Assembly (NCBI GenBank): GCA_030248295.1
Contig: JASANH010001170.1
Coordinates: forward strand, 62,001-126,000
Direction of reading: 5' to 3'
DNA length: 64,000 nt
From: Mesodorylaimus sp. YZB2_4
Lineage: Eukaryota > Nematoda > Enoplea > Dorylaimida > Dorylaimidae
Part shown: positions 1-64,000 of the stretch, piece after piece
Layout of the letters: every line of letters starts with the position of its first letter
Position numbering within the stretch: the stretch's first letter is position 1
Position numbers and translations under genes: made by a program
The notes under the pieces: model-generated
Databases searched by the model: none
What the model was told of the DNA's origin: nothing
The model's input: the letters and a program-made list of their open reading frames with translations, nothing else

Positions 1-16
1 TGTCACATATTTTTAG

Positions 17-257
17 AAATGCAAACGAGATGAAAAAACAGCGAAATCGATTCCTGTGCGTCTACGCCGTGCGATTCCAGGTCCAGGCAATTATCCAAAG
101 CTATCTGCTTCGGGCAACGTGACAGGAGAAGTAACCGTATTGAGTCCAGGAGAAGCTATAATTCGGAAACAGGTGAGCATTTGCCAAATGCTGCAGATTC
201 TTGCTCTTTATCGTATCGAACTTTTTCATTTAGAGAACGCGGAATAACCCTCGATGA
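17..257 (+). CDS. 3' end of an unidentified gene (last two exons)
   Basis: Two exons read through in one frame. The first runs 17-172, preceded by a TTTTTAG acceptor and followed by a GTGAGC donor. The second runs 234-257, preceded by TTTCATTTAG, and ends in TGA at 255-257. Together they encode about 59 basic residues with the stretch IPVRLRRAIPGPGNYPKLS and no domain that I recognise. The intron is 61 nt, a usual size here. The rest of the gene lies upstream of the window. An AATAAA lies near 501. The splice consensus and unbroken frame support a real gene end; its identity is unknown. Confidence 0.5.
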
Positions 258-1496
258 TACCGGATGAAGACTAGCACTAGTAATCTGTGACATTCAGCAT
301 TCCAGCCAATGTGCGCCTTGTGATAATTTTTAAACAGAACCTATTTATGTATCATATTGATGCTAGATAAGACATACATGTGTGTTGGATTCGTAACACT
401 TTGTTCGTGGCAGTCAATCAATAGTGCACAAGTACAGTTTGAGGACCCCACCTTTTGGCCGATATAAGAACTGCAAAAGGTGAATCACAATTGAGACTGC
501 AAATAAAATGTGATTCGGCCTAGATTCCGCCTGGCCTTTGATTTGCTGAAGAAATTTTCTTAACACCGTCAAATTCGTTTTCCACCAGGGAGAGGAGTTT
601 TTAGCGGACATGAAAGTTGTGGAAGTGAGATCTTCATATGGTGTGGGAGAGGGGGGGGGGGGGGAAGGGGGAATTGAGGAGATGACTTTGATAGCCCATT
701 TGATGGAAAGAGCAGAAAATCCAGCTTGGTCTAACTCGCGCGACAGCTTTCACACGTTTTTCTCGTTGCTTGCCACATCCCTTTGGGTTGCTGACCTGAT
801 TTTTTTTTGAAAGTTTTTTGTGCATCGGGCCCTTCAGCGCCCCAGCTCCCACATGGGACTACGAACCCATTTTGTCTATGGCCGACCAGCAGTCGTGGCG
901 CAACGTCGCGAGCACCTCCACACGAGGGCATCTTGTGCCAGCACCAGCGTCCCAGATGAACCTGGGCGAGAAGGGACCTTCTTAACTGATTGTAAGTCCC
1001 TCCATTTTTGCCAACTATACTATTACTCACATGATATTTCTAAGAAATAACTGTTTGAAGAGGATCCCAACAGTACGTGCATGAGTAGTAGCAAAACCTG
1101 GTGACCATATGACTTCCATTTTACTTGAAAAAAGAAAAAACAGTGTCCATGACCTCTGCTTCATGCCTCGACTCTGTATATTGGTGCCTCGGAGGCTGCT
1201 GATGCATCGTGAATGTGGTTGTCAGCTTCGGGAGTCTGCGCGAGCCGCCGATTTTCGTTACTGCCTCCGAGGCAGCAATACTGTATGCACAGTCAAGGCA
1301 AGCTCTGGTCATGACTAATCGTTGGCGCTCTCGTTGATTCTGGGAGCAAGAAGTGTAATCACTTTAGAATGAAGGTGCCAGAGCTTCGGCCGCAAGTGTC
1401 TCATTCGTTCTCTGCTTGACGTGAGGAGCGGTGGCTCAGCCTTTCCGCAGCGAGTGAAGCAGTCGTCTTCAAATCGACGGGCTGAGTGACAAGTCG
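258..1496. other. Intergenic; SINE fragment and poly-G tract
   Basis: No gene seen. It holds a run of about 18 G residues near 649-666 and a minus-strand SINE 3' fragment at about 826-985. Short ORFs here lack splice support or any family resemblance. The promoter of the following membrane-protein gene should lie at the right-hand end, but no recognisable core element was found. Confidence 0.5.
826..985 (-). repeat. tRNA-derived SINE, 3' fragment
   Basis: On the minus strand this matches the body and 3' part of the SINE copies at 15590-15890 and 43367-43640. The shared marker is the segment read on + as CACCTCCACACGAGGGCATC. It lacks the tRNA-like head. It also carries the sequence ATTTTGTCTATGG that is interrupted by the element at 13619-14944, so it serves as an empty-site reference for that insertion. 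Confidence 0.6.
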
Positions 1497-2231
1497 ATGG
1501 CGCCGATCGTGGCTCAGTTCAGTCCCGTGCAAGAATCGTCCCTCTTGGTCGTGGCGCTGGCCGCGGGAAGTGCCGCTACCGTCGTCCTCGGTCTTGCCTT
1601 GACGGCCCTCATGTGCGCCTGCGGAGAAAAGAAGAAAGAGGAGCAGCCGACCGAAGAGCAGCCCACGGCATCCGCACCGGAACCAGAGCCCCAGCCGGAA
1701 CCTGCCCCCATCCCGCCGCCCGAGGAACCGAAATCGACAATGACGGCTCGCGAACCAGCGTCGCAAGTGTCTGGCGTCCAACCGAGCATGGTGGCCGAGG
1801 CAAACCAGGCGAGTCAGCTGCAGCTCATGTCAAAAATGGTAAGGTCCCGTTGTGTGCTAGGCCGCGTTGCAGCAACTCGCTTCTTGCAGGCTAATGCTCC
1901 ATCGATGGCCCCGTCGATCACTCCTCTGCGCAAGGGTGCTTGCAGCACGGCCCATTTGAACCAGCCCAGTCTCAAGCTCGAGCAACGATCGACAGCCCTG
2001 CCAGAAAAATTGACCATGGGGAAATCGACGAAATCGGTGGTGGGACCAACTCCGAAAGAGAGCGGAGGCAAATCCATTTCGGTGGCGCAGCAGTCCGCTA
2101 TGGCCGAAGGCAAGTCGACCGTGTCTACCGTCGGCTCGGTGTCCGTCGCCCAGGCGTCCGTGGCCAAGTCGGCGCGAAGCAAGTCAGTGGCTCCTTCGTT
2201 CAAAGGAAAGTCGGTGTCGGTGGTCACCTGA
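1497..2231 (+). CDS. Small single-pass membrane protein with Pro/Glu linker and Ser/Lys-rich tail
   Basis: Family not recognised. The ORF is open from ATG 1497 to TGA 2231 (244 codons). It contains a good 51-nt intron (1839-1889, GTAAGG...TTGCAG) whose removal keeps the frame and gives about 227 aa. A short polar N-terminus of about 15 residues is followed by one hydrophobic helix (about residues 16-40) ending in a Cys pair (CAC), possibly acylated. Next comes an acidic/proline stretch (EPEPQPEPAPIPPPEEP), then a low-complexity tail with repeated GKS, KSV and PSMAPS motifs. Layout and the PSMAP motif match the gene at 26508-27465, so the two are probably paralogues. No enzymatic domain is seen. 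A short extracellular N-terminus and phosphorylatable cytoplasmic tail are inference. Confidence 0.65.
   Translation: MAPIVAQFSPVQESSLLVVALAAGSAATVVLGLALTALMCACGEKKKEEQPTEEQPTASAPEPEPQPEPAPIPPPEEPKSTMTAREPASQVSGVQPSMVAEANQASQLQLMSKMVRSRCVLGRVAATRFLQANAPSMAPSITPLRKGACSTAHLNQPSLKLEQRSTALPEKLTMGKSTKSVVGPTPKESGGKSISVAQQSAMAEGKSTVSTVGSVSVAQASVAKSARSKSVAPSFKGKSVSVVT
1839..1889 (+). other. In-frame 51-nt intron
   Basis: It begins GTAAGG, ends TTGCAG, is a multiple of three and contains no stop in the reading frame. Splicing joins SKM to ANAPSMAP. Retention would add 17 residues without breaking the protein, so both forms could be translated. Confidence 0.55.
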
Positions 2232-2694
2232 ACAAGTCGAGTGATGATGCGCGCTGATCAATTTCGAAATCTATGATGTGCGATATGCCGTGTGAATCGT
2301 GGCGAGTGTTTGGAATGTGACTCCCGGATGGTGCCCCGAAGCACGCTACTCTCACTTCTAGAATGGTGTCTCCCCGAGTCAGATGTTGACCATTGATAGA
2401 CACGACCGCGGCGAGCTTACGCACTCCTATAAAACTCATCGTCAAAGCAAGTCTCTGCCACTGCACATTGTCTTCAGCTGTGTAGTCCGTAGTGGTCTGT
2501 CGATCACCCTGTTTCGAATCCAACGCCATCGCCTCGCAATCCAGTGGTTGAACATGGGCGCTGTCAATTCGGTCGCCAAAAAGTCGGATTGTACAGTCCT
2601 TGAGAAAGAAAGCAATGAGACTACAATGCAGCTGTGCGCTGGGCCTGTTTCACACCTGGCTCTGGGGCTCACCCAGTGCCAGGTGGGCAAGGCC

Positions 2695-2840
2695 AGCGAT
2701 GGACTTGATGAATCGCCGTCGAAGACTGGATACCATCTGAGAACGGGCTTACTAAATTGTCGTCCTCAGCCGGAACAGACTGCGGCCTCCCAGTCAGGTT
2801 TGCCGCCCCAAGCAATGCGGGACCAACTGACGATGAGCCA
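2695..2840 (+). repeat. Interspersed repeat shared with 15200-15350
   Basis: Both places share, in order, GAACGGGCTTACT, TGTCGTCCTCAGC-like and CTGCGGCCTCCCAGTCAGG segments with similar spacing. The copies are diverged. Relation to the SINE body is possible but not shown. Confidence 0.5.
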
Positions 2841-3074
2841 CGTGTCATACTCTAATTCCATTAAAAGACAACCAAATCGAAAAATCTGTTTTACAGTCTC
2901 TGACATCTATGGATGTTGTATCGTGGCCCGTACAACATATACTGTAATCAATACCAAGCTCAAAAGTGAAATTATATTTCCCCAGCTTGCAAATCAAAAG
3001 CATGATCATAAAATCAGTGCTTCCTAGAATGTGTTAGTCTCCCTCATACTTTTCGTAAGTGCCATAGCGTGAAG

Positions 3075-3192
3075 CCAACCAGAGTGGTTGACGTCTCCCA
3101 GCCAGGGAGAGAACAAACCTCCCGACCAGGTTTGACCGAACCGGCTGTTGTAGCCGAATAAGGACGATACCAGCATCCGCTGGTTACACTAG
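3075..3192 (-). repeat. Rearranged GTAACC-ended MITE remnant
   Basis: The core reads on the minus strand as CTCTCCCTGGCTGGGAGACG, matching the MITE copies at 49426 and 49860. The right end reads CGCTGGTTACA, matching the family terminus. The interior is scrambled compared with intact copies. Confidence 0.4.
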
Positions 3193-3885
3193 TTTTCGTA
3201 TCCTCAGACCAAGTTTTGCATAAATTTTTGCCTGGCCATTTCGTTACCTACTTCATAAAGTCTTCTTGTCGAGCTTGCACCACGATGCAACACTCATCGC
3301 CCATCACAGGCACTGCAGTCAGAGGCATGGGGTCCATGCAAATTAGATGTGCGTCCTCCGAAGACACCCAGCCGCAATCTGGCAGTCCAGTTGAGCTCGA
3401 GTCGAGTGTGGTCGCACAAAGCTTGTCTTTGTTGTTTCGTATCGTTTTTTTTATTTTTTGTGGTCTTTGTAAATAATGAATTTCAGGTAAGCTATAATTC
3501 CCGATTTTTTCCAATCCTACCAAAATATTCGTCGAACATTTTTAACGTGCGAGGTTCTAGTTCAAACCTCATTGATATCGATCGAATCAAAAATTTGAAA
3601 TCGATCTAGATCGATGGGGTTCTTGTCATAATTTTGGTTGCGATCAATCGATGACCCTTCTGCACTTAGCCGCTCGCCTGGGAGTCTGGCTGATCGTGAG
3701 ATTAGGCTTGGGGAATGGGCATCAGCCTGTGGCTTATTAATCTGGGATTAGGTTGCTATGCGGGTATTTCCCAGGGATCGAGATGGGCTTAACTTGCCTG
3801 CAGGAGCACCAAATCGATTTTTCTGCTCGTAAGTTCAGATCGGATTAAAATCATTTCGATTTATTTTAGATTTGGTTACGGGAAC

Positions 3886-5739
3886 ATGGCGTATCCACTG
3901 TTTGGTCCTCCTCCCATTCCATGGTCGATTAGTCTGGTTTCGTCTCCTCCTCCCACCATGGCATTGAATCCCTTGTGCCTGTATTGCCTGGAACGCCCTC
4001 GTCAAACCGATTTCGCGAGCCATCTATTTTGTCACGAATACGATTCATATCCGTGTAGCGAATGCGATGTTTGGGTCGAGAAGAATGAACTCCATCGACA
4101 TTTGAATTGTTTCATTCAAGAGGGCATTCGATATTATTATAAAACCAATGAACGTGCTTTGGTAGCGAGTGGACATCCGCTCATGTCCGTGGCCATTTGC
4201 GAAGTCTGCGGATATTGCGGCGAAGACGATACGCAGTTGACGAAACACAAGCAATGGTGCCATTTGGTCATGCCATGCAAGATTTGTCATACGAAGGTAG
4301 GGGTTTGATTATGGTGTGGCTCACTTGGTGCCAAGGTAGTTTCTCTACCTTTGCCAATGAAAATGGCAAGATTTCGGGTTGTGCTTGATTTGAACTGGTA
4401 TATTTAGGTTTCGGGTCATATCGGCATGAAAATACATCCGTGTTTCACTTCTGGTTACCAATACGGACTTCCCACGGCAAGAGTAGTCGGTCGAAGCAAT
4501 TCAGTTTCAAGTCCATCAAGTCCGATCGACCCGACTCGTCATAGTAAGTCGCCTGGATTGATCAACCGCCAGGCGGCAACCACAGTCCGCAATTCAAATG
4601 CCTGTCGATTGCCAGTTTCGTCGATGGAAACGCCAGCCTCGATTCCAAATGCAATAGCCAGTCAATCATCCGCTTTACCGAAAACTCAGAGGAATCAAAC
4701 TCCAGCTGCAATCAACGCGACTACGATCAGTGAAACTTCGACGGCGAACCAAAACGCGTTTGTTGATCAAACTGCCAAGACTCCACCGATCTCGATTCTT
4801 CAAGTTACGGGCGCTTATCAATCCACTTCAGAGCACAAAGCTAGCGCTGCTGTGACGATGAACGAAACAAAGAATTGCGCAGAAGCGATTGATAAACGCA
4901 ACAAAGCTCCGTCGCCTAAAATCCGAAAAAGACGCGCTGATCCGAAGACTGTCGATGCAAAGAGAGCTCGAACGGAATCGCCTACGAAAAAACGATCCCA
5001 TGCGCCGTTACTGAACACGCATTCGGTCGGAATCGGTTCAAGTGGTATGTCTCGACGATACACCCATCTGAGACCCATTCTGTCGTCTTCGTCCAGTGAT
5101 TCCGACTCCAGCGATTCCGACAATGCAAGGGTTTTGAAAGAAAACTTGAAAAGTGATAGCCGAAACTTGACTAATGCCAGCTCTAACAGTAAGTTGGATG
5201 GACCGCAACAAAAAACTGCCGGAATATCGAACACTGCAGCGACTAAACAAGGAAAGTTGCGTCGATCCAAACGTCAAGCGTTGAACCCGTTGGCGATCAA
5301 GTCTGCTCCAACTGTGAAATCGGAAGAAAAGAAGCTCAGCGGGTTCATTCAACGACCTCTAAGAGATTTATCTTCGAACGAATACGTCTGCAAACTGTGC
5401 TCGTTCAAAACGATTTATTTTAATAGTAAGCGTTTTCTTTCATTTTCTTTTCAACAATACATTTCCTTTTTTGCAGGTATTCGGCAACATATCAACGGTC
5501 GACATAAAGTACCGTTGGACACTTGGCTGAATCATTACGAATCGCGCAAACGGGAAGGCGCCATCGACAACGGCAAGCAATGGGGAAAAGAAGTCGTAGA
5601 AACTAAAGTCGTCGGAACAATGGCGAATTTCGAGTGTTCAAAATGCGAAGCGACACGTGCGAAAATGGAAGCTTTGGAGAAGCAGCTGGAACAAATAACG
5701 AAAGTTGCTGAAGAAGCGAGAAAGTGTTTTTTTTTCTAA
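3886..5739 (+). CDS. Zinc-finger protein with basic nuclear-type linker
   Basis: Three exons are inferred: 3886-4296, 4408-5425 and 5477-5739, giving about 563 aa. The N-terminal third carries Cys/His clusters: CLYCLERP, then CSECDVWVEKNELHRHLNC, then CEVCGYCGED with HKQWCH, then CKICHTK completed across the splice by HIGMKIHPC. After a long Ser/Thr/Ala-rich linker come basic clusters (KIRKRRADPK, RARTESPTKKR) that look like nuclear localisation signals, and an acidic serine run (SSSSSDSDSSDSD). A last finger, CKLCSFKTIYFN, is completed after a 51-nt intron by RQHINGRH. The C-terminus has a CSKC pair followed by a short coiled-coil-like segment (about 30 residues). Probably a nuclear DNA- or RNA-binding protein; no orthologue recognised. 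An in-frame ATG at about 3958 is an alternative start. Confidence 0.75.
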
Positions 5740-5878
5740 CAAGCAAGGAAAACTTTAAGTAAAAATTGTTCGTAAGATGGCACCTACTGTATGTACTAAC
5801 ACCAGTAATTAAGTTTTTTGCACTCAATGTTCCCGTTTTTTTTCTTTCCATTATCTGCTATATCGAGGTAATGACCTT

Positions 5879-5930
5879 GTACAATTTAAAATTCGCGCCA
5901 ATTTAGCAAATCACGTGAGGCTAAAAATAG
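5879..5930 (+). repeat. Left copy of a ~50-bp direct repeat
   Basis: The sequence around TTCGCGCCAATTTAGCAAAT recurs at 7308-7357 with about 80 % identity by eye. The two copies bound the segment that holds the ankyrin-exon copy and the Tudor pseudogene. Confidence 0.55.
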
Positions 5931-5989
5931 TTTTTTAACTCGTAAGGGGGAAGGGAGGTAAATTAAACTTTTAGAAGAGCTTCAACATT

Positions 5990-6150
5990 TTAGCGTGAAC
6001 TTGTCCTACATGCTGTCACTGTAGCCATTGCGGCAGAGTGTGAACGTGAGAGGCCAATGGTCTGCGCAGGGCAGTCAAGAATGGTCAGTCGGATGTCGTG
6101 CGATCACTGGTCCGACTTGGATGCGCTAGATGAGGTACGGTACGTCCTTC
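5990..6150 (+). pseudogene. Copy of Kidins220 ankyrin exon 10 with flanking intron
   Basis: This stretch resembles about 9665-9870. The exonic part shares GGTCAGTCGGATGTCGTGCG-like sequence with the exon at 9751-9849, then GACTTGGATGCGC and the donor GATGAGGTACG. Upstream intronic similarity (TCCTACATGCTG, AGGCCAATG) is also kept, so the copy came from genomic DNA and not from a spliced transcript. The codons around LLHKYA are deleted and the frame is broken. It lies about 1.7 kb upstream of the Kidins220 start in the same orientation. It is unlikely to be used as an exon. Confidence 0.65.
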
Positions 6151-6559
6151 GTGCTGGTTACTGGAGTGTGTTGTCACTTCTGCCGCTTGAGGTCACCTAC
6201 AATTCATGGGTTGTGCCTAGGGCAGTTGGCTCGGTGTTGAGGAGCCAGGACAGGCCCCTGGGTGAGACTAGCGCTCTCCCTTGCTTCATCTCGCTCGAAT
6301 CGTTACCAGCTAATTGCTCTGAATTAACGGGGAGCCCCTTAGTATTTGTTATTAAGCAGACCCGTGGTGTGGGCCAGGCGCTTTGCGGTCGTCGTTTTCC
6401 TTTGGTTCATACTGGAAGAGTCCAGGAGTTTATTAGGGCAGTTATTTTGGTTTGCCTGAGGATTTGTGTGTGGATAAGATCCAGGGATGTTGAGACATGG
6501 TCGCGCATTGTTGTGCTCGTAAAGGATTCTCTTGTAATAGGCGGAATAGCCCTACATTG

Positions 6560-7223
6560 AAGAAGATACCGATCAGTTTGGCTGAGAGCTCAGATTTGGA
6601 CGTGATTGCCGCTGTTCTGGCTGATTACGAGAATCTGGTCGGTAGGTTCAGTGCGGCGGGCGAGGCGCGAGTGGGCCAGTCTTGTATCGTTCGTTCAAAA
6701 CTGTAAGGATCGGGCGACGCTTTGATGTATTGCCGAGGCTCGGTGACGGCGTCAGAGAAAGTGGCCAAGTTTGCGACGTGATGCCGGCCGACTACGGTCT
6801 GCAAGCGCGTTCCGTGGACGTGGGCGAGATATATGCGATTCCAGCCTTCTTCACAAAATGCCCCATCCAAGCGATCAAATGCAAATGTACGGCGCTGAGC
6901 CCGTCTGGTCGGGTCATGGGCGGATGGTCGGGAAGTTTGCCGATGCTCTGAAAAGAAAATTGGTGACTGGAATGGTGATGTCGGTGGAAGACGCGGGGTA
7001 CGGGGTCGAGTTGAAGGTGGACGGAGTGGACGTGCGTCAGGCGATGCTCAGCGCTACTGGTGAGTTCGAAGTCGAGCGCGCTCAAGTGTCCCCTAAATGT
7101 TTTGTTGTTGTTATTGTAGGTGCAGCTCAAGAGATCGAAGAGGAATCGGGCGATCTTAAGGAAGACAAAGACGCACTTGAAGGGGATTATGTCGTTGCAA
7201 CGTTTGCAAATTTCGAGAATTAG
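6560..7223 (+). pseudogene. Broken Tudor-domain gene fragment
   Basis: Conceptual reading shows pieces of an extended Tudor (TDRD-type) domain in order but in different frames. The pieces are a GQSCIVRSKL-like start, then MPADYGLQARSVDVGEIY with AIPAFFTKCPIQAIKCKC, then KFADALKRKLVTG and YGVELKVDGVDV. The DYG and P-x-QAI-x-C signatures are typical of the family, which binds methylarginine in germline RNP proteins. Shifts occur near 6705, near 6777 and near 6930. A 3' intron (about 7060-7119, ending TTATTGTAG) and a terminal acidic exon ending at TAG 7221-7223 survive. The decay is read directly; that it was once a full gene is inference. Sequencing error is a possible alternative explanation for the shifts. 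Confidence 0.6.
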
Positions 7224-7307
7224 AACCCGATAGATCTCCAAGGCTGTTTTGTTCTTGCACATAGTCTGCTAATTTTTCTTTTTGCTGCTAGGCCGTGTTA
7301 GTGCCCT

Positions 7308-7357
7308 TTACAACTTAAAGTTCGCGCCATTTCGGCAAATCACTTGAGACTAAACAT
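7308..7357 (+). repeat. Right copy of the ~50-bp direct repeat
   Basis: Matches 5879-5930: TACAACTTAAAGTTCGCGCC followed by a similar AAATCACTTGAG segment. It lies just after the stop of the Tudor remnant, as the left copy lies just after the zinc-finger gene. Confidence 0.55.
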
Positions 7358-7797
7358 GGTTTGAAATCGGATCTATGTATCACTCGCTTAACTGTGCAGA
7401 AGCGAGTGTTTTTTGGCTGCCTTTAAATGAATAGGTACTTTTTATTTGCTTTGTTTTAAAAATACTCTTTTGTTTCAATGTGAAACAGAAAAATAGTACT
7501 TTAGATCAATCAAATTTTCAGCAAGTGCGAAATACGTGGGCGATAGCCGTCTGCGCATGGGCGAGTGAAAAAAAAGGGAATTTTTGCCAAAGGTCAGATA
7601 AACTCGGTCGTAAATGTTATCTAGTCTTTATAACTTTGATTGAGCTTTATTGGGTCGTACATGTTATGTGAGACGAAACTGAGGCGGTTCATTGCTAGGC
7701 AAGTTACATGTCAAATGCACATTTTTTTAAAAAGTTTCTCGTGATTTTTTAGTGTTGAATTGTAGATACTTTTCTTTAGATTTCGACCTAACGTACT

Positions 7798-10700
7798 ATG
7801 CACAACGGTGCCACTCGAATTCGACCAGCAACATTCGCACCGATGGTCGAGACTGATACGGCAGTGAGCCTGGGATTTTTCAGTGCAGTACAGAGCAATG
7901 ATTTGGAACGAGTTGCTGAGTTTATTACGACTACTACAACCCCACTTTTAGAAAATCGAAATGAGGTAGGTGGGATTTCGAAATGTGGGTAGTGGATAAA
8001 TAGGATTTCCTAAATATGTGTGATTTCGAATAATTCGATTGGTAAACTATATTTTTTAGACTGGCGAGACTGCTTTGATTGTGGCGTGTCGATTAGGCTA
8101 TCATACTTTGGCGAGATTACTTGTTCGAAACGGAGCCGATATTGGTGCCAGAGATTACGTAAGTGAAAGTCACGTGTCCCATGTACGAGGGGGCATGCGA
8201 AAAATTCCCGGAATGATGTTCGCATCGCAGAAGTGTGAAGTTCATGCACAGGAGATGGTGGCAGTTTTGTATAGCAACAACACTGTACCTGTTTCATCGC
8301 ATAACTTTGCCTGTTCATCTTTTATGTGACGATTTTGTAGTGCCGTATTGTACTCGTAGTGCCCTCGTAGTGCCGTATTGTACTGCGCTGTAAGTGAGCT
8401 GTGACATGTGACAGATGTTGCACTAGGGCCGTCTGCACTTGCGGCTTCAGTCACGGCTATGGTCCACAACCCTTTCCAGCTGGGGTCCCTATCCTTTTCC
8501 GCAGAACACGCCTTTCGAAACGAACGTGACATTTTAGGAATACTGGAGTGGATTGCTCAATGCTGCTCGAAATGGCTTCGTGGAAATTGTTCAGCTTTTA
8601 CTCGATTCTGAAGCCGATATTGAGGAAGCGGATATTGTATGCTCTTTTTTTGTCTGTATTGAAATTCCGATTGCAATCTGCAATGCGGGTATGTTTAGGG
8701 TGGATTCACTGCTTTGGAATGGGCATGTTATAAAAATCGATTACCCGTCGTTCAACATTTGATCTCACGCAATGCCAGCGTGAATATTGTGGATGAGGTA
8801 GGCGAATTAGTCAGTGGCTGATTACTGCATCACCCTTTCACCGTGTTTTTTAGCATGGCATGACTCCGTTGAATTGGGCAGCGGCCAGAGGATATGACGA
8901 AATTGTACAGGAATTGATCGATGCCGGAGCACGTGTCAATGCTCGAGATCGAGTAATATTCAGTTTTTTCTTATTTTTAGAATATGTATTTGACCTTTTG
9001 TTTCAGTTTGGCAACAGTCCGTTGGTTTGGGCGTGTCGGAAAAGTTTTGTGAACGTAGCATTGGCCTTGATCAAGGCGGGAGCATCTGTTGATGTGGTCG
9101 GGGTGGTAAGACATATCAGGCTTGGTTATGAACGATCATTAGTGGTTGTGATGTTTTTTTTGGAGCACGGGTCAACGCCGTTGATTCTAGCATCGAAGGA
9201 AAGCAGCGTGGAAATCGTAGAGGCTATACTGAAGAAAGGATGTAATGTGAACGCTGTTGATCAGGTAAGCGTCAGCCACCCCTGTATAGCTCAGGAATAG
9301 CAGTCATTATGTTTCAGATTGGGATGAGCGCCCTGGCACACGCATCGCACGAGGGATGTTTGCCGGTATGTGCATCTACTGCAAAGATGGACTTTTTGTA
9401 TCTTTGATCACATATTTCAGATCGTGGACATGCTATTGGACGCGGGTGCCTACGTGAACGTAGCAGATAAGGTATGTGCTAAGGGACCACTCTCTGGATC
9501 AGAGACATGTCTTGAATCTGAGAGCGAAGGGCCACGTTTCATTGCGATCTGGGTGAGGCCGTTACCGAAAGGGGTCTTCTATCATAAAATGCAGTCCTTG
9601 CTATTTTAAGAAGCGGTCGAGGGCGGGAGTATTTGAAGATTTTCTAAGGCCACAATTGCAGCAGGAACTTATCCTACATGCTGAGACTATCGGCGTTCTC
9701 TCTGATTGTGAAAACAGGCCAATTAGGGCTCAAATTGTGGTTCCATTTAGAAAAGAGATACCATACTCATGAAGGCGGTAAAGAGCGGTCAATCGGATGT
9801 GGTGCGATCACTGCTGCACAAGTATGCTGACTTGGATGCGCAGGATGAGGTACGTCCATTGTGCTGTGCTGGGACCATATGGTGTGAAGTGGTCTGGTTA
9901 CTTGAGTGTATGCACTTTTTGGGTAATAAGGATAAGCAAATCGTAAATGATGGTTGCAGGAAGGAAGGACCGTGTTGCACCTTGCCATAGACAAAGGATA
10001 CTCGGAAATTTTGGCCATGCTTCTGGAATGTAGGCCAAATACTGAAGTGAGGACAAAGGTAAGTGGGAAGCATCTTGATAAGTTAGTGTTCTCTTTAGCA
10101 TGCAGATTCTAGGACGGCGATACAGCTTTGCTGCGAGCCGTTCGTACTCGAAACGTCTTCATGGTTCAGTTACTGGTACAAGCAGGAGCGAAGGTGTCTG
10201 CTGTTGACCGAGTAAGGAAAGCTGATATTTGCGTTTGGTGCTCCGCTTATGGCCTTGTGTTTATTTTCAGCGCGGCGACACCAGTTTGCACATTGCGTTA
10301 CGTTGCCGTAGCAAACGTTTGACTCAACTCTTGCTGACACGACCTCAAGATAGCCGTCTGTTGTACCAAGCTAACAAGATCGGGGAAACTCCCTACAGTA
10401 TCGATCAAAGCCATACTCAGTTGCTCTTGCCACACATTTTCGGTAAGTGAAGATTTGATCCCATGCGACACATTACGATCAGCTTGTTCCTTTTAAGGCC
10501 CTGGCGAGTCCCAAGTACAAACCGAAGCCATGTTGGGTTATGATATTTATAGTAGCGTAATGGCCGACATCATGTGCGAACCGAATTTGTCGTTACCATT
10601 GACGGTAGGCCTGTACGCTAAGTGGGGATCGGGCAAATCGTTTTTATTGAATAAGCTGAAGGGTATGTCTGGGTTGGTTGGTTAGCGGTTTTTGATGCAG

Positions 10701-13700
10701 CTTCTTATGTTTTTAGAATCGCTCGGTCTCTTCTCGCATTCCTGGTTGGAAACGAAAACGTTGAAATGGTCGTGGACATTGGTCATGATCATAATCCTGA
10801 TCAGCGCCTTTATATCAGCCATCGTGTACGGGGTATCGTTCGTTGGAGTAAACAATTGGCTGATCGCCCTGTGCGTTGGACTGTGCTTGAGTTTGATCGT
10901 GGTCTATTGTTACGGTAAGGGGTCGATTTGGATCTAATCGTAGGTTGTTTATGTTGTAATGGGGGTTTTATTTTAGCTTTTGTGGTGTACGGGAAATGGA
11001 GCTACTGTCGACTGGCTAGAGGTTATTTGGCTCGACCATACGCGCTTTTCCAACTGACGGCTCAGATTTTGTTTTATCATCCACCAACGTTAACGGAAAG
11101 AGATTTGGTGTCGAGGCCTGTAGGGTAAGCGTTTTGATTGGATTTGAAACTTTAAAAGACTATGATCTGGCGTTTTCAGATTCCTCTTTGCGGACTATCA
11201 TCGGCTGTCGAGTATCGGCGGTGCTCAGGCGTTGGCCAATATCATCGAAACATTGTATAGCGAACTTGAGCAGCATTACGGGACGTTGCCTGTGCGATTG
11301 AGTCAAACATTCCAGCCATCGTATAGTAAGTTGCTGCGACTAATGGGTCCCCGCTGCAAGGCTGGATTTGCTGGGATAATATAAAGTACCCTGGCGAAAC
11401 GTCAGTCTGAATATGGCAGTCTCTGTCTGGTCGCAGGGTAAGATGCGTAGGTTTTGTCCACTAAAACTCCCACTGCAAGGCTGGGCTTGCTGGGTTAGTT
11501 GAACGTAGCCTGAAGAAATAGCAGTCTGTTTATGGTAGTGTCTGTCGAAGGGTCGTAAGACCGGGCGCCCTGTAGTTGTAGGTGGTGTCAAGCGTGTGCT
11601 CAGGGGCCACTGCCACGCGAACTACGCCTTGCGCGCTGAGGAAAAGCCAATGAGTGCGGATTTTTATCAGATCCATTACACAGTGAGTGAATTTCTGTGG
11701 GAACCTCAGGGTGGTCTTTTCAGGTGGTCAACGGCAGCCGGTGATGAAACGATGGTGCGGCATTCCAGTGGCGATCGTGTGCACTATTTTGACCTTCCTC
11801 AGCTTGATCGGATTATACTTCTGTATGATCTACTCGTCGACACATTTGCACACTCTACAGGCCCCTCAAACGTCGACCGAATCGTCTTCTCCACCGCAGC
11901 AGTCCTCAACGCAACCGTTCTTGGTGACTGGTGGTATATTGCTGTTCGTCGTTTTGGTCTTGGCGGCGTATCCGTTGGCCATGGCGTTCGCGCATTTTAC
12001 GTTTTTACGTCCGAAAGCTCAAATCAGACGAGCTGTGGCTGCTTTAAATCGGCTTCAATTCGAAGGATTGATGCAGAAATTGAAGAAGGAAGTGACGAAG
12101 ATTACGGAAGTGGTGCATCGTCTGGACAGCTTCTCGAGGAGTCAGACTCGAATGTAAGTCCAGTTGATAAGCCAAGTTATCTGTTGCTGAAAGTGGGTCA
12201 GAAATTGTTTGTGGGGCATTCGGATTATCTTCGATGAGTGGGAGGTCATCGATTTTCCTTGGCCCTTGGCAGATTTTCATCCAGCCAAGCCACGGGGGGG
12301 GGGGGGAGGGGGTACGCCTAACCTGATGACGGTTTTCTGTCTCGCTTGAAAAAGAATGTGTCGAGCGATTAATCATGCCAGCCTCACAAATAGGCCCCTG
12401 CTGCAGAACGTTATGACAAGCCTCTTCGTTGTTTAGGGTGGTGTTTGTGGATGGTTTGGACAGCTGCGAGCAAGATCGGATGTTACAAACGTTGGATGCC
12501 ATTCAAATTTTGTTTGGAAGCAAGCAAAATTCACCTTTTATCGTCTTGATCGCAGGTAAGGAATTAAAGTGTTTTTTCATTGCATCATAATGTTTTTCGA
12601 TCATAATTATATTTTTTGATTCAGTGGATCCCCACATTGTGGTAACGGCGATTCAGCAAGCCATGCATAGCGCTTTCACAGCGACGGATATTTCTGGCCA
12701 TGACTATTTGAAGAATTTGATACAAATGCCATTCTATTTGCAAAATACGGCTATTCGAAAATTACATGACAAATTGAGAGAGAGATCGGAGAGTGGCAAC
12801 GATGGCCGGTTTGCTGTAAGTGATTTGTGAACCCTGCCGTGTTAGGATAAGGCCCGGGTGCTGGAGGGGATAGGCACATTTTCCCGCCATTTTTTAATTT
12901 TGATTTTTCTGAGATCGTACATGAAAAGCTTCCTGTTTCATCGTAGAATGTTCTGGGATACGGTCGACACTGTTTTCTCCCCGCCTTCCTTTGAGCCGGG
13001 TCTCGTGGCTCGTGGAAGTCACCCTGTGTGTGCATGTGATGATGGATTCAGAGAAAACGAGTGAATTATCTCTAGTCATGGAATGTTTCTTTTGAATGCT
13101 CTCAGTTTTTCTGAATCCATGATCTTTAAAGTGGGTGGAACATGCAAGGGACAGAGGGGAGAGGTGGTGAATCAAGTACAGGTAGGGGACAATGACAATG
13201 ACTTTAGATGACCAAACCAAGCCTAGGTGTGCTCCCCTTCCCGCCCACCATGCCCATACCGAACTGTATGACTGTATTGTGCTCTTACAGTACTTGAGAC
13301 AAGATACGGCTTTTGGTTCAAAATTATCGATTGCCGAAAGCTACCGCAGCAGCACCCGAATGCGACGAGCGTTTTCGCAACAGCTGCACGTGCAAGACGC
13401 GTTCAGCCAACGATTCGTTCGGGATGACTATTTCAGTAATATTAATCCGCGTAGCATGCGTCGCATTGTCAATACGTTAGCATTGACTGGTGAGTTGTCG
13501 AGGGCGTGAGGGATCAATCCTCCTTGTAAACTTGACTCGATAACGGCCGGCACCCAGTGCCCGGCCCCTGGCCCTGTGCCGCCCCAGTTCCCATGAGACT
13601 TCCAACCCATATTGCCTATACGGTTGGTAAAAATACTTGATTTGAATGCGTATGCGTATGCGTATACGCAAAGTCTTCCGAATGCGTATGCGTATTGCGT

Positions 13701-16700
13701 AATACGCAAATTGCGTACTACACAAAGTATGGCTACAAGTTTGCGTATTGCGTATTTTTTCGTGGTCGGTTTCTAGCCCCGTACTGTAACTAACCATGCG
13801 TCCGTCGCTAAAATTATCAGCGACCATAGCAGCTGCAAGGTCATTTTGACATGGCAGTACATTTTGCTGCCGCTTATGGCCAGCTTTAAAAGTCCGACCG
13901 GAAAAATTCCTGTCAGCTTCGATCATGGATTCTTTCCGAGTAATCTCAGCTCCCATCCAATCAATGCCTTAATTGCCATGAATATTTTCAACGCGGTACT
14001 TTTTGAAACACTTGTTCAGCACTGGCGGAACATGCTATAGCCACGAGGGCACAAGGTGATATTTAGCCATGTATAACACAAAAAACCTTGCGCAGACTTT
14101 GGCTTTGAGGCCGCAGACCTGAATGACTGATAAGTTTCTTTGACATAACATTCTAGTCCAGCGTTTGGAGGCTTGCAGTGCAGCGGCCACACGCTCACAA
14201 AACATTCCTAAGACTCACAAGAAGAATGCTAAGACTTTCCAGATTTCCTGCACAACTTTCGGATAAGAACTCTTACATCAGATAAGAATTTTTAGGAATG
14301 CTTGCCAAAATTCCTATTGGATTATAAAAACAAGTACTACATAATGTACATGAGAAATCCTTACCGAAGGGGCTAAATAAATTAGCGCAGTCACATATCG
14401 CCACAAACTAAGTATCATACTCACTCCTTACCGTCGACCCTGGATAGGGACCACAGCATGCAAACTTGCACAAAAACCTTCTCTTTATGCTGGGGGCTTT
14501 ATGAGGCTTTTATGGGAGCTTTATGGCGACATGCAGAAGAATCATAAAAGTCAAAACAAGAAGTTTAAAGGAGGATTCTGTACAGTATGGTAGCCCTTCC
14601 ATCTACGAGCAAGCCAGTTTAAACTTGAAATGAGGCATGACTCAAACACGCAGATGCCTTACAGACAATAACTCTGATCATGAGACAAGAAATATGGATT
14701 AATAAGAGGATGTGAGCACATTGTCTCTATCTATCGTCGCCATTGTTTCGAAAAAATGCGCGGCTTTCTATGATTTAGCTCAAGCTGCTTTTATCGGCGT
14801 ACGCATTGTATGTATTGCGTACAAGCCAGTTTGCGAATGCGTACATGCGTACATCGGTTAGAATGCGTTTGCGTATACGCATCCAAATTTCAATGCGTAA
14901 TACGCAAACTTTGCGTATGCGTATTTTGTACGCAACCAACTGTAATTGCCTATGCCCAGCCAGCAGTCATGATACGATAAGATCTCCATTCGATCTCCTG
15001 ATGATCCATATGATCCATATGATATGATCTCCACTAGGAGCACCTCCACGCGAGGGCATCCTGTGCCAGCACCAGAGTCCCAGGATGATAATGGGCGAGA
15101 AGGGAGGGACCTTCCCGACTGGTGCTCCAGAACCAGTTTACTGATCCTGTACTTGTGCAGCGTCCGGCACATGACGGTATTGGGTGAGTCGCTCAGAGCA
15201 AGGTTAGCGACGGATTTACTAAACTTCCGTCGAAGACCGGTTTTCACTCACGCTGAGAACGGGCTTACTTAACTGCCGTCCTCAGCTGGATGGAAGAAAA
15301 CTGCGGCCTCCCAGTCAGGGCTGCTGGACCAAGGCCTTGACCAATGGAGCCACCACGGCTCGTCCATACGTTCAGGTGGGCCATACATGGTGGGGTGTAT
15401 GTGGAGACATGCATAATGGGTGTGTATGGAGGCTGCCTCGTAAATGTAGCCAAAAAAATAAAGCTCCCTCAGTTTTCACTGTAGAGAAGTCAGCAACGCA
15501 CCTGTGGATGCAGGATTGAGTGTTCGTTTGAGTGCTTTCGTCCAGCCTCGGGTATCTTTGTAAAGTCAGTCAAGCTACTGCATAAATCTCCCGCGGTGGT
15601 GCAGTGATACAGTGCTCCACCTGTACTGCGAAGTAGCGAGCATCTGAACTCATCCTGGGTTCAATCCCTGGTGACGGAGGAAGGTTTATTGTAAAACCAT
15701 TAGCCCCCGCTGACGCCCGGCCGTGGGTGGCTCAGTATCGTCGAGGTGCTTCGAGTGGGGGAGACGGAAGTCAAACGAGACAGTCTCGGCAGTCGAACAC
15801 CAGCCGGGTTCGCAGCCCGCCCGCCTCTATCTGAGGGAGTCGATGTCCTGTCCAGGATGCCCTTGTGTGGAAGAGCTAGGGCCAAAAAGTTTTTTAAAAC
15901 AGACTTACCACATAAAAAAGCATCAGGTTTAGGTGGGATGAGTTATTATTTGGGGTGAATCTCTCAGAATCCCCTCTGATGGCGCCAGTTCCAGTCCATC
16001 GTGTTTGCAGACTGTGGCATTTGGTATCTGTACTGTACTTATTTGTAGGACGTCTCATGCGCGCGTTCGAAATCGAATTCAATTGGGTTGCACTCGGACA
16101 TTGGGTGAGCTTGGTTGAACAATGGCCTTATCGTCTTTCGTGGATTATCGATTATTGCGAACGACAGCAGCCGAGCGAGAATGTCAGTCTGCACGAAATT
16201 TACGAAATGTAAGTGTGCTGTGGAAGGCCTGGTGGGAGGGGTGGCCCGCCACTTGAATTTGAATTTACTTTCTCTGTACTTTCCAAAACGAACATGCGAC
16301 AAAAGACCGCTGTCGATTAAGTTCATTCGTTTTCTTTGAATCTACAGTATCATGCAATTTTTTAATAAGCTCCAGAGGCAAGGAAACAGGGACCCTTGAC
16401 AACTTTAAACTGAGCAAGGAAGGAGTATTTGGTCTGTGTTCGTCCACGATGCCCGTGCACTGCTTACATGTCTTTTTCAGTATCAAGCATAAAATTCCGG
16501 CGGCGAAATCGGAAGATTCGTTGATCGAAATCGATAGAAATCATCGAAATTTAGAAGTGTATTTGGAGAATAGTCGGGATCCGGTTTTGAATGCTGGACA
16601 TTTGAAACAGTTTGTTCCGTTTACTTCGAATTTAGATCCTTATGTTAAGAAGTTGATACACGGTGAGTTTGCTTGAATTTTTTGTGCTTGTTGGATTGTG

Positions 16701-18141
16701 AGCTTGGCTTGTTGCAGAAAGATACGACAGTGCTTTGACTTCGATCGGGGCTCCTCAAGATGCGTGTGACATCGTGCAACAATCGTTGGCCCAGCAAGCT
16801 CCTTTGGGCGAGGATAATTCGAGATCGGCGATGGTGGAAATTGCACCGGGTGTAGAATCGACGTCCTTGGTGAATCCGGTGTTCGTTGCCCCAGTGGCGC
16901 AACCGTTTCAAAGGAATACGACACCGCCGAATCGAGAGCGCATGCCGATGGGATTGGAACAGTTTTTTAAGGTAAGATTAATTTTAGACAGAAGAATAGA
17001 AAGGAAAAATTTGTGCTTACAGGACTCGATTTGGCAAGTGCGACTTAGCTGTTTGTCAGTGGATGAAGTGTGCTCGTTGATTAAACGATTACCAGTTTCG
17101 AGTTCGTCGACGACCGAGGCATTGTGTCAACGATTTCGAGAGATCAATGCATCGGGATTGGTTTTGTCTTTTTGCGAGTTGGATAATTTGAAGACGGAAC
17201 TGCGTGCGAATTTTGGTGATTGGGAATTGATCGCTTTGATGATTCGTACATTGCGTGCGAGAGAACGAGATTACGGAATCGACGACATGCAATCGCGGGC
17301 GCAGTCGATCGAACCAGCCGTGGTGGTCCCGGTTAGGAAGTACAGTTCGGGTTTATCGTCCGTACTTGGAGTGGGTCACGCGATCGTCAATAAACGCCGT
17401 GCCACGTCGGCGAGAACGGCTGGACGTAAGAAAACGGTTAGCGGAAGCGGGAATACGATCGATTATAATTCATCTTCGGATCACGTGGCAGAAGTGGTGG
17501 CTCAGCAGGATTGGCTGCACAATCGATTGGGACATTTAGATTCGACTGAATTTATCGGCGATCGAGATTTGGTCGATTCGACGCCAAGAACGAGTCGCCG
17601 ATCGTCGATGATAAGAGAAGAATCGATGGGTTTGCCATCGGAGACGAATAGTTACGAGGATGTGATGAGTCCAGTTTCGAGTCTCGCATCGCCTGGTTTA
17701 TTGACGCGGGATTTATCGCCATCGATTCCGCACGGAGGAACTTCAAATGTGTCCGTACAAACGGGAGGCGTTTTGATGGCGCCTGGTCAAACTGCAACTA
17801 CGGAAGAAGCAAAATCGAATTTGGCTCATCGATTGAAAGGATTGGTTCAATCGATCGGAGGAAGGACGGATGAGACGGGCCGATTGCTGGTCGTGCAATC
17901 GAGTGATACGGATGACGAGGATGAGAAGGCGCAGTTGACGGTGAAGAAGAAACCGGAAGTGGAATCGAGACCATCCGTCTTCCAAATGGTTCAGACGACG
18001 AGAGCGGCCAGTGTGCCCAATGTGAATACCATCGCTGCTGACACGTTGATGGAAATGGGAGAGATTATGACGGCCACTTCGAGCGAACAGACAGCGCCGT
18101 CGGACATGTCAACGACTACGGGCGCCCATAGCCGTTTTTGA
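7798..18141 (+). CDS. Kidins220: Kidins220/ARMS homologue: ankyrin repeats, KAP P-loop NTPase, SAM-like domain
   Basis: A 25-exon gene encoding about 1546 aa, membrane scaffold of neurotrophin, ephrin and PKD signalling in animals. Exons: 7798-7965, 8060-8158, 8538-8636, 8699-8797, 8854-8952, 9007-9105, 9166-9264, 9318-9365, 9421-9471, 9751-9849, 9960-10058, 10113-10211, 10271-10442, 10498-10662, 10717-10914, 10977-11124, 11180-11325, 11724-12153, 12437-12555, 12625-12815, 13291-13489, 16049-16208, 16481-16662, 16718-16971, 17023-18141. Order: about eleven ankyrin repeats; KAP domain with Walker A (KWGSGKS) interrupted by four membrane helices in two pairs; Walker-B-like [30 protein letters not shown] and FNWVALGHW...EQWPYRLSW, both close to the vertebrate protein; then a SAM-like region ([14 protein letters not shown] to [11 protein letters not shown]). 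The Ser-rich tail ends GAHSRF and lacks the C-terminal PDZ ligand known from mammals. Confidence 0.93.
11345..11568 (+). repeat. Two-copy tandem repeat in a Kidins220 intron
   Basis: Two units of about 100-115 bp follow each other, each starting near CTGCAAGGCTGG and TTGCTGGG and ending with a TATGGCAGTCTCTGTC- or TATGGTAGTGTCTGTC-like segment plus GGTAAG/CGTAAG. They diverge at roughly one base in four. No coding content. Confidence 0.5.
13619..14944. mobile_element. Non-autonomous hAT-like element with TGCGTA-rich ends
   Basis: The 1326-bp element starts TACGGTTGGT and ends ACCAACTGTA, an inverted terminal match of about 10 bp with one mismatch. It is flanked by the perfect 8-bp duplication ATTGCCTA (13611-13618 and 14945-14952). 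The first and last ~150 bp are packed with TGCGTA/TACGCA words in both orientations, as expected of subterminal transposase-binding sites. No transposase ORF is present. An 8-bp duplication plus short TIR is typical of hAT; membership is inference without a transposase. Confidence 0.7.
14945..15130 (-). repeat. SINE part right of the hAT-like insertion
   Basis: Continues the SINE sequence interrupted at 13618. It shares CACCTCCACGCGAGGGCATC and the CCAGCACCAGAGTCCCAGGA segment with the copy at 826-985. A short ATGATCCATATGATC-type simple repeat interrupts it near 15000. Confidence 0.55.
15200..15350 (+). repeat. Interspersed repeat shared with 2695-2840
   Basis: Contains GAACGGGCTTACTTAACTGC, CGTCCTCAGC and ACTGCGGCCTCCCAGTCAGG in the same order as the earlier copy. 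Confidence 0.5.
15590..15890 (+). repeat. tRNA-derived SINE, nearly complete
   Basis: The head reads CGCGGTGGTGCAGTGATACA (box A-like) and, about 60 bases on, GGGTTCAATCCCTGG (box B-like), the internal RNA polymerase III promoter of a tRNA. The body (GGCCGTGGGTGGCTCAGTAT, TCGAGGTGCT, CCAGGATGCCCTTGTGTGG) matches the other copies. It lies in a Kidins220 intron on the gene's own strand. Confidence 0.7.
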
Positions 18142-19793
18142 GCTGTTTTAGATTTGGATAGGCGTAGGTTTGTTTTGTGTGGTCGTTTGGGGTACGGTTA
18201 TTCGAGTCGGCTTTATCTCTGTAGTCTCGACGCAGCCGGTGATGCGAAGACGGTTTCTTGTGCCCTGTAGAACGGTAGATGGTTTTATGTTCAGTGTACG
18301 GTTTAGAAAGGTTTACGATAAGGTTGGTCACGTTGATGATGCAGGAGTCATGTAAAAAAGCGTGGAATACTGGACTAGAATGATGGTTTCAGGCTTCGGG
18401 GTTTCGACGAATGAAGCAGGTCGAGTGGACTTGCTGGCAGTGTTGGGTAGGTGAAACTGGGGAGGAGTGGAAGATTACCAGACTTGTGAGCTGAATAAGC
18501 AACGTATAAAACACGCCTCAAAATCATGCATACATCGGAGTCTGACTCGGGAAAATCAGGAATTTTGAGAAATGAAATTCGAGATTGAATTAGTGGCGGG
18601 AGTTTGTTGGACTGGGTTTATTTTGATAATTTTTCTTCCCTAGATTTGATAAAAAATATCATTTGCTCATTGATTTCACACCATGATGAGCCTGGTGGTT
18701 TTGCTTCTTCACCCTGCCTGCCTAGATTTCTTAGTGTTTTCAGTGCAGTGCTAGCGTTATCGCTATTGATGACTAATTAGCGCTTAATCAGTTCTAATAA
18801 TTAATAATTGATGAAGAACTCAAAATCACCGCGATTTATCACATTTGCAATCACATTATCGATTATCTGGCCGAATGGCTGACGCGCACTGGTGAGCGAG
18901 ATAAGCAAGTGCGGGCGGGCGGGATACTGTAGCCGCTCGTCGGAGTGAGAAGAATAGGTTATTTTTGCGTGAATAATGAGTGTATAAAAATTGTAATTGA
19001 TCAATTTAGGTTACTTAACTATTAGTTTTTATAAATCGTAGACTTAAATTTTAATAACAGTTTTTGATGCAGTGTAAAAAAATTTGCATAGTCGTTCTTC
19101 GTTTAGCCGTGCACTGGCCTCTCCAGCGGGTTCGCCCTCCTCTCATCTCATTGAGCAATGTTGGGGGTTTACGTGAGAAAGTAGGAATCAGCAAATTAGA
19201 AGTGTTTTATCAAATTTTTGAACGGAGATTAGTATCGCAAGATAAAATACTGTTGGTTTTGAGGTTTTTTCAGGTTTTCTAACTTTTTCTTCTCTTTCCG
19301 TCAATCGCTCCTTGGTTGCGTGCTCCGATCAGTTTGTCCTGATGATCGATCTTGATTTGTTTTCCGGTTATCGAATGGGGGGTTTATCAGTGTTCGCGAT
19401 GTTTTGTGGGCCGTTTCGTGTTCGTCCGCCTGTTCGAGCTGACCCGTTTGGGCGTCGTGGGCGTGCGGTGAGAGGGCTTGAGCTCATGTCGGAGTGAGGC
19501 AGGCTTCGTTGGCGGGTGGTGTGTGCATTTGATTCGTATGCATCTGATCTTCTTGCTGTTGATTAGTAATCTTGTGGAAAATTTGCGTATTTGAATATAT
19601 AAACTATATTTTCCGAGATTTCTCTTACCTAATTTTTTCGAAAAGCGATCATCTACCGTTTTATTTTCGCACCTTTTGTCTTTTTAGCTAATCAGGTCTA
19701 TATAGAAGTTCAGTCATCGATTAACAGAAATCAGTAATCGAGGCGGATTAGGACGCCTTTGATTGATCAGTACGATCACTGGCTCGAAAGGGA
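18142..19793. other. Intergenic between Kidins220 and the ZNF800-like gene
   Basis: AT-rich around 18600-18850 and 19570-19700 with no supported ORF. It must contain the Kidins220 3' UTR and the promoter and 5' UTR of the next gene, but no poly-A signal or core promoter stands out. I see nothing else here. Confidence 0.4.
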
Positions 19794-22700
19794 ATGTCAT
19801 CGAAATTGGACGAAGCCGTGATGAACAGTGCAACTCCGACTGGATTGGATGGTGTTTCGAGCTTGCTCAATAGTCTTCAAAAAGGAACGACGGAAGTGAA
19901 AAATTTATTGTCTCATGAGTGTGACGTCATCTTGGAATGCAGGTGAGATTTTCCGTGATTTGCATAGTGGGGATGGGATTGTTTCATTTTCCCATGATTA
20001 GGGAATCGATCGATTGAATAATTTGATTGATTGCATCTTATAAAAATAGGAGTCTGCGGTGCCAAAGGTCAAAAATTGCTTTCAGAGGGATCCTAAAGAA
20101 GAGGCTTAGTTGTTTGTGTGCATAAAATGAAAGATTTTCCAACGTTTTTTGCTCAAAATCACGGAACCTCGAACTTAATTTTGGTTGTCTAAAGTATCGA
20201 AGCATCAAAGTATTTCTGATAATGAAACATTTTTTCAGAATCTGTCGAAATTTATTTCGTAGTATTCCCAATTTTATCGCGCACAAACGTTCCTATTGTC
20301 GAGCTTCGGCGGCTGAACAATGTCGGCAGCGCTTTTTGGCTTTGAATGATCCAAATATCGCTCAAGATTTGAATTCGAATCAAAACGAACAATCGGATCG
20401 TCCTTCATCGACTGAATCATGCCCCAATTTGCCGTCGGCCGATGCTCCGACTGGTTCAAATTCGAATGGAACGAAAAATGGAAATGGTGGAGAAAGTCGA
20501 TCTAATACGGTGGCTACAAAAATCACGTTCAATTTTTTGAATCGCTTAACCAAACGTTTGGATGCCGTCGTGGCCGAAGCGGCTCGGAAAACGAATGGAT
20601 CCGATGTTCCGTTGATCACAATGCATTCACTGCCAATGATGACAAAAATCGTACCATTTACGACGTTCGAAAATGGAATTCAAGTGATCAAGAATCCGAC
20701 AATTCTAGAAAAGTTGACTTCGAAAGAACCAGTTGGAAATGAAGAAAGTACAATTGACGACGATGGTGTGACCATGGTGGTACCTCAAGATGTGGGATAT
20801 CGATTGCACGGTATGTCCTTGCGAACTCGACGTCAACCCGATTCATCGATTGCGGTCAGAGAAATCACGAGACAAGAGCAGGAAGTGTACGAGCGATTGG
20901 TTGCCAGGGGCGGACAGAATTGCGATTTGGCGTTGATGCAATGCGTGCCATGCAAAAAAGTGTTCAAGGTAAGGTGCTGGACTGGGATGTAGGGCTCGCT
21001 CGCGATCACAAAGCAGATAAAGCCGCCTTTTGACTCATGCTAAGTATTACGTGGGCCGTGAAAATGAGTGTACAAGACGGTACAAGGAGGAAGATCCATG
21101 CTTGGATGCACGCAAGCAGAGATGTCAGCTCGGAGAAGAACATGTGATTGCCTCATTTTCCGTATTTTTGTAAAAAGGGAGGGAAGGGATTTACAGAGTA
21201 GGAAGATGGGCAGAAATATTATAGGTGCAGAGGCTGAATTAGTAAGGGCTACTTACAAATTAACTAGAACTAGCTGGTGCTTGTTTATGATACCATTTGT
21301 GCTGACGAGGGCCCAAGTAAGTAGGGCTGGCTGATTGATGTATGGTGCCCTCGCCAAAGACCTATATGGTCAAATCATGCTGAGGGTGACCGACAATTAG
21401 TTGGCTTTATGATAATGCGGGAGTGCGGTGTTAAGTGCAGTAACTGCTGTGCAGAGCGTCCATTTTCATGGCTCCATGGCGGTTTTGGCACTGTGTCCAA
21501 TCCGTGTGGCTGTTCAGTCGCTTTCCTCAAACGGCGTGTAGAATCCCTGGAAAACTGAGCAACGAGCTGCAATTCACAGAGATCCATGCATGATGAACTC
21601 GTGACTGTTTACGGGAAGCACACCACCACGCTTTGTCAGCTTTGTTCTTTCGCTTTCGCTCGATGGTCAATTTCGGGGATCCAGGCATTTTTCATGACTA
21701 ACAAACTTTTGAAGAAGTGACTCACCAGTCACTTAAGGCTTGGCTGACCAAAAGTATCTCATACCCATAAAAATGGACGCTCTATCCGATGTTGTGCTTC
21801 ACTTTACACTGCACCTCGCGTTATTGCAAAGCCAACTCATTGTCGGACGGCCTTCGCATACTTTCGTACATTGCTGGCTCCCAACCCCAGCCCTATCCCG
21901 TGCGAACACTACTGCCATGAGTGCCCGGTTGCGATGATCAATCTCGGAGGGGGGGGGGGGAAGTCATGACTTGGCAAAAAGTGGTTCAGGTTCGATTCCC
22001 AGCCTATCCTTATAGAGAACACAGTATGGCTCTTGCAGCCTTGCCGGGCGGTTGACCCTTCATTTTATAATATCCGGTGTAGAGAAGGTTCTTGAGTCTG
22101 GAACTACAGCATATACTGTATGCTTCCCCAAGTCGACATGCGAAGTTGCGACTAGCGCATTACCGCTCCTGATGTGCATCCTTGGCGAAGAGGGTCTCTT
22201 GAAAAAGCCCCTGGAGCGATCAGGATGAATGATAAATTTGCGTTTGATCATGGTCGTCCTTTTTCAGTGTTTGGACACGTTGGCATTCCATTTCACGATC
22301 AGTCATACCGAGGCCACTACGTCCACTGTATGCGTGATGTGCTTGCTATGCGGTACCGAATTCGTCGATATCCACGAACACGCCAACACGGAACACAAAG
22401 CAGTCGCTGTCAAGTACGAAGACGAAATCGGACAAAAGAAAAAACCAGTTTCGATTATGGTTCCAGAAAATGGTGATAACCTCGCTATAGCTATAGCGCC
22501 AGCATCAGTCGAAACTGGTACCGTGGTTCAAAACACTGAAGCTACTCCAGTAACACAGCCGATGAAAGAAACAAGTCAAACTTCGCCGACGTTCCGAGCG
22601 GAAGAAAACGGTGGTTTCGTTTCGTCCATTTCAGTCACTGCGTCGTCGTCGAAACGTCGTCGTATTCCACGCCCGTTGGTGTCCAGAGTTCGACCACCAT

Positions 22701-24499
22701 TGTTAAGGACGACATTGGCGGCCAAATCGACCAGAAAAATGTTCACTGCGATGCCAAAGAAAAGCGATGAAGTGGGAACAAAATTGGTGAAGAAAAATTC
22801 GGCTAAAAAAATTGAAACGGGTACGCTGGCTGAGAATGTGCCAATGACGACGGATGAGAAGAACGGAACGAATTCGAATGAAAACAAAGAAGATGGAAAA
22901 CAAGAGGCTGTAGAAAGTCAAGCATCGGTGCCAATATCGAATATGAAATCGATAGAAACGGAATCGGCTGATGATACGAATACGAGCGATGAGTCATCGC
23001 CGAGGGCAAGGTCGTCGAAACGGAATCGATCGAAGCAAAGGACGATGGAGAAGGAAAGTACAAACGTTAGCACGAATTCGGGTGCTCAAAATGCGGATAC
23101 TAAAGTCAGCTCGCCCAGTGATGGCTCGGAGGTGGGGGCGCATAAAGACAGTGAAGCGAACGAGCAAGTGGTGAAGAAATCGACGAGGGGAAGACCGCCG
23201 AAGGCGATGGCGACTCGAAAAGAGACGACGAAGGGTAAAATGAATGTTGTCTCACTTGAGACGAGTGAGGCTTCGAAAATGGCATCTCCTACATCGACAG
23301 CTCCGAGTAAACGTGGCAAAGGAGTGGTCAAAATCGAAAGTGCGGGTCAGTTGGAAACGGAGCAGCAGGAAGAAGAAATCGGGAATTTAATAGCCAAGAA
23401 GAAAATGGAAAATGAAGATCAAGATCATTCCAGGCCACCTTCGAACGCATCTTACGACGCACCGAAAACGATCCCTCGGGCAATGCGGAAACGCACGTTG
23501 AAATCGCCTTACGATGCCGCTGAATATGTGAATTCGTGGCCGCCGATAAAACGCAAATTGATTGATGCGCCTGTTGCGATTGGCGATGCTGATCAGGATA
23601 CGGAAGAAGACGGCGAGGGGGAAGAAGGATCGAAGGCAACTGTTGTGGCAAAACGAAGTGTTGTTAAGAAGCCGCAAGGAAAGCCAGGCAAGGGAGGCGA
23701 TGAACATGAGTCTAATAAGGAACTACTTCCGGTCATTTTGAGCGCTCAACAACGAGAAGAGGTGGCGAGAATTGTGTGCAAAAAGACACTGACCTGTTTG
23801 GAATGCAGTGTCTCTGTTTCGAATATGTCTAATCTGGAGCGCCATTGCTATTCGCATTTTGGATTCGCTCGATTCAAATGTTCGGCTTGCAACAAGGCCG
23901 CCTCGTTCTATCCGACCGATTTGCGACGTCATTTGATGAGGGAATGTTCGGAAATCAAGTCGCAAGGAGTGAAACTTAGTGTGGACGATTGTGCTCGCTA
24001 CATCGTCCCACTGGCGCCCGAACAACCAGGAGCCGTTGTGGTTTGGAATAAGAAGCTGGGAAAAACGGAAGCTAGTGCAAGTGACAAATCGAATCAAGGG
24101 TTGGAAAAGGTCGCGGTGACGACCGAAACGAGTCAAAGTGGGGAAAAAACGAAAGGAAGTTCCATGGATCTCCGTGCAGCGCCCAAGACCAGTTCTCGTT
24201 CGCCCGTGACTAGCGCGTGTGAACGTGATTCAAAGTCGATCGAGACATCGCCCGCGAACGGTTCATCGAGTGAGACGGTCCGATCGAAGTTGTATCGAGC
24301 CATAAAGCCAGCCAAGATTGGTCCATCGTCACCGAGCAAGTCGCCTTGCGAGGATCAGAAAAGTGCCGAGCCTCAAATTAACATGATGGCTATGATCAAT
24401 AAAATGGTGGAGTTGAGTCGCAAATCAAAGTTGGCAAGGGAAACTAAAAGCGGCTTGGCCTCGCCGCCTCCTGGAAGTTCGAGCGATAGTGGCAAATGA
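19794..24499 (+). CDS. ZNF800-like zinc-finger transcription factor
   Basis: Three exons: 19794-19942, 20239-20968 and 22268-24499, all in phase, about 1036 aa. The N-terminus (LLNSLQKGTTEVKNLLSHEC, then a C2HC-type finger built from ECRICRNLFRSIPNFIAHKR and a final SYC) closely follows the start of vertebrate ZNF800, a nuclear repressor; exon 1 ends inside this finger. A second finger is split by the intron 20969-22267: CVPCKKVF before, DTLAFHFTISH after. Then come CVMCLLCGTEFVDIHEHANT, a long Lys/Glu/Ser-rich disordered stretch with basic clusters (SSKRRRIPRP, STRGRPPKA), and a last pair of fingers (CLECSVSVSNMSNLERHCYS, then FKCSACNK). The family call rests mainly on the N-terminal motif. 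It has fewer clear C2H2 fingers than vertebrate ZNF800. Confidence 0.75.
20969..22267 (+). other. 1.3-kb intron of the ZNF800-like gene
   Basis: Donor GTAAGG, acceptor TTTTTCAG, phase 0. It contains a G run near 21948-21960 and a box-B-like GGTTCGATTCCCAG near 21990, perhaps a worn SINE head. No coding content seen. Confidence 0.5.
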
Positions 24500-26507
24500 A
24501 AGGGGAGATTAGGAAGGGGTTTGATAGTGTTGTCTTCTGCTTTGAAAATGCGTTAGATAACATTGATTTTGTATGTGCCACTTGGTGGCTGTTTTTTCTT
24601 TGATATACGTGAAGCATGTAATCGACTGGCGATGCTGCCTATTACTCGAGGACTGAAAAGTAATTGTGGTGAAGTAAGCTAGAAATTGGATTGTTATTGT
24701 CTCCATTATTCACAGTGAATGAAATAGAATATGAGAGTTGGTCCAGCGCTGAGAGGGAGGGCGGTCGTGGGGACTGGGTTTATTTTGTGTCTACCCTGGT
24801 CGGGAGGGTCGAATTTCGGCTTTTTTCTGCTGGCTACGTGGCTTTGGCCATCGACTAGGGTCCATCCTTTTGGCATGGTGTCGGGCTGGCAATCGCTACT
24901 TTGCGATGTCGCTGCCCAGGGAGCCTCTTCTCGTCTATCACAGGGAAGAAAGGGAGTCGCCGATCGCGAGGTTTTCGAGGGTTAAGAATCGGTGTCCAGC
25001 TCTACCAAGCGCAGCGCAAAGTGAAGGCGGCGCAGAGGTCAGTATTCGTCATGGCAATATTCTGTAGTCCGTCTGGGTCTGTGTCACTGGAGGAATGACC
25101 ATATAAGGTTTTGGATGTCTAGTCCGCGCCTGAAATATCACCCACGAGGGATACTCCTTGCTGCTGAAACTATGCAGAGGATTGTCAGTCGAGCCTCTTT
25201 GTGGGCCGGAGCCCGTTTTTCCTCCGCCGGCCGCCGACCTATGAGCGAGGCTGTGCGGCGACCAGAACACACAGCAGCGTCCCTCTGCGTGTCCTTACCT
25301 CCCCGGGCAGGCACCGAATTCCTCGGACGATGGCGGGTGGGCTGTGAACCCTGTCGGTGTTCGGCTTTCGTCCACTCGGACGGAGCACCTCGACAGTACA
25401 GCGGCAGTTGCAAGGTCAGCGAGGGTCCATGGTTCGCAAACTGACCTCCTTCACTAGGAATTGAACCCGGGACGAGTCCAGTCACTTGCCCCTGTGCAAT
25501 ACGGAGAGAAGAATGCCGAACCACTGCACCACCGCGGCCAGAGTTTGTACATGGATGCACGAGGAATGGCGCAACCCCAAGTCTACCGTAGTCATAAAAG
25601 GCACTCGCAGGCGATTCGTGCTTTACCGCATCGCAAAACGCGACACAGCTCATTGGAGGGTGAAGGGACGCACTACACAAGAAACAGGCTAACATTCTAT
25701 ACAGAAAGGCTCATCCTAAAATCCTGCATTTAGTTTCCATCATGCGTACTATTTTTCCACTGTCTTTACTTACACTGCCTGCTCTTGGAGCTGCTGGTCT
25801 TTTTTTCCAACCTCTTACACTTTCTGAGGATTCTACAGCCCCTCATGCACCGACTGGCGCCTTAAGAAAGATCCAACTGATTCGCTGCCCTTTCAATTTT
25901 TTGAAATGACAGAGAAATAGGTAGAGACTAGACAGCACATAGACATACATAGCTACAGTAGACTACAGTAGACCAATACGTGTTTTAAAGCATCGAGTGA
26001 CAAATACTTTATTCCTTGGCCTCATATATTTTTTTGGTTCATCCGGCCCTTTGTCTTTTTCACGCCGAAGTATACTGATACATACAGTACGTAGATCCGT
26101 CCACGTAGACTGTGATGGCCCTCTATTTCAAAAAATTTGATCCATAGTTGATAAAAAGATCTAATTTGATTCATTCACCGAGATAGTTTTTTAAAAATGA
26201 CAGCGAAAATATGGAATAGACAACTCAACGCTGTAAAGGCTGTCAACAAGTAAACTTTGTCATTTTTAGCGCCAAATAATTTCTGCTCACTCGTTCATGT
26301 CAGACAGAAATGAACACGTGAACACCGAAGCGCAAATCATCAGACCCTGTCCTATGTACATTGTAAAGTGCACACCTTCATGAAAACTGCTATACCTTAC
26401 ACTTTTTAAGGGCTCCCCAGCCGCTCATTATCGGATCGTCACTCCCTGCGTTTGCGCCACAGCGTGCAGTCGGTCTTTGAAACGTGCAGACAACGAGTTG
26501 GGTGGTC
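24500..26507. other. Intergenic; SINE and tandem CTACAGTAGA
   Basis: Contains a long minus-strand SINE at 25140-25543 and the small tandem CTACAGTAGACTACAGTAGA near 25955. ORFs overlapping the SINE are translations of repeat DNA. No other gene supported. Confidence 0.5.
25140..25543 (-). repeat. tRNA-derived SINE, long copy
   Basis: Read on the minus strand it starts GGCCGCGGTGGTGCAGTGGT (box A), has CCGGGTTCAATTCCTAGTGA (box B), then CAGTTTGCGAACCATGGACC and a GTCGAGGTGCTCCG body. It ends beyond ACGCAGAGGGACGCTGCTGT. The + strand copy at 43367 shares all of these in order, so this is the best guide to the family's full structure. Confidence 0.75.
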
Positions 26508-27465
26508 ATGCCAGCGATCGGCGCAGAGCAAGCGCTTTTGACGACGTATTCGAGCGAAACAGTGGCGATGACGTGGACGATATTCACAGCGAGCATTCTC
26601 GGCGCAGCAATGATCATATCGATGATCGTCGTTTGGGCGATTTGCGCCTGCTGCCCTGGCGGACAAAACAACAAGGAGGGAAAAGGAGACACGACCAAGT
26701 AAACAATGCCGGCTGCAGAGCAGGAGGCGGAGTACAGACACGTGTTTTCGTTTTAGGAAAGGTGTCAGCGAGAAAGTGGTGCAAGAACGACTGATTGCGC
26801 CCCCAACGCCGTCACCACCCCCACCCGCGGAGGAGAAAATCATTCCTGATCTCCTGAAACAACCGTTGGCGCCCGTGCACAAGACAACAATCGGCGAGCA
26901 GGACCCGCACTATTTCGAAATCGGTGGTCTAAGCCAACTGAAGAAAGGTACAGGGCTTAATAATACTGTAGTGAGCCCCCAAGTTGCTAGGCTGGTATTT
27001 CTAGGAGCTCCGGAGGAAAAAGTGCCAGCTCGTGCGCCCAACTACCAGACGATTATGGGCTTGGATCAAGGTTTTGATGCGTCCAAGAAACCAAACGCAG
27101 CGGTTACGATCATCAATGCGAAGACAGCCATGCCTGTACCTTCGGTTCGTGGAGGAACACCATCGATGGCGCCCACTTCCGTCGTATCGCCTAGCGTCAG
27201 CCAAAAGAAGAAAGGCACTGCTTCTCTCTGTCCAATCAAGAAAGGAACGGCATCGATGGCGCCAGCTGCTCCAGCAGGCAAGGGCACAGCCTCATTGGCC
27301 CCAGTTGCTCCCGCGGCGAAAGGAGCGGCTTCTCTGGCTCCGGCTGCTCCGGCTGTTCCAGCAGGCAAAGGTGCGGCTCCTCCGGTTCCAGCTCCCCCAG
27401 TCGCGAAGGGTAAAAGTCCATCTTCGAAAGCGGCGCTGCCCAAACAATCGTTCGTATTCGGCTGA
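26508..27465 (+). CDS. Single-pass membrane protein with KGTASxAP repeats
   Basis: Exons 26508-26698, 26757-26947 and 27005-27465 give about 280 aa. ATG 26508 starts MPAIGAEQALL. One helix (about residues 22-47, IFTASILGAAMIISMIVVWA) ends in CACC, then a basic/polar linker, a proline block (PPTPSPPPPAEEK) and two conserved-looking blocks (EQDPHYFEIGGL, NYQTIMGLDQGFDASKKPN). The last third is a repeat: KKGTASLCPI, KKGTASMAPAAPA, GKGTASLAPVAPA, AKGAASLAPAAPA and looser units. The second intron (57 nt) is a multiple of three without a stop, so retention is tolerated. Layout, CAC after the helix and the PSMAP motif match the gene at 1497-2231. Function unknown. Confidence 0.7.
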
Positions 27466-27630
27466 GGAACGGAAAAACAAAGCAATCGATCGCGTGAACG
27501 CGTGAACGCGTGATGTGTCTCGTGATTGGTGCCTGTGGTACTTGTGCTGGTGTTGTATCCGATTGTGCATGCGCTTGAATGTTGCATGGTAAAGCACGGC
27601 GTGATCAATGGGCCAAATCTCACAGTCGCC

Positions 27631-27636
27631 AATAAA
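27631..27636 (+). promoter_or_regulatory. Candidate poly-A signal AATAAA
   Basis: It lies 166 nt after the stop codon of the membrane-protein gene ending at 27465. Confidence 0.4.
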
Positions 27637-27997
27637 GGCATGAGTCTGCACTTGCATCATTTCCGGGCTCGTGTGAACGATCGGGCAAAGAATCTGATCG
27701 ATGAGAATGATAAAAAAGATCACATCAATGTCCTATAATTTTGACCTCTGATATGTGCAGAATGCTCTGTTTCTTACCGCGCTTTGACATTTGTTACCTT
27801 AGTGACACGTCGTATCACGGATTGCTGTGCATCCGGTGTGTAAGCGGATCAACATGGTAACCAGACAAAGTGCACTCCCAATCACAATACAATGGTGTAT
27901 CACGGCCCAAAAGATACGCCAGACCTATTTTGGGTTCTCCTGCAAGTATCATACTAGGGACATGATTACAGCTTTTTTGTATGCAATTGAACTCTCG

Positions 27998-28165
27998 TAG
28001 CGCAGGCCATAGCAAGTGGGAGAGAGTAATCGATCTACCCTGGCTTGGGGTTCAATCTCTCCGGTTGGTGTTTCAGCCGCAGGTGTATCCGCAAGACTTG
28101 CCTGCTCCAGTCAGAGATTTTGTCTCGCAGCCACCTCCCTCCTACGCATGCCAGGCCTGTTACAC
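27998..28165 (+). mobile_element. GTAACC-ended MITE, subfamily B, 5'-truncated
   Basis: Shares GCAAGTGGGAGAGAGTAATC, the GTTTCAGCCGCAGGT segment and CGCAAGACTTGCCTGCTCCA with copies at 49426 and 49860, and ends GCCAGGCCTGTTACA. The first ~20 bp of the consensus are missing or altered. Confidence 0.6.
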
Positions 28166-29383
28166 AATACGCAAGCAGAACCCTGTAGCCTTGTTCTTCT
28201 ACGGTATGGGCATTCGCCCTGTCGTTCTTAGGTGGTTTTAATCCGCTACAGTATGCTGCTTACGAAATCTAACCGCAGTCCTGCAGTCTTGAACCAACAT
28301 TAGTAAACGTGATTAGCAGCACGCAGTCACCCAGATGTGCATGGAATTGCTGGAATTTCTGGCATGTGCTGGTATGTTCTTGCCCTTTGAAGCTGTTCTT
28401 CCGCCATACCAGCACAGCAAGAAAATTCCACTTTTTCAAAAGACGCAGGCGACAGCTGCCGACATTGATCTTTAGACCTAAGCCGCTGGGCACGAGTGAG
28501 TGTCATTTTGCACGTATCAGCATTGTGGGCTTTGGTGAACTGGCATGGTACATCTGGCGCGGCCAGTCAGCTGTAACCTATTTTGGACAAGTGAGCAGAC
28601 AAATATTGATTACAGGCACGTGACAATTGACCAGTACATAGCTATCGATCGAAGCACATAGGTACAAGAGACGCTGCCTGCCTATCCTCTCAAATTGCAT
28701 CACTGACTCCCGAAAGATTTCTTACATGTTGTCCGATTCGTCTAGCCATTTCCAATCCACTTCTGCCTCCTACTACATGCCATATGCGCCCTTCCGTGTT
28801 ATTCTCATCAAGCCTGCTGTTTGAACATGTTGGGCAGCTGATGCTAAAATGGCAGAGCTCGCTCAAAGAATCAGGCCAACGAATGAAGTTTACGGGACTC
28901 GATGCTGTCGAGTATGAATTGACCTAACCTACCTAGCCTAGCCTTGTCTGTGATGTCTAGTCACTGTTTTCTCTGCCATTTTTAAAAACTCGAAATGCTG
29001 AGTGAATCAATTTGATCTTTTTGAGGTAGTTCAAATTTGTAACTGTTCCATTTACTACGTCAACGGAGCCTTATTTAGAAAAAAGACTACTCGAAAAATG
29101 CTAGCTTTTCTTGATTTCATCGACGTCAACCAACTTGCGTGGACTGTTGCCCTTTCATTGTGTCAATATCACAGCGCCCACACAGTGCTCGAAAAACGAC
29201 AGTCAAACTAGATTTCTTGTGACAAAGCTAGAAAGTGGATTTTTCTAGCAACTGATCTTCTACTCGAGAAGGTGCTTGGCTGATGAGCTTTAGTGCTTAC
29301 ATTTCGCACGGCACAGTTACGCTCGTTTTCAATTGATTTAGTGTTCTACCATTGTTTTGCCCTGATCACCTCTGGCACCTATC

Positions 29384-32156
29384 ATGGACATCAACCTAAC
29401 TTCTAATAGCAGCAGAGTCCAACACGCCTGGGGGACAATGAAGACTACAGAAGGACCTAGTGCAGCTGAAGTATGGGGCATTGGTCTTGTGGCAGTGACC
29501 ATAATAAATAGCTGTGCTGCTGTCGGCATCGCTATCATGCCCTTATTGGGACGTCGTAGTTATCATTATTTACTGACTTGTCTGATCGGCTTGGGAGTGG
29601 GATCATTGAGCGGAAGTGCCATATTTCATTTACTACCTGAAGTAAGCCCTCATTTTCATGTCATGAACTGCGCTGCACAGATGATTCGCTTCAGGCTTTC
29701 CAACTGAAGGAGTCGAACTACGAGTTCACGTGGAAATGTTGGACAACAGTTAGCGGTGTCTATTTGTTCTTTTTGGTAGACAAATGCCTGAAATTTCTTG
29801 TCAGGTTGAATAAGGTAAGCTTGTTTGGAGTCGGAATTTCTAAATTTGAACTGATAACAGCTGATGGCGCATTGTCAGACCTAACGGTAGACGGGGAGAG
29901 GATAGGCGGTGAGGCATTTATTTTTGTTGCCTGGTTGCGCACACGCCTTAGACCTGACCTATGAGATGACATGTTTTGATTGCACACCCCAGGAAAAGAT
30001 ATAAAAGTTTTAATAGAGAAGACTTGTCCCACGAGCGGAAGACGCGGAAGAGCTGCAGTTTTGACGAAATGCGAAGTATCTGGATGCGAAACACCTAGCA
30101 GCAGAAGAACGAAAGTAATATGCAAGAAATGTGTTTTGTCAGCATCGAAAAACATAAGAGTACTGTGACCAGCATTCATGGGCGGTCGGGGTATCGATAC
30201 TCTCCCAGGCAGGGAGGCTAATCACTGTGATCGTCTTTCACTCGTCTTTTCAGTTCGCCTTGAAAATACTCCTGATAGGGTTTATGGTCTCTTACAGTAC
30301 ATCTCCCACAGCCTGGGTGCCCTGGTTATAATAATCGTAGGTGCTCACATAGAAGACATCACACACATGCTCCAGGACCCAATTTGGCGTTAGAGAGGAA
30401 GGAGTTGGTCTGGCCAAGCGGACCACAAGCAACGATCAGGCACTGAAGACGATTATCCGCGTGGGGGGAGGGGGGAGTCGATTCCGTATCTCCAGTCGGA
30501 GGTATCGATTGCAGGCAAGTACGGGAAGAAACGGCATTATGGTAAGCCACCCAACAGCAGTCTTTGCGCAAGCTCCACAGGCTGATACTGTACCTTATGT
30601 GCAGTCTAACGGACACTGACTGTTGGACGCAGTTAGGCAGTCGGACAGTTACAATGGGACTCACGATCAGTGTTGTCTGAGTCAGTAAGACTCTGGAAAT
30701 GGATCGCATGATTTTATTGAACTGAACTCCATTGTTTTCGGCTACACATACGAGTGGCAGCAAGGAGTGCAGGTTCCGCCTAATCTTCACTGCCTTGCCT
30801 CCCACAAGTACACGTGCGTGGTACAAAAATTGAAATCTCGAGTCTTTGAGATGTATTCCAAACAATGCAGTGCACACATACATACATGTAAATTTTGCAT
30901 CGGCCCATCGAAGAGTAAACACGAGTACAGTTATGCCTTTTTCAAAATTGTAGCAACGAAAACAACGATTGAATCCTAAATTTGGACCAGTCACAATCGC
31001 TAGTACAGAGAAGGCAGTCAATGCGAGCGTGTGTGAGAGCGTGAACACGAACTTGTCTAAATCGGATACAGACAAAGAGCCACCCTATGTCAATGCGAGT
31101 ATTGACAACAATTGTAATAATAACAACGATTCACTGGCCGACTCTATGGATGCCATTGTGTCGGGTATCGAGCCGCAGGTATGATGCATACTTGACTGCG
31201 CTACAGTCAGATATGGTGTATGCTGCAACTTACAGGGAGATGTGAAGAAGGACAAAGAAGTAGCACCAGTGGCATGGATGATCATATTTGGAGACGCCAT
31301 CCACAACTTTGTGGATGGCTTGTCAATTGGAGCAGCTTTCACCGAAAGCGTCCTGTCTGGTGTCAGTGTCTGCGTGGCCGTGGTCTGTGAAGAATTTCCA
31401 CATGAGTTCGGTATGCTTCTTTTTTGCGACTAAGGATCGCCTGTCACAAAGTTATACTGTAGCCGCTAAGGTGGGCTTTTGTACTTAAGCTGGCACTTGG
31501 CGAAACCTGAAGTGCTTCGAGGGGGATTGAGAGTCCAAAAATCAAGAGGCCACTATGTACGATATATCAAACCAATGCAAGGGCCATAACAGGCACATAA
31601 CGATGCTCAAGCACGGATCTTCACCTATTTGGCCATGGCTTAGTGACTGGCGATGAAGCACCCCTCCTCCATTCCTGCACCCATCAGACAAGACCCAATA
31701 TTCTGTCCATTTCAGGTGACATTGCCATCTTGGTCAGTTCGGGCATGACAATGCGCCAAGCGCTGGGCTATAACCTACTTTCAGCAGTGACTTGCTATTT
31801 TGGTTTCATTCTTGGAGTAATCGTTGGCGAACTGGCCGAAGCCACTGTCTACATCTTCGCACTGGCGGCTGGCATGTTTCTCTACATTGCACTAGCCAAC
31901 ATGGTAAGGATGGGCCTACATTCCTTATGTGGACAGTCACTCGAAACGTCCTTCCAGTTGACCTACATGTGCATTGTGGTCATGGCACACATCTCTGTGT
32001 TTGTAGATTCCAGAAATGAATGAGGCTATGGAACGAGCTATGGATGTGAATATTGGCAGAGGACTAATCATTGGTGCACTGCAACTTTTCGGGATTGCGA
32101 CGGGTCTACTTATTATGTTCTTATTGGCTTATTATGGTGGAAATATCAAATTTTGA
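29384..32156 (+). CDS. ZIP (SLC39) metal transporter, LIV-1 subfamily, ZIP8/ZIP14-like
   Basis: Six exons (29384-29641, 29695-29814, 30954-31178, 31236-31410, 31716-31903, 32007-32156) give about 371 aa. ZIP proteins move Zn2+, Fe2+ or Mn2+ into the cytosol. Hydrophobic segments: WGIGLVAVTIINSCAAVGIA, LIGLGVGSLSGSAIFHLLPE, VSGVYLFFLVDKCLKFL; an Asn/Asp-rich loop in place of the usual His-rich one; then HNFVDGLSIG (metal site in TM4), EEFPHEFGD (TM5), and the final helices ending GGNIKF. The first residue of the LIV-1 motif is Glu where most members have His, as in ZIP8 and ZIP14, which carry broader substrates. The usual long N-terminal ectodomain is absent; an upstream exon is possible. Intron 2 (1.1 kb) holds a MITE. 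Confidence 0.88.
30165..30330 (+). mobile_element. GTAACC-ended MITE, subfamily A, diverged copy in ZIP intron
   Basis: Starts GTGACCAGCATTCATGGGCG, has GTATCGATACTCTCCCAGGC and ends CAGCCTGGGTGCCCTGGTTA. Both ends match the copies at 40046 and 59165, but the centre is replaced or strongly diverged. Confidence 0.5.
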
Positions 32157-33138
32157 TTTAGCCATGTGTTGCAGCATATTATGTTGTGGCAATCAAGCCA
32201 TGATCATACATATTTATATGGTGCATTATGCCCCTTGCTGTGCAATAAAAATTGACCGGTGGTGTTACATAGCTTTTGTCCTTAGCTTTCATCAGAAATG
32301 TGCTTCAGTATTTTTGTCGTCCCTTATTCAAATCTACCGCCTTTTCACGCGCCTTCCAGCAGACAGCTCCTGGGCTGTAGTAGAATGGTTGCGCGACTGT
32401 CGCGTGAGTTCGCATTCGCCTTTTCCTTTTCTGGCCGGCTGATTTCCGGTTGGTGGATCAGTCGATGATGATGAGTCGTCTTGTGTTGCGATGCGTCTTC
32501 ATGGAAAGTGGGTGGGTTTCCGTTTTTTCCTTACTAAAATTTCTCAGAACAAGACGTGTCATTTTGTTTATGAGCCTTTATTTATCCAGGCGCGCCTAAC
32601 ACCTGTCTTATGTCATCGTCATCGTCGGGTTATTCTGTGGAGTTTGGCAAACTTCTCGACGAGCGCCCTTTTGGATTAGGTCGAGATTGGCTGGGCGTGT
32701 GTATGACTAATGCGAAATAGGGGAGAGGCAGTGTGTCTGGCTAATGCCTGCACTGTATTGAAATGTTTCTCATCGTGCTATGTACGGGGTCTTTAGTTTT
32801 GGAGTCAAGTATTTAGAAAAAAGAGCAGGTGGTAGAGTGGTTTGGTTAGGTGTATCTCTGTGATTCGGCCTCTTTCGACGATGCCTCCTTATTTGAACAT
32901 CCAAGAATGGGTTCGGTTTTTGTAGCTGAGATTTCATAATCTGGACTGGACCGACGCCACGCGTTCGCGTTTGGTTTGCCTCTTATCTACTGAAAATAGT
33001 GTTTGTTTTTGTTCTAGCAGCTTGCGCACTCCCTTTCGAGCTTGTCCTCCGAACAAAGCGAATTCGGCGCTCCTTGTTTCGTTACGTATTCGAGTCAAGC
33101 TTGGACATTTTTTAAAGCGGCTTCTCATTTTTCTCAAT
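32157..33138. other. Intergenic between ZIP and plastin
   Basis: Contains the ZIP poly-A signal (AATAAA 32244-32249) and the upstream region of plastin. No supported ORF and no repeat noticed. Confidence 0.45.
32244..32249 (+). promoter_or_regulatory. Candidate poly-A signal AATAAA for the ZIP gene
   Basis: It lies 88 nt after the stop at 32156. Confidence 0.45.
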
Positions 33139-36100
33139 ATGGCCGCCACAAACGGTGCTTTCAACGGAGCTGGTGGTCGTCGTCCATCTATGCTTACGAC
33201 AGAACAAATCGAGGAATTGTCGACTACTTTCAATTCGGTAAGTCAACTAATTTTGTTTAAAAAACCTACGACAACAAGATTCGTCTCGCATTTATCTGAA
33301 ATGTTAGTAGTTATTGTTTCGACCTAGTGCATACGCCAAAGTTTTTGCCTATTTTCTGCTCCTGTCTCACATTTTCTCCGACTTGATGTGGGTTTTACTA
33401 CTGGCCGTTTCAATTGTGTGCAACTGGCTATTGTTGGTCGGTGTGTCCGTCTTATTGTGTGTCGTATAGTGATTCCATCGTCGATATTGCTCGCTCTGCT
33501 TCGGATTGAGGACGGGGATCGAAAAAACACCATTTTCGTTTGTCGTAAAGAAAAGTTGTGTCGGTTTTGCCTGAATCAACAAGGGTGCTGGTGTCTGTTG
33601 TGCAAGCAAAGGGGTAGGTAGGACTTCGCTTTTTGGACGAAATGAACGTGTTCGATTCGCATCGGACTGTCGACAACCCGACGACGCCTTTGTCGATAAT
33701 GCACCGCGTTGCGGCTGTCGTGAAAAGTATGCACAATGTGTACGGTACGTGTTGGACTACGGGGCCTACCCTGGTATTCGAACATGCATTTTAAGTATAG
33801 ACTCGACCATTTTCTATGAAAAGAGCCAGGCGGGCGGAGATAAAATAAGCTTTGGTATAACAATAGTGGCCCCCAGTCAACATAGGAATCGAATTGGGCA
33901 GGTCGAGGTTAGGATAGCATTAGTTGCACTGTTGTCACATATTTGGGAAATGTCTTCAATGCGGGAGTGCCTCGATTGAGTGTCCTCAACGCATCGCACT
34001 CGGTCATCCGAACGCAAAGGCTTATTAGCCGCGACTTGTACTTCCTAGTCTCATTTTATTGAGATACCACATTTTCTGATTCATCCTATCTATTAGGTAG
34101 CGCATGAAGTTAGTGTAAAAAGTGCAACACGATCGGGATTTCTTTACGGCCACGTGTGAACGGCTGACTGACTTTGACGTCCTGTAATGTTCCATTTTCA
34201 ATATGACACGTTCCGCAGCAGCGGTGATGCATCGATGGGTGCCTTGTCGTAAGATACTAGTCAGTACGTTACATAATGACCTGGATGATTCATCACGCGT
34301 AGGGTGTTATGTGTCACACGCTTGCTCACTTCGTTTGTATACTATGTAAGAGACCACCCAGCTTTTTTTATGGAAAAACATACTCGTCAGCCGTAGCTCA
34401 TCGATGTGGCGTGGGTAGAATTACTTTGTGTTCCCCGTGGGCCTTATCGACGTTTTACGGCCGTATGCTTGTTCGTGAACACCGGAGGAAGAACATTTGT
34501 AGTTCGCGATAAAATCTTGTTTTTGCTGTTTTCCGCTTTTCGTCCCTTACCCGACACAAGATTAGTTTTTGCCGTCGAAAGCACATATAGCGATATATCG
34601 ATTAACATGGAGACGCAGTAGCATGCATGTACCTAAAAAGGGAGCTTATGACTTGGTCGTTAGAGGGCCGTAAAGTTCGAGGGATGTGTTGCGTAGTGAG
34701 GTTCATAAAAGGGTTTACTACTCGACATGGTTTAGTCGCATGCAGTCGCTTTTTACAGATCAGTTTGTACTGTGTGCTACCAACCAACCAGCTAGGTCCT
34801 TGTCTCGAGTGCTTTCTTATCAGTAGGTGCTCCTGTGTGTTGGCTGTAGCGCATGCTTTTACAATAGATGTTCCATCTAATGGTGCGTGCTGTGCGCATT
34901 TTCATGTGGGCGCAGATTGTTCATTGACGTAGGCACGCACAAGCCGAGATAGGGACTCGTCTTGGACATGTCGTGTGACTGGGTTAAGATTCCTTTTCGC
35001 AAGAAGAGGCCATAGAACGTTGTGGACTATCGTAAAACTATTTGCCAACATTAGTTCGCTTGAGTTCTTGACGAACGAGATAGGGAGACGTGACCGAGAC
35101 TGACGATGAGTCCAGCCGTTGGCCATTGGTTAACTCCAATGCAAACTGATTTATCTGGTATTTGCGGAATAAGTCATTCGGCAAGGACACGCTTGAGTTT
35201 TTAGGCACTTAATTTGCAATATTTGCAGATATTTGGGTCTATAGCGTCGTAGAGCATTGTGCGTATACCCGAACTTGTAGCGCGTGATTTGTAACAGCCA
35301 TTTGGCTCACGTTTACTGCACTTACTCGGCTTTAGCCAACAAAAAAACATGCCTATGCGTTCTAGTAGTTTGGCATTCCGTAATGTTTGTGCGAAACATG
35401 GCAAACTTGTCGAAGGGGAGAATCTTATTGTTTGCGTTGGGGGGGGGGAGGAAGTATTTGTCCCCGATGAGATTCGTTATGGCCGATTGGCGTCCGAGCC
35501 TGATTCATCGTTTGACCTTGTCGAATTGCAGGTGCGATAGATGGCTTCATCCATCAGGCGGCCCACTCGACTCGTTTTCTCGTTTCGTATTTGATGGTCA
35601 TATGCCAAAAGGAGCGATTTAGGGAACATGCAAGCGGGATGGTCGAATTGGGCGTAGCATGATCGATGGGGTGGCAGGGTGGTGGAAAAGTGTGCATCTT
35701 TCTTGTCTCGTTGACGAGACGGTTTCCTCTTCTTTGCTCGTTCGGTCGTGTGTCGGCGGCTGTCGCAAATGGTTGACTGGAGACGGCGACGGACGGCGGA
35801 GGAAATTGGACCATGATAGACGCTGCGCCGCCAGGGGCCATCGATAAATAGTGCATGTATGGACGGCGGGGTGGCGCGTGGGTTTAGATCTGGCTTGTCT
35901 AGGCTGGTGTAATGAAAATTTTCATTTCTTGATTGATATATTGTGTCTGCAGTGGTTGTAGTAAGAGCCACTTGGCCCTTTCCGTTCTTATGGCGCCATT
36001 AGAAAACTGGTCGGTCGTTGTTTACGTTTGAATTGATCTCTTGGTGGCTTTGCACCTGCTGACCTATTCAGCTGTTGTTTGGTCTGTGTTTTTTATGACA

Positions 36101-38681
36101 TCGATTTTTTTAAGTGTTTTTATTTGCTTTATAGATCGATACGAACGGCGATGGAGCTATTCAATTGGCCGAACTACAAAAGGCGTTGGAAGTGGTCGGT
36201 ATCAAATTGCCCTCATACCAGGTTCGTGATCTGATCAGTAAGCATTATCGAGGAATCGGTCCGAATGGAGCGTTGTCAATGCCGGAATTCAGCGACGTAA
36301 GTGGTCCAGATAGTTTTTGGGATTGATCGTTGGACTAATCTGCTGGGTATTTTTTAGCTCTATTACAGCCTTAAGTCGCAGTTCGAACCGAATTACAAGG
36401 AAAAAGTGAAGCACGTGGTTAACGTACAACAGATCCATGGCATGTCGGAAGCGTCGAACTACGATGTCCTGCATACTGTTCGCAATGAAGAACAAGTGGC
36501 GTTTTCCGATTGGATTAATTCGTAAGTACTTTTTGCGAATGTAATGTTTGGGATATGACTTTCAGTGAAGGTGATTTTAGGAATTTGGGAGTGGATCGCG
36601 ATTTGCGGCATTTGTTGCCGCTGCAAAAGACTGGCGATGATTTGTATACGAAAGTGGATGACGGTTTGATCATCTGGTAAGAATTCTTTGCTTATAGATT
36701 TTAGCGTGGTGAGAGTGAGGTGGTTGCGTTTTTTTTTAGCAAATTGGTCAATTTGGCCGTTCCTGACACCATAGACGAGCGTGCTATAAATAAGAAACAG
36801 TTGAACCCCTACACGAAGCGGGAGAACTTGACGTTGGCTTTGAATTCGGCACGTGCGATCGGTGTGAACATTGTGAACATCGATGCTGACGATTTGGCCA
36901 AGGGCAAACAACATTTGGTACTCGGTCTTTTGTGGCAGATCATTAGAATCGGTCTGTTCAGCCAGATCGATTTGGTCCACGTTCCCGGTTTGGTGCGATT
37001 GTTACGTGATGGCGAGACGTTGGCCGACTTGCAAAAATTGTCACCGGAACAAATATTGATCCGTTGGGTGAATTATCATTTAGAACAGGCTGGTGTCAAT
37101 CGTCGATTGAATAATTTCACCTCGGATGTTGTGGATTCGGAAATCTACACTCATTTGTTAAAGCAAATTGCGCCTGCAGAACGTGGCGTGTCGCTGGAAC
37201 CGTTGACCATTTCTGTAAGATATTTTAAATTGAGTAGTCGAATTGTACGTCTTAATCTGTTTTTTTAAGAACGATAATGTTCGCCGGGCTGAAGCCATGC
37301 TCAAGGAAGCCGATAAGTTGAGCTGCCGTGCATTCGTTACGTCTAATGACGTGGCGAATGGTGTCTACAAGTTGAACTTGGCGTTCGTGGCCAATTTGTT
37401 TAACACGTGGCCTGGACTGAAACCGCCTGGCGAGGATGAAGTTGGTAAGTGAAGGGTGTGCATTTGGGTTAGGATTGGTTGAAGGTGGTGGTAATATCTG
37501 TATGTTACTGTAGGCGACTTGGTGGCTATCGAAGAAACGCGAGAAGAGCGCACTTACCGTAACTGGATGAATTCGATGGGCGTCGATCCGTTCGTGAATT
37601 GGCTCTATTCCGACTTGAGCAATGGCGTTATCATATTTCAAGTAAGACTGGCATTCTGATTCATTCGAGCCGTACAATTTTATCTTATCTGAACTTTGTT
37701 TAGCTTTATGATATTATCAAGCCTGGCCACGTCGATTGGAAAAAAGTGGTGAAAAAGTTCAGGAAATTGGGTGGCATGATGGACCAGATACAAAATTGTA
37801 ACTACGCTATCGAGTTGGGAAAGAAGCTGCGATTTTCTCTAGTCGGTATACAAGGAAAGGATGTGTACGATGGCAACCGAACGCTGACTTTGGGTGAGTA
37901 GAATTAATAAGTGAAATCGTATGGCTGCAGGGGTTTCCATGCGTACTGGCTTTCAGCTTTGGTCTGGCAGTTAATGCGCGCCTACACGTTGACGGTATTG
38001 GCACATTGCACAAAGTCCGGAGACTTGGCGAGCGAAAAGGAGATTATCGATTGGGCCAACAAGAAATTGAAGAGCGCCGGCAAGCAATCTGTTGTTTCCA
38101 GTTTCCAAGATACGAAGTTGTCGGATGCTCGTACAATCCTCGATTTGATCGATGCCATTCAACCGAAAGTTATCGATTATAGTTTGGTTCGTGATGGCGG
38201 AACCGAGGCTGTAAGTAAAATATGGACTGCGATCATTGCATTTGTCTGAAAGTCCGTTGTCGCTTAGGACAAGCTGGCTAACGCCAAATACGCAATCACG
38301 ACTGCTCGCAAGGTCGGCGCGAAAGTGTATGCTCTGCCTGAGGACATCGTGGAAGTGAAACCGAAAATGTTGTTGACCGTGTTCGCCTGTTTGATGGCAC
38401 GCGACTACCAGCCGAATATGCGCGAACAATCGCCACCTCACTCGCAGCCATCGAGCGTGGCCGCGCCGAGTCCTACTACACCATTCGGAATCCAACAAAG
38501 AGCTTCGCCCTCGCTTCAAGAGGCATCCCCGGTTCCGGTTGGATCGAACGGGAATCACCATCACGAACAACACGAGGAAGCTTATTCCGCATCGAGCCAT
38601 CTCGATTTGCCCGAGTATACGCAACGGCCGAATCAACACCAAAATGGTGACGAGGAGGAAGAAGAGAAGGATTGGGAATAG
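33139..38681 (+). CDS. Plastin/fimbrin, actin-bundling protein
   Basis: Ten exons (33139-33237, 36135-36296, 36358-36521, 36581-36676, 36740-37214, 37270-37444, 37514-37641, 37704-37893, 37957-38210, 38268-38681) give about 718 aa; vertebrate plastins have about 630. Order: EF-hand pair, then four calponin-homology domains in two actin-binding units. The first EF loop is canonical ([12 protein letters not shown]). The second ([14 protein letters not shown]) lacks acidic ligands. CH markers include [90 protein letters not shown] and [16 protein letters not shown]. After the fourth CH domain there is an extra tail of about 90 residues rich in Pro, Ser, His, Gln and ending in an acidic run, absent from typical plastins. 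Start has ATGGCC context. Confidence 0.93.
33238..36134 (+). other. 2.9-kb first intron of plastin
   Basis: It follows the first coding exon of 99 nt; donor GTAAGT, acceptor TTTATAG. All other introns of this gene are 55-100 nt. No mobile element was recognised apart from a G run near 35441-35450. Long first introns commonly host enhancers; that role is inference here. Confidence 0.6.
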
Positions 38682-39834
38682 ACGAAGGGAAGGTGAGTGA
38701 GTGCGGCCGACCTACTATTAGTACGAAATGGGAAGTGATGCTTTTTGTATTCAGTTACCTAAGTTACAGTAGACTGCGTTCAATAGGTTGCAAACACGGT
38801 TTTGGTGGCAAGTTGCCTTTTGCACTAGCATTTTTCGATTTTGTACATGGTTTTTACTAACGCTGAGGGCTTTTTGGTCGCACTAGTGTAGACACTAGTT
38901 TTTTCTAATCAATATTGTGATTTTTGGTTAGCAGCTTTTCTCTTTTCGTGTGGGATGTTGTAGCGGGGAGATTTCGCTTAGACGTGTTGTGCGCATTCCT
39001 TGTTCGAATTAGTTGTGGATTAAATCTGGGCTTCTCGTGAGAACATTCTTTGAATATTGCCTTTTTATAACATTGACGAGTTGTATTCATTTTTTGGAGA
39101 TGTTTTTTTTTCATTTTGGGATTTTTTGGCTGTATTGTATTACGATGATGCAAGGGGAAAAACGGATGTGTTCGATAATGCATTCCCGTGGTAATTCCTT
39201 TTTTGTGGTGTGCTTGTGTTATTCCACTTTATTCGTGGGAATACGGTTTCCCTATTGTATCCCATGTGTATGGTTTGCCAGCGTTTTTGCTGCCGAGTGG
39301 TATAAAGTGATCGATTTGACGCGAGGCGCATTATGGATAGTTTTTGGGTACCCTTTGCTGTATTGATCGGAATTTGATTATTGCAATATACTGATAACCT
39401 AATTGAGTTGTGGGGCGAAATGGGAAGGTGGATGCAAGGCGAATATGCTAGGGGGTCAAAGCATGCAGTTTGCGTGTGGGTCGGAATAGATAATAATCTG
39501 CAGAGGCTCGTCTGGCAGTCGATTCTTAATGGTGCCGGCAGCTGGGGACGTCGCCCGTTGGGTGATGTTGGAGCCGAGGCGAAGACTTGGTTGGCTGCCC
39601 CGGGTGCAAAGGGTCCACCAGTCACTAGCTCCACTAATGTGCGCCTAGACGTAGTACAAGCGACTCCGATGCAGCATCCCTCTCCTGGGCCGAAATGGGT
39701 ACCTAATCCCAGCCGTATTTGCAGGTATGGATGCGGGTGGGGACACTGGTCATGGGTGATAGGGCCAGGCCAGCGAGTATGGGTGCGATTTATGGAGGAC
39801 GTCTTGGAAAGTTACAACTGTGCTTTCTGACGTA
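38682..39834. other. Intergenic; plastin 3' UTR and upstream flank of the MULE
   Basis: T-rich 38860-39370, where a hydrophobic 117-codon ORF occurs but lacks any other support. The segment 39480-39830 reads as GC-richer DNA with no recognised family. No gene called. Confidence 0.4.
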
Positions 39835-40045
39835 GGTGTGTTGAATCCACGCAAAAAGGGCGCAGCAAAAAGGGCGCATCAGTAATTAGGGCGCATAGAC
39901 AAAAGGGCGCAAAAATGCAAAAGAGGGTTATAAAGGAACAAAGACGCATAGTATGAAACACGGCTTCATAAGTGCGCCATTTATGGACTGGTGCCCATAA
40001 CATATTTCATTCGGACTGGTCACTGGCGACTCTCGAATCATGCCT

Positions 40046-40224
40046 GTGACCAGCACGCCTGGCGGTCGGGAGTAATCGATACGCTCCCCTGGCTGGGACG
40101 TCAACCTCTTCGGTTGATGTTTCTAGCGCAGGTATAGTCGCGAGACTTGCGTATCTCCGGTCGGAGTTTTTTGCTTGGAGACTGCGGTCTCGACTATCTC
40201 CCGCCGCCTGGGTGCGCTGGTTAC
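40046..40224 (+). mobile_element. GTAACC-ended MITE, subfamily A, inside the MULE
   Basis: 179 bp from GTGACCAGCACGCCTGGCGG to CGCCTGGGTGCGCTGGTTAC, which are inverted matches over about 20 bp. Flanked by ATGCCT (40040-40045 and 40225-40230); counting the terminal C the duplication could be 7 bp. The interior also has inverted character (GGGAGTAATCGATACGCTCC, GAGACTGCGGTCTC). Confidence 0.75.
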
Positions 40225-41066
40225 ATGCCTCTAGAATTCGTGCGAAGTCAGAAAAGCCATGATCAGCTTTTGCATAACGGGTGTATCTATCGAAAAGAAC
40301 GTTCTATTGGAGAAAAAATCGACTGGAAATGTAATTTTTACAAGCAAAGCAAAGGCCACTGTTCGGCCCGAATGCAAACAGCCGGAGACGCGATCACCGC
40401 CGAGGCGAGTTGAGAAATTTAAATCCGAATTTGAATCCGCAATCGATAATGACCGATTTCGAGCTTGCATCAATCAACAGCTTTGCCTCGGAGTTTCCCA
40501 ATGCAGCACGCCACGGATGCTTTTTCCATTTCTCGCAGTGTGTATGGCGCCGAATTCAAGTAACGGGATTGCAAACACGATACGCAAATGATGAAGATTT
40601 TGCGCTCCAAATGAGAATGTTGCCAGCTCTAGCGTTTGTTCCGCCACCTGGCGTCGTCGATTCTTTTGAGGAATTATCCGATCATTTGCCCGTCGAGGCG
40701 CAGCCCGTCGTCGATTACTTTGAGGACACGTGGGTTGGTAGACCAAATCGGCGAGGAGTGAGGCGTAATACAATATTTCTAATTGAACTCTGGAACTGCC
40801 ACGAGGCAATAACCATTGGTCAAGCGAAGACAAACAACTCAGTGGAAGGTTGGAACCGAGGATTTTTGGAATTGGTCGGGGCACATCCAACGATATTCAA
40901 ATTTATCGGATCGTTGAGACAAGAGCAGAATTTAAACGAAACAAAAATTGGGCAGTACGTCGCTGGTCATCAACCTCCACCAGGACGCCGGCGTTATCGA
41001 GAATGTGCGGAGCGAATTCAACGTATCGTTGCCGACTATGATAAGAGAAATCAGATGGATTATTAG
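40225..41066 (+). pseudogene. FLYWCH-MULE transposase, internally deleted
   Basis: A FLYWCH zinc finger starts MPLEFVRSQKSHDQLLHNGC, continues with YRKERSIGEKIDWKCNFY and ends near CSARMQT. It stops at 40413. The next frame opens at once with the C-terminal half of a MULE transposase: MTDFELASINSFASEFPNAA, GCFFHFSQ, LWNCHEAITIGQ and NNSVEGWN. About 200 residues usually separate these two parts, including the first catalytic Asp, so the middle has been deleted and the protein cannot be active. The ATG of the first part lies in the MITE's target duplication. Confidence 0.75.
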
Positions 41067-41597
41067 AGGGGTTTTGCTCATAACTACAATTTTTGAGATG
41101 AGTGAATTATTTAGTTCAATTGACAATGCGTATTTGATGCCACATTGAATTTAGTGTGATCCATTTCGATTCCGCGTATACGCTCATGTATTTCTTCGAC
41201 ATAGCTTTGTTTTTAAAAAAAATAACTGTTGGGTATTCACTTGCGCCCTTTTCACCCATGCGCCCTTTTTGATGCGCCCTTTTCGCCTTAGACGGGTGTG
41301 TTGGGCCTGTGGATAAGCCTGTACAGATCTGGTGGTCTTGTCTGGTCGCCGCATACAGCGTATCAGTTGCCTTCGGTGACCGTTCGATACTCTCCGCCAA
41401 GGCGAGGTAGAACCCGGGCGGGTTGATGTCTCTGCCTCCTCCCACTAGGAAGCCTGCCTGAAGGGCTTTTAAGAGGATCCGGTCCCCCGGGTATCTTATC
41501 CAATCTAGGTCTCCAGCTGTGATACGTGGGGCTCTTCTACTCTTCTTCATGCTCGTGTTTTACAACATCATCGCAGGTCTCTGCCCTCAGCGGACAT

Positions 41598-41637
41598 CAG
41601 CGGCCACGGTGGTGCAGCGCGGTTCGGCATTCGTCTC
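41598..41637 (+). repeat. SINE head left of the second hAT-like element
   Basis: GGCCACGGTGGTGCAGCGCG followed by GTTCGGCATTCGTCTC is the tRNA-like 5' end (box A) seen at the head of the copy at 25140-25543. The rest of the same SINE resumes at 43361. Confidence 0.65.
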
Positions 41638-43360
41638 TACGTTTGATAAAAATACTTGATTTGAATGCGTATACGCTAAGTCTCTTCAATGCGTATGCGA
41701 ATTGCGCAATACGCAAATTCCAAAAAGGATGCATAGAAGTTTGCGTATTGCTTATTTTTGCAAGAGCAGCTTTCTAGTCCCAGGCTGCGACTAATTATGT
41801 ATCCTAAACTAAAATTATCTTCAACCGCAGCATCTCCACGAGCACTTTGACATGGCAGTACATGTCGCTGCCTCCTGATCAGCTGAACATCTAAGGGAGA
41901 AATCTCTGTTGGCTTCGGACATGTGTGCTTTCCAAGTACTCCCAGCTCCCAATTAATGCCCCAGTTGCCGTGAAGTTTCAGTTGTTGTTGAACAGTTTTC
42001 CCAGTACTGTCAGAAGATGCCAAAAGCACCAATAAAGCTTTCGGCGCAAGCCAGCATCGATCGAAGACGGCTTTTGCACCGAACCGAACCTGCCCTTAAA
42101 TCTTACCGGACCTGATCCAAACTGGACTGAACAGAACTTCCTATGTTCTCCTACATCTTATATCCTACATGTATTTAAAAATATTTGTAAGCCAATCCTT
42201 TAACCCCTAGTTGGTCTCACTGTTTGCAGCATCAAGTAGCAACTGTACGATGCCTGTGCTAGAAGATAGTTCTTCCTTTCGTACGATTCATGTTTCAATT
42301 GAAGTTATTATTGTTTTTGGGCTACTTTTTGGGGTTTTCGGGCCGCCGTTTGAGAACCGCTTAAACGATTTCGGTAATTTTTGGTACTAGCATGTCCTAC
42401 CTATCAACCTATGATACTACCAAACGGTTTTGCAAAATGATGGCTGGTTGTCGAGATATGCAGATAAAACCGTTTCGCCCTGTGTTATAACATGCGTTGG
42501 GTCTGTGGACCCAAGAGTTCGACCAACTACGGGTTAAACCATTTTTGGAATTAAAATTTCGAGTATAATCATGAAAGAACCGAAAATAAGTAAGAAAATA
42601 TCGCTGCCAGGGCGCAAGTTATGCCGTTTCGCCACAAATACTGCTTGAAAATCAAAAACCTAACGGAGACTTTGGATTGCTGACTGCGGACGCACCTAAA
42701 TGACTGACTGAGCTTCTTTTTGACGAAACCTTCCAGTCTAGCTTCAAGAAGCTTACAGGGCAGCGGTCATTGACATTCTGTAAGAACACAAGTCACTGAC
42801 TGACCGACTGTGTGAGGAGCATATCTCTTTTATGAGATGATGCTTATTAGCATTCCTCATATATATGCATAGGCTAATTTAGGAAGGATCTTGATTGCGC
42901 AATCATCAAGCACTTCTGACGAGTGAGTCAGTTCGCTGAATCGAGCATAACCCCACCACCCTTGGTTTTCTAACGCGCTGCCTCAATTGTGAGTTTGAGT
43001 GATTTGCAACCAAGCTCACAATCAGTTAGCCATTTAGGTGCATTGGCCCTAACTATCGCCGCCCTCGGTGGAAAGAAACTCTCAATAATTTGTAATAAGC
43101 TCAAATTGCTTACATCAAAATACGCATTGTATGTATTGCGTACAAGCCACTTTGCGTAAGCGTATGTGCGTGCTATCTGTTTTCTTGGGGAAGGTACACG
43201 CGGCCCATGCGGTAACGTGAACAGCGTAATATTCTCAAAGAAAACAGGTTATACACCAGGTGGAATGCGTATGCGTACATGCGTACACGTATACGCATCC
43301 AAATTTCAATGCGTAATGCGCAAACTTTGCGTATGCGTATTTTGTACGCAACCAACTGTA
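41638..43360. mobile_element. Second copy of the TGCGTA-rich hAT-like element
   Basis: Starts TACGTTTGATAAAAATACTT and ends ACGCAACCAACTGTA. Its first ~400 and last ~200 bp align with the element at 13619-14944 (shared TACTTGATTTGAATGCGTA, TTTGACATGGCAGTACAT, ATCCAAATTTCAATGCGTAA). The centre is longer and not clearly alike. No transposase ORF. The flanking duplication is not perfect: CTACGTTT/CTCCGTAT is a possible degraded 8-mer, which would shift the left boundary. It interrupts a SINE. Confidence 0.65.
43177..43247. mobile_element. 71-bp micro-insertion with 10-bp inverted ends
   Basis: CTGTTTTCTT at 43177 and AAGAAAACAG at 43238 are perfect inverted repeats bounding a segment missing from the matching place in the element at 13619-14944. 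No clear target duplication. It may be a tiny MITE; with one copy this is tentative. Confidence 0.4.
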
Positions 43361-43640
43361 CTCCGTATTGCTTGGGGCGAGTGGCTGGACTCGCCCGGGT
43401 TCGATCCCCGGTGATGGAGGCCAGTTTGCGAACCATGAACCTTCGCTGACCTTGCACGCCAGGCCGTGGGTGACTCCCGCGGTACCGTCGAGGTGCTCCG
43501 AGTGCACGAAAGCCAAAGAAGTAAACGACCTCGGGTGTCGAACACACCCAAGGCACCCAAGACTCTCTACTTGCTTTGCCAGTCCAATCCAGGATGCCCT
43601 CGTGTGGAGGTCCTCATAGTAGAGACACGCAGAGGGACGC
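43361..43640 (+). repeat. SINE body right of the hAT-like element
   Basis: Continues with CTCCGTATTGCTTGGGGCGA, box B CCCGGGTTCGATCCCCGG, CAGTTTGCGAACCATGAACC, GTCGAGGTGCTCCGAGTG and CCAGGATGCCCTCGTGTGGA, then ACGCAGAGGGACGCTGCTGT. These match the copy at 25140-25543 in order. Confidence 0.7.
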
Positions 43641-45004
43641 TGCTGTGTGTGCTGAGTGTGGGGCACATACGGGAGATGATTTACCAGCAGTGCAGTAGGT
43701 CGACCCCCCTCCGTAAGCACCCCATACCCAGCGACCAAGCGACCCGTATCCAGAAGGGGAGCTAAGTCAAAGTCACTATTATCACGACCACCACCTCACG
43801 CACACTGCGGTATGCTTCATGCCCACGACGCCAATCGCCAGACCTGCTGAGCTACGAATACTATGAAATATGAAGCCCTTCGTTAGGAAGAAGATACGTA
43901 CGATACGAATAAGTCGTGGGAATCGGATGGTGTCAAGTCACAGTATGCATAGGGTCCTACGATGGGTGATATGTTTAGTAGAAAAGACCAAAGTGCCACG
44001 CGATGACGGAGAAACATCTGCGCAGGAGGAATGGGGAAGGAGCAGTTTGGCACGCCCCAGGTCGTGCTTGATGAAAAATGAAGCATCTGTTATCACGCAA
44101 TATTTTGCGCCAATAGCGCCGTAGATTTGAGAAATTGCAAATTTTAAATTGCCTGTCTTTCGTCGATGTGTCTTGGCTCTGGTGAAACATCATGTCCTGT
44201 CGTACCTCATCGAATATGTATGCACGAGGGCGAAGGTAATAAGCCGTGTAGGAAAAGAGGTCACAAGCCGCAAGGGCGATAGAATCCCGTATGCATACAT
44301 TTTTAGTAATGTCTACGTAGGCGCCGTCTTAGGAAGCTAAATATGGTCCGAACCCTTTGTACTAACGAGAGTATAAAGACAAAAGTGGCCGCCCAATGTG
44401 TTGGCATGTATGGAAAAGGGAGTGGGCGGTTTTTCCACGAGTCTCAAAATACCTTGAGCAAATGGAATGAAAGCTGGCTACGGAAGATAAGCCCCTCTGG
44501 ATCAGTTACTTGATGAAAATCAATGGGATTAGTTTGGATTGTAATGAAACACCTGCTCTTCCTGAAGGGCTCGGCTGATCGGAATTTTCTAGATTGGGAC
44601 TGACACCGAGCCATTTGTTCGGTGTCGGGACGTTCGTCAAACTGGTAATTGGCTACTGAATGATCGAGTGTCGATTGCGTAGTTTAGTAGCTTGGTCCTG
44701 AAGATTGAGCACGTCCTGTATTAGGCTCTTTACGTACCTACGATCTACACTCGTGTTGTCGAGTACAAACTGTGCGAGTGTGTCCCTGTGCATTGTATGA
44801 GCACAACCCGATTCGTGTCCTGGGAATCTGCGCATTGGGTGACTATGATTATGTTTCGACCACAAGCATTAGGTGCATCAGGAGGGATAACCTATACCTA
44901 GACCTGCGATGCGTACATTGCTAGGAAACATTGTCTGAAAACTCAATCATTTGACTCGCAATAGACTGTGTTTGGCGATTCAGATTTCGAAAGCTTTGTT
45001 TGAT

Positions 45005-45097
45005 ATGTTGGAACAGCAAGTATTGAAACAGCAAGTGGAACAGCAAGTATTGGAACATATGTTGGAACAGCTTAGAAGCCTGGGAGGCTTCTAAGCT
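45005..45097 (+). repeat. GGAACAGCAAGTATTG minisatellite and a 13-bp hairpin
   Basis: Four to five imperfect units of a TTGGAACAGCAAGTA-type repeat (45005-45068) run into a perfect inverted repeat: AGCTTAGAAGCCT, loop GGG, AGGCTTCTAAGCT (45069-45097). No coding context. Confidence 0.6.
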
Positions 45098-46140
45098 AAC
45101 AACTGAGTCATAGTTGACCTTTACTCACAATGTTTATGCCCCCTTACTCTTCTAGGTATCGTGGACTGTTTTTTTAATTACGATGCACCTGCTGATAGAT
45201 AGACCTCGACGTTAAAGAAGTGTCTGAGCTGTGTATTAAATCGTTAATTTAGCTTTTCCGACGCGCGGGGTGCTGATAATAGCAAAAACCTTTTTTCAGC
45301 TGAAAGACGCCTTTCAAAGCGAGAGAGATTTTTGGCTTTGACTGAAACGTTTCGTAGAGGGGTCATTTCAGATGCGCAATCCCGTAGCGATGTCATAGCG
45401 CGAGGAGGTTCATTCCATGAGCTACCTTAATCATGGTCATCCAAGAGCCCTATGACGATAAGCGCTTATTTACGTATGAGCGAGCCATGGCAACAGTTCT
45501 CGTGAGCGCGCAGCAGCTTCTCCGCGATCCATAGATGGTGCGGTATGGCGAAGGCGAAAGTAAATTGAAAAGCGATCTGGACAAGAGACACGAAGTTGGA
45601 TAGGTTGATTGTGATCTCGTGAGCACATTTTCACCTGCTCGTCCTTCTTTATCGTCGGGCTTCGTTGTCCCACGCACCATGGTCCTATGCCATCGGCGAG
45701 TACGCGTTCATATTTGGAATGAGTTGAAGGCGACCGAATGCCAGCCGATGCAAGTCTCACGTTTCTTGGATGAAGGGTAGAAGTTCTCACAAAATGGATC
45801 CGTCACTTGTCAGTAAAGGAGAAATGATGCAGATGCTAGTTAGTTCGTATTGGACGCCTACCGACGCCGTCTCTGTCCGAGTGCGCTCGAGTGTTGAAAG
45901 GAAATGCATTTGGACGAGGAAGCTTCTTACATATGTCACTGACATTTTGGAATTTACTCAAAGTGCTAATATTTTTTTATTCCACATTTTCGAATCGCTA
46001 ATTACTGACACTAGGTCGGCGGCTGGTGATAGTCGCCACCATTTCCGTTACCTCCTGGGGTTCGCGAATAACAAATTATCGCTATCGGCCTTGCGAGTCT
46101 GCTTATGGCTTATAGAAGAAATAGGGTCGGCTCGGCCGCG

Positions 46141-49100
46141 ATGGCCGACCGAGACGACTCGCTTTTTCCGAGTGATCACGCGCGTGTATTGAACGAAGGA
46201 AACAGCAGTGAGAAAAAGCATTTGGTAGATAATGAAATCGTGGGTGCAGGAAACGACATTCGTGAGGATAGACATCGTAGGGTGAGTTATACGGATTTTG
46301 ATGTGGCCGTGTATGCGTCAGCAGTCGCTTCGAAACTTCCGATAGCACCAGCCAACTCCGTCGATCACCCATCACGACCTTCTTCTACCACACCCAATCC
46401 TTTCCTGGTGCATTCGCTTAGCAGACCCAGGAATTCGCTAGTTTCTCTCGCTTATTCCGGACAAAACGTTTTTGGTACATCGACTGACGACTATGATGAT
46501 CGATTGCCTCGAGTGTCTCCCATGTTCTCGGAAGAATATCAACGAATGCCTGTAGCCGCGACCAAGCATCCCCCTTATAAACACTTACACGAGACTTCGA
46601 GCGTCGAGTCGAACGAAACCCCTCCATTGGAGCGCGTAGGACGGGGCTCGCCTGCCAAGGCCTCCCCTCACAAAGCCAATTCATTCGACATCCGTTCCAG
46701 TAATTCCAGCTTAACCATGAGCACTACGGCAACAGACATTCAGAAAAGCGGTCTGCATAGGCCCGCTCCCCACGGCCACCTCAGCCATGGCCATCAACAG
46801 TCGTCCAACGATGACGACATGGACGCCCAGCAGGGGGACCTGACCTACCATCCCAACTCGCCACTCTCGCCCAAGAAGCCTATGATCTTCGAGCGGGGTT
46901 CGAGTGGTGCCGGCAGCGCGAATCTGCTTAGAGTCCCCGATAAGGCAGCTTCTATTGCGACTGCCGCTATCACTGGATCGATGCCGGACCAAGCTAATTC
47001 GAAGATGGCCAGCGTGACCTCGACAAATAATGAAACTCGGGTTCCTGATTTGGAAAAAGGCACTCTCTGCGCCAATGGTGGAGCCATTCCTCGATTAAAT
47101 AATACTTCGGGGAACGAGAAGACGGGTGTTTTTATGAACGACGACAGACGCCAGGTTGATTTCATACTGGTCTATGAACAGAGTAAGATGTGAAGCTTGG
47201 TCGGGAAACCTATGCAAGTTACGAGCTACATACTCGAGATGATTTGGATCGCCCACTGAAGCCTTATAGTTTGACCTTAAGTTGCCCCGCCTGAGAACCC
47301 TTCCAGAGGAAAGTAAATGCGCCTACAGTAATCTCAACTCTTGCCCTCTATTCTAAACTTGACCCAACTGAGCGCGCCATGCCTCGTTTCAGATCAATCG
47401 ACTTCAACTGAACGTCAGCGTCGATATTTCGAGACCAATCTGCAGCAGGAAGGTCTCATACTGGAATCGGACGATGTAGACGCTGATGACTTGAATAATA
47501 AACTCTGTTTTGTGCGAGTGCATGCCCCTTGGAACACTCTGTGCCGATCGGCCGAGATGCTGCACATGAAGATGCCACTTCGGAACACGGAACTGCCCGA
47601 TCTTGAAAATTTGGTCACTATCAGTGCATCGGGTCTTCTCGGCACAATAAGCGAGTACCTATTTTCGACTTGGTGCGATTTCAACGACACTGAGAAGATA
47701 CTGATCGGACAAGGATCGAAGCACGTGACAGCTCAGTTCACGCGCGCCCGCATGGAGAAATTTCTAATTCACGATCCCGACACGTTCTTCACCCCCACGC
47801 AAAGAATTCGCATAGTTTATGAAATTATGCAAAAAGCCAAATGCGATCCGGATAATGGAAAGAAGAGAGGGGTGCAATGGCTGCTCAAAAGCGGGGTCTA
47901 TACTGCGGCTTATCCTATTCATGACGGAGAGGCCGAAACACGTCATTTAAGTACAAACGAGCCAGGAAAATGGAGTCAAAGGCAAATATTGAAACACACC
48001 TGGGCTAATTTTAATCGATTATTCAAAAGGCAACCATTGAATTTAATTAGAGCTTATTTTGGTGAAAAAATTGGATTCTATTTTGCTTGGTTAGGTAAGA
48101 GTTGAAGTTAGCATTCTTAGCAGTCTACAGGTAAAACTAATTTCAGGATTCTATACTCAAATGCTTATATTTCCGAGTATCGTGGGTGTGATATGTTTCC
48201 TGATGGGCGTGTTCTCCTTGTCCTCCAATCCTCTGGTCGTAGAAATGTGCGACGATGGGCATATGGATGAGCGACTGATCAATGTGACCATGTGCCCCGT
48301 GTGTCGCCTCCCGAACTGTCGGCCGTGGGCGTTATCGAAAGGATGCGAAAGTGCTCGGTGGAATTATCGATTTGATAATGAATCACATGTGATCATGGCC
48401 GTATTCACTCTTTTATGGGCAACTGTATTTATGGAACTATGGAAACGAAAAGAAGCCGAACTGGCAGCCGAATGGGATGCCTACGATGCAGAACAGGGTG
48501 ACGAACCGACCAGGCCTGAATATGAAGCGCGGACGAAATCGATACGAATCAGTCCCGTCACGAACGAAGAGGAACCTCACGTGTCTTCTCTTCGACGAGC
48601 GCTATGGTTAGCTGCATCGAGTGCCGGGGTGTTTTTGTTGATCCTATCCGTTGTGCTTGCACTGATCGCTTTGATCGTTGTCCGTATCGCCATCTATGGA
48701 TTGCTGGCTGACTGGGGTGGATTGTGGGAAGATTACAAATTCGAGATCGCCAGTTTGATCATCCACGTGTTCACATTCGTCGTAGTTATGACCTTGGGCA
48801 CCATTTACGAGCCGACTGCCCACAGACTGACTGAATTGGAATGTCCAAGGACCCAAGCCGATTATTTGTCTAGCTATATTTGGAAAGTGTTCATATTTGA
48901 GATCCTCAATAATTTTGTACCTATTCTCTACGCTGCTCTAATTCGAGGTCGTTGCTCGCTTCCCCACACTCAAGACTGGCTGACCGAAATGTGCGATCCG
49001 GGTGGATGTCTGAACGAGGTGGTTCAAGCCATTGCCATATTGTTATTGGCTAGGCTCCTGATCAGTAACGCGGCCGAAGTGGGCGTCCCGTTTTTGAAAA

Positions 49101-51159
49101 GTTTGTTAAAATCGAAAGGACTGGGAAAGATGACAGTGCACCCGGATAATGAGCATGATAACAGCGCGTGGAGAATACCCAGATGGCAACGGGACTTCGC
49201 ATTGAACGAGCCCGAGTTGGATGGAGTGTATGCCGAGTACTTGGTAAGAGGCATTTCTTGGTTGTGGACAACTGGAAGCGCGAGCTTGTCAACACACTGA
49301 TATGGCGCGCCATTCTGCATATGTATAATTGGTCTGTGATCAGGGCTGGCGATGGGTGGGGAGTAGCGGGCGCATTCTCAATCTTCTCCTCTTCCTTATG
49401 ATGCACCGAGATTCAGGGGCCCTCTGTAACCCCCCGCCTGGTAGGCCATGGCGAGTGGGAGAGAGTAATCGATACTCTCCCCTGGCTGGGAAACGTCAAC
49501 CCCTCGGGTTGATGTTTCAGCCGTAGGTATTGTCGCAAGACTTGCCTGCTCCAGTCGGAGTGTTTATCCCCCCGACTTCGGTCGGCCGCCTTCCTCCCAC
49601 GCCTGCCAGGCCTGGTTACATTGGCGTCACGGACCTTGGGGCCATCCATAGTGGTGTAAGTCCCCGTCGAACCGCTGGGTGCGCCCATGTTCGTCGCGGT
49701 CTGGGGCGTTTAGACCAACACTGGAATGGCCAGCCTAGCCAGCTGGTCCCAGTACCGTCTGCACTGCGGAGGCAGTGTGAGGTCGGCCCTTTTGAGGGGG
49801 GAGGTCTTCCTTCCGGGAAGAGCGACGGGGTCGTCGCTTCTTCTGTCGATGGGAGGAATGTAACCCCCCCCCCCCCCCCCTGGTAGGCCATGGTGAGTGG
49901 GAGAGAGTAATCGATACTCCCCTGGCTGGCAAACGTCAACCCCTCGGGTTGATGTTTCAGCCTTAGGTACAGTCGCAAGACTATCCTGCTCCAGTCGGAG
50001 TTTTTGTCCCGCCGACTTCGGTCGGCCGCCTCCCTCCTACGCCTGCCAGGCCTGGTTACACCTCTCACAGTCCGCATCTCGATTTCAGGAGATGATGGTC
50101 CAATTCGGTTACGTGACCTTGTTCGTTGCAGTTTTTCCACTGGCACCCCTCATTTGTTTGCTCAATAATATCGGTAAGTCATTGTGTCTTCAAGCCCATT
50201 TGTTTACTACTTGCATATTTTTAGTGGAAATCCGCATCGATGCTACCAACTTTGTCACTTCTTTCCGACGCCCCCTGCCAACCCGTGTTTCGGGTATACG
50301 CATATGGAGACGGTGTTTAAACATAATTATCAAACTATCGGTCCTTTGTAATGGCGCATTTCTAGCATTTACCAGCGAATTCATACCCACATTGGTGTAC
50401 CGATACTCAGAATCGAGTGATTATACGACCAATGGCTACATGTGGTGGACCATGGCGAGGATGAATACTAGCGACTGGTCAGATTATCACAATTTTGACG
50501 ACAGCGAATTCTGCTACTACCGTGATTTTCGTGACGACTCCAACGAAAGAAAACTGATTTGGTGGCAGATTATGGTTGCTCGATTGGCTTTCTTTGTCGT
50601 ATTTGTCATTACATTTTACTTCATTCAATGGCTTTGCGATTTCCTCGTTCCAGACGTACCTACCCACGTGAAATTGAAAGTTGATCGAGCAAATTTCTTA
50701 GCTAGGCAAGCTCTCTATGGTCAAGAAACGAGTGGAAGGAACAGTGCTGGTTCGGGTGCTCGTCAAAAAGGGCATTCAGCCTTCCCTCGTTCTGCAACGA
50801 ATAATCGAAGAGCAACTGACTGGACACTTGAGACCACTCTAGCTAACCCCGATCATGATCGGCCATCAGCGAATGGTCCAATGCCCAAAACCAAAACTGT
50901 TGCCCAAGCTTCCGAGTCCCATGCCAATGGTTTCTTGGCTAATGGTAACGGGCATGTGATCAAAAATATTGAAGAAGACGGCGAGTTGGAAGAAAGTCAA
51001 CAGGATGACCGTTGGCAGTGTGCCAGTGGACAGAACCCCAATCTGCATCCTAATCAACTACCGACGTCTCCATTGCATCAAAAATCTATGCGTCGCGTGC
51101 ACGGTGCCAGCAATTTTTCTCGTCTCAAGCGTGATCAAACCGAAACCAGCAACGTTTAG
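46141..51159 (+). CDS. Anoctamin (TMEM16) family membrane protein
   Basis: Exons 46141-47182, 47393-48094, 48147-49243, 50089-50173 and 50225-51159 give about 1286 aa, longer than usual (900-1000). Anoctamins are Ca2+-activated chloride channels or lipid scramblases. A Ser/Pro/His-rich, probably disordered N-terminus of about 340 residues precedes VDFILVYE and the anoctamin dimerisation region (RRYFETNLQQEGLILES). The channel domain includes LIRAYFGEKIGFYFAWLGFY, DPGGCLNEVVQ and MMVQFGYVTLFVAVFPLAPL. It ends with LLNNIVEIRIDATNFVTSFR, where the E and D match Ca2+ ligands of the eighth helix in TMEM16A. The C-terminal ~170 residues are polar. An upstream in-frame ATG at 46105 is possible; 46141 has better context (GCGATGG). 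The 845-bp third intron carries two MITEs. Confidence 0.92.
49426..49619 (+). mobile_element. GTAACC-ended MITE, subfamily B, copy 1 in anoctamin intron
   Basis: Runs from GTAACCCCCCGCCTGGTAGG to GCCTGCCAGGCCTGGTTAC, inverted at the ends. Interior marks are GAGAGTAATCGATACTCTCC, CAACCCCTCGGGTTGATGTT and GACTTCGGTCGGCCGCC. Copy 2 is nearly identical and in the same orientation. Confidence 0.75.
49860..50059 (+). mobile_element. GTAACC-ended MITE, subfamily B, copy 2
   Basis: Same as copy 1, roughly 90 % identical, with the 5' C run expanded to about 18 C. The ~240 bp between the copies is unique in this window. It ends 30 bp before the next anoctamin exon. Confidence 0.75.
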
Positions 51160-53037
51160 GTAGTGTAAATAGAAATTTTTGAACTTTTCTAGGCTCCTCT
51201 GGTTTCTATAAGTGCTCAATTAAACCAAGCTCTTTTTTACTTTTCTCATGACATTTTTCTTGTCCTTTTTTCGAACTTTCAATTTTTCATCAGCCTTTCG
51301 TCTCACTTTTTGTGTAAGGCGTAGCAGGTGAGTAGGTGTCACACACTAATTGACAAACACAAGAAATAGCCTAGCAACAAAAACGACGCCCTTATTCAAT
51401 GACGAAAGAGACCCCTTTTCCGTCGTATATCTACACGGGCACACATCGATGAGCAGTACAGAAGGGGTATCCTCTCACTTGTCAGCGTGTGTATGCATCT
51501 ACTTTTGATTAGGCTCGTTCAATTTCATTTCTTTCCATCAATTTCTTAAGTGAAGGCACAAAAAGCTCATAAAAGCGGGTATATACGTTGTTATTGACTT
51601 TCTTGACATTTTCAAGACAGGTGAACGGGAATGGGTGACAAGAGAAAATGGCTTGTTCTTGAGCAAGGGCCGTTTTTCTTTGATGCAAATTGATTTTATT
51701 TACAAAGGCTAGCAGAGTTTGTGATTGTGAGCTCATATAGTTATTTGACAGAAATTCGTTCTCCAGTATCACAAATTTTGTGGCCTACTGTACATTTATT
51801 ATTTTTTGTCCTGTTTTGTAACGAGGGCGCCAGTTTTTTGAGTGTGTCCTAGTATCACGTGATGCATATTTTCTTTGACGAAGTATGGTATGTTCGGGGA
51901 GCTTGTGAATGCGCGGGTGACAAGGGCTTCATAAGCTTATGAACGTGCTTTTGAAATACAGTGCATATTTGGAAACGGGCATCTGTGTGGCCGAATCGGC
52001 AAGAGTGTATTTCAAACTGTAGAATGCCATGTACTTGCTTACGATCACACTTGTGTTTTCTTTTGCTCGAATGCTTATTCTTTGGCGCGTCACACCTGAC
52101 AACTTTCCCTCGTGAGACAAGTCCAGTACATGACAATATGCCACCCGATCGTCAAATATTGAGAAATCATACAGTAGGTTCTTTTCCTCGAGTGACGGGT
52201 GGACTCGACTCGGTCACTCGCCAGGCGCATAATCATATCATAATCTTATTATCGACTTTGTGCGTACCCGCTGGTGCATTTCGTCTAATCACGCGATCTT
52301 CTGTCCGTTGTCAAGCTAATATTTTTACAGATGAAAATCCAGTGTCTGTAGACAGAATGGACCGCTGATTATGGAACGGGGACTTATTTAAAGCAGGTGG
52401 GGTATGTCGGCACGAGAGGTATTGTTCCTACATGAGGGTCTCCTTTATGCGAATGCTATGCTATGCGAATGCTGTCAAGCCAGAGTCTTCACAAATAGAA
52501 GCTTGAGACTTGGTGGACAGAAGACTGCTGATTACTGGTATTGGTGACCGGTGCAGTGTGTGTCGGTGCAAAGGGTGTCATATGAGGGTCTCCTGTAGAG
52601 GCTCAACTGGCAATCGATCCTCTGCAGAGCCGCCAGCTGTCCTGGGTTTTTGCCCCCGTAACTCTCTCCAGTACTACGGACCCAGACGTAGATAACACTC
52701 CGAGCTATTGCTATGGAACATCTTGCCAAAAATAACAAAAGAAACAGCATCTAACTGTAAATGTGGTCATGGTAGCCAAGTCAGTTCCAACATGTCTCAC
52801 AAGTCTTATCGATCAGGTTTCGCAACTATAAGCTGGCGTTTTAAGACAATGGCACCTAGCAACAGGGGACTTGGTATCCGAAGAAAGCCAAGTCAGCCGA
52901 TCACAAAGACTTGTCAACTTTGAGCTCGTGAAGAGGGTAGAAGCTGGGGAAGAAGGGCACTGGTAGAGTTTGGAAGGCGGTCACTGTTTCGGGAATTATT
53001 GCACATTCTAAAAAAATATTTTAAGCAATCTATTACC
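51160..53037. other. Intergenic between anoctamin and DEG/ENaC
   Basis: ATTAAA near 51219 may be the anoctamin poly-A signal. No gene is supported and no clear repeat copy was seen. First exons of the channel gene upstream of 53038 cannot be excluded. Confidence 0.4.
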
Positions 53038-56000
53038 ATGCGCCAATTTAAGAAAACGCTTAACGATTTTGCCTTGTGGACTGGGGCGGCTGGTAAGATC
53101 CTAATATATTCATCCATTTTGGTGTTAGCATCTACCGTTTTTAGTATGCCCTCGTAACTTTATCTTTCGTAGTCTGTCCCATCTGAACCTTATCACGATA
53201 CTTTCGGTCACATTACTATCCTGCTCATCTTATCTCACGATCAGTCGTTCCTATTGTAATACGACTGGGTCCGTACTACTGAAGGGAGTGACCGGCGGAG
53301 CTTTTGCACCTCGCCAAAAACCCAGGGCCGCCAACCGAGTCTTTCGACCTAGTCCATGGCTGAAACACCACCCTGATGGGTGACGCTCCAAGCTGCTGGT
53401 TCCGTGCAGAGTAGCGATTGCCAGTCGAGCATCAATATCAGCGTCACAGATCTTTGTTTATCCCCGCCCTGCTCTTATCACCACTTCATCACGCTCTTTT
53501 GCCTCCCATGTTCCCGATGGACCGTTTCATTTACAGGCATGCCCAACATGGGACGCGCCAAGAGCATCACCATGCGCCTATTCTGGTTTCTAATTTTCGC
53601 TGTTTGCTTTGCATTGTGTTCGTATCAAACTTGGATGCAAATTGACAAATATATGTCATATCCATTCAATGTTCTGACCGAGGTAAGAGAGCCCTGAATC
53701 AAGCAAGAGAGGCAAAATATTGCTTTCTACTTTCAGCTACAATTTGAAGCTGTGCCTTTTCCCGCCGTTACTGTATGCCATATGAATCCATTCAAGAAAA
53801 CGACCATTTTGGCCAGTGCAAATCTGACAGCTTTATTGAACGGTTTTGAAAAGGCTGTTAAGGACCAGCTGACGCCGGAAGAGGATCGATGGAATTTTCT
53901 GGTATGCTGTTTCCTGTTGCGTTCAAGACACGGAAAACTCGATTGTTTTACAGAAAGGGAATCAGACTTACATGGCCAAGCAGACAACAGCAAGAAACAG
54001 TATGATGTTCGATGTGGCAGCCATGTCACCGTTGGAAAAAAAGAGGATCAGCTATTCGGAGAATGAATTTATCAGCAGTTGTACATTCAATCTAAAACCG
54101 TGTGTGGGTGAGATGAAAGTGGAGTTCCATCCCAGCTATGGAAACTGTTTTACATTTAATCCTGACCTGGCTCTACAAACTACGCGCACTGGTCCTTCTT
54201 ACGGGTTGAGGCTTATAGTGGTTACAGATACGACGGACTATTTGCCTTTTACTGAATCGGCTGGGGTCAAGGTTGTTGGTAAGGTCACACTAACACCTCC
54301 TCGAAAAGAAGGGCATACCTGATCGAATTTCAGTCACTGGGAAAGGCGAACGTGTGTTTCCAGACTCGTCAGGTTGTACGGCAGGGACTGGATTCGCCAC
54401 TTCATTTACCATACAATATGTAAGTGTCATCTAGACCATTTTATAGTGATGCAGGAACTAGTTACATTCCGTTTTGCAGCTGGAATCCGAGCGTCTTGGC
54501 CCGCCTTATAGTAAATGTACACATCAATCAGGAAATTACTCAGCTGAGGTAAACTTAAATTTCCATCTGCCTACTGATGCAAGAGGCGCTTTAGCGTGCC
54601 CACATGCTGAAAGACCTGTTTCATTGGTATCTTGTCTCTACAACCCACAACCCTTTCTAGCAATGCACTCGCGAATGCATGCAAGAATACGTGTATAGAA
54701 AATGCCGTTGCTCGGCACCGTCATTTGATGCAGTTCCTGGAACAAAATATTGTGCTCTAAAAAGTTGTAAGCATTTACAAGATTAATTAGATGTCATTAC
54801 CATGTGCACTCGCATGTGTGCTGACCGTTTATAGTGGATTGTATAAATCGTGCACTTGCCGAATTTCGAAATCCGAAAGATGGAACCCATTCAAGAGCTA
54901 GTGATTGTGGGTGCGAACACCCGTGCAAGTGAGCGCCTGATGCAGCTCCTCTAACTATATGCATTAGATCTAGCAGACCTTTGTTTCTCAGGGAAACGAC
55001 CTATAAATTGATGTCCTCGACTGCTACATGGCCATCGAAGGCTCACGCTGCGGTAAGCTGAAATACGCGTATGTGCCCTGGCGGTGACGGAGCTAGCTTT
55101 GGGTGCTTCCATGACTTCTGCAGTTACAATGCTTGATTCCCTCGGATTCCCAAGAGATGGAGTATTTAAAACTGACATACAACTCTTGCAGGACTTGAAC
55201 TGCCCTGATAAATCACCGAGAGCATGCAGGGAATGGTACAAAAAGAATGGCCTATTAGTAGAGGTCTACTACGAAAGATTGAATTATCAATCAATAAAAG
55301 AGTCCGAAACTTATACGGTAAGCAATCTGTCATTTGGGATCAGGAGTGACAATAAAGAAAGGTAAAATAATGAGAGCCTGTTAGCGGATGGGAGGGTAGA
55401 TGCTTGAAATACACATGGCAATGTCAGATAGTGAATGCGAGCTGTGAGTGAATATAATAGTTGATTTATGGGGTCAATGAGTAATCGCGGATCATCAAGT
55501 AACAAGCTGGAATCTAGGTCATGAGGAAGTAATTGAGTATCGAGTGCATCTATAATCATACAAGTCTACTCGTAAACATCATTCTTTTACAGTTCACAAG
55601 TTTGATATCTGATTTTGGCGGCAACTTGGGTTTGTGGATCGGGTTTAGGTAACCAATGTTTGGGAGCTGTTGAGGTCATTATATTGAAGATACTCATTTT
55701 AGCGCCATTACATGCGTGGAATTTATATTTTTGCCCGTTATGCTTTTCTCTAATTGCCTCAAGAGAAAGAAATTCGATGAGACATTAAAATCGTTAGGGG
55801 CCGTCGAAGCAGACTATTCGGACGAAGTATGCTTATATCAGACAAGGGCGAAACGAGTTTAACTACCCAACATTGTCATTTCTTATTTGCAGCGTGATAA
55901 CGAATTTGATAAAGTGGGTGGTGATCACGATCCGCCTCCCCCCTACAGCGGCCAGCCGTTCGAGCTCCGCAAAGCTGCTGACGTCGGTATCGTGACACAT

Positions 56001-56123
56001 GGAGAGAAGACGAATGTGTTCATTTGGAGAAAGGCAGAGAAAGATGACGAAGAGAAACCAAAAAAGGGAGAGTATAAAGTGATACAGACGTTGGTCAATG
56101 AACGACCCCCTTTGCTACGTTGA
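53038..56123 (+). CDS. DEG/ENaC (degenerin/ASIC-type) sodium channel subunit
   Basis: Thirteen exons, all in phase, give about 547 aa: 53038-53092, 53537-53682, 53737-53901, 53954-54278, 54334-54419, 54480-54548, 54661-54766, 54835-54928, 54992-55052, 55192-55317, 55593-55648, 55703-55826, 55893-56123. N-terminus MRQFKKTLNDFALWTGAAG, then TM1 (RLFWFLIFAVCFALCSYQTW), LQFEAVPFPAVTVCHMNPFK, and the Cys-rich ectodomain (CTFNLKPC, GNCFTFNP, GPSYGLRLIV, CTRECMQEYVYRKCRC, SDCGCEHPCKETTY). Then VEVYYERLNYQSI, SDFGGNLGLWIG and TM2. A 54-nt intron (55649-55702) falls inside TM2; after splicing the selectivity motif reads GFS (G-x-S). The cytosolic tail contains PPPPY. The sequence is closest in feel to nematode-type degenerins. 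Further 5' exons are possible because the N-terminus is short. Confidence 0.92.
55341..55558 (+). repeat. Intronic repeat, copy 1 (DEG/ENaC intron 10)
   Basis: Shares GAGAGCCTGTTAGCGGATGG, GAAATACACATGGCAA and AGCTGGAATCTAGGTCATGA with 56989-57198 over about 210 bp. It begins about 23 bp inside the intron and ends about 35 bp before the acceptor. Confidence 0.7.
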
Positions 56124-56988
56124 TGTGATGCTGACATTAAGATTGCAGGGTTGGGTGGCGCACAGGAAGAGTCCTATTATACTGTGCGAAGGAAGAGTCT
56201 CCATCCTATTATTGTAAGAATGGTGATACTCGTAGTGTTGAGTTGTTCAGTAAAATGTAGACTAGGCAGACCAGACCCCACTTGCATTAGGTCCGCATCT
56301 CCCTTTGTACTCCTTATTTTGAATCCATGCATACCGTTTACTCCAACAAGCAAGAATCTGTCTCTCTGTTCACACTTCAAGAAGACATCACTTCTTCCTT
56401 GGGCGCCCATCTCCACCGCCCGTCCTTACTATCAGGAAAGTACCAAGGTTTGGTCTTCGCTGCAACCACCAGCGATCGAAGAGGAAACCAGAGTGCACGA
56501 TTGGGGGACTGTTTCGAACGCCCTGTTCTTGATTGTTGTTCGCTTGGTCTAAAATAGAAGGCTTGCAAAAATCGTGAAAAAACAACCGAAAAAGCTCTCA
56601 CTTCCGATTTAGGGTATAACAATCATGCAATACGGATAAGAGTAGAAGAGAGAAGAAAATGTAATGAAAACCGTTCATTTTGTTCATGAAAAGCCTGCAG
56701 CAAAGAACGTCCTACCCGAAGCCAATATTCATAGGAGAATGTTCGCTCAGGCAAGGGGCGCATTCACCGATTAAATCTGTCACTGCTTTTTCAATCTAAT
56801 ACTAATCACGAACCTTGTACGGCCGCACAGACAAGGAGGAAACACCGGAAATTCAATCCGTTCCTTTCAACCAGACGGCCAGCTTACGTTAGTCGGACTA
56901 AAATATTCTCACGAGCAACGAATAGTTGGAAAAGGTGTTGGGAAAAAGAAAAATCTATTCAGCTATTTGAACGATTCTCGTAAATGTT

Positions 56989-57198
56989 CAGAGTGACAAT
57001 CAAGAAAGGCAGAATGGTGAGAGCCTGTTAGCGGATGGGAGGGAAGATGGTTGAAATACACATGGCAACGTCAGCAGCGAATGTGAGCTGATTATGAGGA
57101 TACCCGATTTATAGGGTCTCAGCAATCGTGGGCCAACAAGTAACTAGCTGGAATCTAGGTCATGAGGAAATAATTCAGTATCGAGCGCATCTATAATT
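56989..57198 (+). repeat. Copy 2 of the DEG/ENaC intron-10 repeat
   Basis: Same orientation as copy 1 and 1.65 kb downstream. Alignment by eye shows about 85 % identity through AGCTGGAATCTAGGTCATGA and CGAGCGCATCTATAAT. Confidence 0.7.
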
Positions 57199-57564
57199 CA
57201 TTCCGACTCCTTACGCACTCCTTCGATTAAGCACTGTTTTTACGTCATCAACTCGGATTAGCTAGAGAATCAATAAAATGCGACAAGGAGAAAGCAATAG
57301 AGATTGTATGGAGAGGTCACTCTAAGCGCAAAGAATTGGCCCAACCAATGGCTGGTAAATCAGAACGGGCACAAACATGGAAGTGCCTACGACGACACAA
57401 CAAATTTTCCAGTAAAAAGGTGCCCAATCTCATGCTGGAGAAACAATAATAATTTTTGGCCAAAATGCTTTCATCGCCAGGCTTAGACTCGCCATCGGAT
57501 TCAAAATGTACTGTAAGAACAGAAGGGTCTCACAGGACCTTGCTCCCCCAGTACCCTAAAAAAA

Positions 57565-57625
57565 TTTGTCGGTTGGGCCCCGGTTCCACGAGACTTCCAA
57601 CCCGTTTTGTCTATAGCCGGTCAGC
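57565..57625 (-). repeat. SINE 3' fragment
   Basis: ACGAGACTTCCAACCCGTTT followed by TGTCTATAGCCGGTCAGCA matches the same segment at 13590-13612 plus 14945-14965 and at 855-893. Confidence 0.5.
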
Positions 57626-57938
57626 AATTTTTCCGCCGTAATTTTGGGAGTAACGAGAGTAGAACATGGGTGCCCAAGTGTGTTGGAAATTACAACCCAC
57701 TTTTCGGATGCATTCGAAACAAATTTAGGTCAGATAACTTTGATAGTAAGTTCTTGGCTGATGTTTTATCTGGGTTGTTGTAAAAATGATAAATTAGTTC
57801 TGCGTTGCGCTCACAAATCTGAAGAACCCGTTTGCTTTACACTACAAGGAGCGGGATGCTACCAGTATTGCGTCCACCTACGGTCGAGAGCGGTCGTCGA
57901 TAGCGTGTCGTGTCGTGTCGACATCTCAAAGCGCGGCC

Positions 57939-58971
57939 ATGTCGCAGCGTTCGCAGAGGTCTTTCACTTCTCAAGGCAACTCGATGCGGACGTCTCCTGC
58001 TGGACCGGGGCAGCAACCACAGGGAGCCGAAGGGACGCCGCCCGACAAGACGACTTACACAATCGCTGTCAAGACGTCCGATGTGCGAAACGCCGGAACC
58101 GATGCCAATGTCTACGTGCAATTGACAGGCGATGAGGGGATCGGGCCGCAGCTGCAGTTGAAGACGTCGATGAATCATCGCAACAAGTTCGAACGGAATC
58201 ACTCCGATGTATTCGTCTTCCACGATCAGAAGCCACTGGGAGCGTTGAAACAGCTGAAGATATGGCACGACAACAGGGGCGAGTGCGATTTAGTCTTGTC
58301 CATATTGTTCTGCCAACACCCTTTGCCTTTGCAGGAGTTGGACCCGGATGGCACTTGCAAATCGTAGAGGTGAACGACGGAGTGAACGGAATGTCGTACG
58401 TGTTCCCGTGTGGCCAGTGGCTGTGCAAGAAGGAAGGCGATCGTAAAATCTGTCGCGTGCTGCCCTGCGCTCGAACCAAGCAGAAAATGCCGAAGCAACT
58501 ACGAATCGCGGGAGAAATCGCGAAACAGCAGGGCGGTCAAGCTGGACAAGCACCAGCGCAAGGGCAACAGCATTGGCCCCAGCAAGGTCAGGATCAGCAA
58601 CCGTGGCCCCAGCAAGGTCAGGGTCAGCAATCGTGGCCCCAGCAAGGTCAGGGTCAGCAATCGTGGCCCCAGCCAGGTCAGGGTCAGCATCCGTGGCCCC
58701 AGCAAGGTCAGGGTCAGCAACCGTGGCCCCAGCAAGGTACGGTCATTTATTGGCAGGTATGATGTACGTATGTCCTTTCCTTTTAGGGCAGCAGTGGGGC
58801 GGACAGCAGCAGTGGGCTGGGCAGCAGGGCGGACAGGGCTCGTACGTTGCGCCGCATCAATCGTATCCGTACAAGTCTCAGTTGCCCAAGCACGGTCAAA
58901 CCGACACAGAACGGAGTCAGGACTCGAGCGAATCCGAAGAGAAGGAAAGCGACTCGGCGCTGGAACTGTGA
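57939..58971 (+). CDS. PLAT/LH2-domain protein with Gln/Pro/Trp repeat tail
   Basis: Three exons (57939-58278, 58335-58736, 58787-58971) give about 308 aa. After a Ser/Gln/Pro-rich start, a PLAT domain spans about residues 38-150: TYTIAVKTSDVRNAGTDANV, YVQLTGDEG, RNKFERNHSDVFVF, LGALKQLKIWHDNRG, then after an intron VGPGWHLQIVEV and YVFPCGQWLC. PLAT domains bind lipids or proteins next to membranes. A basic segment follows, then five to six copies of a ten-residue repeat of the QGQGQQPWPQ type coded by 30-bp units, and a Ser/Glu-rich end. No signal peptide or membrane helix is seen. Intron 1 appears to use a GC donor. Repeat-tail function unknown. ATG lies in GCCATGTC context; an in-frame upstream GTG is not favoured. 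Confidence 0.85.
58566..58736 (+). repeat. Coding 30-bp minisatellite in the PLAT gene
   Basis: Units of GGTCAGGGTCAGCA plus a CCGTGGCCCCAGCAA-type half repeat five to six times with single-base changes, mostly CAA/CAT and CCG/TCG swaps. The copies are very alike, so length polymorphism is likely. Confidence 0.8.
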
Positions 58972-59602
58972 AATGGTTGATGATGCCATGATGCGTTGTG
59001 CTCTGCGATTTTGTAGGTTCGATGGATGCTGTGCTATCAGTGGCTGCGAGTCCTGTAGCTTGTTTGTATGATGAAAAATTCTGTTACAATTATTGCAAGT
59101 TGAAAATTTGGGAATTGGAGCGTCAGCGAGTGTGCGATGCCAGGTGAAATGGTATTGGCAGTATGTAACCAGCATTCCTGGCGGTCGAGAGATCGGTACT
59201 CTATCCCGGCTAACGATAAGAGCCGTGAGCCGCTTCGGTTAATGTTTCAGCCGCGGGTAGTTGTCGCTACACTTGCCTTGCTCCAAGCGAAGGTTTTTTC
59301 CTAGAGATTTCGGTCTCTTGATCTCCCGCCGCCTGGACGCGCTGGTTACGAGTGCACAGTATGTAATACGTATCGACTATTGGTGCACTGGTTCAGGGGG
59401 CCGGTCCGCCTCTCCTAGAGTCAGGGCCGGCCGAGACCGAGACCGTGTTCGAGGTCGAGAGTCCGTTCTGGTTTGCAGCAAACCAAAGTGAACATTTTTT
59501 TGCATGGCTTATAGAACGGAAGCTGTTCATATCTGGCCCCTTTCATCAACATAACTGGGCTTCTCATTCGTTTTGGAGGCACATCGATTGGAATGAGCCG
59601 CC
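58972..59602. other. Intergenic; one MITE
   Basis: Apart from the MITE at 59165-59349 nothing is recognised. An inverted-looking CCGAGACCGAGACC stretch near 59430 is simple sequence. Confidence 0.45.
59165..59349 (+). mobile_element. GTAACC-ended MITE, subfamily A, intact ends
   Basis: Begins GTAACCAGCATTCCTGGCGG and ends CCGCCTGGACGCGCTGGTTAC-like, a 16-20 bp inverted repeat. 185 bp; interior AGATTTCGGTCTC resembles the copy at 40046. No clear target duplication. Confidence 0.7.
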
Positions 59603-59737
59603 ATGGAGGCTGATGGGATTGAATTTGAGGCGTGGGAGGAGACGGATGATTACCATGGGGTGCACAGCACGGAATACGAGGACGGCCACATTCAAGATTA
59701 CTTGATTATGCGCGGGAATTTTGTTTTTTTTACTTGA
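59603..59737 (+). CDS. Short ORF in left arm of an inverted repeat
   Basis: The ORF has ATG in GCCGCCATGG context and encodes 44 aa: MEADGIEFEAWEETDDYHGV, then HSTEYEDGHIQDYLIMRGNF and VFFT. The last ~20 residues and the stop are repeated on the minus strand in the other arm (to 60837) as ATEYEDGHIQDYLITRGNFV with LT. Conservation of frame and stop between diverged copies suggests a once-coding exon. No family recognised. It could be the last exon of a longer gene or part of a transposon. Confidence 0.35.
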   Translation: MEADGIEFEAWEETDDYHGVHSTEYEDGHIQDYLIMRGNFVFFT

Positions 59738-59940
59738 ACTTGAATAGCGAAATTGCTCTAAACTGTGTGAAAATTAGAAAAAAACTTGATCTTGATTCCA
59801 AAAATTACTCGAAAACTTTAACTTGAATTGAGACTTTGAAGCAATATGCACTGCAGCATGGAATCAAGTTGCAGCTATTAATTTTCGATTCAAGATCAAG
59901 AAATCTTGATTTAATCAAGATTGACTTGAAATATTCAAGA
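59628..59940 (+). repeat. Left arm of a large inverted repeat
   Basis: Reads outward through GGAATACGAGGACGGCCACA, GCGAAATTGCTCTAAACTGT, ATGCACTGCAGCATGGAATC and CAAGATCAAGAAATCTTGAT. The reverse complement occurs at 60665-60935 with about 85-90 % identity and one ~40-bp deletion. The arm is rich in CTTGA/TCAAG words. Confidence 0.75.
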
Positions 59941-60664
59941 ATGAATCTTGAAACCTGAATCCATTTTCTCACACTTGCCAAGCCCGGGGGGGGGGGGGGG
60001 GGGGGGTGGATCCTTATTGCGCAGGGCCAGAACGCACTTCAGAGAAGGAACTCAAGATCAGGGCCAGTTCTTGCTCGATGCCCTCAAACCAAACCAGTCA
60101 TTCAGCCTATCGCAAGCCCTGCCCTCGTGTCTGGCCCTGACCTAAGAGATCTCGCTCCTGGTTCTTGGAAACAGCAGATATTCCCACGCCTGCTATACAC
60201 GTAATTGTACTTCTGTGGCTGAGCTTGGCACATTGTCAGATATTGCCGAATTTGACCTCGCTCTTGACTAGTTCTAGATCCTGCCTGTCTGGCCCTTTCT
60301 GGTCAGATGCACTTCTCCAATCCGTCGGCAAACATGGCATGGCCTCGTAAAGTGGGGTACATATCGATGGGAAGATGATTATGTAGGCTGTTACGATTAG
60401 CGCAGCTCCGCAATTCGCCACTGTTTTCAGCGCCAGCCGTCACTGCCTCCGGCTAGCGGTCAAACCTTCAAAGAAGGCAGCGATCTAGGTATCGGCGCTG
60501 TCGGAGGACGGATCGGTCGAGTCTAGATTGCTAGTCTAGTCTAGTCTACTAGAGTCTAGTCTAAATCGTTTGCGAGCTGAGTACAATAGCGTCGAACAAT
60601 AATTCGAGTCAATCTTAAATAATTCAAGTTAATCTTGATTAAATTTAGAGGCACGCAGATTTTG
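59941..60664. other. Spacer of the inverted repeat
   Basis: About 720 bp with a run of some 20 G near 59987-60006 and a tandem TCTAGTCTAGTCTACTAGAG at about 60522-60562. No gene seen. Confidence 0.5.
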
Positions 60665-60935
60665 CAATCAAGTTTCAGTTTCAATCTTGATTAAATCAAG
60701 ATTTCTTGATCTTGAATCGAAAATCACTAGCTGCAACTTGATTCCATGCTGCAGTGCATATTGCTTCGAACTCTCAATTCAAGTTCAAGTTTTTTCCTAA
60801 TTTTCACACAGTTTAGAGCGATTTCGCTATTTAAGTTCAAGTCAAAACAAAATTCCCGCGCGTAATCAAGTAATCTTGAATGTGGCCGTCCTCGTATTCC
60901 GTAGCACAGGGACGAATGGGAGGCGTGAGTGGAGT
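60665..60935 (-). repeat. Right arm of the large inverted repeat
   Basis: Reverse complement of the left arm, sharing TCAAGATTACTTGATTA-type and GGAATACGAGGACGGCCACA sequence. Beyond about 60935 the arms diverge. Confidence 0.75.
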
Positions 60936-61124
60936 CGGATGAGTACCTTTGGGCGCACGGTGGCGAATTGGAGGTGGGGTCGTAGTTGACGTTTTTTTCG
61001 TACTGCTTGGACTGGGGGTGAAAACAGCTGGAAAAGCATTAGAAATGTCTTTGTGCTTAGCATCTTGACCAACTGCGACGGCTCCGACTTTGACCATTTG
61101 CGCTCGCTTTCGATTTGATACCAT
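60837..61124 (-). CDS. 95-codon ORF ending in the right arm
   Basis: Begins MVSNRKRAQMVKVGAVAVGQ, has a Ser/Thr/Pro-rich middle, and ends with the TEYEDGHIQDYLI motif shared with 59603-59737. There is no recognised domain. Whether it is a gene or repeat-derived cannot be decided from this window. Confidence 0.3.
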   Translation of the reverse strand: MVSNRKRAQMVKVGAVAVGQDAKHKDISNAFPAVFTPSPSSTKKTSTTTPPPIRHRAPKGTHPTPLTPPIRPCATEYEDGHIQDYLITRGNFVLT

Positions 61125-62244
61125 AGGCGTTATAGTACTTTGAGACGTAAGTGACTGGCGTCGCTTCTTGAGTAGCGCTTCGATCGTTCTCGGTAATAGT
61201 TTTAGTCTGTTTCAATCCGAAAAGCTTTGACGTGCTGCCTGATGTGCTGTGCTGATGATTGATGTACTGTTTGAACGTGAAGCGTTTACAAACATGTTCT
61301 GTGATTTTTGTATTAAGTTAGGGTTTGTCGAGGAGTCTGAGCCTATGGACGCTAGTTAAATTTATGCGTCTCCTCTGTATGTGACATCTGCGTTCAATTT
61401 ACTGAAATACATTGGCCACGCTGAAAAGACACTCCACGCAAAAGTGCATAATCACAACAAATACATCATTGTATGAGCCTATAGTCACACAAAAATATGA
61501 ATACTGAATACAAACAAAGTGGATCCTACTGTAATGTACTTACTGATTAATACATAACAGGCTGTCACATATTGCTTTGCTTTATACTGTGACTCGTCAC
61601 ACCCAGTGGACTCCACTGCAAGCGGCAGTCACAAAGGACCTCAATGTCAGCCTAAAAAGACGCCCTCAATCCCTTTACACTCACTCAAACAGTCTACTAC
61701 AAACAGCCCTTTACACCACCTTTACAATGCGCACTGCGTGAACGCTTTTTATTTTACACTTAACACTGTGTGCGCGCTTTCCACTTTACACATTACACTG
61801 CCTATGCTTAACCTTTGTGCCACAATACCTTAAGACCTTACTTGACCTTAAGTGCGAGGGGGTACGCTTATACTACTATTTTCCATCACCGGGGATTGAA
61901 CCCAATACGAGCCGCCATTTGCTACAGAACAATGCAAGTAGGAGAATCCCGAACTGCTGTACCGCCACTACCCTATCTTGTGCAAGAGCAGGTTTCCCTC
62001 TGCACTAGTATATACCGTACCTAGATCAAGACACTTCGTGTTAATCTCAACGCAGGTACTCGCACTCGTAGTCACCAAAAATTTACAGTGTAGCCAAGGG
62101 ACTGTACTCGTTTATAAGAATCCAAATTTAATTCTCATCCGGATACAATTACGTATTGCGTCCATCTGAATAGACAGACACTGAAAGAGTCACAGCACAA
62201 CGCATCACAGTTCAGCGAGTCAGCCACTGGTTCTCGATCGACCG
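61125..62244. other. Intergenic; SINE head
   Basis: Contains a minus-strand SINE head at about 61880-61985. Otherwise AT-rich without supported ORFs. Confidence 0.45.
61880..61985 (-). repeat. tRNA-derived SINE head
   Basis: On the minus strand, GGTAGTGGCGGTACAGCAGT followed by TCGGGATTCTCC and TTGGGTTCAATCCCCGGTGA show box A- and box B-like parts with the same spacing as other copies. Confidence 0.6.
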
Positions 62245-62591
62245 TCACTGGGGGCTCTTGGGCTGTTGACGCCGATGAGGCTCCCGTAGAGTCAGTGCTC
62301 CCGGCGGTACGCTCCCGAGAGGACTCGGCAACCACCATCGAAATCTGGGAATGAGCCGCCTTCCGAATCGATTAAACGGTGTCCTTGGTCGCGATGAACG
62401 CATCGACTGCGAATCACTGAAAAACGATTGAATGATATCTTCTCAAGGAAAGGCGTGCCGAGCACGTACCGTCTTGGCCAGCGCTGATGGCGTGATAAGA
62501 ACAAGTAAGCCGCGCTGTCGTCGAACACGAGCAACAGGAGAAAAATTACGGCGAGCATTGTCACCCTTCCCTCACGCATCATAGACGCCAT
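62245..62591 (-). CDS. Candidate RFamide-type neuropeptide precursor
   Basis: Two minus-strand exons, 62591-62470 and 62416-62245, separated by a 53-nt intron (GTACGT...TTTTTCAG), give 97 aa. A signal peptide is evident: MREGRVTMLAVIFLLLLVFD then DSAA. Dibasic sites divide the rest: ...RHQRWPRR, then DSQSMRSSRPRTPFNRF followed by GRR, then a longer spacer to PHRR and QQPKSPQ. Cleavage at RR and conversion of the Gly would release a 17-residue peptide ending RF-amide; this processing is established for animal neuropeptides. Without splicing, the frame runs on through unrelated sequence and the RFGRR site is lost. The peptide does not fit a named family that I can place. AACATGG is a fair start context. 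Only one active-looking peptide is present. Confidence 0.6.
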
Positions 62592-63310
62592 GTTATTTCG
62601 TCTGTTCTGGCCTCCTCGAGCCTCAGAATTTACGCCGTGGCTTGTTTGTGTTCTCATCCATGCTAACGAGATTTCTGACATTATCCGATTACGGATGAAC
62701 GAGTGATTAAAGCCTAAAGCATGGGCGACAACCCATCGCCACTCCTCAGCGCGGAGCCGATTTGCGTCAATGACAAGAATAGAAGACAACAAGGTTGCTC
62801 CAGGTTGTAAGAAATCGGATTGCCATTAGCCACGTGCTTCCGAACTCTCCTTGTACTTATTCTCCCCCCCCCCCCACCATCCTGTTTGGCAGCGGGGGCC
62901 TGTTATTGCCCTCATCCTGTCTAAACTACACTTTCCCCCCAATTTAGAGGATGTTGACCGAATGGCGTGAGGGACGCCAACACGACGGACTGCGGATATG
63001 TCCATATTCCTGGAGGGGTGAGCAGGTTGATCTTCGGCCTGATCGGTGGCATAAGCATCCCCAGAGGGCAGCCTGCCAGCGAGCCAACACAGCGACCAGG
63101 GCGCAACGCCTAAGGCGTCCCGCGGAGGCGAATAGGGCTTTGATCCTCACTTGTTGCCAAGAAGCAGTTTACGATTAGGGGGTCGAATATGTTCGGGCTA
63201 TCAGCACAATTGCCGTCATCAGTTGCTGGGTGTGATTATGGCATCCACGACTGGAAGGAATCGACGGAATGATTTTCTACCCTCAGTCCTGAACTCGCCG
63301 GCAGAAAGCC
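62592..63310. other. Intergenic between the two small secreted-protein genes
   Basis: Divergent promoters of the two flanking genes may lie here. A C run of about 12 lies near 62865. No other feature recognised. Confidence 0.35.
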
Positions 63311-63611
63311 ATGTTGTGCTGTCGCGCACTCGTATTCTCGGCCATTTTGACCATTTCTTGCGCTCAAGCAGCACGACATCCTGATGTCGCGCCATGCAAG
63401 GAAGCTTGGTAAGAGTCCTTATTCGTGCTGACAGGGTCCTAATGAGGGCGAAACTGCTTCCAGGAGAAACAACTTGTTAATTCGAGCTGATTGGATGGAC
63501 CCTCGAGCTGGTATGCAAGTCGTGCAAAGGGAAGCTCGTTCGATACTCATCCATGCCACTCTGACGGCGGCAAAGAAAAAGATCAAGAACAGGCCGACGA
63601 AGCAAGAGTGA
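63311..63611 (+). CDS. Candidate small secreted protein
   Basis: Exon 63311-63408 encodes MLCCRALVFSAILTISCAQA (a clear signal peptide) and ARHPDVAPCKEAW. After a 55-nt intron (GTAAGA...TTCCAG) the exon 63464-63611 continues RNNLLIRADWMDPRAGMQVV to KKIKNRPTKQE and stops; 81 aa in total. There is one Cys after the signal and a basic KKKIKNR run that could be a processing site. No family recognised. An alternative donor at about 63511 could extend the gene downstream. Confidence 0.4.
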
Positions 63612-64000
63612 ACTGGGAACGCCTACTTTGGTGATTAGGGCGCCTACTTCTAATTGACCGCACTGTATACGGGTCCATGTAACTGTTACGGGTATACTGC
63701 ATTTCTCTGGTGAGACCAGGGTCTGCACTCATGCACGCAGATGTCCAGATGTTTGAAGGAAGCCAGTGTCCTAACACCTTTGGTCTCCCTGACTGTACCA
63801 TCTTGAATGAGTTCAAATCACTCATTTGCTCTCTTTCTTGAACCTATCATGCTTGGTATGATTGGCCATGCGGGTTGAGATCACGCCATGTTATCGATAC
63901 CCGTACGTGGGGCCAGTGGACACGGGGATATGTCATTCGCTTGATAGACAAGAGTAATTGCAGTCTGCCTCTTACAGATTGCCTGCTGGGTGTGTGTGCG
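63612..64000. other. Right end of window, nothing recognised
   Basis: No supported ORF, repeat or RNA gene was seen in this stretch. Confidence 0.4.

Follow-up and report, generated by a model that had tools for sequence, protein, structure and literature searches.

A predicted spliced gene on the minus strand

The window, by which we mean the whole 64,000-nucleotide stretch of DNA that was analysed, carries on its minus strand a small predicted gene that the unspliced open reading frame conceals. Left unspliced, the frame runs to another terminus and gives 99 aa; removal of a 53-nt intron gives 97 aa in which a hydrophobic leader is followed by PRR, the 17-mer DSQSMRSSRPRTPFNRF and GRR. The original prediction had described this arrangement, and its coordinates and translation proved exact. 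The full order of the spliced translation is MASMMREGRVTMLAVIFLLLLVFDDSAA / YLFLSRHQRWP-RR-DSQSMRSSRPRTPFNRF-GRR-LIPRFRWWLPSPLGSVPPGALTLREPH-RR-QQPKSPQ. The features discussed below are the following, where C123 is the contig of the window and its duplicate, and C9 the contig that holds a more distant paralogue.

62245..62591, minus strand: predicted two-exon peptide precursor gene, 97 aa, a GT-AG-spliced open reading frame ending in TGA
62470..62591, minus strand: exon 1 of the spliced frame, 122 nt, with the MAS- start, the hydrophobic leader and a first spacer, YLFLSRHQRWPR
62417..62469, minus strand: predicted intron of the spliced frame, 53 nt, phase 2, GTACGT...GTTTTTCAG, its ends kept in the duplicate
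62245..62416, minus strand: exon 2, 172 nt, with putative peptides between basic pairs and the stop; its frame is backed by the C9 match
62365..62415, minus strand: putative 17-mer DSQSMRSSRPRTPFNRF, an amide if processed; read from the sequence and absent from the C9 paralogue
62356..62364, minus strand: GRR, a possible amidation Gly and dibasic site, kept in the duplicate and absent from C9
62275..62355, minus strand: second putative peptide, LIPRFRWWLPSPLGSVPPGALTLREPH, between GRR and RR; its core is the conserved part
62293..62337, minus strand: core WWLPSPLGSVPPGAL, with WWLPSPLGHVPPGPL as its C9 counterpart in a 15-codon comparison
62269..62274, minus strand: RR closing the second peptide, read from the sequence; C9 reads RRK close to the corresponding position
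61883..63760, (.): duplicated segment, the whole gene with its flanks; inverted copy at C123 ~157.2-159.1 kb

The window frame is open 5′ of the ATG (177 aa from stop to stop), and the MAS start is proposed because in the C9 paralogue the MAS is preceded by in-frame stops. The leader is likely to comprise residues 1-28, with cleavage predicted after SAA; the -3/-1 rule was used to place this point. Its hydrophobicity, taken as the best 11-residue Kyte-Doolittle mean, is 3.57, compared with 3.21 for the C9 paralogue. Among the GT-AG introns listed (35-159 nt, donors at CDS positions 60-199), the 53-nt intron has in our judgement the most nematode-like ends. Alternative introns also link the leader to RFGRR, for example one of 59 nt giving 95 aa and one of 86 nt giving 86 aa, and the exact join in the window is therefore a prediction. 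Read without splicing, the intron contains SFNRFS, which resembles the FNRFG of the exon and is probably a coincidence; the intron of the duplicate reads SFSRFS.

The duplicate, the distant paralogue and the shared core

We searched the organism's own genome (145 Mb in 1067 contigs, the one nematode included) with the window protein and obtained six matches: the two exons of the window gene, the two exons of a second copy, one match on C9 and one on C130. The C130 match was set aside, being not significant (E 0.05, 40% over 48 aa) and missed by a query with the core; it is reported without stops, and a reading of its stated stretch gives a stop-broken frame with no resemblance. A match on C144 to the second exon of the C9 gene (E 1.45, one stop) was also set aside. 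The gene is present at three loci, namely the window copy at C123:124245-124591, its inverted duplicate at C123:158420-158766 and the distant paralogue at C9:545676-546046.

The duplicate, ~1.9 kb long and 34 kb away, aligns over 1910 columns at 94.66% identity. Piecewise searches of 62000-62591 and 62592-63900 recovered just these two copies, and on that count we rejected the idea that the 1.9-kb unit stems from a mobile element. Substitutions number 1/122 in exon 1, 4/53 in the intron and 4/172 in exon 2, with 34/1155 in the 5′ flank and 14/361 in the 3′ flank; there are no gap columns in the exons or intron, compared with 47 in the flanks. Divergence of the coding sequence (5/294) is not significantly lower than that of noncoding DNA (52/1569; Fisher p 0.19), and the coding differences comprise one silent and four amino-acid changes (R40T, I63V, Q91P and Q92R). 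The first of these turns the upstream site PRR into PTR, while FNRFGRR (62356-62376 in the window), in which the C-terminal RF-Gly is followed by basic residues and any amide is putative, is unchanged. The duplicate is too recent to inform on the conservation of this block. A short repeat-like stretch occupies the 3′ edge (61870-61990) of the duplication and has four weaker copies elsewhere at 75-78% identity. It contains GGTTCAATCCCCGG, which we take to resemble a tRNA B-box; no tRNA was called in this stretch.

The C9 locus is more informative. The segment C9:545870-546043 matches the window protein at E 1.4e-4 in the one-genome search, and the reverse search with its second exon, in which residues 10-41 of the 58 are aligned, recovers both C123 copies (E 1.3e-4 and 1.4e-4). 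The exon plan can be read as that of the window gene: a MAS- start, a leader, a phase-2 intron at the matching place and a second exon containing the core. Exon 1, which lies in another frame, starts MASPTGTSFLFCVAVGVLVVATVRG and ends LLLKRAS, and the modelled intron (56 nt, phase 2, GTAAGT...TATTTTAG) joins it to AKTIKKSNRVGGPSTVLQWWLPSPLGHVPPGPLARQGPRRKASEVRP... In this splice model one donor was tried and the acceptor was picked as the most nematode-like, so that the join is predicted; two AAG acceptors also preserve the frame and the core, and a third in-frame acceptor skips the core.

Over the best local protein alignment the window and C9 proteins are identical at 15/24 residues. What they share is the sequence WWLPSPLGxVPPGxL, which adjoins the RFamide-like sequence on its downstream side and is flanked in each gene by basic pairs, as read from the sequence (GRR and RR in the window, KK and RRK in C9). 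Of the 15 core codons compared, five are identical, eight differ synonymously, including AGT/TCG for Ser, and two differ nonsynonymously. Such a codon pattern is typical of a protein sequence conserved in the predicted frame and, because the changes are mostly silent (8 vs 2), it indicates that selection has kept the peptide neighbouring the RFamide. The phase-2 intron model that C9 has of its own, together with the silent changes, backs the splicing as well as the reading frame of exon 2, and with them the proposal of a spliced, leader-bearing, minus-strand precursor with basic pairs. A degenerate search for WWLPSPLG without mismatch hits three places in the genome, which are the three gene loci, and a blended core query of 26 aa recovers these and no further locus. 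With one mismatch allowed there are 24 matches, compared with 2 for the reversed control; 21 of them carry the mismatch and were counted untranslated, and 16 of these share one repeated sequence.

In C9 the place corresponding to FNRFGRR reads SNRVGGPS, with neither RFG nor a Gly-dibasic site. Conservation of RFGRR among relatives had been set as the test of the original prediction; in C9, the sole divergent relative available, the block failed it, and the core is conserved instead. A degenerate search of the genome for FNRFG followed by two basic codons gave 10 matches, compared with 7 for the reversed control: two are the C123 pair, and none of the other eight, of which four were translated and four judged by their matched letters, encodes FNRFG with two basic residues. 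The RFamide is known just from the two near-identical C123 copies, and we rejected it as the defining product on its absence from the C9 paralogue. The NR-G shared by C9 and the window may be a remnant; the window and C9, being one sequence pair, are compatible with gain of RFG and with its loss.

What the gene may encode

We take the locus to be, with a probability of about 0.6, a small nematode gene of two exons that encodes a secreted precursor of the NLP type, the conserved product of which would be a Trp/Pro-rich peptide. Of the original claim of an RFamide precursor, the proposal of a secreted and spliced precursor survives and the RFamide as defining product falls, for want of RFG in C9. 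We infer transcription and splicing of the gene, with a neural origin of the product, and entry of the protein into the secretory pathway, where signal peptidase would remove the leader. A proprotein convertase would then cut at the basic pairs, and the selected product would be the peptide around WWLPSPLGxVPPGxL (LIPRFRWWLPSPLGSVPPGALTLREPH in the window, SNRVGGPSTVLQWWLPSPLGHVPPGPLARQGP in C9), which would most likely act after secretion on a receptor at the cell surface. The segment preceding it ends FNRF-G-RR in the C123 branch and, if amidated, may additionally yield an RFamide. The likeness to nematode NLP precursors lies in the small size, the putative leader, the peptides between basic pairs and a taxon-restricted motif. 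The NLP survey PMC8764417 records nlp genes that C. elegans lacks as well as recent duplicates among nlp genes, and shows that both lineage restriction and recent duplication are ordinary for such genes in nematodes. The gene differs from the survey in that the survey's main text contains none of the strings PPG, PLG, WWL and WLP (PMC8764417).

Could RFGRR and a leader have met accidentally, in a chance open reading frame or a pseudogene? A crude rule that asks for a hydrophobic leader, an intron of 40-120 nt and RFG[KR][KR] finds one case in the real window and a case in 1/60 dinucleotide shuffles, and shuffling the residues that follow the leader produced RFG[KR][KR] in 373/200,000 trials. 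The motif combination by itself is modestly unusual; it is weak in a whole-genome scan, where chance cases are expected. Nor does codon usage support coding, in tests that are small (97 codons). The spliced frame has a synonymous codon bias of -0.087, which is lower than the 5th percentile (-0.052) for 18 control chunks of five window ORFs read in their true frame and lies inside the 5th-95th percentile range (-0.108 to 0.076) of 90 wrong-frame values; each of the five remaining frames of this spliced stretch scores higher (-0.077 to -0.001), and on a first codon measure, which mixes in residue make-up, the spliced frame ranked last of six. These results, with the lack of a significant purifying signal between the close copies, would suit an accident. 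What makes that very unlikely is the ungapped coding sequence of the duplicate beside 47 gap columns in its flanks and, above all, the C9 paralogue: it is because this shares the exon plan and differs in the core mostly by silent changes that we place the gene above chance.

A true RFamide precursor of the FLP type, in which DSQSMRSSRPRTPFNRF-amide is active and the downstream part a spacer, would account for the PRR and GRR that flank the 17-mer and for the identity of FNRFGRR in the duplicate. Parts of PMC11658156 indicate that several known flp genes encode one peptide each and that FLP precursors contain conserved non-RFamide stretches, so the conserved neighbour alone does not exclude an FLP reading. 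We nevertheless regard it as unlikely, because the divergent C9 paralogue has neither RFG nor Gly-dibasic and yet conserves the supposed spacer, and because PTR replaces PRR in the duplicate. The residues before RF are a further difficulty. In the broad sense given in passages of PMC4058706 an FLP is any peptide with a C-terminal RFamide, whereas the narrow FaRP rule found there is X1-X2-RFamide with X1 generally aromatic and X2 hydrophobic. Phe at X1 fits the narrow rule and Asn, which precedes RF at X2, is not hydrophobic, so that FNRF, its amide being putative, would be an FLP by the broad definition and not a FaRP by the narrow one; the main texts of two FLP surveys contain no instance of the string NRF. 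Compared with nematode FLP precursors generally, the window protein is alike in its predicted C-terminal RF-Gly-basic-basic and flanking basic pair, and differs in the Asn before RF, in having a paralogue without RFG and in having its conserved part elsewhere. About as improbable is a secreted peptide of non-neural function, such as a cationic antimicrobial rich in Trp, Pro and Arg or a secretion of gland or epidermis. The window copy is indeed rich in Arg, Trp and Pro, but its Arg-rich stretches are not conserved in C9 and the core is without Arg or Lys. Pfam has no match for the window or the C9 protein at E up to 1, which is neutral between neural and non-neural readings.

A larger claim, which we put forward only tentatively and think rather doubtful, is that WWLPSPLGxVPPGxL defines an undescribed family of nematode peptide hormones in which a neighbouring spacer newly became an RFamide in one branch. 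If this were true, one precursor would carry two unrelated messengers and the locus would give a direct view of RFamide origin outside FLP genes. Under the preferred reading, too, the core offers a concrete motif with which to search for what may be an unrecorded family of nematode peptides, and should relatives show it with and without the RFamide, gain or loss of an RFamide inside an unrelated precursor would become tractable. Short intron-bearing peptide precursors easily escape gene finders. The locus is also a warning that a textbook-looking RFGRR beside a leader need not be the conserved product.

SIFamide has the motif PPFNGSIF and the C-terminus SIFamide. The original prediction had heard in PFNRF a faint echo of this arthropod peptide and held it to be another one, and so it appears: PFN alone is common to the two, and the window peptide ends FNRF-G. 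PDB sequence searches gave no credible relative, their lone match (a MON1 chain, E 1.4) being noise, and pattern scans of viral and prokaryote contigs gave 24 and 43 matches, none confirmed, as expected. Among open-access main texts, no paper was found with the longer motif strings, and PFNRF led to unrelated subjects only.

Genomic surroundings

Peptides between basic pairs are encoded elsewhere in this genome, since flp-14-like K[HN]EYLRFGKR repeats are present. K[HN]EYLRFG repeats lie at two C393 loci and one C25 locus, a distribution that suggests local amplification of flp-14; a further flp-14-like match on C74 (69%) was not confirmed on reading. The nematode cuticle-collagen N-terminal domain (Col_cuticle_N) has 133 matches in the genome, which together with the flp-14-like repeats identify the host as a nematode. 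The canonical SL1 22-mer has 0 matches in the genome at up to one mismatch, for which an early-branching clade, a divergent leader or an assembly gap are alternative explanations, and the SL2 RNA family likewise gave 0 genome matches, as did the control of that search.

Within the window, an anoctamin (TMEM16) gene at 48095-51159 is marked by strong Pfam matches in two large ORFs, with a sub-threshold match to the dimerisation domain just upstream of it (46072-47193). A fragment of a MULE-type transposase lies at 40335-41066 (E 8.7e-6, slightly short of the Pfam cut-off). Ankyrin repeats at 8854-9300 and a KIDINS220-type SAM-like domain at 16702-18141 lie on the same strand, and 8854-18141 is perhaps one KIDINS220-like gene.
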